The position numbers and the translations under genes were made by a program. The notes below the pieces were generated by a model that worked only from the letters and a program-made list of their open reading frames with translations, was not told where the DNA came from and searched no databases. Source: an uncultured Anaerovibrio sp. (GTDB lineage Bacteria; Bacillota; Negativicutes; Selenomonadales; Selenomonadaceae). Taken from it: a stretch of DNA of 35,186 nucleotides. The stretch spans positions 1 through 35,186 of the forward strand of contig NZ_CAMYWM010000011.1 in NCBI RefSeq assembly GCF_947302755.1, in the 5' to 3' direction. Below, one piece after another: positions 1 through 35,186 of this stretch (position 1 is the stretch's first letter; the number at the start of each line of letters is the position of its first letter).

Positions 1-298
1 AATTCCCTCTTATGTAATCCCCATCATCGTTATTGGAGGCTGCTTCCATTTTTTCAAACTGGCTGCTGAGCTCCATGGCGCCAATCATTTTGGCGTTGCT
101 TTTCAAGGCGTGAACCGTTATCAAAAAATTCTCTTTATCCTGAGCCCCATAATATTTCTCTATCTTGGCCCTGTTCTTTTCATAGTTAATGAAAAAGCGG
201 TACACAGCAGACATATACTTGTCAAATCGCCCCGTATAGGATATGCCTGTCTGAGTATCTAAGCCCAAAGACTCCAACCATGCCAAATCGTATTCCAT
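1..298 (-). CDS. Hpt (histidine phosphotransfer) domain protein, C-terminus cut by window edge
   Basis: The minus-strand frame opens with ATG at 298 behind a GGGGTGA ribosome binding site and runs off the left edge, giving 99 codons. The motif HALKSNAKMIGA is the classic Hpt phospho-accepting helix (His followed by ALK), so the protein probably relays phosphate between a hybrid kinase and a response regulator. It lies 6 nt downstream of the response regulator gene at 305-1102 on the same strand, so the two are almost certainly co-transcribed partners. The residues before the Hpt motif show nothing I recognise. What lies beyond the edge (a further domain or the stop codon) cannot be seen. Confidence 0.85.
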   Translation of the reverse strand, partial: MEYDLAWLESLGLDTQTGISYTGRFDKYMSAVYRFFINYEKNRAKIEKYYGAQDKENFLITVHALKSNAKMIGAMELSSQFEKMEAASNNDDGDYIRGN

Positions 299-304
299 GA
301 AGTA

Positions 305-1102
305 TCACCCCAAAACATCGATTATTTTTGCTACAATTTCTGATTTTTTGGATGGCTTAACAATATAGCCCTGGGGCTTAAATTCGGACAGCAGCTTAAT
401 TACAGTATCCTTTTCTGAAACTCCGGTAAGGAAAATCACCGGAATATCCCTGTATTCTTCCTCTGCCCTGATTTTGGTCAATACCTCGGCCCCGTTCTGC
501 TCCGGCATAAGATAATCCAAAAGGATTATATCCGGTTTGCGTTTTGCCAGATATTTTAATGCGGCATTGCCCGATTTCACAGGCACCACATTATAAAATT
601 CCTCCAGCTGGTCCTTGATGTGAAGCAGCAGCTCCGTATCATCATCCACCACCAAAACTGTCCTTCCTGCCGCCTCCTCACCAGCAGCTTCCCTAACAAA
701 TTCCACGTACTGCTCCGGTGCATTTTTTAGGTCCTCCTCTATATGAACCAGCCGTTCAAATAACGCCAGCAGGGAAACTGGTCTGGAAAGGAAGGTAACC
801 CTGTCAAGCCTTGTAAATCGCACAAAGGTCTTTTCATCCCTGGGGCTGGTAATAACAATAACCCTGCAAATGCCTTGCCGTACAGCATTTTTCAACAGAT
901 TAAACTGTTGAACGGTATCCTTTGTTTCATCTCTTAGGCAAATAATTATTATCTTGGGAATGTCCTTCAATATCACATCAAAGAGGGCCCGCCTGACGGG
1001 ATTACATTTAACGGGCTGATCCCCTCTGTCCACCCGCAAATGCTTGCATACATCCGAAACTATCTCCTTATTTCGTCCTGTAACAAGTATCTTCGCATTC
1101 AT
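305..1102 (-). CDS. Response regulator with degenerate N-terminal receiver and intact C-terminal receiver
   Basis: Product of 265 aa. The C-terminal half (about residues 147-265) is a complete receiver domain: acidic pocket VVDDD at 151-155, phospho-acceptor Asp near 196 in ILLDYLMP, Thr in IFLTG, and the Lys of VKP near 249. The N-terminal half (1-125) follows a receiver-like alternation (KILVTGRN, VIVITS) but has no phospho-acceptor Asp, so it looks like a pseudo-receiver. No DNA-binding output domain is present, so it probably acts by protein contact in a phosphorelay with the adjacent Hpt protein. I chose ATG 1102 over an upstream in-frame start at 1126 because GGGAGGCGAGGG precedes it at good spacing. 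Confidence 0.88.
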   Translation of the reverse strand: MNAKILVTGRNKEIVSDVCKHLRVDRGDQPVKCNPVRRALFDVILKDIPKIIIICLRDETKDTVQQFNLLKNAVRQGICRVIVITSPRDEKTFVRFTRLDRVTFLSRPVSLLALFERLVHIEEDLKNAPEQYVEFVREAAGEEAAGRTVLVVDDDTELLLHIKDQLEEFYNVVPVKSGNAALKYLAKRKPDIILLDYLMPEQNGAEVLTKIRAEEEYRDIPVIFLTGVSEKDTVIKLLSEFKPQGYIVKPSKKSEIVAKIIDVLG

Positions 1103-1150
1103 AATTCCCTCGCCTCCCTTTCGCACTCTGCCTTTAATACATAGAAATTA

Positions 1151-1209
1151 AGGGGCTGCCGCGTATTCTCTGAACATATCAGAGCAGTTCCCTTAGTACG
1201 ACAGGCCCC
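1151..1209 (-). terminator. Hairpin region after autotransporter gene, possible terminator
   Basis: An outer imperfect stem (GGGGCCTG against CAGCCCC on the minus strand) encloses a perfect 6-bp stem CTCTGA/TCAGAG at 1168-1184. It sits just 3' of the autotransporter stop and upstream of the next minus-strand gene. The following T-tract (TTAATTT) is weak, so termination is plausible rather than clear. Confidence 0.4.
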
Positions 1210-1218
1210 ATATTTTTC

Positions 1219-3774
1219 TCAGAAGCTCCACTGGAGGCCCAGGTTGGCGGCGAAGCCCTTCTGCTTGCCGGTCCAGCCCTGGACAGAGAGGTCCATTGTC
1301 AACGGATTTTTTTCGTCAGGCCTGAATTTCACTCCCAGCTCCGCCATGCCGCTGGAGCCCTTCATGGAAGCCGTAGGGGTAGCCAGACCGCGATAGGTGG
1401 CTCTGGCGTTGGAATCAAATTCATAATCCCATGCAATACCGCCGTATACGTTGCAAAGGGATGTAGCCTGATGGGTGTAGCGAAGTCCCAGCCGGGTACG
1501 GCTGGATTTTACAGCATCAAAATGATAGCTTTCACCGGTAGAAAGGGTGGCATTAGTGCCGTTCTGGTGCGTATAGAAGTATTTGGCGTAAAGGTCCAGA
1601 CTGTCGTTTTTGCCCTGTGCCCAACGGTGCCCCACACCTAAATGGAAGCCATAATAGTTGCTTGAGCTGTCATAGCTGGTGGATTGGGGACCCAATGGCA
1701 GATTCATAGTACCATTATAATCACTGGTCAGATGCCCAAAGCGAAGGGATGCCTCATAGAGGAAGCCCGTCCTTTGCTCACTGCGCAGGAACCAGCCGCC
1801 ACCGGTGAAGCGGTTCCTGCCATCGCCATGGGTGCCATCGTCAAGGTAGCTGTCATAGGACGCACCGCCGTGCTCCACAAAGGGCCCTGTCAGCAGGGTT
1901 TGCTTTCCGCACCTGATTTCCTTGGCAAGACCGATGGCAAAGCCGTAGCCCTTGCTGTCCACATGGGAACCGGTATTAAGGCGCATATTGGAGCCCCCGG
2001 CTGCGAAGAATGGGGAATAACTCCCTGGGTCAGCTGCCGCTGCCACCGAGGCTGTGGAAAAGCCCTGGGAAGCAACGAAGTCGGCACTGCTGTTGAGGAC
2101 AGCCATGCCTGCCGCCGTGGTTTCCACAAGGGATTTGGTCTGGTCGTTGAGCTTGGCCTCGCTGCCGCCGCCACGGTGAGGACCATCGGTGAGTGTGCCC
2201 ACAAGAGTATTATTCACCAAACTGATATCCATGGCGCGTTGGATAGAAACACCCTCGCTAAATATTGCCTCTGTTTCCCCAAGCTCTCCTGTAATTTCCT
2301 CCTTGGCAGTAAGCAGATAAATTTTATCATCTACATCCAAGGAGGTACCACCGGGAGCAGAAACACCGATTTCCGTATTGTTCAGAACGGCTTCGTCGGC
2401 CTCTAAAATAATATCGCCGTTTTTGACCGTGTTCGGCAGATTATAGTTGATTTTGGCAAAGCTGCCTATTTTCTGTACCTTTATATTTGAAGCGTGAACG
2501 TTCAGCACAGGGTTTGCTTTTTTCAGCGCGGCTGCGTCAGTTTTGTATTGTGTACCGTACAATTCGGCTTTTTCAAGATTGGCACCTTTATAAACGTCGA
2601 TGGAATTATTCAATTCCTCACCACGTTCCCCGGCATCTCCCGCATAAACAAAGCCATCAATAGTGCCACCCCTGATGATAACCGAATTGCCCTCCACTTT
2701 GCCGCTTTGTGCAGAGCCGCCGTAGATATATGAATACGAATAAGGAGTGCTGCCCTTCAACACACCGCCTTTGATTTCCACGATGTTGTTGCTGACCGTA
2801 ACCGAAGGACCATATTGGGAAACGTATGCTGTTCCGCCGTGTATCGTGCCATGAGTATATGTGCCACCGAGAATCTGCACTTTGTTGTTGGAAGCGATGG
2901 CGGAGCCATCCGATTTTTCCGATGAGGCAAAGCCGCCCGCGATATAGTAGCTATCTGAAAAGCTGCCATCCCCCTTATTGTCGAGGGTGACAGTATTGTT
3001 GGAGGCTGTAGTCACCTTCGCGCCAGAAGTAAAGCCACCATAAATTCGATTAATATCGCCAGAGAAGCTGCTGACATTCACTATATTCCCATCAGCCGCA
3101 GTGCGGCCTCTGCCACCATAGAGGAATGCATCGTGAAAGCTGCCACCACTGACAGTTATAGAATTATTGTTAGCAGAGCCCTTTGAAGAGTGTCCGGCAA
3201 TAGCCAAAGCATAACCATCTCCGTTGATTTTTCCACCGGAGATTTCCACCGTATTATTGTCAGCATTTCCCGTTCCGTTATCACCTACATAGCCGCCATA
3301 AACGCCCTGCACGTTGCCACCAGAAAAGCTGACCTTGTTGCTGTTGGCATTATCCTTCCCTGAATTCCATGCACCATAAAGAAATAAGGCTTGCCCCCCG
3401 GACCCATTCAGGGTGTTATTTGAGGCGGTGCCGGCCATTACTTCCAGATTGCTATCGCCACCACCATTGAAATTCATGGTGTGGTCACTGCCAAATCCAG
3501 CATAAAATTGGCTGGCGTATAATTTTTCCTTTCCTGTTATCGGGTTGGCCCAAAGATTTAAAGTGTTTTTGCTGCCCTCACCGTAATAGCGATATACCTC
3601 CTCCGGCTGTTCAGCTACAGAAGGATAACGCCCCAGCTTCGTCCATGCCTCGCCTTCGTTGTGAACATCATACGTGGCAGCCTCCACCGGCTGTTGTCCA
3701 ATACACAGGGTTATCCACAAAGCCAGCCCTAATATTATTTTTGTGGTCAAATCCTTTTGTCCTTTGGTATCCAT
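1219..3774 (-). CDS. Autotransporter (type V secretion) with beta-helix passenger and C-terminal beta-barrel
   Basis: Product of 851 aa. Residues 1 to about 33 form a signal peptide (basic start, hydrophobic core ending in VEA-AT). From about 35 to 480 the passenger is built of irregular repeats of the type GG..(A/S)NNTV.I.GG, giving a Gly/Asn-rich right-handed beta-helix predicted to be surface exposed. From about 570 to the end comes an autotransporter-type beta-barrel with alternating aromatic strands, finishing in LGLQWSF; the terminal Phe is the usual BAM recognition signature. This requires an outer membrane, which is strong evidence for a Negativicute. The start is ATG 3774, preceded by AAAGGGGA; an in-frame TTG 18 nt upstream is less likely. 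The passenger's target is unknown; adhesin is a family-based guess. Confidence 0.9.
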   Translation of the reverse strand: MDTKGQKDLTTKIILGLALWITLCIGQQPVEAATYDVHNEGEAWTKLGRYPSVAEQPEEVYRYYGEGSKNTLNLWANPITGKEKLYASQFYAGFGSDHTMNFNGGGDSNLEVMAGTASNNTLNGSGGQALFLYGAWNSGKDNANSNKVSFSGGNVQGVYGGYVGDNGTGNADNNTVEISGGKINGDGYALAIAGHSSKGSANNNSITVSGGSFHDAFLYGGRGRTAADGNIVNVSSFSGDINRIYGGFTSGAKVTTASNNTVTLDNKGDGSFSDSYYIAGGFASSEKSDGSAIASNNKVQILGGTYTHGTIHGGTAYVSQYGPSVTVSNNIVEIKGGVLKGSTPYSYSYIYGGSAQSGKVEGNSVIIRGGTIDGFVYAGDAGERGEELNNSIDVYKGANLEKAELYGTQYKTDAAALKKANPVLNVHASNIKVQKIGSFAKINYNLPNTVKNGDIILEADEAVLNNTEIGVSAPGGTSLDVDDKIYLLTAKEEITGELGETEAIFSEGVSIQRAMDISLVNNTLVGTLTDGPHRGGGSEAKLNDQTKSLVETTAAGMAVLNSSADFVASQGFSTASVAAAADPGSYSPFFAAGGSNMRLNTGSHVDSKGYGFAIGLAKEIRCGKQTLLTGPFVEHGGASYDSYLDDGTHGDGRNRFTGGGWFLRSEQRTGFLYEASLRFGHLTSDYNGTMNLPLGPQSTSYDSSSNYYGFHLGVGHRWAQGKNDSLDLYAKYFYTHQNGTNATLSTGESYHFDAVKSSRTRLGLRYTHQATSLCNVYGGIAWDYEFDSNARATYRGLATPTASMKGSSGMAELGVKFRPDEKNPLTMDLSVQGWTGKQKGFAANLGLQWSF

Positions 3775-3805
3775 ACCCAATTCCCCTTTCAAAGCATTGC
3801 ATTAA

Positions 3806-3857
3806 TACAAAAGCCACATCAGCCTGTACGATATCACCGCACAGGCCAATGTGGTTA
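3806..3857 (-). promoter_or_regulatory. Leader hairpin with short T-run upstream of the autotransporter
   Basis: On the minus strand an AACCACAT..GCCTGT arm pairs with ACAGGC..ATGTGGCT, followed at once by TTTTG and then, about 30 nt later, the autotransporter start. No gene ends immediately upstream in this orientation (the next one stops at 4152). The hairpin could therefore be a leader attenuator or a stabilising 5'-UTR element rather than an ordinary terminator. The four-base T-run is short. Confidence 0.4.
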
Positions 3858-4151
3858 TACTACAAAAATATGAATTTGTTTTCGGACACACTAATCCAAT
3901 CCGCTGCAGCCGAAGAAGGAATGTCCTCCCCGCATATATATATATTTATATTACACAAACGGAATTGCTTTTCATAGATGCCCATGGTCCTTACCTCTCC
4001 ATATGACAGTTATAAAAATTTGTATAATCACTTAACATTTTAACATCATATAAGGCTTTGGGCAAGCATAAACAACTACTGAGGGAAAACCTGGAGCTGG
4101 AGCTGGAGCTAAAGCTACAGCTCAAAAAATGAAGCTCCCATATTCTCCGCC
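3858..4151. other. Intergenic region without a gene
   Basis: AT-rich spacer between two minus-strand genes. It contains a run of alternating AT near 3935-3950, a short GGAGCT tandem repeat at 4091-4116 and no ORF with a credible ribosome binding site. It presumably holds the autotransporter promoter, but no clear -35/-10 pair could be chosen. Confidence 0.5.
4091..4116. repeat. Hexanucleotide GGAGCT tandem repeat
   Basis: Three perfect GGAGCT units (4093-4110) are followed by degenerate AAAGCT and ACAGCT units. An inverted AGCTCC lies at about 4133. The repeat lies just 3' of the minus-strand gene at 4152-4457 and could fold with the AGCTCC to give a hairpin in its transcript tail. Confidence 0.7.
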
Positions 4152-4457
4152 CTATTCCTCAATAGCCTCCAGCAAAAAGCTTACCGGCCGAAAGCCGTCA
4201 TTACAGGAAATCATGGCCGCCCGGGGATTTTTCATCCAACCATCATAAAAATTCTCAGCCCCATGGGCCAGTGCCATAACAAAGGGCGACATGGTTTCCC
4301 AGGCACTTTGGCACAGACCCTCCGGCTTGTGCCAGGCCACTGATATATATACCCTTCCCTCTTCCATATCACAGGCGTGCTCCATGGGATTTTCATATTT
4401 TTCCATCAAATCCTGATAGGCTGCCTTGCGGATAACTGTTATGCGTACTTTTTTCAC
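4152..4457 (-). CDS. TIGR04076-type small protein
   Basis: Product of 101 aa. It matches my recollection of the TIGR04076 family: an N-terminal strand KVRITV, a central Cys-containing acidic stretch (HACDMEEG), a Trp-rich helix region (AWETMSPFVMAL) and a C-terminal C-(N/T)-DG-(F/I)-RPV motif seen here as CNDGFRPVSF. The family's function is unknown; the conserved cysteines suggest metal or redox chemistry, which is inference. GTG at 4457 is preferred as start because GGGAGGT lies 6 nt before it; an upstream ATG at 4478 would place that ribosome binding site inside the gene. It stands alone, divergent from the exported protein gene at 4712. Confidence 0.75.
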   Translation of the reverse strand: MKKVRITVIRKAAYQDLMEKYENPMEHACDMEEGRVYISVAWHKPEGLCQSAWETMSPFVMALAHGAENFYDGWMKNPRAAMISCNDGFRPVSFLLEAIEE

Positions 4458-4711
4458 ACCAGATACCTCCCAATCCATTCTCAGCTCTTATCTCTGCCGA
4501 ACTAAATCTCCTGATTTTATTCTACCACTTAAGCTTCTTAGGATAAAATAATAACCTATTTAAAGCAGCTTTTTAAGCTCCATACTGCTGAATCGAATAT
4601 TCACCCTCAACATAAAAATATCCTTCATCAGGCAGGAATATCACATAAGGGTGAAGAAAACATATTAATAGACTTTTAAATTTATTGTCCCTTGGAAAGG
4701 AGTAAAAAGGT

Positions 4712-5344
4712 ATGAGGAAAAATCCTATTGCAATTTTATTTTTAATTGTGGCCCTCCTTTGTGCTATGACCGCTATTACTATGGCCTCACCAATGCATCG
4801 GGTTGCCCTGGTATACATTAACAACGCCAATACCACCTATGACCCGGAGCTTGATAAATGCCTGGTGGATAACCTCAACAACAATTTATCCCAGAAATTT
4901 GACGTAATCAAAGATGATGCCGTAGTAAAAAAGCTGGCTGACGCCGGTATGACGGATTTGTCCATGGCGGAGCGCCGGGACATAATGGATGCACTGGCCA
5001 GTGATGAATACGACTATGTTATCTGCCTTGCAGTAGAGCCCTTTCAACGCAAGGAAAAATTTACCTTCTTCACCCAGGGTATAGAAATGATTGCCACCGT
5101 TCCATGTAAAATCATTGATGTTAAGGCAGACCGTTACATTTATAACGGAAAATTCGTGGAAAAACAAAGTGACAGCACATGGATTGGCACTGTGGGCAAC
5201 AAATCCGTAGCCCTTAAGGTCCTGGAAAAGGTTAATAAGGGCCTCAACAAGATTATAAAGGAAAAAATCATAGCCAATAAAGAGAACACCATGACCAATA
5301 AGGAGAAAGCCCCTTCCCCCAACAGCAGCCCCAATATCAAATAA
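4712..5344 (+). CDS. Exported protein of unknown function (210 aa)
   Basis: ATG is preceded by GGAAAGGAG. The first 25 or so residues form a signal peptide (basic start, LIVALL core, small residues ITMAS), so the mature protein is probably periplasmic. The mature part begins with a strand (VALVYINN), followed by a pattern LVDNLNNNL...FDVI..D that recalls periplasmic proteins with a small alpha/beta domain, but I do not recognise a named family. The tail after about residue 170 is Lys/Asn-rich and low complexity. A strong terminator follows at once, so it is a single-gene unit. Function not assigned. Confidence 0.8.
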   Translation: MRKNPIAILFLIVALLCAMTAITMASPMHRVALVYINNANTTYDPELDKCLVDNLNNNLSQKFDVIKDDAVVKKLADAGMTDLSMAERRDIMDALASDEYDYVICLAVEPFQRKEKFTFFTQGIEMIATVPCKIIDVKADRYIYNGKFVEKQSDSTWIGTVGNKSVALKVLEKVNKGLNKIIKEKIIANKENTMTNKEKAPSPNSSPNIK

Positions 5345-5353
5345 TACCCTGTG

Positions 5354-5387
5354 ATCCGCCAACCAGCCAAGGTAGGCGGATTTTTTT
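5354..5387 (+). terminator. Rho-independent terminator
   Basis: ATCCGCC (5354-5360) pairs with GGCGGAT (5375-5381), followed by a run of seven T. It ends the transcript of the exported protein gene at 4712-5344. Confidence 0.9.
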
Positions 5388-5426
5388 GTGTAAAGCCCCC
5401 TATGGGGCCATAGCTGTGGATATTGT

Positions 5427-5456
5427 TTGACTAAAAACCTTACCAGGTAATATACT
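5427..5456 (+). promoter_or_regulatory. Sigma-70-type promoter for the exported protein and adenine deaminase genes
   Basis: TTGACT (5427-5432) and TATACT (5451-5456) are separated by 18 nt. The next gene starts at 5499. The short gap to the adenine deaminase gene suggests this promoter drives both genes. Confidence 0.65.
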
Positions 5457-5498
5457 TATCCTTAGCGTTTTACATTCTGCAAGGAAAGAAAGTGACCT

Positions 5499-6617
5499 AT
5501 GAAAATCATATCAACCGTAAAAAAAATCATTCTGGCCGGAGCCCTTATTTCCCTGCTCACCCCCCTTTTCTGGAGTACCAATTGGGCTTCCGCCGAAACC
5601 TATCTGCATACCCCCACCTCAAAGGAGGAAATAAAGGCTGCCGAAAAGGGACTGAAGGTTTTTCACAAACGCTATCCGGATGCGGAGGAAAGTGACTTTA
5701 TCACTGATAATATTCAGGCCCCCCTTGTAAAATACAACCCGGAAATATTAAAGATTGCCAAAAAGAAAAATGGGGATGGCCTGCGCAAAATTTATGTAAT
5801 TGACAAGAAGCACCCTCAGGAGTTTGGAAAAGGAATATTCACTATTGGAGCCGGAAACATTGCCATTACTCAAGGACTAATCAATGCCAAAATGGCCCTG
5901 GAGCCCGGTACCTTCACCCCGAAGCCCCACAAGGACTATGACATATATGCCCTCAGCTCCCTGGCCTATGACTATGCCCGGGAAGCTGCCCGCTGGTATT
6001 ATGGTTCGGACTATACGGATAAGCGGGCCAATAATTTGGCCATGAAGCTGTTGGACAATGTGCCCTTCCTCAGTCTTGGCGGCCGGCTCATGTCTGATTT
6101 ACGTACAGCACCGGAGGATATTGACCGGGAGGACAGGCTGCTAAGCACCTATAATTACCTGCTGGAGATGTCCCAAAATCGGGTAGGCTTTGCCAATGAT
6201 GATATTATGACCAATCAGCTGCTGGTGGCTGACCGGCATGGTGATTACTGGACCGTGTTTGCGCCGCCCCAATACGAGGTAGATGCCCTGGCCAAGGAGG
6301 CCCAGGCGGAGGATAAGTCCATTATGACCCGGGGAGAGGATCGGGCCTATTATGTTGCGGGGCAGATTGTCTGGGCCATGAAAAATCACCTTTGGGACAG
6401 CAGTCACGTAAAAATGGCAGATGCCCATAAATATTTTAAGGAGCTGCCGAAAAATATTGAATTTAAAGCCATTGTCGTCACCGACGCTGACGGACGGTAT
6501 AAGCTGATTGATTGGTATCTGGCCGATGACCGCTATCTTACCCCCAACCAGCTAAATGACATAACCCTTTATATCGACGGTATGAAGGCAAGCTTTGATG
6601 ATGCAGAAATACGATAA
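5499..6617 (+). CDS. Exported protein, possibly a degenerate M48-like peptidase
   Basis: Product of 372 aa with a clear signal peptide (residues 1 to about 32, ending ASA). Family not certain. The segment IGAGNIAITQGLI (about 116-128) resembles the strand and turn before the active-site helix of M48 zinc peptidases. It is followed by an Ala-rich helix with YDYAR (157-161) where HExxH would be expected, and then by a helix DKRANNLAMKLL that resembles the third-ligand helix ExEAD..A..LL. If the match is right, all zinc ligands are lost and the protein is a non-catalytic homologue. It is followed 19 nt later by the adenine deaminase gene, suggesting co-transcription without an obvious functional link. 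The M48 idea is inference; the exported nature is seen directly. Confidence 0.75.
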   Translation: MKIISTVKKIILAGALISLLTPLFWSTNWASAETYLHTPTSKEEIKAAEKGLKVFHKRYPDAEESDFITDNIQAPLVKYNPEILKIAKKKNGDGLRKIYVIDKKHPQEFGKGIFTIGAGNIAITQGLINAKMALEPGTFTPKPHKDYDIYALSSLAYDYAREAARWYYGSDYTDKRANNLAMKLLDNVPFLSLGGRLMSDLRTAPEDIDREDRLLSTYNYLLEMSQNRVGFANDDIMTNQLLVADRHGDYWTVFAPPQYEVDALAKEAQAEDKSIMTRGEDRAYYVAGQIVWAMKNHLWDSSHVKMADAHKYFKELPKNIEFKAIVVTDADGRYKLIDWYLADDRYLTPNQLNDITLYIDGMKASFDDAEIR

Positions 6618-6636
6618 TTGTTAGCAGGAGAAAATC

Positions 6637-8370
6637 ATGGATAGACAAAAGCTCATGCAGACAGCTGCCGGCAAGGCCAAGTCCCAGCTTGTATTAAAGA
6701 ACGCCCAGGTATTTGCCGGCTTTACCGGCCGGTTTATTAAAACGGATATTGCCATTGAAGACGGGTATATCGCCGGACTGGGCCAATACCACGGGGACAG
6801 GGAAATTGACCTGAAGGGCAAATACATAACCCCCGGGTTTATTGACTCCCATGTACACATCGAAAGCTCTATGCTGACCCCCTTTGGCTTTGCCCAGGCG
6901 GTGGTACCCAAGGGAACTACCACCGTAGTGGCTGATCCCCATGAAATTGCCAATGTGGGCGGCGAAACGGGTATTCAGTACATGCTGGATGCCTCTGCTG
7001 ATTTACCCCTGCAGATTAAATTTATGCTGCCCTCCTGCGTGCCCGCCACTCCCCTTGAGGATGCAGGTGCTGTCCTTAAGGCCGGAGATTTAAAGCCCTT
7101 CCTGAATGACAGCCGCGTGCTGGGCCTGGGGGAGCTTATGGATGTTCCCGGGGTACTCAATGGAACCAAAACGGTCTGGGACAAGCTGAATATGATTGGC
7201 CCCCACCACTTTGTGGATGGTCACGCCCCTATGCTGAAGGGGAAGGAGCTTATGGGCTATGCCGCGGCCGGTGTGGACTCAGACCATGAATGTGTAACGG
7301 TGGAAGAGGCCGAGGATCGCTTGGCTGCTGGTATGTATCTCATGATAAGGGAGGGCTCTGCCGCCCACAATCTGGAGGCCTTGCTGCCGGTAATAAACCA
7401 GCATAACAGCCGTTTTTGCTGCTTCTGCGCCGATGACCGGCACCCAGGCGACCTAATGAAGGAAGGTGGGGTAAATGCCATGGTCCGCCAAGCTATACAG
7501 CAGGGACTGCCCCTATGGCAGGCCCTGCAGATGGCCACAGTAAATCCGGCCACTTATTTTGGCATGCGTGATACCGGGGTTATCGCCCCGGGCCGCCGGG
7601 CAGATTTGCTGATATTCCCCGATTTGGAGGGTTGGGAACCGGAGGCAGTTTATTCAGGCGGCCAATTAGTGGCCAAACAGGGCATCTGTATAAAGGATAT
7701 CTGGGACAGCCTTGAGGTGCCTCCCGTACCTGGCCGGCTGAGCCAATCCGTAAACCTGCCCGAATTAACTATTGAACAATTTGCCCTGCCCATAAAGGGC
7801 CGAAGGGCTAATGTAATAGGTCTTATTCCCAAGCAGCTGCTGACCCGTCACCTTTGGCAGGAGGTGCCGGTGGTCCAGGGCAGGGCCGTTGCCGCCCCGG
7901 ACCAGGATATATTGAAGCTGACCGTATTTGAACGTCACCATAAAACCGGCCAACGGGGTATTGGGCTGGTAAAGGGCTTTGGACTAAGCAAAGGGGCCAT
8001 TGCCCAAACCATTGGCCATGACAGCCATAACCTTATTGTAATCGGGACCAACGACAGGGATATGCTTATTGCCGCACAGAGCCTTGAAAGCTGTGGCGGC
8101 GGTATCGCCATTGCAGCAGCCGGTAAGGTGGAGGAAATACTTCCCCTGCCGGTGGGCGGTCTCATGACGGATAAATCCGCTGTTGAAACGGCCCGTCAGG
8201 CCGCCAAAATGGAACAGCTGGCCTTTAAGCTAGGGGTAAATAGGGAATATGACCCCTTCCTGACCCTGGCCTTCCTCAGCCTTCCTGTAATTCCCGAGCT
8301 AAAGCTCACTGACCGGGGACTGGTAAAGGTGCTGAACGGTCGTATCATCGGCATTGACGAAAAAATGTAA
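6637..8370 (+). CDS. ade: Adenine deaminase
   Basis: Product of 577 aa, normal for the Ade/AdeC amidohydrolase family that converts adenine to hypoxanthine and ammonia in purine salvage. The metal-binding signature is intact: PGFIDSHVHIESSM (HxH), then the family-specific TTTVVADPHEIANV, VDGHAP, and a late Asp in CFCADDRHPGD. The C-terminal half with GGLMTD is the Ade-specific domain. AGCAGGAG precedes the ATG. I saw no purine riboswitch in the 19 nt upstream or in the leader of the preceding gene. Confidence 0.96.
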   Translation: MDRQKLMQTAAGKAKSQLVLKNAQVFAGFTGRFIKTDIAIEDGYIAGLGQYHGDREIDLKGKYITPGFIDSHVHIESSMLTPFGFAQAVVPKGTTTVVADPHEIANVGGETGIQYMLDASADLPLQIKFMLPSCVPATPLEDAGAVLKAGDLKPFLNDSRVLGLGELMDVPGVLNGTKTVWDKLNMIGPHHFVDGHAPMLKGKELMGYAAAGVDSDHECVTVEEAEDRLAAGMYLMIREGSAAHNLEALLPVINQHNSRFCCFCADDRHPGDLMKEGGVNAMVRQAIQQGLPLWQALQMATVNPATYFGMRDTGVIAPGRRADLLIFPDLEGWEPEAVYSGGQLVAKQGICIKDIWDSLEVPPVPGRLSQSVNLPELTIEQFALPIKGRRANVIGLIPKQLLTRHLWQEVPVVQGRAVAAPDQDILKLTVFERHHKTGQRGIGLVKGFGLSKGAIAQTIGHDSHNLIVIGTNDRDMLIAAQSLESCGGGIAIAAAGKVEEILPLPVGGLMTDKSAVETARQAAKMEQLAFKLGVNREYDPFLTLAFLSLPVIPELKLTDRGLVKVLNGRIIGIDEKM

Positions 8371-8387
8371 TCATAATCAAAAAATAC

Positions 8388-8566
8388 GGCAGTAAATATC
8401 ACCTGTAGCACGGATTAAATCACTAAAAATTTTCCTTGCTTTCATATAGTGAAAAAATCATAACTCGCGTCGCTCAAACAAATGATTTTTTCCACTAATA
8501 CTAAGGTATAGCAAGTAAATTTTTTAACGTGATTTATCCTATTGCTCCAGGTGATTATTTACTGCC
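8388..8566. repeat. Long fold-back element (copy 1) with conserved 19-nt loop
   Basis: A nested inverted repeat about 180 bp long fills most of the space between ade and the phosphodiesterase gene. Arms from outside in: GGCAGTAAAT/ATTTACTGCC, TCACCTG/CAGGTGA, TAAATCAC/GTGATTTA, AAATTTT/AAATTT, TTGCT/AGCAA, and AAAAAATCAT/ATGATTTTTT. These enclose the loop AACTCGCGTCGCTCAAACA (about 8462-8480). A second element of the same design with the same loop lies at 34786-34950. No ORF is present. It could be a MITE-like element, a structured RNA or a double terminator; no terminal duplication was identified. Confidence 0.8.
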
Positions 8567-8640
8567 TTTTGTATTACATCTCTTTAATAAAACATTTTTG
8601 TCCGTGATAATGGTGGTGGTTCACTGCCTTTTCTTCTTAA

Positions 8641-9117
8641 TCATAGGTGAAAATGCTCCACCTGCACCTTATCCCCTTCTATGTTCAGCACCATAAAGGA
8701 CTGGGCCTTCCCATCCCTGGGATGGGACACACTGCCGGGATTAATCACCAGACAATCCGCCCCCTCATCAATCTCCGCCACATGGGTATGACCGTATACG
8801 GCAATATCCGCCCCCTTGCTGATAGCTGCCTCCCGCAGCAGGGCTTTATCCCGTTTTACACCGTAAATATGACCGTGGGTCAGGAAAAGCCTGTGCCTCC
8901 CCAGCTCCACCACTGCTTCATCATCAACGCCGCTGCTGGGCCAATCGCAATTGCCCGCCACATTGATTACCCGTTTGTCCGTTACCATGGCCAGATATTC
9001 CGCATCGCCGATCAAATCCCCGGCATGAAGCCAGCAATCCACTTCCCCGGCCCGCTCCACGGCCTGGTCCACCGCCATGGTATTGCCATGACTGTCACTC
9101 ATTACGCCTACTCTCAT
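8641..9117 (-). CDS. YfcE/MJ0936-family metallophosphoesterase
   Basis: Product of 158 aa, the usual size. All metallophosphoesterase motifs are visible in order: SDSHGN (residues 7-12), HAGD, GNCD, THGH and YGHTHV. These ligate a dinuclear metal centre, and the family hydrolyses phosphodiesters. The ATG overlaps the stop of rdgB by 4 nt (ATGA), so the two are translationally coupled. The rdgB-phosphodiesterase pairing is common in Firmicutes. The physiological substrate is not known. Confidence 0.92.
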   Translation of the reverse strand: MRVGVMSDSHGNTMAVDQAVERAGEVDCWLHAGDLIGDAEYLAMVTDKRVINVAGNCDWPSSGVDDEAVVELGRHRLFLTHGHIYGVKRDKALLREAAISKGADIAVYGHTHVAEIDEGADCLVINPGSVSHPRDGKAQSFMVLNIEGDKVQVEHFHL

Positions 9118-9707
9118 TTCAAATGCTCCTTTAACAGCACAGCCATTTTCCCCAGGGCCTCCCCCCGATGACTGATGGCATCCTTTTCGGATAGGGTCAG
9201 CTCCGCCATGGACCTGTCGCCAACATAAAAATACGGATCATAGCCGAAGCCCCCGTTTCCCCGGGCCTCCAGACGGATTATCCCCTCACAGGAGCCCTGG
9301 GTCTGCAGCACCCTGCCCTCCCTATCCACAAGGGTCAGGGCGCACTGAAAGGCCGCCGGGGAGCTGTCCAGCCCCCGCTTACGGAGCTCCGCCACCAGCT
9401 TGGCATTATTCGAGGTATCATCTGCATTTTCCCCGGAATAACGGGCCGAATATACGCCAGGCGCCCCTCCCAGTGCCTCCACCTCCAGACCGGAATCATC
9501 AGCCAGGCAGGCCATACCGGTCATTTCCTGATAATGACGGGCCTTTTTCAGGGAATTTTCCATAAATGTCACCCCGTCCTCCACCGCCTCGGGAATATCA
9601 CCGTCTATATCAGCCAGGGAAATCAGCTCCACCGGCAAATCACTAAAGGCATTCTGCATTTCCCTGACCTTCCCCTTATTTCTGGTGGCAATTACTATCC
9701 TTGTCAT
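9114..9707 (-). CDS. rdgB: XTP/dITP diphosphatase (RdgB/HAM1 family)
   Basis: Product of 197 aa. Diagnostic motifs: IATRNKGKVREM at the N-terminus (substrate phosphate loop), ADDSGLEV with the metal-binding acidic residues, GGAPGVYSARY, GFGYDPYF and the C-terminal SHRGEAL purine-binding motif. The enzyme removes deaminated purine nucleotides (ITP, dITP, XTP) from the pool. It is translationally coupled to the downstream phosphoesterase. The ribosome binding site upstream of the ATG is weak; an AGAAGGG lies further out than usual. Confidence 0.96.
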   Translation of the reverse strand: MTRIVIATRNKGKVREMQNAFSDLPVELISLADIDGDIPEAVEDGVTFMENSLKKARHYQEMTGMACLADDSGLEVEALGGAPGVYSARYSGENADDTSNNAKLVAELRKRGLDSSPAAFQCALTLVDREGRVLQTQGSCEGIIRLEARGNGGFGYDPYFYVGDRSMAELTLSEKDAISHRGEALGKMAVLLKEHLK

Positions 9708-9733
9708 AAAACTAAATCAAACCCTTCTCCATT

Positions 9734-9768
9734 AATAAAGGCCCATCTGGCACATACCAAACGGGCCT
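9734..9768 (-). terminator. Probable rho-independent terminator
   Basis: On the minus strand AGGCCCGT pairs with ATGGGCCT, followed by TTATTAAT. It lies between the small protein gene ending at 9792 and rdgB. The T-run is modest. Confidence 0.6.
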
Positions 9769-9791
9769 CGGCTAATTATACCATACTGCCA

Positions 9792-10232
9792 TTACATATT
9801 GAACAGCTCTTCGGCGATACTGAATTTTGGCTTCAGAACCATTGCCTGCCGGGACGTCAGAAGCATACCATCCCCGTCCCTGGGTATAGGCTTATTCTTG
9901 TCCACCACGTATTCCATATGAGGCGGCTTATGCTCTACGCTCTTCACCTTGCCGTCCACATACTCCGTAATGCGGATACTGCCGTCAGGCATTACCCGCC
10001 GCACAATTTCCGTAACCGCTACCTGGGCCTGAACCTGTTGGAGGGCCGCCCTTTCCTCCATCATTTCCGCAAGGGTATCACTAATGGTGCCCAGCTTTTG
10101 CGTCAGAATTTTCTTAAAGGACTCCACCTGAATGGAGGCTGGGGCAGCCGTACTGCTGCCCTCCTTTTCCCTGGTGTCCGCCAAAAGCTCCGCCGTCCCC
10201 ATATTCATGGAGCTGCCTGTCCTTACTGACAT
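9792..10232 (-). CDS. Conserved-type small protein of unknown function (146 aa)
   Basis: The ATG is preceded by GGAAGGTGAAGG. No signal peptide or membrane segment. The first 30 residues are Ser/Ala/Gly-rich and probably disordered, about 36-75 is a helical stretch likely to form a coiled coil (KKILTQKL..ISDTLAEMMEERAALQQVQ), and 80-112 is a beta-rich segment with the pattern PDGSIRITEYVDGKV. The C-terminus is Met-rich. I do not recognise a named family. It appears to be transcribed alone, between the aminotransferase gene upstream and a terminator downstream. Confidence 0.75.
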   Translation of the reverse strand: MSVRTGSSMNMGTAELLADTREKEGSSTAAPASIQVESFKKILTQKLGTISDTLAEMMEERAALQQVQAQVAVTEIVRRVMPDGSIRITEYVDGKVKSVEHKPPHMEYVVDKNKPIPRDGDGMLLTSRQAMVLKPKFSIAEELFNM

Positions 10233-10324
10233 ACCTTCACCTTCCCTTTGCCATACCGCAAATTTCGGTGCCTTCCCTAGCCTGCATACATCCTATGCCA
10301 TAGTATCGTCATTTATCCCTTGAA

Positions 10325-10351
10325 AAATAAGGCCTCTGCCGCCTTTATTTG
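10325..10351 (-). terminator. Terminator overlapping the aminotransferase stop codon
   Basis: On the minus strand AAATAAAGGC pairs with GCCTTATTT, followed by TTTC. The left arm includes the TAA stop of the aminotransferase gene. Confidence 0.55.
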
Positions 10352-11538
10352 CCGTATTCCGCCGCCAGCCTCTTAAAGGCCGGAATGGAACGCCTGATGG
10401 TATCCTCCTTAATACAGTATGCCGCCCTGAAATAACCTGGACAGCCAAAATCAGCGCCGGGAACCAGCAGCAGATCATATTTTTTGGCCCGTTCACAGAA
10501 GGCATAATCATCCTCCTCCAGGGCCTTTGGGAAGAGATAAAAGGCTCCCTGAGGCTTCTGGCAGGTAAAGCCGGCTTCAATCAGCCCGTCATACAGCAGC
10601 TGGCCATTGCGCTCATAATCGGCAATATTGGCCGGCTCATCCACACAGCGGGCCACCACCCGCTGAAACAGGGAGGAGGCATTGACATGGGTCAATACCC
10701 GGGCGGCACCGGCTATGGCCCCATAAACACGGCCAAAATCCGCCACCTCATCAGGCACCACAATATACCCAATGCGTTCTCCGGGCAGGGACAGGGATTT
10801 ACTCCAGGAATAGCATACCAGCGTATTCTTGTAATAATTAGGAATATATGGCACTTTCAGCCCGCCGTATACCAGCTCACGATATGGTTCATCGGATATG
10901 ATGAAAATAGGATGGCCGTATTCCTGCTCCTTTTTCACCAGAATAGCCGCCAAATGGCTGATGGTTTCCTCGGAATATACAACCCCGCTTGGATTATTGG
11001 GGGAATTGACAATAACCGCCCTGGTATCAGCCGAAAGCATTTCCTCAAATTTATCAAATTGAATCTGAAAATTCTCCTGATTGGCCGGAACCACCGTCAA
11101 ATCAGCTCCCACAGCCTCTACAAAGCATTTGTATTCCGGAAAATATGGGGCAAAGGTAATAAACTCACTGTGGCCCTCATCCTCAGTCAGTGCCTTGAAG
11201 CAAATGGTGATGGCCGCCGCCGCCCCGGAGGTCATAAACAAATTCTTCCCCCCAAAGCCGGTACCAAACCGGCGGTTGATGCTTTGGGCAATGGTTTCCC
11301 GCACCTGTGGGTCCCCAGGTGCTACCGTATAGCCATGCAAGGCCACTGAATCCATTTCCCCAAGTATATCTATAATCGCCTGCTTTACGGCTTCCGGTGC
11401 CGGTACATTGGGATTGCCAATGGAAAAGTCATACACATTGTCCTCCCCCACCTGGGCCGCCCGCTTGCGGCCAAATTCAAAAATCGTTCTGATGGTGGAC
11501 TTTTTGGTGCCCAATACATAGCTTTTTTCTGAAACCAT
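10345..11538 (-). CDS. PLP-dependent class I/II aminotransferase
   Basis: Product of 397 aa, typical of fold-type I aminotransferases (aspartate aminotransferase-like subgroup). Visible features: FSIGNPNVPAP near residue 40, GYTVAPGDPQVRE, the cofactor-contact segment TSGAAAAI, NSPNNPSG, SDEPYRELVY (Asp contacting the pyridine nitrogen), and SWSKSLSLPGERIGY, where the Lys forms the Schiff base with PLP and the following Arg binds cofactor phosphate. Substrate specificity cannot be fixed from sequence. It follows the ahbA/ahbB pair but a strong terminator separates them. Confidence 0.93.
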   Translation of the reverse strand: MVSEKSYVLGTKKSTIRTIFEFGRKRAAQVGEDNVYDFSIGNPNVPAPEAVKQAIIDILGEMDSVALHGYTVAPGDPQVRETIAQSINRRFGTGFGGKNLFMTSGAAAAITICFKALTEDEGHSEFITFAPYFPEYKCFVEAVGADLTVVPANQENFQIQFDKFEEMLSADTRAVIVNSPNNPSGVVYSEETISHLAAILVKKEQEYGHPIFIISDEPYRELVYGGLKVPYIPNYYKNTLVCYSWSKSLSLPGERIGYIVVPDEVADFGRVYGAIAGAARVLTHVNASSLFQRVVARCVDEPANIADYERNGQLLYDGLIEAGFTCQKPQGAFYLFPKALEEDDYAFCERAKKYDLLLVPGADFGCPGYFRAAYCIKEDTIRRSIPAFKRLAAEYGK

Positions 11539-11602
11539 ACCTGTTACCCCGCTTCCTAATTTATGGATATCCTAAAAAAATATACAATTACCCGATAATT
11601 AT

Positions 11603-11653
11603 ACAATAAAAATAGGTGTAAGGCCAGTTTTTTACACTGACTTTACACCCTAT
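11603..11653 (-). terminator. Rho-independent terminator after ahbB
   Basis: On the minus strand ATAGGGTGTAAAG..CAGT pairs with ACTG..CTTACACCTAT, followed directly by TTTTTATTG. It closes the ahbA-ahbB transcript. Confidence 0.85.
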
Positions 11654-11655
11654 GT

Positions 11656-12129
11656 TTACTCCATGAAGTACTTCATGCTGGTTTTTTTCCATTCCTTTTC
11701 CGTGAATTGCAGCTCGTACTGACTTATACCCGTTTCCTCAGACAGCTCCCTGGCAAACTGAATGCAGCTCTCCGGGGTATCCATATGAATCATGGTATAA
11801 AAATTATATGGCCAGTCCGGCGCAGTATTCCGGTCATAGCAATGGGTAACCTCGCTGTGGGCACACATCTTGGCCGCCACCTCATCCATTCTCTCCGGCG
11901 GAACCACCCATACGATCAGGGCATTGGCCCTGTAGCCCACCTCCACGTGGCGGAGGACCGCCCCCATCTTTCTGAGGATGCCTTCCTGCTTCATTTCCTC
12001 CAGCCGTTGCAGCAGCTCCCCCTGGGAAATACCGATCTTCTCAGCTATCTCCTTATAAGGCTCGGAGCAAATGGGAAAATCGCTCTGCAGTGCCCTTACA
12101 ATTTTTTTGTCCTGCTCGGAAATACTCAT
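11656..12129 (-). CDS. ahbB: Siroheme decarboxylase subunit AhbB (Lrp/AsnC-like fold)
   Basis: Product of 157 aa. N-terminal winged-helix of the Lrp/AsnC type, then a ferredoxin-like domain carrying family hallmarks: GAVLRHVEVGYRANALIVW, THCYDRN, WPYNFYTMIH and a C-terminal EWKKTSMKYF. In sulfate reducers and archaea AhbA/AhbB together decarboxylate siroheme to didecarboxysiroheme on the alternative heme route; related proteins serve in heme d1 synthesis. I chose ATG 12129 (GAGG 6 nt upstream); GTG at 12141 overlapping the ahbA stop is an alternative. The gene is coupled to ahbA. If the rest of the Ahb pathway is missing from the genome, a regulatory role would be the alternative. Confidence 0.85.
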   Translation of the reverse strand: MSISEQDKKIVRALQSDFPICSEPYKEIAEKIGISQGELLQRLEEMKQEGILRKMGAVLRHVEVGYRANALIVWVVPPERMDEVAAKMCAHSEVTHCYDRNTAPDWPYNFYTMIHMDTPESCIQFARELSEETGISQYELQFTEKEWKKTSMKYFME

Positions 12130-12137
12130 ACCCGGCC

Positions 12138-12593
12138 TCACTTCAACCTAAATTGCACATTTATCTTGTATTTCTTTTGGGAATACAAATCCAATAAGCG
12201 GATAACCCCAGGCAATGCCCTTATATCAGTCAAAATCTGCCTGCGCCGCTCATCGCAATTGGTTATAATGGTAAACCACAGCATATAGCCACAGGTCCGC
12301 TGATAATTGTGGGTCACCTCAGGATAGGCATTAATCCTGTTGGCCACCTCTGATACCAAAGCCGGCTCAATTTTGGCCGCCACCAGGGTTCCACTGTATC
12401 CCAGCTTATCCGAATTAAAGAAGGCACCCAGCTTGCGGATATAGCCGGCCTCCTTCAGCTCCTGCAGGCGGTTAATTACCCTATCCTCGGATACCCCCAA
12501 TTCCTCAGCCATAGCCACATATGGCTTGGGAACAAACTGTACCCCCCCCTGCAATATGTTGAGAAGCTGTTTATCAAAGGCATTTAGCTCCAT
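12138..12593 (-). CDS. ahbA: Siroheme decarboxylase subunit AhbA (Lrp/AsnC-like fold)
   Basis: Product of 151 aa, paired with and paralogous to AhbB. It begins with an Lrp-like winged helix (FDKQLLNILQ, YVAMAEELGVSEDRVINRL, IRKLGAFF). The ferredoxin-like half shows LGYSGTLVAAKI, NAYPEVTHNYQR and YMLWFTII, which fit AhbA. Expected role: one subunit of the heterodimer that removes two acetate carboxyl groups from siroheme. It is the first gene of a two-gene unit that ends in the terminator at 11603-11653. No ahbC or ahbD is in the window. Confidence 0.83.
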   Translation of the reverse strand: MELNAFDKQLLNILQGGVQFVPKPYVAMAEELGVSEDRVINRLQELKEAGYIRKLGAFFNSDKLGYSGTLVAAKIEPALVSEVANRINAYPEVTHNYQRTCGYMLWFTIITNCDERRRQILTDIRALPGVIRLLDLYSQKKYKINVQFRLK

Positions 12594-12612
12594 ATACTCT
12601 CCCTATCCTTCA

Positions 12613-12658
12613 CCCTAAAAATAAAGCTCCCCTGCCCTCAAGCAAAGGAGCCTTTATT
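12613..12658 (-). terminator. Terminator downstream of engB
   Basis: On the minus strand AATAAAGGCTCC pairs with GGAGCTTTATT, followed by TTTTAGG. It probably ends the clpX-independent lon-engB transcript, about 130 nt after the engB stop. Confidence 0.65.
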
Positions 12659-12710
12659 ATTTTATCAAATACATGGTTTATCAGTCAAGAAAAAGTGAAG
12701 CCTATTCATT

Positions 12711-12770
12711 TTTATCCGATGCTAACGGGTGCTAAGACTCCCTCCTCTAAGGTGGGAATTAAGCACCCGT
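12711..12770. repeat. 60-bp palindromic dispersed repeat, copy 1
   Basis: The core is ACGGGTGCT (12725-12733) against AGCACCCGT (12762-12770) with an inner CTCCC/GGGA stem, plus an asymmetric tail TTTATCCGATGCTA on one side. The reverse complement reappears at 25210-25269 with the same 60-nt length. It lies between engB and its terminator. Confidence 0.85.
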
Positions 12771-12791
12771 AACGCCCTGGATAATCCCGCA

Positions 12792-13424
12792 CTAAGCCTC
12801 GTCCTCCAGCAGGCAATCAGCAATTACCTCCAACAGCTCCTGCCGACCCACATTTTTTACGGAGGAATAGGGCAGCACATCCAGCTCAGGTATCCCCAAG
12901 GCCCCCTTTATCCGGGCGATGCTTTTCGCCACAGCATTTTTGCTCAGCTTATCCACCTTGGTGGCAATCACCAATACAGGCAGGTTGTGCTCCACCAGCC
13001 AGCGAAACATCTCCACATCGGAGGCCATAGGCTCGTGGCGGCTGTCAATAAGCTGACACACAAATTGCAGATCCTCAGAGCCCAGCAGATACTCATTGAT
13101 AAATTTGCTCCACAGCTTACGCCGCTGGGCCCCGGTCTTGGCGTAGCCGTAGCCGGGCAAATCCACCAGATAAAAGTCCCGCCTGTCAGGACTATCATCT
13201 ATTTTGGCCCCAATTTCATAAAAATTGATGGTCTGGGTCTTCCCGGGCTGACTGGATACCCTGGCCAGCTGATTTACCCTGGTGAGGGAATTAATCAGGG
13301 AGGATTTGCCCACATTGGAACGGCCAATAAACACGATTTCCTTGCGGTGAATTTCAGGATATTGCTCCGGCTTGACGGCGGAGGCCAGGTATTTTCCCTG
13401 GGTGATAATAATCTTCTCTGCCAT
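12792..13424 (-). CDS. engB: Ribosome biogenesis GTP-binding protein EngB/YsxC
   Basis: Product of 210 aa. TRAFAC-class GTPase motifs: G1 GRSNVGKSS near 34-42, G2 Thr in KTQTINFY, G3 DLPGYGYAK, G4 TKVDKLSK, G5 SSVK. EngB acts in late assembly of the 50S subunit. GAGG sits 5 nt before the ATG and the gene begins 7 nt after the lon reading frame ends, the usual lon-engB order. It ends in TAG, which shows that TAG is used as a normal stop here. Confidence 0.96.
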   Translation of the reverse strand: MAEKIIITQGKYLASAVKPEQYPEIHRKEIVFIGRSNVGKSSLINSLTRVNQLARVSSQPGKTQTINFYEIGAKIDDSPDRRDFYLVDLPGYGYAKTGAQRRKLWSKFINEYLLGSEDLQFVCQLIDSRHEPMASDVEMFRWLVEHNLPVLVIATKVDKLSKNAVAKSIARIKGALGIPELDVLPYSSVKNVGRQELLEVIADCLLEDEA

Positions 13425-13431
13425 AGCTGCC

Positions 13432-14022
13432 TCACTTTAACAGGGCATTTTCCAAGACCTTGTCCACATGATCCACAGGAATAAACTCCAGCTTTTCCCG
13501 GACATTTTCCGGAATTTCCTCTATATCCCGCCGATTATCCTCTGGAAGTATAATGGTCTTGATCCCCTCACGGTAGGCCGCCAAAACCTTTTCCTTCAGA
13601 CCGCCTATGGCCAGCACCCGACCGCGGATGGTAATCTCGCCGGTCATGGCCACATCACTGCGCACCTTGCGGCCCGTCAGGGCAGACACCATAGCCGTGG
13701 CCATGGTAATACCCGCCGAAGGGCCATCCTTCGGTACGGCACCCTCAGGAAAATGAATATGTATATCATTTTCCTCATAGAATTTTGGTGACAACTTTAA
13801 CTTTTTCTGACGGCTGCGAATGTAGGACAGGGCCGCCTGGGCGGATTCCTTCATCACATCCCCCAGCTTGCCGGTGAGGATAAGATGGCCCTTGCCGGGG
13901 AACACATTTACCTCCGTAGGCAGTATGTCGCCCCCTACCTGGGTCCAGGCCATACCAGTACACAGGCCCACCTCCGGCTTGCGCTTTTCCTTGTTATGGT
14001 GATACTTGGTTTTGCCCAGCAC
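13432..14022 (-). CDS. lon: Lon protease, C-terminal proteolytic part, separated from the ATPase part by an in-frame TAG
   Basis: This 196-aa segment is in the same frame and directly continuous with the upstream ATPase part; only the TAG at 14023-14025 separates them. It carries the whole Lon protease domain: [10 protein letters not shown], the catalytic Ser at residue 102 in PKDGPSAGI and the catalytic Lys at 145 in [10 protein letters not shown], with the normal 43-residue spacing. No further lesion is visible. If translated alone it must start at the GTG immediately after TAG (14022), for which I see no ribosome binding site, so reinitiation, suppression, a true null allele or a sequence error are the options. 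Parts plus stop add up to a normal full-length Lon of about 770 aa. Confidence 0.75.
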
Positions 14023-15744
14023 CTACACAAGATTTTTGGTGGTAACGCTGACCGAATCCACTTCACCCTCCACCAGCTTTTTGGCCACCTTACGGCACAG
14101 CTGGCCAATAACCCGCTCCAGCTCCCGGACACCGGCTTCCCGGGTATATTCCGTAATAAGCCGCTGAATTACTCCGGCCCCGATGTGCAGGTTCTTCTTG
14201 CTGAGGCCATTGGCCTCGTGCTGGCGGGGCACAAGATACCGTTTGGCTATCTCCAGCTTCTCCTGCTCTGTATAGCTGGACAGGGTAATAATCTCCATAC
14301 GATCCCGCAATGGACCTGGGATGTTCCCCAGATTATTGGCGGTAACAATCCAAAGAACCTGAGACAGGTCAAAGGGCAGCTCCACATAATGATCGCTGAA
14401 GGTATTGTTTTGGGCTGGATCCAGCACCTCCAGCAGGGCTGAGGTAGGATCCCCCTTATAATCAGCCGCCATCTTGTCCACCTCATCCAGCAAAAATACG
14501 GGATTTCTGGTACCGCTCTTTTTCAGGGCGGCCAAAATACGGCCCGGCATAGCTCCTACATAGGTGCGGCGATGACCCCGGATTTCTGCCTCATCCCGAA
14601 CGCCACCCAGGGAGGCCCGGACAAACTTCCGGTTAAGGGCCCGGGCAACCGAGCTGGCCAGGGAGGTCTTGCCTACCCCCGGCGGCCCCACCAGACACAT
14701 AATAGGGGCATTCTGGCCGGAGGTAAGCTGACGCACCGCCAGATATTCCAAAATCCGTTCCTTGACCTTTTCCAGGCCGTAATGGTCCTTATTTAACACA
14801 TCTGCGGCCTTTTTAATATCCTTATTATCCTCGGTGGTCTTGTTCCACGGCATATCCAGCAGGGTGTCAATATAGGTGGTAATAACACTTGCCTCCTGGG
14901 ACATATTGCCGGCCCGCTCCAACCGGGTGATTTCCTTGTTGATGGTCTTCACCACCTCATCAGGATATTTTTCGGCCCGCATACGCTTGCGATAGCCTTC
15001 AATATCCCCCTGAACGCCATCCTTGTCCCCCAGCTCATTGTGAATAGCCTTTACCTTCTCCCGAAGATAATATTCCTTCTGTACCTTTTCAATCTGCTTG
15101 CGAACCCGGCCGCTAACCTTTTTCTCAATGTCCAGAATTTCCCGTTCGCGCTTCAGCACCCCATAGAGCCGTTCCAGACGGGTCTTTATGTCAATGCACT
15201 CCAGCAGCTCCTGACGCTCCTCCAGCTTCAGGTTAAGGTGGCCGGCAATCATATCCGCCAGACGGCCCGCATCAGAAATAATGGACACAGAAACAATGGC
15301 ATCCGCCGGTATCTTGCGGCTGCTCTTGACCCATTGCTCAAATTCATGAACAACCACCCGGACCAAGGCCTCCATCTCCAGGCTCTGCTCCGTCACATCC
15401 TCGTATTCGTGGACATCTACATCTATGAAATCCCCTTCATCATAGCAATTAACTATCTGGGCGCGATACAGGCCCTCCACCAGCACCCGCACCGTGCCGC
15501 CGGGCATCTTGACCAAATGCTTTATCTCTGCCACAGTACCCACGGAATACAAATCCTCAAAGCCCGGCTTTTCAATATCCGCATCCCTTTGGGCAGTAAG
15601 CATAATAACCTTATCGTCCACCATAGCCTGCTCCAGGGCAGCCACCGACTGCTCCCGGCCCGCATCCAAATGAACCATCATATATGGAAATACCATCATC
15701 CCGCGGAGGGGCAGCAATGGCAATCTTCTCAATTCACCCTTCAA
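14023..15744 (-). CDS. lon: Lon protease, N-terminal and AAA+ ATPase part, ending at an in-frame TAG
   Basis: Product of 573 aa. The N-terminal substrate-recognition domain begins at about residue 7 (LPLLPLRGMMVFP), followed by a coiled-coil region around 200-240 and the AAA+ module: Walker A GPPGVGKT at 353-360, Walker B FLLDEVDK, sensor-1 VTANN and the Arg/sensor-2 region. It stops with TTKNLV then TAG, at the linker where Lon normally continues into the protease domain. The start is TTG at 15744 behind a strong AGGAGGTG; there is no nearby ATG. It lies downstream of clpX with a terminator between. ATPase parts without a protease can still act as chaperones, but that is speculation here. 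Confidence 0.78.
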   Translation of the reverse strand: MKGELRRLPLLPLRGMMVFPYMMVHLDAGREQSVAALEQAMVDDKVIMLTAQRDADIEKPGFEDLYSVGTVAEIKHLVKMPGGTVRVLVEGLYRAQIVNCYDEGDFIDVDVHEYEDVTEQSLEMEALVRVVVHEFEQWVKSSRKIPADAIVSVSIISDAGRLADMIAGHLNLKLEERQELLECIDIKTRLERLYGVLKREREILDIEKKVSGRVRKQIEKVQKEYYLREKVKAIHNELGDKDGVQGDIEGYRKRMRAEKYPDEVVKTINKEITRLERAGNMSQEASVITTYIDTLLDMPWNKTTEDNKDIKKAADVLNKDHYGLEKVKERILEYLAVRQLTSGQNAPIMCLVGPPGVGKTSLASSVARALNRKFVRASLGGVRDEAEIRGHRRTYVGAMPGRILAALKKSGTRNPVFLLDEVDKMAADYKGDPTSALLEVLDPAQNNTFSDHYVELPFDLSQVLWIVTANNLGNIPGPLRDRMEIITLSSYTEQEKLEIAKRYLVPRQHEANGLSKKNLHIGAGVIQRLITEYTREAGVRELERVIGQLCRKVAKKLVEGEVDSVSVTTKNLV

Positions 15745-15770
15745 TTAAAACACCTCCTGGTGCAATATCC

Positions 15771-15806
15771 AAAATAAATATAGACGTTGCTCCAGCAACG
15801 TCTATA
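15771..15806 (-). terminator. Perfect-palindrome terminator between clpX and lon
   Basis: TATAGACGTTGCT (15779-15791) is followed, after CC, by its exact reverse complement (15794-15806). On the minus strand it is followed by TTTATTTT. It ends or attenuates the clpP-clpX transcript just before the lon ribosome binding site. Confidence 0.88.
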
Positions 15807-15818
15807 GTAATTCACCAC

Positions 15819-17081
15819 TTAAGCGGAAGCTTCGTTTTTGGCTGACAGCCGTGATTTGTCGTAGCTCAGGATAGGATCAACCTTATCCTCCACCACAGCC
15901 TTTGTCACCTGACACCTGGTAACGCCCTCAAGGGATGGAATTTCATACATAACATTTTTCATAATTCCCTCCAATATGGAGCGCAGTCCCCGGGCTCCGG
16001 TCTTGCGTTTCAGGGCCTCCTTGGCAATGGACCGCAGGGCCTCATCATCAAAGGACAGGCTCACATCATCCAAATCAAGAAGCGCCTTAAACTGCTTAAC
16101 CAATGCATTCTTTGGCTTGGTCAAAATTTCTATCAAGGTATCCTCATCCAGGGAATCCAGGGTTACTACCACCGGCAGACGGCCGATAAACTCCGGAATA
16201 AGACCGCTCTTCATCAAATCATCAGGAAGGATATGGCGCAATACCTCGCCAATCTCCCCTGTTTCCTTGGAGGTTACTTGGGCACCAAAGCCCATATTTT
16301 TATTACCACGACGCTTGTTTATTATTTTTTCAATCCCCGCAAAGGCACCACCGCAAATAAAGAGAATATTGGTAGTGTCGATTTGCAGCAGCTCCTGATG
16401 GGGATGCTTGCGGCCACCCTGGGGCGGCACAGAGGCCACCGTACCCTCAAGGATTTTCAGCAGGGCCTGCTGCACACCTTCACCGGAAACATCCCGGGTA
16501 ATGGAAACATTCTCACCCTTGCGGGAAATCTTATCAATTTCGTCAATATATATAATGCCCCGCTCGGCCTTTGGTATATCAAAATCCGCGGCCTGTATCA
16601 GCTTCAGAAGGATATTTTCCACATCCTCACCCACATAGCCGGCCTCAGTCAGGGTAGTGGCGTCGGCAACAGCAAATGGAACCTGCAAAATCTTGGCCAG
16701 GGTCTGGGCCAGCAGGGTTTTACCGCTGCCGGTAGGGCCAATCATGAGAATATTGGATTTTTGCAATTCCACATCCACATCGAACATTTCCCCGGAGTTA
16801 ATGCGCTTGTAGTGATTATATACAGCCACCGCCAGGGTTTTCTTGGCCTCCTCCTGACCGATTACGTATTCGTCAAGAATAGCCTTGATTTCCTTGGGCT
16901 TGGGCAAAGACCGCAGCTCCTCCGGCACAGCAACAGAATTTTCCTCGGAAACAATTTCCTGGCAAAGCTCGATACATTCATCACAAATATATACCCCAGG
17001 ACCTGCCACCAGCTTTTTCACCAAATCCTCTGTTTTGCCACAGAAGGAACAGGTCAATTTTTCATTATCATCGAAGCTCAT
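15819..17081 (-). CDS. clpX: ATP-dependent Clp protease ATP-binding subunit ClpX
   Basis: Product of 420 aa. N-terminal C4 zinc-binding domain with Cys11, Cys14, Cys33 and Cys36 that dimerises and recruits substrates; AAA+ module with Walker A GPTGSGKT, pore loop GYVGED, Walker [10 protein letters not shown] and the [11 protein letters not shown] segment corresponding to the loop that docks on ClpP (MGF in place of IGF). It unfolds substrates for ClpP. AAGGAGG precedes the ATG, and the gene begins 11 nt after the clpP stop, so they form one operon. Confidence 0.97.
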
Positions 17082-17092
17082 AATGTGCCTCC

Positions 17093-17701
17093 TTACTCGC
17101 CCTTATCAGATTTCTCCTCCGGGCGAACAATAACCTTATCAATCAAACCATATGCTACTGCTTCCTCAGCACTCATAAAATTGTCGCGCTCAGTATCAGT
17201 ATTTATTTTTTCCAAGGGCTGACCGGTATGATGGGCCAACACCTTGTTAATGGTATCACGGGTACGCTGCATTTCCTGGGCCTGAATCTGAATATCAGTA
17301 GACTGCCCCCGGGCACCGCCCAATGGCTGATGAATCATAACCCGGGCATTGGGAAGGGCAAACCGCTTTCCCTTGGCCCCGGCCGTAAGCAGCAGGGAGC
17401 CCATGCTGGCTGCCTGACCAATGCAGATAGTGGATACATCAGGCTTGATGTACTGCATGGTATCATAAATGGCCATACCGGCGGTTACCACCCCGCCTGG
17501 GCTGTTAATATACAGATAAATATCCTTATCCGGGTCCTCAGACTCCAAAAACAGCAGCTGAGCCACCACGGAGCTGGCCACAGAATCATTTATCTCACCG
17601 GTCAGCATAACAATACGATCCTTTAACAGACGGGAATAAATATCGTAGGACCGTTCACCATTGCCAGACTGTTCAACAACATAAGGAATAAAGTAACTCA
17701 A
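17093..17701 (-). CDS. clpP: ATP-dependent Clp protease proteolytic subunit ClpP
   Basis: Product of 202 aa, normal length. The catalytic triad is intact: Ser99 in GQAASMGS, His124 in VMIHQPLGG and Asp173 in DTERDNFM. It forms the tetradecameric chamber fed by ClpX. The start is a TTG at 17701 with AGGTG 7 nt upstream; no ATG fits the conserved N-terminus [11 protein letters not shown] promoter lies at 17788-17816, and clpX follows in the same operon. Confidence 0.97.
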
Positions 17702-17787
17702 TGAAAATCACCTCAAAATCAATATCATACCAAAACTAAGCTTATACACTCACACAATCATGTTCTCTGAATGTTAATCTTGACTTT

Positions 17788-17816
17788 ACTATAATATCAA
17801 TATACCAGTAATTCAA
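17788..17816 (-). promoter_or_regulatory. Sigma-70-type promoter of clpP
   Basis: On the minus strand TTGAAT and TATAGT are separated by exactly 17 nt, about 90 nt upstream of clpP. No CIRCE or CtsR-like tandem GGTCA operator was seen in the leader. Confidence 0.65.
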
Positions 17817-17831
17817 TAAAAAGCCAATTAA

Positions 17832-17868
17832 AAATTAACCCTCCGCCCAAAGACTTTTCCTTGGGCGG
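17832..17868 (-). terminator. Rho-independent terminator after tig
   Basis: On the minus strand CCGCCCAA pairs with TTGGGCGG (17843-17868), followed by AGGGTTAATTTTTAATT. It separates tig from clpP. Confidence 0.85.
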
Positions 17869-17894
17869 GGGATAATGTTCAATTACAGCCGATA

Positions 17895-19184
17895 TTACTT
17901 GGCAATATTATCAATTACAAAGTTTGCCGTCTTTCTTCTGAGGACAGTACCAGCCAAATCACCAAGGCGGCCCTGCTCGGCAATAATCTTCTTAACCTGG
18001 GCCGGAGTTGCACCATAAGCGGCAGCCATATTAGCAACCTCGTTATCCAGATCCTCAGCCTCAACCTTGATACCCTCAGCCTTGGCAATAGCCTCCAGAA
18101 CCAGGTCAATCTTAACATTGGAGGCGGCAGTCTCCCTGTAGCTCTCCCGGAGCTTGTTGATATCCGTACCGGCATAAGCCATATACTGCTCCAGCTTCAG
18201 ACCCTGCTGCTCAAGGCGAAGAGCCATTTCCTGAATCATGGCATTTACGCGGTTATCAATCATAACCTCAGGGATATTAACCTTGGCATTATCAGCTGCC
18301 ATGTTAATAGCCTTCTCCCGCTTCTCAGTCTCAGCCTTGCTTTCAGCACTCTTTTCCAGATTGGATCTCAGGTCTGCCTTCAATTCATCCAGGGTCTGGA
18401 AGGTGCTTGCCTTCTTGGCAAACTCATCATTCAGCTCAGGAAGAACCTTCTTCTTGATGCTCTTTACAGTACACTTGAATACAGCTGGCTTGCCCTTAAG
18501 CTCCTCGGAATGATAATCCTCAGGGAAGGAAACATTTACCTCCTTCTCCTCGCCTACCTTGGCACCGATGAGCTGATCCTCAAAGCCAGGAATAAAGGCA
18601 TTGGAACCGATCTGGAGAGGATAATCCTTGCCCTCGCCGCCGGCAAAGGCCTCACCGTCTACGAAGCCCTTGAAATCCAGGGTGATGAAGTTTTCCTTCT
18701 CAACTGCTGCCCCTTCCTCGGCATCCACCATATCAGCCTGACGGTCCAGCATGCGAACCAGCTGCTGCTGAACTGCCTCGTCATCGACTACATCCTTCTC
18801 AACCTGTACCTGAAGGTTCTTGTACTCGCCCAGCTCAACCTCCGGCTTCTTGGTGGCAACAGCCTTGAATACCAAGTCCTTGCCCAGCTCCAGAGTATCT
18901 ACATCAATGTCAGGACGGGTAACGATTTCAATCTTCTCCTGATCCAGGGCCTCATTAAACGCCTTAGGAGCAACCACCTCGAAGGCATCAGTCATGATGT
19001 TCTGCTTGCCCACATGACGCTCCACAATCTTCTTTGGTGCCTTGCCCTTGCGGAAGCCTGGGATATTTACACGGCCGGCAATGCGCTTGGCGGCTGCATC
19101 GTATGCCTTCTCCAGCTCTGCTGCCGGAACGGTAATGTTCAATTCAACCTGCTGGTTTTCTAAATCTTTTACACTAACTTCCAT
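17895..19184 (-). CDS. tig: Trigger factor (ribosome-associated chaperone and prolyl isomerase)
   Basis: Product of 429 aa with the three-domain trigger factor layout. The N-terminal ribosome-binding domain contains GFRKGKAPKK (about 44-53), the tail signature that contacts ribosomal protein L23. The middle FKBP-like domain spans roughly 160-245 (ITLDFKGFVDG, PLQIGS..FIPGFE). The C-terminal helical chaperone arms are rich in Lys/Glu. I chose ATG 19184 because AGGAGGTC lies upstream and the conserved MEVSVKDLE start follows; an upstream extension to 19271 has no homology. It heads the tig-clpPX-lon-engB block. Confidence 0.96.
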   Translation of the reverse strand: MEVSVKDLENQQVELNITVPAAELEKAYDAAAKRIAGRVNIPGFRKGKAPKKIVERHVGKQNIMTDAFEVVAPKAFNEALDQEKIEIVTRPDIDVDTLELGKDLVFKAVATKKPEVELGEYKNLQVQVEKDVVDDEAVQQQLVRMLDRQADMVDAEEGAAVEKENFITLDFKGFVDGEAFAGGEGKDYPLQIGSNAFIPGFEDQLIGAKVGEEKEVNVSFPEDYHSEELKGKPAVFKCTVKSIKKKVLPELNDEFAKKASTFQTLDELKADLRSNLEKSAESKAETEKREKAINMAADNAKVNIPEVMIDNRVNAMIQEMALRLEQQGLKLEQYMAYAGTDINKLRESYRETAASNVKIDLVLEAIAKAEGIKVEAEDLDNEVANMAAAYGATPAQVKKIIAEQGRLGDLAGTVLRRKTANFVIDNIAK

Positions 19185-19261
19185 TGTCTTAAAAGACCTC
19201 CTAATGTATTCTTTATGGGGCTTTTGCCCACCTGTGACCTGTTTATGCCCACATGATAAAC

Positions 19262-19290
19262 ATAATAGCATATATGGGGATTTAATACAA
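19262..19290 (-). promoter_or_regulatory. Sigma-70-type promoter of tig
   Basis: On the minus strand TTGTAT and TATTAT are separated by 17 nt, with the tig start about 78 nt downstream. Confidence 0.6.
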
Positions 19291-19307
19291 GTTACTCAAC
19301 AGTTTTT

Positions 19308-19537
19308 ATGGCTATGGGCATTTATATAATATTTTACAAACCAACATTTTGGCTCAATTTTAAGGAATATGTTAAAATATGTTCAGAAATAAATCAAATA
19401 TACGAAGCACAATACAAAGGAAAGCCTATTGCCGCCCACGCCTCTTTCGGTATTGATGGAAAGGCGTATGTTTATTGGTTTGAAAATCATGGTTTGACAA
19501 CTACAATATATTCTTAAGGGTCATAGATGAGCGTTAA
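19308..19537 (+). pseudogene. Frameshifted small gene of unknown function
   Basis: The frame reads SEINQIYEAQYKGKPIAAH, then SFGIDGKAYVYWFENHG, and breaks into a short nonsense end (LTTTIYS). If one base is restored after the GG near 19490, the other frame continues sensibly as FDNYNIFLRVIDER and stops at 19535-19537. This points to a single-base deletion near the 3' end. The N-terminal start is also unclear: the ATGs at 19308 and 19314 have no ribosome binding site and the first 20 codons look non-coding. Just after the repaired stop is a 13-bp near-perfect tandem duplication (GATGAGCGTTAAG then GATGAGCATTAAG). Family not recognised. Confidence 0.5.
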
Positions 19538-19563
19538 GGATGAGCATTAAGGAGGTGCCTACG

Positions 19564-19785
19564 ATGGAGAAACTGACAATAAGACTAAATAGTGTCAAAG
19601 ATACATATTATGGTTTTGTTGCAGCCGTGCTGACATATGTAAAAAAGAAACCAGCCAGGCAGAAAAAGGTCGAGGCCTTCATGGCGAATCATCCAGAAGC
19701 CTTAACTGCTGATATCCTTGATTTCATATCCAGTCAGGATGATTTCTTTGATGATGCTGCCTATGATCATGCCGAGGTAAGCTAA
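19564..19785 (+). CDS. Small protein of unknown function (73 aa)
   Basis: ATG 19564 is preceded by a perfect AAGGAGGTG; an in-frame ATG at 19540 lies upstream of that site and is unlikely. The protein is helical and mixed charge, beginning MEKLTIRLNSVKDTYYGFVAAVLTY split by a basic stretch KKKPARQKK and ending in an acidic tail (SQDDFFDDAAYDHAEV). No membrane segment or known motif. It follows the frameshifted gene by about 25 nt and is closed by a strong terminator, so the two probably formed one unit. No function proposed. Confidence 0.7.
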   Translation: MEKLTIRLNSVKDTYYGFVAAVLTYVKKKPARQKKVEAFMANHPEALTADILDFISSQDDFFDDAAYDHAEVS

Positions 19786-19808
19786 TTACAACAATATTAC
19801 TTCACAAC

Positions 19809-19861
19809 GAAAGCTCCCAGTAACAAGCTCCAATTAGAGCGTGTTGCTGGGAGTTTCTTTA
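19809..19861 (+). terminator. Rho-independent terminator
   Basis: GAAAGCTCCCAG..CA..GCTC pairs with GAGC..TG..CTGGGAGTTTC around the loop CAATTA, followed by TTT. It ends the two-gene unit at 19308-19785. Confidence 0.85.
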
Positions 19862-20004
19862 CCGCCCTATTGCCACCAACATGCTGGCAAATGAGGCCAT
19901 TGTTGCCCGCATAATTACAGCAAATTTATAAAAGTATCTTTAGTGACCTTGTCCAGGGACAAATCAACATCAACCGCATCTGAGAGCTCATTTACCACTT
20001 TAAC

Positions 20005-20349
20005 TTAATTTTCCAGATATTCTATATCAGGGGAAGCCCACTTTTTCCTGGCCTTCATCACAAGTTCCAAACCAGCCTCGGCAGCCTTCCGATACCACTC
20101 CATAGATTTTTCCGTTTGCTGAGCATTTGCATAATACTTCCCAATAGAACACATTTGTCCCGCACTCAAAGGCTCTGCTATTCTTTCCCTGAAAGCTTTC
20201 CGCAAACGCTGAGATACACGTTTATCATCAATCCACAAATGATGCTTAAATTCACTGCTTTTTGGACACTTCCCCTCTGGTGGCCGACCATTGGAACTGC
20301 GCCGCCGCTCACCACAAAAATAACAAATATATTTGTCTCCTTTCTTCAT
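20005..20349 (-). CDS. Zinc-ribbon-like protein with Sel1/TPR-type repeat, unknown function
   Basis: Product of 114 aa. Residues 9-37 contain C-x2-C, a third Cys at 28 and a His pair at 36-37, suggesting a small zinc-binding knuckle. Residues about 67-92 (IGKYYANAQQTEKSMEWYRKAAEAG, interrupted here for length) match one Sel1-like/TPR helix pair. GAGGTG lies 8 nt before ATG 20349; the frame extends upstream only through TTG/GTG codons. It is the last gene of a four-gene minus-strand operon and starts 11 nt after the preceding stop. Role unknown; protein-protein contact is the usual job of such repeats. Confidence 0.72.
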   Translation of the reverse strand: MKKGDKYICYFCGERRRSSNGRPPEGKCPKSSEFKHHLWIDDKRVSQRLRKAFRERIAEPLSAGQMCSIGKYYANAQQTEKSMEWYRKAAEAGLELVMKARKKWASPDIEYLEN

Positions 20350-20360
20350 TGTTCCGCACC

Positions 20361-20888
20361 TCACCAGCAATATTGATACCAAAAATATTTATTATCGTAC
20401 ACATTATCATCCGGCGAACATTTCTTTAATTCATATTTTGTGAAATTCTCCAAAACGCCGTTATAAAACCCTACAGCCACCTCCAAGCCATTGAAAGGTT
20501 GTTTATCCCCCCAGTGCCCTATATGTTTCCTCATAAATTCCTTTATATGTTTTTCAAAAATTCTGGTATTAAAATCAATCTTATGGGCATATATTTTATT
20601 ATCTATTTCCTGGATTACATGCATCTCACTCATCGTGCTACCATAATACACAAATTCTATGGTCAGTTTTCCGTAATCCTTGGCATTAAAAAATGTTTTA
20701 AGCTTATAAATCATCCAGTCATAATCATCAAGAAACAAATGCGTGTACATTTCGTCACGAAAATCCGTATCACTTGAAAGCACAAAATGACTTAACTGAT
20801 CATCATAAGGAATGGGGTTTAAAGTTCTCCTGTTAATATCCCTTTTAAAATATTTCCTGTGTTGCTGTTTCCTACTGGTCCTACTCAA
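20361..20888 (-). CDS. Protein of unknown function, paralogue of the neighbouring gene (175 aa)
   Basis: Starts with TTG 20888 behind GGGGGGAGGTG at 7-nt spacing; no ATG is available near the 5' end. After a basic N-terminus (RKQQHRKYFKRDINRR) the body shows LDDYDWMIYKL, KDYGKLTIEFVYYGS, EKHIKEFMRKHIGHW and GFYNGVL. The same pattern in the same order is found in the next upstream gene (20933-21352), so the two are diverged tandem paralogues. No signal peptide or membrane segment. I do not recognise the family. Confidence 0.75.
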   Translation of the reverse strand: MSRTSRKQQHRKYFKRDINRRTLNPIPYDDQLSHFVLSSDTDFRDEMYTHLFLDDYDWMIYKLKTFFNAKDYGKLTIEFVYYGSTMSEMHVIQEIDNKIYAHKIDFNTRIFEKHIKEFMRKHIGHWGDKQPFNGLEVAVGFYNGVLENFTKYELKKCSPDDNVYDNKYFWYQYCW

Positions 20889-20932
20889 ATTTACGCACCT
20901 CCCCCCATAGTGTTCATACTATTTCCAAATAA

Positions 20933-21352
20933 TCATGCCCAATCCCGCAGCAGTTTGGTATCAGGAGCTGTCACTACAGCATTATAGAACGCTACTACTT
21001 CTTTTTCTCCACTAAATGCATATTCCTCGTCCCAACTACTGATATGTCTCTCCAGGAACTTAATAATATGTTTTTTGAACAGCTCTGCACTAAATTCAAA
21101 AACAGTTATATAGCGGGCATCGTTGTATATAGGCTGTAATTTGGTAATTTCCATATGGCAGTTTTCACTGCCACAATATTCAAATTTCAGCCTTATTTTT
21201 CCATAAGCTTTGGTTGGTAAATCAGCAGTAAGCTTGTAGTGCATCCAATTATTGTCATCAAACACCAGTGTAGTGGCAAAAGGATCCCAATCATCAGGCC
21301 CGTATTCAAATGCAGAATATTCCTTATCAAAAACAATCGGTTTATAGTCCAT
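20933..21352 (-). CDS. Protein of unknown function, paralogue of the neighbouring gene (139 aa)
   Basis: ATG 21352 is preceded by GCGAGG at 8 nt; an in-frame GTG 9 nt upstream has no room for a ribosome binding site. Shared elements with the 175-aa protein: FDDNNWMHYKL, KAYGKIRLKFEYCGS, FKKHIIKFLERHISSW and AFYNAVV. It lacks the basic N-terminal extension of its paralogue. A W-x-Y-K-L start followed by a Y-G-K strand suggests one small alpha/beta domain; an immunity-protein-like fold is conceivable, but there is no toxin gene nearby. Second gene of the four-gene operon. Confidence 0.75.
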   Translation of the reverse strand: MDYKPIVFDKEYSAFEYGPDDWDPFATTLVFDDNNWMHYKLTADLPTKAYGKIRLKFEYCGSENCHMEITKLQPIYNDARYITVFEFSAELFKKHIIKFLERHISSWDEEYAFSGEKEVVAFYNAVVTAPDTKLLRDWA

Positions 21353-21382
21353 GTCATTCACCTCGCCATTGACTTTTTATTA

Positions 21383-21562
21383 TTACTTTAACAGCTCTAA
21401 TAAAGCATAATTGGCACCCGAAGAGTTAAGTTCCCGTCTGGATTCCCTTGGAACTCTGAAAAGGTCATCATCAAACTTCCCCTCAGACTCCAGCCATGCT
21501 GCAAGAGCCAAGCCTGCAATACCGCCTACACCCAACAACAAACCATTTTTCCACCAACTCAT
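21383..21562 (-). CDS. Small single-span membrane protein, first gene of the unknown operon (59 aa)
   Basis: ATG 21562 follows a strong AAAGGAGG at 9-nt spacing. Residues 1-23 (MSWWKNGLLLGVGGIAGLA then LAAW) form one hydrophobic segment, which could be a membrane anchor with the acidic and basic remainder facing the cytoplasm. It sits 30 nt upstream of the 142-aa-class gene and very probably shares its transcript. Family not recognised. Confidence 0.68.
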   Translation of the reverse strand: MSWWKNGLLLGVGGIAGLALAAWLESEGKFDDDLFRVPRESRRELNSSGANYALLELLK

Positions 21563-21627
21563 AATTAATTCCTCCTTTGATTTTCTGTAAATGGGTTTCT
21601 TTAGGATGATTTAAGTATAAATCATGG

Positions 21628-21659
21628 AAAAATTAAAAGGGTTGCCACCAAGGCAACCT
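21628..21659 (-). promoter_or_regulatory. Terminator-like hairpin in the leader of the unknown operon
   Basis: GGTTGCC (21640-21646) pairs with GGCAACC (21652-21658). On the minus strand it is followed by CTTTTAATTTTT, about 65 nt before the first gene of the operon. With no minus-strand gene upstream it may be an attenuator. On the plus strand it is also followed by a T-rich stretch but no plus-strand gene ends there. Confidence 0.45.
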
Positions 21660-21848
21660 CTGAATTATTTTTAATAGTATAGCATCCATGTCATGAAAAT
21701 AAGTTGCCGGCCTGGAAACCTATGATTTTGCATTGTATTATATAAATAATATATTATCTCCTATTTTATTTTGTTTTAATTTGTGTTTTGTTTTATAATA
21801 TAAATATATAATACGCCGTTCGTTTAATGTTTTATATTACAATCATTA
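21660..21848. other. AT-rich divergent intergenic region
   Basis: Very AT-rich spacer between the unknown operon (minus) and rpn (plus), with long runs such as TTTTGTTTTAATTT. No ORF. A TATACT at 21676-21681 on the minus strand could be a -10 element for the operon, without a good -35 partner. Confidence 0.4.
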
Positions 21849-21878
21849 TTACACTAACAAACCGTTTCATGTTATAAT
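21849..21878 (+). promoter_or_regulatory. Putative promoter of rpn
   Basis: TTACAC (21849-21854) and a perfect TATAAT (21873-21878) are separated by 18 nt, with AAGGAG and the rpn ATG following within 30 nt. Confidence 0.6.
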
Positions 21879-21904
21879 TTATTTAACGCAAAGGAGATAT
21901 ACCA

Positions 21905-22804
21905 ATGAAAGACCAGCGTTCCATCGAATTTCAGCAAATTGAAAATGACATTGCCCACAAGATATACAATCCTATGAACGATGTCCTTTTCAAATTCATC
22001 TTCGGCAGGGATGAAAGAAAGAATATCACCCTTGATTTACTGAATGCCATATTAAACCGTACTGGCAAAAAGGCTATCAAGGATATTCATTTCAAAAACA
22101 GCGAAATTGTTCCGTACTATGAAGGGGACAAACTTACCCGTCTTGATATTTTCTGCATAACAGAAGATGAAACTAAGATTGATGTGGAGGTTCAGCTAAT
22201 CAATAAAAAGGACATGGAGCGACGCAGTCTGTTTTACTGGTCCCAGATGTATCTGATGGGCTTACACAAGGGAGAGGACTATATCACTCTCAATCCGGCC
22301 ATTACCATAAATATCATGGGACATGAAATTTTCCCTAATGAACCGCTTCATTCAATGTATAGCATTTATAACATTGAAACTGGCCGCCGGCTAAATGAGG
22401 ATTTGGAACTACACTTTATAGAAGTACCAAAATTCCAGAAAAAACCTATCGGTGAAATGACCCGAATGGAACGCTGGCTGGCCTACTTCTCAAACAAGCT
22501 AAATACTGAGGAAATGGAGGAACTTGCCATGAGTGACGCTGCTATAAAGAAAGCCGTTAATGACACTGACATTTTCATGATGGATTTTGAAGAACGGCTC
22601 AAATATATCAATCGCCAGATGGCCATCATGGACTACAACACAGATATGCGTGTATCCCGTGAAGAGGGCCGTACTGAGGGCGAAAAATACGCTGACCGCC
22701 GCACTGCAATGAACATGTTAAAAGCAAAGGAACCTATCGAAAAAATTACCAAGTACACCAGCCTAACTGAGGCGGAAATTTATGAGCTGGCTAAGGAAAT
22801 TTAA
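21905..22804 (+). CDS. rpn: Rpn-family recombination-promoting nuclease (PD-(D/E)XK)
   Basis: Product of 299 aa. The N-terminal two-thirds is the PDDEXK-type nuclease of the Rpn/transposase_31 family: NPMNDVLFKFIFG at 22-34, then LDIFCITEDETKIDVEVQ with catalytic Asp81, Glu95 and Gln97. The middle is the WLAYFSNK segment, and the C-terminal part (from Met209) is a helical region ending with EGRTEGEKYADRRTAMNML and a TSLTEAEI three-helix motif. Published work on E. coli Rpn proteins describes toxicity, phage-defence roles and a short in-frame C-terminal product (RpnS) that restrains the nuclease. Here GGAGG lies 8 nt before the internal ATG of Met209, consistent with such a product. AAGGAG precedes the main start. 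The gene is followed by tandem copies of its own 3' end. Confidence 0.9.
   Translation: MKDQRSIEFQQIENDIAHKIYNPMNDVLFKFIFGRDERKNITLDLLNAILNRTGKKAIKDIHFKNSEIVPYYEGDKLTRLDIFCITEDETKIDVEVQLINKKDMERRSLFYWSQMYLMGLHKGEDYITLNPAITINIMGHEIFPNEPLHSMYSIYNIETGRRLNEDLELHFIEVPKFQKKPIGEMTRMERWLAYFSNKLNTEEMEELAMSDAAIKKAVNDTDIFMMDFEERLKYINRQMAIMDYNTDMRVSREEGRTEGEKYADRRTAMNMLKAKEPIEKITKYTSLTEAEIYELAKEI
22529..22804 (+). CDS. Candidate internal in-frame ORF (RpnS-like C-terminal product)
   Basis: In-frame ATG at codon 209 of rpn, preceded by GGAGG with 8-nt spacing, would give a 91-aa protein starting MSDAAIKKAVND. The same start, with a similar GAGG site, opens the free-standing copies at 22852 and 23187, which indicates that this point is a natural translation start. 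By analogy with intragenic RpnS proteins it may inhibit the full-length nuclease; that role is inference. Confidence 0.5.
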   Translation: MSDAAIKKAVNDTDIFMMDFEERLKYINRQMAIMDYNTDMRVSREEGRTEGEKYADRRTAMNMLKAKEPIEKITKYTSLTEAEIYELAKEI

Positions 22805-22851
22805 TACTTTTGTAAATATGTGTCAATAAGAAATATAATGAGGAACTTGCC

Positions 22852-23139
22852 ATGAGTGACGCTGCTATAAAGAAAGCCGTTAATGACACTGACATTTTCA
22901 TGATGGATTTTGAAGAACGGCTCAAATATATCAATCGCCAGATGGCCATCATGGACTACAACACAGATATGCGTGTATCCCGTGAAGAGGGCCGCGCCGA
23001 GGGCCGTACTGAGGGCGAAAAATACGCTGACCGCCGCACTGCAATGAACATGCTAAAAGCAAAGGAACCTATCGAAAAAATTACCAAGTACACCAGCCTG
23101 ACTGAGGCGGAAATTCAAGAGCTGGCTAAGGAAATTTAA
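22852..23139 (+). CDS. Free-standing duplicate of the Rpn C-terminal region (95 aa)
   Basis: Intact ORF almost identical to residues 209-299 of the upstream Rpn, with one extra EGRA unit in the EGR repeat and Tyr to Gln near the end (AEIQELAKEI). GAGGA precedes the ATG. No nuclease residues are present. Because the duplicated piece begins right at the ribosome binding site of the internal start, it would be made as a separate protein and could multimerise with Rpn through the C-terminal helices. A simple by-product of slippage is the alternative. Confidence 0.65.
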   Translation: MSDAAIKKAVNDTDIFMMDFEERLKYINRQMAIMDYNTDMRVSREEGRAEGRTEGEKYADRRTAMNMLKAKEPIEKITKYTSLTEAEIQELAKEI

Positions 23140-23186
23140 TACTTTTGTAAATATGTGTCAATGAGAAATATAATGAGGAGCTTGCC

Positions 23187-23297
23187 ATGAGTGACGCTAC
23201 TATAAAAAAAGCCGTTAATGACACTGATATCTTCATGATGGATTTTGAAGAACGGCTCAAATATATCAATCGCCAGATGGCCATCATGGAGTTGTAG
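23187..23297 (+). pseudogene. Truncated third copy of the Rpn C-terminal region
   Basis: Starts MSDATIKKAVND after AGGAGCTTGCC and matches the other copies for 35 codons, then leaves homology after MAIME and stops at TAG 23295-23297. The break marks the end of the tandem duplication. It could still yield a 36-aa peptide. Confidence 0.6.
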
Positions 23298-23445
23298 CAT
23301 ATTTTTTCCCCGGCAGAAATACGAGAGGCCCCCCTATAGCAGCCAAAAAGCTGGGAGAGCTGTCATCATCAGGCTCATAATTCAGTCGGATAAATTCGTC
23401 AATTTCCTTTTTGCTTAGTGTTTTCTCGTTTGCAGGCATATCCAT
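23284..23445 (-). CDS. Possible small protein (53 aa), 3' end joined to the rpn duplication
   Basis: Minus-strand ORF MDMPANEKTLSKKEIDEFIR continuing through an acidic stretch PDDDSSPS and a hydrophobic LVFLPGKKYA before stopping inside the truncated rpn copy. AGGACTAGGGG precedes it. A diverged copy of its N-terminal part lies at 24175-24225, which supports real coding. The C-terminal few residues are probably created by the junction, so the original protein may have been longer. Function unknown. Confidence 0.4.
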   Translation of the reverse strand: MDMPANEKTLSKKEIDEFIRLNYEPDDDSSPSFLAAIGGPLVFLPGKKYATTP

Positions 23446-23545
23446 TCCCCTAGTCCTCGTCCAGCTTTTCCAAAGCTTTTACAACAAATAGGTCTTTCAT
23501 TAAGGTATTCAACTTTCGCATAAAAAATCCTGCCTATAATTTTCA
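23389..23545 (-). repeat. Duplicated small-gene sequence flanking yefM-yoeB, left copy
   Basis: About 150 bp from the CGTCAATTTCCTTTT motif to TCCTGCCTATA is repeated, diverged by substitutions and small indels, at 24179-24326 in the same orientation. The YefM/YoeB module lies exactly between the two copies. Confidence 0.8.
23450..23521 (-). CDS. Possible very small protein (23 aa)
   Basis: ORF beginning MRKLNTLMKDLFVVKALEK, 4 nt upstream of the 53-aa ORF and preceded by GGCAGGA. The same N-terminus (MRKLKTSIKDLFVVK) occurs in the copy at 24175-24303, so the reading frame is conserved between the two copies. Too short to assign; it may also be the start of a gene broken by mutation. Confidence 0.35.
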   Translation of the reverse strand: MRKLNTLMKDLFVVKALEKLDED

Positions 23546-23557
23546 TCCATGTTGGAC

Positions 23558-23591
23558 TTGACTCCATAACATGCGTACATTATACTGTACA
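23558..23591 (+). promoter_or_regulatory. Promoter and candidate YefM operator
   Basis: TTGACT (23558-23563) and TATACT (23581-23586) are exactly 17 nt apart. The -10 region carries GTACAT and TGTACA half-sites. YefM of E. coli is known to bind TGTACA-centred palindromes, so autoregulation by the antitoxin fits. Confidence 0.75.
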
Positions 23592-23609
23592 TATAAGGAG
23601 GTGCCATTT

Positions 23610-23858
23610 ATGACTACAACTACGATTACAAATTTTAGAAAAAATATTTTTTCGCTGGTTGAGACTGCTGTGCGCTTCAACGAGCCCATACATATAACTT
23701 CCAAAAGTGGAAATGCTGTTATGCTCAGCGAAGATGAATACAGGGGCTTGATAGAGACAGTTAATTTATCCTCTGTTCCCGGGATGAAGGCGAAATTACT
23801 TGAAGGAGCGAATACTCCTTTATCAGATACCATCCCTGAAGATGAGGTAGTCTGGTAA
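23610..23858 (+). CDS. yefM: Type II antitoxin, Phd/YefM family
   Basis: Product of 82 aa. The N-terminal DNA-binding/dimerisation part shows TTTITNFRKNIFSLVE, then PIHITSKSGNAVMLSEDEY, the standard YefM pattern (I.I..K.G.AV..S..E/D). The C-terminal part is the acidic toxin-neutralising tail. AAGGAGGTG precedes ATG 23610; a longer frame from 23571 starts upstream of the promoter -10 and is not used. The YoeB toxin gene follows after one nucleotide. Confidence 0.92.
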   Translation: MTTTTITNFRKNIFSLVETAVRFNEPIHITSKSGNAVMLSEDEYRGLIETVNLSSVPGMKAKLLEGANTPLSDTIPEDEVVW

Positions 23859-23859
23859 T

Positions 23860-24123
23860 ATGTACAAGATTGTTTATACAAAAGCCGCTGTCAAGGATAT
23901 TCCAAAGTTAAAGGCTGCCGGGCTGGATACCAAAGCAAAGGCTCTCATTGAGTTAATAAAAGTCAATCCCTTCCAAACGCCTCCAAGCTATGAAAAATTA
24001 GTTGGTGATTTAAAGGGGCTATATTCCCGTAGAATAAATATTCAACACAGGCTCGTATATCAGGTATACGAAGAAGAAAAAACAATAAAAATTATCAGCC
24101 TTTGGACTCATTACGAACGCTGA
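23860..24123 (+). CDS. yoeB: Type II toxin, Txe/YoeB family mRNA interferase
   Basis: Product of 87 aa, the typical YoeB size. Features: DIPKLKAAGL, PFQTPPSYEKL.GDLKGLYSRRIN, QHRLVYQVY and the C-terminal SLWTHYER with the His and Tyr that, with the upstream Glu and Arg residues, form the ribonuclease centre in the family. YoeB cleaves mRNA in the ribosomal A site. It is coupled to yefM (1-nt gap), and a terminator follows at once. Confidence 0.93.
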   Translation: MYKIVYTKAAVKDIPKLKAAGLDTKAKALIELIKVNPFQTPPSYEKLVGDLKGLYSRRINIQHRLVYQVYEEEKTIKIISLWTHYER

Positions 24124-24128
24124 TATGC

Positions 24129-24172
24129 AAAAAGCTGGTGCTCGATGAACCTTCATCCTGCACCAGCTTTTT
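24129..24172. terminator. Bidirectional-type terminator after yoeB
   Basis: AAAAAGCTGGTGC pairs with GCACCAGCTTTTT (loop contains GATGAACCTTCATC). A closely related hairpin with compensating changes lies at 25274-25318. Confidence 0.88.
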
Positions 24173-24174
24173 AG

Positions 24175-24303
24175 TTATTCGTCAATTTCCTTTTTAATTA
24201 ATGTGTTCTCATTTGCAGCCATAGCAATCCCCTTATTCCTCGTCCAACTTTTCCAATTTTTTACAACAAATAGATCTTTTATTGAGGTTTTCAACTTTCG
24301 CAT
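24175..24303 (-). pseudogene. Diverged second copy of the small-gene sequence
   Basis: Minus-strand ORF of 42 codons starting MRKLKTSIKDLFVVK. Relative to the left copy, a one-base deletion after VVK shifts the frame (NWKSWTRNKG), and it then re-enters sequence equivalent to the second small ORF (MAANENTLIKKEIDE) and stops early. It is therefore probably a degraded copy of the pair at 23284-23521. Confidence 0.5.
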
Positions 24304-24347
24304 CAAAAAGTCCTGCCTATAGTTTTAAAATAATGCCCTTTATACAG

Positions 24348-24376
24348 TTGTAGGTAAAATGTAGCTATGATATAAT
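24348..24376 (+). promoter_or_regulatory. Promoter of the RelB/RelE-type module
   Basis: TTGTAG (24348-24353) and a perfect TATAAT (24371-24376) separated by 17 nt, 20 nt ahead of the antitoxin ATG. Confidence 0.7.
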
Positions 24377-24395
24377 CACAACAAGAGGTGATTTT

Positions 24396-24722
24396 ATGGC
24401 TACAACAACAATTCAGGTACGTATGGATACTGCTATAAAACAACAAGTTGAACAAAAATTAAAATCCATGGGATTAAATATGTCTACTGCTGTTAATATG
24501 ATGGCCCATCAAATAATTAGGCAAAACCGCATCCCTTTCGAGATTATTGCCGATAACAATGATACCAAGCTTGATGGTCTGCCTAAATCCGTAAATGCTG
24601 ATAAAATGACTGATGAGGAACTGCGTCAAAGCCTACTGCAAGGGTATCAGGATGCAATTGAAGGAAGAACCCGCCCAGCCGCTGAAATAGTTGCTGAAAT
24701 GCGGGCCAAGTACAATCTATGA
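24396..24722 (+). CDS. Type II antitoxin, RelB/DinJ family
   Basis: Product of 108 aa. The N-terminus is a ribbon-helix-helix domain of the RelB/DinJ type (TTTIQVRMDTAIKQQVEQ, then LGLNMSTAVNMMAHQIIRQ-like helix with RIPFEI), which binds the operator as a dimer. The C-terminal extension (DEELRQSLLQGYQDAIEGR) is the toxin-binding helix. AAGAGGTG precedes the ATG. The stop overlaps the toxin start by 4 nt. Confidence 0.9.
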   Translation: MATTTIQVRMDTAIKQQVEQKLKSMGLNMSTAVNMMAHQIIRQNRIPFEIIADNNDTKLDGLPKSVNADKMTDEELRQSLLQGYQDAIEGRTRPAAEIVAEMRAKYNL

Positions 24723-25039
24723 AAAAATATCATGTCCATATAACAGAACAGGCCAGCAATCAACTTTCTCAAATTTATGAATATATAGCATTTGAACTTT
24801 TAGAACCATCCTATGCAGGTAAACAAGTAGAAAACTTAACCAGTAAAATACTTTCTCTTGATACCACACCAAAGCGTTGTAAAATCTTTAGTTATACCCT
24901 ATATCCAGGTCAAGACGTCCGTCGCTTATTGGTGGATAATTATTCTATTTTTTTCTTTATCAACGATTCCGTGGTGACTGTAACGGATATTATTTATAGT
25001 CGTTCCGACATTATTAATCGTTTAAAAGATAACCCATAA
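24719..25039 (+). CDS. Type II toxin, RelE/ParE superfamily
   Basis: Product of 106 aa. It has the RelE/ParE fold pattern: YHVHITEQASNQLSQIYEYI (first strand and helix), a helix with LEPSYAGKQVENL, then FSYTLYPGQDVRRLLVDNYSI, the central Arg-bearing strands, and FFINDSVVTVTDIIYSR. Whether it is a ribosome-dependent RNase or a ParE-like gyrase inhibitor cannot be decided by eye. ATGA overlap with the antitoxin gene gives translational coupling. A short hairpin terminator follows. Confidence 0.88.
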   Translation: MKKYHVHITEQASNQLSQIYEYIAFELLEPSYAGKQVENLTSKILSLDTTPKRCKIFSYTLYPGQDVRRLLVDNYSIFFFINDSVVTVTDIIYSRSDIINRLKDNP

Positions 25040-25051
25040 AATGATAACTTG

Positions 25052-25084
25052 TTCAGGTGGAGTTTTTACTCCATCTGAATTTAG
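25052..25084 (+). terminator. Terminator of the RelB/RelE-type module
   Basis: TTCAGGTGGAG (25052-25062) pairs with CTCCATCTGAA (25069-25079), followed by TTTAG. The tail is only moderately T-rich. Confidence 0.7.
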
Positions 25085-25096
25085 TTGAATTTTACC

Positions 25097-25202
25097 CAGG
25101 GCTTTGCGGACGTATCCAAGAGGCAACGCCTATTGGTTAATACGTCCCATGCGAAAGTGTCCTGCAAAGCAAGACCATGGTCTTAGCTGAGCAGCTGACA
25201 CT
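25097..25202. other. Structured non-coding stretch, candidate RNA
   Basis: No ORF, but dense nested inverted repeats: GCTTTGC (25101-25107) with GCAAAGC (25164-25170) encloses GGACGTAT/ATACGTCC (25108-25146) with inner CCAA/TTGG and AGGC/GCCT pairs. This is followed by the perfect palindrome AAGACCATGGTCTT (25171-25184) and an AGTGTC/GACACT pair. The strand of any transcript is unknown. Confidence 0.45.
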
Positions 25203-25209
25203 GACCGCT

Positions 25210-25269
25210 ACGGGTGCTTTACTCCCACCTAGGAGGAGGGAGTATTAGCACCCGTTAGCATCGGATAAA
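25210..25269. repeat. 60-bp palindromic dispersed repeat, copy 2
   Basis: ACGGGTGCT (25210-25218) with AGCACCCGT (25247-25255), inner ACTCCC/GGGAGT stem, and tail TAGCATCGGATAAA. It matches the reverse complement of 12711-12770 over the full 60 nt with a few differences. Confidence 0.85.
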
Positions 25270-25273
25270 GCTT

Positions 25274-25318
25274 AAAAAGCTGATGCACAGATGAACCTTC
25301 ATCCTGCATCAGCTTTTT
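25274..25318. terminator. Bidirectional terminator
   Basis: AAAAAGCTGATGCA pairs with TGCATCAGCTTTTT. A T-run is present on both strands, so it can end the ABC-transporter operon (minus strand, stop at 25331) and any plus-strand transcript from the toxin module. The loop GATGAACCTTCATC is the same as in the terminator at 24129-24172. Confidence 0.88.
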
Positions 25319-25330
25319 AGTTTCGTATAT

Positions 25331-26113
25331 TTATTTCAGCACTTCCACAGGAGTCAGAATCTGCTCTCCCCGTTCATTGGAGAACACTTCAGCCCTGACG
25401 CCGAAGACCTCCTTTAGAAAGGTTTCATTCATTACCTTGTCCGGGGCTCCGGCGGTGTAAATGCCCTTGTCCTTTACCACCAACAGATAATCGGAATACT
25501 TCACCGCCTGATTCAGCTCATGGAGCACCATCACCACCGTAATGCTCCAGTTCTCGTTGAGGCGCTTGACGATTTCCATAACCTCCAGCTGATGGGCAAT
25601 ATCAAGGTAGGTGGTTGGTTCATCGAGAATGAGTATTTCCGGCTTTTGGGCCAATGCCATGGCAATCCATGCCCGCTGCCGTTCACCACCGGACAGGGAC
25701 ATAACCTGACGATGCCTTAAATGGGACACGTTGGTTTCCGCCATGGCCCACTCAACTGCCTCCTCATCCTCCTTCTGGTTGCTCTTTTTAAACCAGCTGC
25801 GATAAGGAAACCGCCCGTAATCCACCAGCTGCTCCACCGTCACATCCGGCGGGGCCTGCATTCCCTGGGGCAGCACAGCCAGCTTTCTGGCCAGCTCCCT
25901 CCGTTTGATTTTCCTCAGGTCAATGCCGTCAATAATAACCTGTCCCCCATAGCTGCTGTTAATACCGGCCACTGCCTTCAGCAGGGTGGATTTTCCCGCC
26001 CCGTTGGGGCCGATTACAGACGTGATTTTTCCATCGGGAATAGTAACATTTACCCCTTCCAAAATCACCTTGTCATTAATTGTCACCGACAGCTTCTTCG
26101 TTTCAATTGACAT
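25331..26113 (-). CDS. ABC transporter ATP-binding protein, FecE/BtuD-type
   Basis: Product of 260 aa. Walker A GPNGAGKST (about 35-43), Q-loop VLPQGM, signature LSGGERQRAWIAMALAQ, Walker B ILILDEPTTYLD and the switch His in LHELNQ. The length and the signature match FecE/FhuC/BtuD ATPases that power uptake of iron-siderophore, heme or cobalamin complexes. The ATG shares one base with the permease stop, so translation is coupled. Last gene of the import operon. Confidence 0.95.
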   Translation of the reverse strand: MSIETKKLSVTINDKVILEGVNVTIPDGKITSVIGPNGAGKSTLLKAVAGINSSYGGQVIIDGIDLRKIKRRELARKLAVLPQGMQAPPDVTVEQLVDYGRFPYRSWFKKSNQKEDEEAVEWAMAETNVSHLRHRQVMSLSGGERQRAWIAMALAQKPEILILDEPTTYLDIAHQLEVMEIVKRLNENWSITVVMVLHELNQAVKYSDYLLVVKDKGIYTAGAPDKVMNETFLKEVFGVRAEVFSNERGEQILTPVEVLK

Positions 26114-27105
26114 TACAGCTCCCTCCTCAGCAGAAACAGAAAGAATGGAGCACCAAATGCCGCCATAAGAATACCCACCGGCAGCTCCACAGGGGCAAAG
26201 GCCACTCTGGCCACCGTATCACAGATGGTCACCACACCGATACCCAGCAAAGCCGAGGCCGGCAGCAAAAAGCGATAATCCGAGCCCACAATCAGCCGGG
26301 CGGCGTGGGGAACAATCAGCCCCACAAAGCCCAACAGGCCCACCACGGACACAGCACTGGCGGCCAGCAGGGCCGCAATGGCGGTAAGAACAATCCGGGT
26401 CAGCTCCACCCGTTCCCCCAGTCCCTTGGCCACCTCATCCCCCAGCTGCAAAATATTGATGTGACGGGACGCCAGCAGGGCCATAAGGCCGCCCCCCAAG
26501 GAATAGGGCCAAATCATGGCCACATGGGGCCAGCTTCTGGCCGAAAGGCCTCCCACCATCCACATAAGGGCGTTGTGAATTTTATCGCTGTTAAAAATCA
26601 TCATGCCGGAGATACCGGCCCCCAAAAAGGCCGACACCGCCACACCGGCCAAAATAATCCGCACCGGCCGTATACCATTTTTCCAGGCCAAAATATAAAT
26701 GCACACCGCCGCCAGCATAGCCCCCACAAAGGCCACCGGAGTTACGAACACCTCGTAGCCGGGGAAAATCAGCATCACCATGATACCCGCTATACCGGCA
26801 CCGGAGGAAATACCAATAATATGGGGATCCGCCAGGGGATTTTTCATTACCGCCTGAAGGATAGCCCCGGACAGGGCCAGATTCATGCCCACCAGAGCCC
26901 CCACCACCGTTCTGGGCAGCCGTATACTGTTCAATATTTTTTCATGGGTTCCCGTGGCATTCCCCAACAGGGAATCCACCACCTCAGCCGCCGGAATGGA
27001 CACTGAACCCATCATAATACTTAAAATAAAGCCTACGGCGGCTAAAATGGCGAATATCGCCAAAATAGATATCCGCCACCTAACACTGCTTTTATTATCA
27101 CTCAA
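26113..27105 (-). CDS. FecCD-family ABC transporter permease
   Basis: Product of 330 aa with 8-10 hydrophobic segments, a typical size for the FecCD/BtuC family. Family landmarks: PRTVVGALVGMNLALSGAIL, NPLADPHIIGISSGAGI, and the late GLIVPHAARLIVGSDYR loop that contacts the ATPase. The start is TTG 27105 with AGAGGTG upstream. It probably works as a homodimer with the ATPase and the lipoprotein. Confidence 0.95.
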   Translation of the reverse strand: MSDNKSSVRWRISILAIFAILAAVGFILSIMMGSVSIPAAEVVDSLLGNATGTHEKILNSIRLPRTVVGALVGMNLALSGAILQAVMKNPLADPHIIGISSGAGIAGIMVMLIFPGYEVFVTPVAFVGAMLAAVCIYILAWKNGIRPVRIILAGVAVSAFLGAGISGMMIFNSDKIHNALMWMVGGLSARSWPHVAMIWPYSLGGGLMALLASRHINILQLGDEVAKGLGERVELTRIVLTAIAALLAASAVSVVGLLGFVGLIVPHAARLIVGSDYRFLLPASALLGIGVVTICDTVARVAFAPVELPVGILMAAFGAPFFLFLLRREL

Positions 27106-27118
27106 TTATTATGCACCT

Positions 27119-28063
27119 CTAAAACAAGTCAGGATATACCTTCTTGGCCATTGTCCGGTAGCAGTCAGGGTATTTCAGGCCGGGACTCAGCAAAAACATA
27201 TCCTGGGGCAGGAAATATACCTTGCTGTTCTGCACCGCAGCAATCGCATTCCAGGCCGGATTTTTCTTCATTTCCCCCAGCAGATTTTCCTCCTGGGACC
27301 TGGCATCCCCCATGGTAACCACAAATAAAAGCTCCGGATTTTGCTCCACCAGGGTTTCCAGACTATATGGGGTGGCATCTGGATTTTTCTCCATGGGGGT
27401 AAGTCCCTCAGCCACATTTTTCCAACCAAAATCCTTCACCACAGAGCCGGCTATACTGCCCCCCAGCTGAATGTTCAGATTTTGTGAGGAGCTAAAGAGG
27501 ATGGCCACCCGCTTTTCCTCCTTGGGCAGCTTGTCCTTTATGGCGGCAATCTCCTTATCCATATGGGCCACAGCTGCCGCGGCCTTTTCCCCTTCACCTG
27601 TCACCTGGCCAAAAATTTCCAGCTCCCGCTTTACATCCTCATAGGTCTTGGATTTCAGCACAATAGATGGAATGCCATTATCCTCCAGCACCTTTATCAG
27701 CTTTTCATTTACCCCTTGGTGAATAACCACCAAATCCGGATTTAGGGACAATACCTTTTCCACATCAATCTGAATTGACTTGCCCACTACAGGAATATCC
27801 TTGGCAAAATCCGGTGCCACCTGAGAGGTGGGACGTCCTACGATGCTTCCCCCCAACAAATGCAACGGCTCCAAAAAAGAAGCCGACAACACCACAATCC
27901 GCTGGGGCGGACCGGACAGCTTTACCTCCCGGCCCCCGTCATCGGTAACTGCTATTTCCCTGCCATTACCGGTCTCCTGGCTGACAGGGGTACTGCCGCA
28001 GCCGGCCATACACAGCATCATCAGTGACGCCACCAGCAGCAGGACAGATTTGCAAAAGCCCAT
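27119..28063 (-). CDS. Substrate-binding lipoprotein of the iron-chelate/cobalamin ABC importer
   Basis: Product of 314 aa. A lipoprotein signal peptide ends in MAGC, with Cys22 as lipidation site. The mature part has the class III (helical-backbone) binding-protein pattern: RIVVLSASFLEPLHLLGG, VEKVLSLNPDLVVIH, then a long helix, VAILFSSSQNLNI, and SLETLVEQNPELLFVV. The substrate (siderophore, heme or corrinoid) is not decidable from sequence. GGAGGGATG precedes the ATG. The gene follows lysR by 39 nt, so the regulator and the transporter are probably co-transcribed. No convincing Fur box was seen. Confidence 0.93.
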   Translation of the reverse strand: MGFCKSVLLLVASLMMLCMAGCGSTPVSQETGNGREIAVTDDGGREVKLSGPPQRIVVLSASFLEPLHLLGGSIVGRPTSQVAPDFAKDIPVVGKSIQIDVEKVLSLNPDLVVIHQGVNEKLIKVLEDNGIPSIVLKSKTYEDVKRELEIFGQVTGEGEKAAAAVAHMDKEIAAIKDKLPKEEKRVAILFSSSQNLNIQLGGSIAGSVVKDFGWKNVAEGLTPMEKNPDATPYSLETLVEQNPELLFVVTMGDARSQEENLLGEMKKNPAWNAIAAVQNSKVYFLPQDMFLLSPGLKYPDCYRTMAKKVYPDLF

Positions 28064-28102
28064 AGAACATCCCTCCAGTTTATCAGCCCTCCGGCCAAGG
28101 GG

Positions 28103-29011
28103 CTACACTGGCTGGAAGTGCTTTGTAAAATCCTCGGAAGCAATATATTGCTTCATAAAATTCAAAAATCGTTCATCCCGGTCGCTGAGCTTCTTATCCT
28201 TCCCCCAATACAGGCAAATATGCACCATAAGCGGCGGAGTAAGCTGACGGCGAACGAATTTGGTTTCCTCCCGGGTTACAAAATCGGGAAGCACAGATAT
28301 ACCAAGGCGATTGGCCACCAGCTGCTTTATGGTTTTAAGCTGGGTAGTACACAGCAATATATTGGGCACAAACCCCCGCTCCACACAGCGCTCATATACG
28401 TGCTGATACTGATATGTATTGGACTGCTGCATAATAAACTGCTCATTACGCAAATCATCAAATTCAATTTGGCTTTTCTCTGACAACGCTGAATTAGGGC
28501 TGACACATAGGCTGAGATTGTCCGTCTGTATCAGCATTTCATTGTGGCTGTTTGGCAACTGGTCAGTAAAAATAATGCCAAAATCCAGCTCCCCCTTATC
28601 AGCCTTTTGCAATACCTCAGTGGAGTCGCTGTATTCCTTTACATCAAGGCTCATATCAGGGTACATATCCTTAAAGCTGGTAAACAAATCAGGAAACAGG
28701 TATGCCTCCACCATTGGTGGAATGCCAAAATGAACCGTCCCCAGCTTTTCCTGGTTAAAACGGGCCATATCCTGTCTGGTATTTTCCACAGCCTGCATAA
28801 TCTTTTCTGCATGAAGCAAAAAAGCCTTCCCCTCCTTGGTCAGGGTAACATGCTTTTGGCGACGGTCGATAAGAGTAAGCTGCAGCTCAGCCTCCAGAGC
28901 CTTGATGGCCTTGGTTACCGACGGCTGGGAAACGTGCAAAAATTCAGCGGTTCTGGTAAAGTTTTTTAGTCTGCTGATGGCACAAAAATACTCCAACTGT
29001 CTAAAATCCAT
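28103..29011 (-). CDS. LysR-family transcriptional regulator
   Basis: Product of 302 aa. The N-terminal winged helix-turn-helix is unmistakable: MDFRQLEYFCAISRLKNFTR, then AEFLHVSQPSVTKAIKALE. The C-terminal part is the periplasmic-binding-protein-like effector domain (GTVHFGIPP near 93, LPDFV near 260). ATG 29011 was chosen over ATG 29029 because the LysR consensus begins MDFRQLEYF and GGGGG lies upstream. It heads the ABC importer genes in the same direction rather than divergently, which is less usual for LysR. It ends in TAG. Confidence 0.94.
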   Translation of the reverse strand: MDFRQLEYFCAISRLKNFTRTAEFLHVSQPSVTKAIKALEAELQLTLIDRRQKHVTLTKEGKAFLLHAEKIMQAVENTRQDMARFNQEKLGTVHFGIPPMVEAYLFPDLFTSFKDMYPDMSLDVKEYSDSTEVLQKADKGELDFGIIFTDQLPNSHNEMLIQTDNLSLCVSPNSALSEKSQIEFDDLRNEQFIMQQSNTYQYQHVYERCVERGFVPNILLCTTQLKTIKQLVANRLGISVLPDFVTREETKFVRRQLTPPLMVHICLYWGKDKKLSDRDERFLNFMKQYIASEDFTKHFQPV

Positions 29012-29025
29012 TATTATGCCCCCAT

Positions 29026-29055
29026 ACATTTCAATTCATTTCAATTCATTTCATG
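29026..29055 (-). repeat. 10-bp tandem repeat upstream of lysR
   Basis: TCAATTCATT occurs twice in direct succession (29031-29050) with partial units on both sides. It lies 20-45 nt before the lysR ATG, in the region expected for the promoter or 5' leader, and could be an operator or a slippage-prone spacer. Confidence 0.75.
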
Positions 29056-29157
29056 TAATATGGTGCTTTTCGCACTCTGTATAAGTATATTGCTTTCCCC
29101 CACCTTCACCACCGCGGCTGGTTCTGACCGGAGGCAGATGAGGGAAGCTAAAGCCCG

Positions 29158-30351
29158 TCAGAAAACGACAAAGGTAAAGGTCATATTATGGAAGCAATTA
29201 TGCATTTTGCCGCTGGCAGGGGAAACCTTTGGACAAAATTCCCCATAGGAGTACATACCGGAAAATTTGATACTGGGGGGAACCACTGAAGTATATCCCC
29301 GGGTCTCATCCACAATATCATTGGAGAAGCTCATAAGCCGTGATACACAGGATGTGATAATAGCTGACGTATACTCGTATTTATGCTCATTGGCCACATC
29401 CACAATAGCAGACTGAATAGCCCGGGCAACGGATCTGGCCACATCCTTGCGGCTGAACATGGCCAGCTGGATACTGGCCCCCTTGGGGACACTGCCCAAA
29501 AAGACCCCCGCCTCCTTCTCGAAATCAATACAATCCAGATGACGGACAACCTGAATTTCATCACCATCCGGTGCAGTATAGGTAACCAAAAATGGTGAGC
29601 CCACAAATTGCATAAGGAGATTTTCCCCCTCCAGATCAAAGCCGGCGGCCAGTAACGCCTCCACCATGGTTTTGTTTCCCAATTTATAGACCACATTTTT
29701 GTCAGACTCAGTGACCACCTCCACAAAGTCGGCCACCGTATCCACCGAAAATTCGCCCTTTAAGACCGGCCGGATATTACCTCCAAAGAGAACCATCACC
29801 AGGCCCGCCCGGTGCACCTTGGAATTCAGCATAACACAGCATTCGTTGAATTCAAAATTGTCAGAGCAAAATCCACCAAAAATAGGTATACCGCCACCAA
29901 CACTATCCAACACATCAACTACTTCGTCACCGGGAATTTTACTGTTTTTTACCCCATAAGTGAGAACCAGCTTCGGCCGCCACCCACCTAAATCCTTTTT
30001 TAGGCTGTTGTAGGTTCTTTTTATTTCCGTCTTGTAGTTGTCCTCAGTATACTCCTCCGTCATGCCCACAGCAAAGCTGCAATCATCGGCAGTAAACACA
30101 TGAAAGGATATCCCCTCCTTGGCATATCCCTCCTCCCCGGAAAACAGGGACATGGCACTGGCGCCGATAATAGGAAAATCAAATTCCTTCTGAAGCCTGG
30201 TGCCCAATTCCTCAAAGTCTGTTTCGGAATGGGCAAAAATCAAACCAAAGGAATTTTTTGCCAGCTTAAAATCCCTCAGCTTGTCCTTTAACTCGGATAC
30301 CCCCAAATCCAGGTCATCCATATTTTTTGTAAAAACGGCGATAGACCGCAT
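29158..30351 (-). CDS. FIST domain sensor protein
   Basis: Product of 397 aa containing both halves of the FIST module: FIST_N (GLIFAHSETDFEELGTRL, IIGASAMSLFSGE, GISFHVFT) and FIST_C (CVSRL, then SGMYSYGEFCPK..NCFHNMTFTF at the C-terminus). FIST domains are thought to sense small ligands such as amino acids and usually accompany kinases or c-di-GMP enzymes. No membrane segment is present. It is the last gene of the signalling operon, 25 nt after the hybrid kinase, so it probably supplies a sensory input to that kinase. GAGGTGAGAAGG precedes the ATG. Confidence 0.92.
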   Translation of the reverse strand: MRSIAVFTKNMDDLDLGVSELKDKLRDFKLAKNSFGLIFAHSETDFEELGTRLQKEFDFPIIGASAMSLFSGEEGYAKEGISFHVFTADDCSFAVGMTEEYTEDNYKTEIKRTYNSLKKDLGGWRPKLVLTYGVKNSKIPGDEVVDVLDSVGGGIPIFGGFCSDNFEFNECCVMLNSKVHRAGLVMVLFGGNIRPVLKGEFSVDTVADFVEVVTESDKNVVYKLGNKTMVEALLAAGFDLEGENLLMQFVGSPFLVTYTAPDGDEIQVVRHLDCIDFEKEAGVFLGSVPKGASIQLAMFSRKDVARSVARAIQSAIVDVANEHKYEYTSAIITSCVSRLMSFSNDIVDETRGYTSVVPPSIKFSGMYSYGEFCPKVSPASGKMHNCFHNMTFTFVVF

Positions 30352-30376
30352 TCCTTCTCACCTCTAAAACTTCATA

Positions 30377-32644
30377 TTACTTCCATTTATTGATGAGCTG
30401 TTCCAAGCCATCATAATCAAAATCATTTCCGGCATCCTTCATTTTATCCAGGAGCTCACGCTGTTCATCGCTTACCTTGAATTTTGCCAGCTTTGCCCGC
30501 AAATTCTCGAAAATGTCCAGATCAAAATCGCCAATGGCCGATTTCATGTCATGGACTATACGATCCATCTCCTGCTGGGAGATTTCCACCAATTCCTCTT
30601 CCTTGTGCTTCTCGTAAATATCATCGGCAAAATAATCACCCAGGTAGGCCACAACTGATGCGTATTTGGCTATGAGCTTATCGAAGTTGCGCCTGATAAA
30701 ATCAAAATTCCCATCCTTGCCGGCCATTTCGTGCTCCTTGGCCATCTGGGACAATTCCTTTTGATTGATAATGGCTGCCACTGTCTTCAGGGCATGAACC
30801 TCAATAATATAGTTGGCATAATCCTCATTTTCAATCAGATTACCCAACAGCTTCATCTTTTTCCGTCCATCGTTGTAGACTTGGCGCAATATATCCTTAT
30901 CTATATTATCCGTCTGTGAGGTAAATGGCTTATCCAGCATGACGATTTTGTCATCGGGCAGGAACTGCTTGAGACAATCATCCAATTCCTTGGCCTCAAT
31001 CGGCTTGGCCAAAAAGCCCTGAAAGCCGTATTCGCAGTACTGCTCCTTCATGCCACTGATGGCGTTGGCCGTAAGGGCGATTACCACAGTGTACTGGCAC
31101 CCCGGAATTTCCCTTATCTTATACATACATTCCACGCCATCCATCACCGGCATCATATGATCCATAAAAACGATATCGAATTTATCCGTGGTCAGCAGAT
31201 TTAGAGCCTCGGCACCGCTTTCCACACAGGTCACCTTCATCTTGTATGGGGCCATCATTCCCTCGGCCACCTTAAGGTTCACCCTGTTATCATCTACAAT
31301 CAACGCCGTGGCCTCCTCGGCGGTAAAGGTGTATTTAAAGAGTTTGCGCTGGAACAGGCTGTCATCCTTATTGAGCTTGCCCATTGGCTTCCAGTCGTCC
31401 ACCTTGTTGACCACTGTCCAGGTAAAAATACTGCCCTTGCCGTAGATGCTGTCTACAGTAATATCGCCCCCCATGGAACGGCACAGCCGCTTGCTGATAG
31501 CCAGGCCGAGGCCGGTACCCTCCACTGAGCGGTTCCGCTTCGTATCCACCTGCTCAAAGCTGGAAAACAGCTTCACCAAATCCGTCGGTTTTATACCACA
31601 GCCTGTATCCTCCACACAGGAAAAAATCTTTATGGCGTTTTCATCAGGTATCTTCTCATACCACATCTTCATTTTGATGTAGCCATTATGGGTAAATTTG
31701 ACCGCATTATTCAGCAGATTAACCATAACCTGCTTTATACGGATTTCATCCCCCACCAGGCTATAAGGAATATTTTCATCAATATCTATGATGAGCTCAA
31801 CATCCTTATCCTTCAGGCGAATGCCAATCATGGTCATAACATCGTTTATGATGGAAGACATCTGATATGGGGTATTGATAATATCCATCTTCCCCGCCTC
31901 AATCTTGGAAAAGTCCAGAATATCGTTGATAATGGCCAGCAGCGAGGCAGAGGCACTCTTTATCAGCAGGGCGTTTTCACGGGCAAAGGAATCAGTGGTA
32001 TCCCTTATAATAAACTCCGACATGCCGTTTATGGCATTCATTGGAGTACGTATTTCGTGGGACATATTGGCCAAAAAGCTGGATTTGGCCCTGTCGGCAC
32101 TTTCCGCCCGCTCCTTGGCCCGGATAATATCCGTAATATCCACCATTATCAGCATAACACCGGCAATTTCCTTATCCTGATTTATGGCCGGGCGAACATA
32201 AATATCGAAATTCTCCTCCATACCATGGACAGTCATCCGGTCCATGTACTGGATATTCTTACCCTCATCCCGGGTTTCCTTGCACATTTCCTCAATATGA
32301 CGCCGACCGATATTATCCATCAGTCCCTCAAAAAGGTCATAAATGTACACTCCATCATTGATTTGGTCAAGGCTGTAGCTTGACCGCTGAAAAAAGGGCT
32401 CTGTAGCCATGACCGTATTTAGGCCCATATCCAGCATGATGGAAATATTAGGTGAATTTTGCAGCAGCATGGCATTATAAAATACCTGCTGTCCCTTGGT
32501 ATGCTCGCTGTATTCCCGGAATTTATTGGCCTGCTCCGCCAATGCCGCCAAAATATTGTTTTCCCTCTGAAGCCGTTTTATCTCCCGATTGGCCCGTTTC
32601 AGCTCAATCTGCAATGACTTCAGCGTTGCATCATTGTCCTGCAT
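30377..32644 (-). CDS. Hybrid sensor histidine kinase (coiled coil-PAS-HisKA-HATPase-REC-Hpt)
   Basis: Product of 755 aa, soluble (no membrane segment). Order: coiled coil 1-50; PAS-like domain about 55-175; HisKA with phospho-acceptor His196 in NMSHEIRTPMNA; HATPase with VNLLNNAVKFT, EDTGCGI and GTGLGLAIS (about 305-410); receiver with Asp495 in IVFMDHMMPVMDG; and a C-terminal Hpt with His617 in HALKTVAA. The internal REC and Hpt make a complete phosphorelay in one chain, able to pass phosphate to the adjacent single-domain regulator or the HD-GYP protein. It lies 11 nt downstream of that regulator gene. Confidence 0.95.
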   Translation of the reverse strand: MQDNDATLKSLQIELKRANREIKRLQRENNILAALAEQANKFREYSEHTKGQQVFYNAMLLQNSPNISIMLDMGLNTVMATEPFFQRSSYSLDQINDGVYIYDLFEGLMDNIGRRHIEEMCKETRDEGKNIQYMDRMTVHGMEENFDIYVRPAINQDKEIAGVMLIMVDITDIIRAKERAESADRAKSSFLANMSHEIRTPMNAINGMSEFIIRDTTDSFARENALLIKSASASLLAIINDILDFSKIEAGKMDIINTPYQMSSIINDVMTMIGIRLKDKDVELIIDIDENIPYSLVGDEIRIKQVMVNLLNNAVKFTHNGYIKMKMWYEKIPDENAIKIFSCVEDTGCGIKPTDLVKLFSSFEQVDTKRNRSVEGTGLGLAISKRLCRSMGGDITVDSIYGKGSIFTWTVVNKVDDWKPMGKLNKDDSLFQRKLFKYTFTAEEATALIVDDNRVNLKVAEGMMAPYKMKVTCVESGAEALNLLTTDKFDIVFMDHMMPVMDGVECMYKIREIPGCQYTVVIALTANAISGMKEQYCEYGFQGFLAKPIEAKELDDCLKQFLPDDKIVMLDKPFTSQTDNIDKDILRQVYNDGRKKMKLLGNLIENEDYANYIIEVHALKTVAAIINQKELSQMAKEHEMAGKDGNFDFIRRNFDKLIAKYASVVAYLGDYFADDIYEKHKEEELVEISQQEMDRIVHDMKSAIGDFDLDIFENLRAKLAKFKVSDEQRELLDKMKDAGNDFDYDGLEQLINKWK

Positions 32645-32655
32645 TATTTTACCCC

Positions 32656-33021
32656 CTATGCCAGGTACTGACCAACTAAACCAAGCAGCTCAGCCTGCTT
32701 AAATGGCTTCAGCAGAACGCCCTGGGCTCCCGCCTGGTCAATCCGCTGCTGCAGTCCGGCATCCTCCTCGGCCGTAAGAAACAATACTGGTACCTTGGCC
32801 AGCTCCGGCAGCTCCCTGATTTTTTCCAATACCTCAAAGCCATCCATATCCGGCATGAGAATATCCAATAAAATCAAATCCGGCACATTCTTGGACAAAA
32901 ATTGGAGAGCCTTGCTGCCGCTTGGGACAAGTACAGGCTTATAATCTTCATTTATTTTCAGCATTTTATCTACAAATTTTAGGTTTACCACATTATCATC
33001 TACAACCAATATTTTTTTCAT
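32656..33021 (-). CDS. Single-domain response regulator
   Basis: Product of 121 aa consisting only of a receiver: acidic pocket VVDDN at 6-10, phospho-acceptor Asp53 in LILLDILMPDMDG, Thr in FLTAE and Lys105 in LLKPFK. With no output domain it is likely a phosphate shuttle or acts by protein contact. AAAGGGGG precedes the ATG. It lies between the HD-GYP gene (17-nt gap) and the hybrid kinase gene (11-nt gap). It ends in TAG. Confidence 0.95.
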   Translation of the reverse strand: MKKILVVDDNVVNLKFVDKMLKINEDYKPVLVPSGSKALQFLSKNVPDLILLDILMPDMDGFEVLEKIRELPELAKVPVLFLTAEEDAGLQQRIDQAGAQGVLLKPFKQAELLGLVGQYLA

Positions 33022-33038
33022 AAAAAAATATCCCCCTT

Positions 33039-34487
33039 TTATTCATGGAGCTTAAATTCTGTGTCATCGTCAATAATGTGCAGCATAATACTGCCGATTA
33101 TGGGGTCAAACTGTCTTCCCAGCCCTTGCTCCATCTCCAGCCGCACCTGCTGCTGATTGAGCATTCTGCGATAGGACCGGCGGGAGGTCATGGCGTCATA
33201 GGCATCCGCCACCTTGATTATTCTGGCCATTTCCGGAATATCCTTCCCTGCCAGTCCCTCAGGATAGCCTGTGCCATCATAATTCTCATGATGATACAGT
33301 GCCCCATAATAAATATCATCCACCGAGGTAATGGTTTTCAAAATATCCCCACCAATTACCGGGTGCTTCTTTATTATGGAAAATTCCTCCTCAGTAAGGG
33401 ACCCGGGCTTATTAATGATATTGTCGGGAATACCTATCTTGCCTATATCATGAAGAAGAGCCGCGTATTTCAGATGCACCAGCTGCATTTCCGTATATCC
33501 CAGCTGGGTACCGATCATCACGCTATATTGGGAAACCCGATCGGAATGGCCCTTGGTATATGTATCCTTTGCATCAATGGTATTGGCCAGGGCCTGAATA
33601 ATCTGGTCAAACATAACAGTCATTTGATGGCTTTTTTCCAAAATATCCTTGGTTCTTATCTGAACCTCATCCTGCAGCTTGGCATTTAGATAATACAGCT
33701 CCAGTATACGGCTTATTCTGGCCATCAGCACCGCCGGGTTAATGGGCTTGGTAACAAAATCCACAGCCCCCTCCTTAAAGCCCTGCAGCTCCGTGGAAAT
33801 ATCCTCATCATGAGTCATAAACACCACCGGTATACCGGCAAACCGATCATCCTCTTTTAATTTGCAGATGATATCGTGACCACTTTCCTGGGGCATATGG
33901 ACATCCAACAGCACCAAATCCGGATTTGTGCCATTTTCCAGCTGCTGGAAAAACTCATGACCGGATTTTGCTTCCCGAATATTATAAACCTCCGACAATA
34001 CCTCAGACACCACCTGCCGGTTCAAAAGGCTGTCATCAACCACGAAAATAGTAAACTGCTTTATAGGTGAATCGGCCGCAAGATTGATGCGCTTTGGTAA
34101 TATGGCCGTAATATTGCGCAACAAATCCTCATACATTGCCAACAATTTGTGGTGATGCAGATTTATATATTCCACATCCTCCTGCTTGGCAGCGTCCTCC
34201 ATCCGTTTGGCCCTGGCCCGCAGCTCCTCAGCCCCAATATACGCCGAAGAGCTTTTCAGGGCATGAACCTTTACCCGGTAGCCGGACCAGTCATTGCTTA
34301 AATAATATTTTTGCAAATCCGCCAACACATTGTCCTCCACAAAGGTACTGACAATGTCCAAATAAAAATCCTCATCCTCCATACAACGCTGCAAACCATC
34401 TGCTGTATCCAGAAAATCAAGCTGTTTTATTATTTCCTTGGCCTCGGTCTTATTATCTTCATCAAATTGACCTACATCATGTTCCAT
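33039..34487 (-). CDS. Hpt-REC-HD-GYP protein, putative cyclic-di-GMP phosphodiesterase
   Basis: Product of 482 aa with three modules. N-terminal Hpt with His75 in VHALKSSSAYIGA. Receiver at about 145-262 with Asp195 in LVLLDVHMPQ and Lys247 in TKPINP. HD-GYP domain from about 290 with the metal His-Asp pair 346-347 in LLHDIGKIGIPDNI and HHENYDGTGYP at 399-409, so catalytic residues for c-di-GMP hydrolysis appear complete. The protein can in principle take phosphate on both Hpt and REC, linking the neighbouring hybrid kinase to c-di-GMP turnover. It is the first gene of the operon. Confidence 0.94.
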   Translation of the reverse strand: MEHDVGQFDEDNKTEAKEIIKQLDFLDTADGLQRCMEDEDFYLDIVSTFVEDNVLADLQKYYLSNDWSGYRVKVHALKSSSAYIGAEELRARAKRMEDAAKQEDVEYINLHHHKLLAMYEDLLRNITAILPKRINLAADSPIKQFTIFVVDDSLLNRQVVSEVLSEVYNIREAKSGHEFFQQLENGTNPDLVLLDVHMPQESGHDIICKLKEDDRFAGIPVVFMTHDEDISTELQGFKEGAVDFVTKPINPAVLMARISRILELYYLNAKLQDEVQIRTKDILEKSHQMTVMFDQIIQALANTIDAKDTYTKGHSDRVSQYSVMIGTQLGYTEMQLVHLKYAALLHDIGKIGIPDNIINKPGSLTEEEFSIIKKHPVIGGDILKTITSVDDIYYGALYHHENYDGTGYPEGLAGKDIPEMARIIKVADAYDAMTSRRSYRRMLNQQQVRLEMEQGLGRQFDPIIGSIMLHIIDDDTEFKLHE

Positions 34488-34603
34488 AGCATCACCATTA
34501 TGTAATGAATTTCGTATACTTTCCCTACATTATATATTACCTTATTTAGGCTATTTGTCAAAATGTTTTACGAACTAAGTAAATTAAAAGCCTCCCCCTT
34601 GAG

Positions 34604-34718
34604 GTGAATTCGGAATGCGTAATGCGGAATGGGGGATTTCAGAATTCGGAATTCGTAATTCGGAATGCGGAATTCTTAATTAAACCTTCACCTTGAGGTT
34701 AATTCGGAATGCGGGATC
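34604..34718. repeat. Irregular tandem repeat of AATTCGGAATGCG-type units
   Basis: Units such as AATTCGGAATGCG, TAATGCGGAATG, AATTCGGAATTCG and TAATTCGGAATGCGG recur about eight times. The composite pieces CTTGAGGTGAATTCGGAATGCG and CTTGAGGTTAATTCGGAATGCG are longer repeats within it (given here only as landmarks at about 34599 and 34692). Confidence 0.8.
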
Positions 34719-34725
34719 CTTGATT

Positions 34726-34773
34726 AAGCCTTCCCCTTGCGACGCGAATGAAATGAGCTAGTCCCGTAGGGGA
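34726..34773. repeat. 48-bp direct repeat, copy 1
   Basis: Starts AAGCCTTCCCCTTGCGACGC and ends CCCGTAGGGGA. It is identical to 34964-35011. The two copies bracket the fold-back element. Confidence 0.92.
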
Positions 34774-34785
34774 ATGGCCGTGGAT

Positions 34786-34950
34786 ATTGTCTTTCACACG
34801 ACCGAACTGCTAAAAATATTGTTTGCCTAAATTTAAATAGCTGGAAAAATTATAACTCGCGTTGCTCAAACAGATAATTTTTCCAGCTAATTTTAGTGGG
34901 CAAAAAATATTTTCTTCACGCAGCCCAGTCTATTGTTCAAGACAATTACC
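34786..34950. repeat. Long fold-back element (copy 2) with conserved 19-nt loop
   Basis: Nested inverted repeat: outer ATTGTCTT/AAGACAAT, CTGC/GCAG, AAAATATT/AAATATTTT, TTTGCC/GGGCAA, and inner AGCTGGAAAAATTAT against ATAATTTTTCCAGCT. The loop is AACTCGCGTTGCTCAAACA (about 34854-34872), one base different from the loop at 8462-8480. Stem sequences differ from copy 1 but remain paired. Confidence 0.8.
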
Positions 34951-34963
34951 CCCGGCCTGTGCA

Positions 34964-35011
34964 AAGCCTTCCCCTTGCGACGCGAATGAAATGAGCTAGT
35001 CCCGTAGGGGA
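34964..35011. repeat. 48-bp direct repeat, copy 2
   Basis: Identical to 34726-34773. This copy continues into a hairpin that the first copy lacks. Confidence 0.92.
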
Positions 35012-35062
35012 GGGGAAGCCCTTTCAGGACTAGCTTCGCGTCGGGGGACCGTCGAAGACGGT
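34978..35062. repeat. Hairpin extension of the 48-bp repeat
   Basis: CGACGCGAA..GCTAGTCC (from 34978) pairs with GGACTAGCTTCGCGTCG (ending 35043), followed by a second small hairpin ACCGTC-GAA-GACGGT (35048-35062). It resembles REP-type intergenic elements. Confidence 0.75.
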
Positions 35063-35085
35063 GGATGAGGTTATCTCTTCCATCC

Positions 35086-35122
35086 AAAAAAAGACGAAGG
35101 CCAATGGTCTTCGTCTTTTTTC
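35086..35122 (-). terminator. Rho-independent terminator of the outer-membrane protein gene
   Basis: AGACGAAG pairs with CTTCGTCT (35092-35116) with inner CCA/TGG. On the minus strand it is followed by seven T. It lies just 3' of the reading frame that ends at 35134. Confidence 0.9.
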
Positions 35123-35133
35123 CTTACACAACT

Positions 35134-35186
35134 TTAGAAGCTATAATTCAGCCCGCAATTCACTACCCAATTCCCTTGGGCGGCCT
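35134..35186 (-). CDS. C-terminal end of an outer-membrane beta-barrel protein (partial)
   Basis: Only 16 codons and the TAA are inside the window. They read AAQGNWVVNCGLNYSF, an amphipathic last beta-strand with terminal Phe, as in the autotransporter at 1219-3774 (ending LGLQWSF). A strong terminator directly follows on the same strand. Most likely another autotransporter or porin-like protein; the rest lies beyond the edge. Confidence 0.6.
   Translation of the reverse strand, partial: AAQGNWVVNCGLNYSF

Follow-up and report, generated by a model that had tools for sequence, protein, structure and literature searches.

Introduction

The small antitoxin RpnS is made from inside rpn genes and neutralises the full-length nuclease RpnL (Zhong et al. 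2023, PMC10327210). Separate downstream rpnS genes are also known in Escherichia coli, namely rpnES (ypaA) and rpnCS; the small protein YpaA/RpnES has been detected, and loss of rpnS by fusion was noted as well (PMC10327210). RpnS proteins vary by four-residue repeats, and for RpnC of E. coli, the protein on which this rule was tested, only an equal repeat number neutralises and a mismatch abolishes neutralisation (PMC10327210).

We analysed a 35,186-nt stretch of DNA from an uncultured Anaerovibrio sp., a rumen bacterium of the Selenomonadaceae (contig NZ_CAMYWM010000011.1, hereafter the window). A preliminary description had proposed that the 3' part of an rpn gene is repeated downstream of it. 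We interpret this region, with a probability of roughly 0.68, as an RpnL/RpnS toxin–antitoxin locus with recombination-generated, probably translated, register-variant copies of RpnS. In this model, the full-length gene would give the nuclease RpnL, and its C-terminal third would also be translated from an internal start as the small helical antitoxin RpnS. Recombination would then have duplicated the rpnS unit and its ribosome site in tandem.

Organization of the array

All coordinates of rpn and its copies held on re-check of the window sequence. A promoter-like region (TTATAAT) and the Shine-Dalgarno sequence AAAGGAGATATACC, conserved in Anaerovibrio orthologues (21850..21904, + strand), precede rpnL, which encodes a 299-aa protein of the Rpn family of PD-(D/E)XK nucleases (21905..22804, +). 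Within this gene, an internal Shine-Dalgarno sequence GGAGG and an ATG (22516..22531, +) open an intragenic rpnS of 91 aa (22529..22804, +). After an AT-rich spacer of 35 nt (22805..22839, +) follows copy 2 (22840..23139, +), composed of the Shine-Dalgarno sequence GAGGA and a free-standing, intact rpnS ORF of 95 aa (22852-23139, +). A second, near-identical spacer (23140..23174, +) leads to copy 3 (23175..23297, +), a truncated rpnS of 36 aa plus stop (ORF 23187-23297) with homology to position 23290, which is probably a dead, decayed remnant.

The copies are direct repeats that begin at 22517, 22840 and 23175 (spacing 323 and 335 nt) and are 96–98% identical over 165–299 nt, far beyond chance. 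The 12-nt difference in spacing equals one additional 4-aa unit (EGRA) in copy 2, which apart from this 12-bp insertion differs from copy 1 by a Y-to-Q replacement and two silent changes; its protein is 99% identical to the C-terminus of the adjoining rpn. The copy borders lie one base inside the Shine-Dalgarno sequence, which reads GGAGGAA in copy 1, TGAGGAA in copy 2 and TGAGGAG in copy 3, and the site of copy 2 is weaker by one G than that of copy 1. We consider copy 2 most likely to be translated as a free-standing RpnS. A terminator search found none on the + strand between rpn and the copies; the orthologues have a terminator-like hairpin after the rpn stop codon, the position occupied by the array in the window. 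Promoters within the spacers were considered and rejected: TTGTAA-18-TATAAT lies ahead of both copy 2 and copy 3, yet 13 such sites were counted where 7.7 would be expected by chance, and the transcript start would land within the ribosome site.

The surroundings of the array were also inspected. YefM/YoeB-like and RelB/ParE-like pairs (23571-24123 and 24396-25039, +) lie directly downstream and form a small toxin–antitoxin cluster. Decayed fragments (21383-21562, 23284-23445 and 24175-24306, all − strand) represent two genes, for a 147-aa MSWWKNGLLLG protein and a 200-aa KKEIDE protein, that are intact beside the free rpnS of A. lipolyticus DSM 3074.

The assembly of the genome (2.66 Mb in 214 contigs) is of the short-read type, its contigs overlap by 55 nt, and contigs C10, C116, C21 and C166 all terminate within rpn genes. 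C10 and C116 join through a 55-nt overlap to give one full rpn, C21 terminates at codon 201 of another rpn, and the end of C166 consists of the last 24 codons of an rpn. A 55-mer is common to C166 and copy 2; near-identical C-termini therefore occur elsewhere in the genome, and the order and copy number of the array depend on the assembly. These contig breaks would agree with an array put together from collapsed rpn paralogues. We regard such an artefact as highly unlikely because the array holds two different spacer variants with different flanks; the 35-nt spacer has two occurrences genome-wide, both within the array, and a like architecture is present in complete E. coli genomes.

Nuclease identity and predicted structure

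The whole product of the window rpn matched the profiles PF12784 (2e-55, 188.3 bits versus a cut-off of 27.4) and TIGR01784 (1e-44, 153.5 bits versus a cut-off of 52.1), while the free copy matched TIGR01784 at 2e-7, under the curated cut-off. Residues D81, D93, E95 and Q97, which include acidic residues of the PD-(D/E)XK type, were invariant in 21 relatives. Judged by these matches, the gene is a member of the Rpn family (COG5464; TIGR01784/PF12784), as the preliminary description had supposed, and its product is presumably an active, DNA-cutting nuclease with a role in defence. For copy 2 on its own (pLDDT 71) and for the corresponding part of RpnL, AlphaFold predicted a long helix that bears the repeats and, after it, two short ones. 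At this modest model confidence, the predicted helix order agrees with that of the intragenic antitoxin RpnAS (PDB 7TH0), an entry absent from the Foldseek listing; a phmmer search gave no sequence match to RpnAS either.

The internal ribosome site

Codon 209 of rpn is the internal ATG (22529); it is preceded by GGAGGAACTTGCC and has the layout GGAGG-N8-ATG at the border between the nuclease and C-terminal parts. Codon choice at this site was compared with the rest of the same genes in 25 non-redundant relatives, across which the site was almost fixed. The Glu-Glu pair at the internal Shine-Dalgarno sequence was coded GAG-GAA in 22/24 cases versus 24/85 elsewhere (p = 1e-10), and the preceding Lys was coded AAG in 12/12 cases compared with 47% elsewhere (p = 1e-4). 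Sites of the form GGAGG-N4-9-ATG in these rpn genes coincided with the internal start in 24 of 28 instances. The biased codons indicate that the internal ribosome site itself is under synonymous selection, beyond the constraint on the protein. RNA structure at the internal starts was no more stable than that of shuffled sequences.

Free-standing copies in related genomes

The preliminary description had called for a search for rpn followed by C-terminal-only ORFs in related genomes, and such arrangements were present both in Anaerovibrio and in other Selenomonadaceae. N-truncated rpn copies recurred within the genus and across the family: free-standing or N-truncated rpnS copies occurred in A. 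lipolyticus DSM 3074 (locus L057) and, 1 kb after a full rpn, in Anaerovibrio RM50 (L044); A. lipolyticus LB2005 (L055) had an N-truncated copy with the promoter fused at about codon 154. More distant Selenomonadaceae also had free or N-truncated copies, including arrays. An rpnL-S-rpnL-S-rpnL array was observed in one genome of this family (L103 2904-7080, −).

The coincidence of the copy border with the internal start, which had been put forward as the striking feature of the window, recurred in the relatives. Eight of 13 independent borders fell in the eight codons that precede the internal ATG, where 0.6 would be expected under a uniform distribution (P = 1e-8; a post hoc statistic over 13 borders that ignores phylogeny, in which the border in genome G049, some 35 codons upstream, was counted as away from the internal start). 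The analysis upholds the view that the copied segment is an RpnS antitoxin unit of the kind described in E. coli (PMC10327210).

An alternative origin would be unequal recombination between repeats that left functionless copies behind. Such debris would fit the truncation of copy 3, the tendency of rpn loci to duplicate and the apparent independence of repeat numbers in E. coli haplotypes (see below). Clustering of the borders at the internal start argues against it, as does retention of the reading frame and of conserved heads in the free copies (omega 0.02–0.10, a value that includes ancestry spent inside rpnL). Apparent C-only fragments also outnumbered apparent N-only ones, which lends weak support only, because the fragments were counted by eye and contig edges affect the count. 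Neutral debris is a possible but doubtful account of the array.

Several other arrangements were noted among the relatives. Free ORFs of 63–70 aa that resemble the C-terminal part of RpnS only recurred in several Anaerovibrio genomes (L043 361-561 and 2425-2637; L005 1513-1704; L094 2331-2543; L095 4880-5092 and 6956-7168). At L112 (1457-2759 in match orientation, on the opposite strand), a 324-aa ORF that looks unrelated is overlapped at its end by a free rpnS; this ORF may be a further Rpn-like gene that forms a pair with the rpnS. At L110 (1478-3500, match orientation), an rpn is split at the nuclease/RpnS border by an insertion of approximately 1.2 kb. Searches of IMG/VR and INPHARED for phage-borne relatives of rpnS returned none, and a role as phage counter-defence was rejected on this basis. 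A link to an anti-CRISPR protein was rejected as a chance result, since the PDB match was weak (E 0.014–0.05) and of low identity over acidic, helical sequence. PADLOC gave a single weak match for copy 2 (PDC-S05, E 0.004).

Repeat number of RpnL and RpnS

The lengths of Anaerovibrio RpnS proteins all followed 83 + 4k and ranged from 83 to 103 aa in steps of four. In these proteins, the 4-aa repeats sit at about residue 45, deeper than in E. coli. The repeat number was unequal in 6/6 Selenomonadaceae pairs of adjoining RpnL and RpnS measured, with length differences of +4 (window), +20 (RM50), +4 (G049), −12 (G112), and +4 and +12 (both G099).

The preliminary description had offered two consequences of the copying, a higher dosage of antitoxin or the creation of variants. 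Added dosage, by which copy 2 would supply more RpnS and restrain RpnL more firmly, would be consistent with a tandem copy that brings along a ribosome site and is not separated from rpn by any terminator found, and with the production of YpaA/RpnES in E. coli. The one-repeat mismatch in the window and the mismatches in the other measured pairs speak against it. A mismatch in RpnC lost neutralisation (PMC10327210), and the dosage reading is therefore weakened if the equal-repeat rule is applied to copy 2. We consider dosage quite improbable; the proposal of variants fits better, given the extra 4-aa repeat.

If the array is a toxin–antitoxin locus with register-variant copies, the additional 4-aa repeat in its dimerisation helix should make copy 2 a poor partner for the RpnL encoded beside it. 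Copy 2 would be expected to match an RpnL that has the 95-aa register, for example one encoded by a paralogue in this genome. The rpn joined from C10 and C116 has the 95-aa register of copy 2 with another tip, and the tip of the rpn represented by C21 and C166 encodes the same protein as copy 2 over the part seen; on sequence grounds, both are possible partners. By analogy with RpnC, copy 2 may leave its own nuclease unrestrained and serve another purpose.

Mismatch was common in E. coli as well. Repeat numbers were equal in 0/13 sampled strains with both rpnE and ypaA. Targeted searches for the 0/0 and 4/4 classes found one record at 0/0 and five records at 4/4, set against about 4,400 genomes with one place covering most of the rpnE-ypaA query; equal-register pairs thus exist in this species but look rare. 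Among 12 distinct E. coli haplotypes, two L/S pairs were matched versus 1.5 expected, which leaves selective avoidance of equal repeat numbers unsupported. Since equal pairs exist and the haplotype matches are close to expectation, the common mismatch between RpnL and RpnS may be due to neutral drift.

Exchange of C-terminal tips

The head of the window rpn was 94% identical to its UBA3726 orthologue, the tip only 67%. Identity of the tip was 86% when compared with the free rpnS of DSM 3074, and a 66-nt part of C166 matched copy 1 at 92% and copy 2 at 97% identity. Informative sites were distributed 4:1 in the head and 8:26 in the tip (p = 0.02). The window tip is thus nearer to those of free rpnS genes and paralogues than to those of orthologues, which shows that these segments are exchanged and that C-terminal tips are passed between full rpn genes and free-standing rpnS. 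Direct repeats such as those of the array would permit this exchange. In E. coli, strains that lack ypaA (L132, L133) bear a ypaA-type tip on rpnE.

C21 and C166 show synteny with the regions on either side of the DSM 3074 free rpnS, which suggests that a full rpn is present at that locus in the window strain. In DSM 3074, the order is the rpn promoter and ribosome site, a DUF4160-DUF2442 gene pair and rpnS from AAATGGAGGAACTTGCCATG. Read from this order, the gene pair has replaced the nuclease part, with its borders exactly at the rpn start codon and at the internal ribosome site (L057 2460-3327; also L088 and L091).

The free rpnS genes could accordingly be viewed as orphan C-terminal cassettes, a reservoir that recombines with rpnL and alters its repeat number and tip. 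The tip identities, the site distribution and the E. coli strains without ypaA favour such a reservoir, but the exchange could be a by-product of the repeats rather than their function, copies 1 and 2 of the window have nearly the same tip, and the p value is modest. This explanation strikes us as unlikely. Distinctly unlikely, in our estimate, is the wider proposition that free rpnS genes are recurrent, selected register-variant cassettes instead of surplus antitoxin genes, which would supply other repeat numbers and tips and change L/S recognition by recombining into rpnL or by pairing with other Rpn proteins.

Comparison with known systems

Full genes with nearby recombinable C-terminal modules are familiar from the orphan tips of Rhs/CDI systems and from hsdS cassette loci. 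The window array resembles these by analogy of layout only; the proteins are unrelated, and there is no sign that swapping is the selected function. The nearest counterpart is rpnE-ypaA of E. coli, likewise a full rpn with an internal start followed by a free C-terminal copy bordered at the internal Shine-Dalgarno sequence. In strain K-12 (MG1655 record), the border is as in the window, with AAAAGGAGAGATTAATG in both genes, and ypaA has exactly one 4-aa repeat more than rpnE. The two loci differ in that the window gene belongs to PF12784 and rpnE to PF04754, in different phyla; E. coli has one downstream copy, whereas the window has one intact and one truncated; the distance from the stop codon to the next ATG is 12 nt in E. 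coli and 47 nt in the window; and the L and S tips are more diverged in E. coli. By its published description, E. coli rpnC-rpnCS also has a separate downstream rpnS, of independent origin (PMC10327210).

The copied-out arrangement of rpnS was thus already known from E. coli, and the window extends it, with the same border, to another Rpn branch and phylum. This shared border argues for the internal ribosome site as the boundary of a functional unit. As neighbouring RpnL and RpnS usually differ in repeat number, the binding partners of free-standing RpnS become a testable question; if these proteins are not the antitoxins of their neighbours, the current interpretation of ypaA and genes like it would have to be revised.
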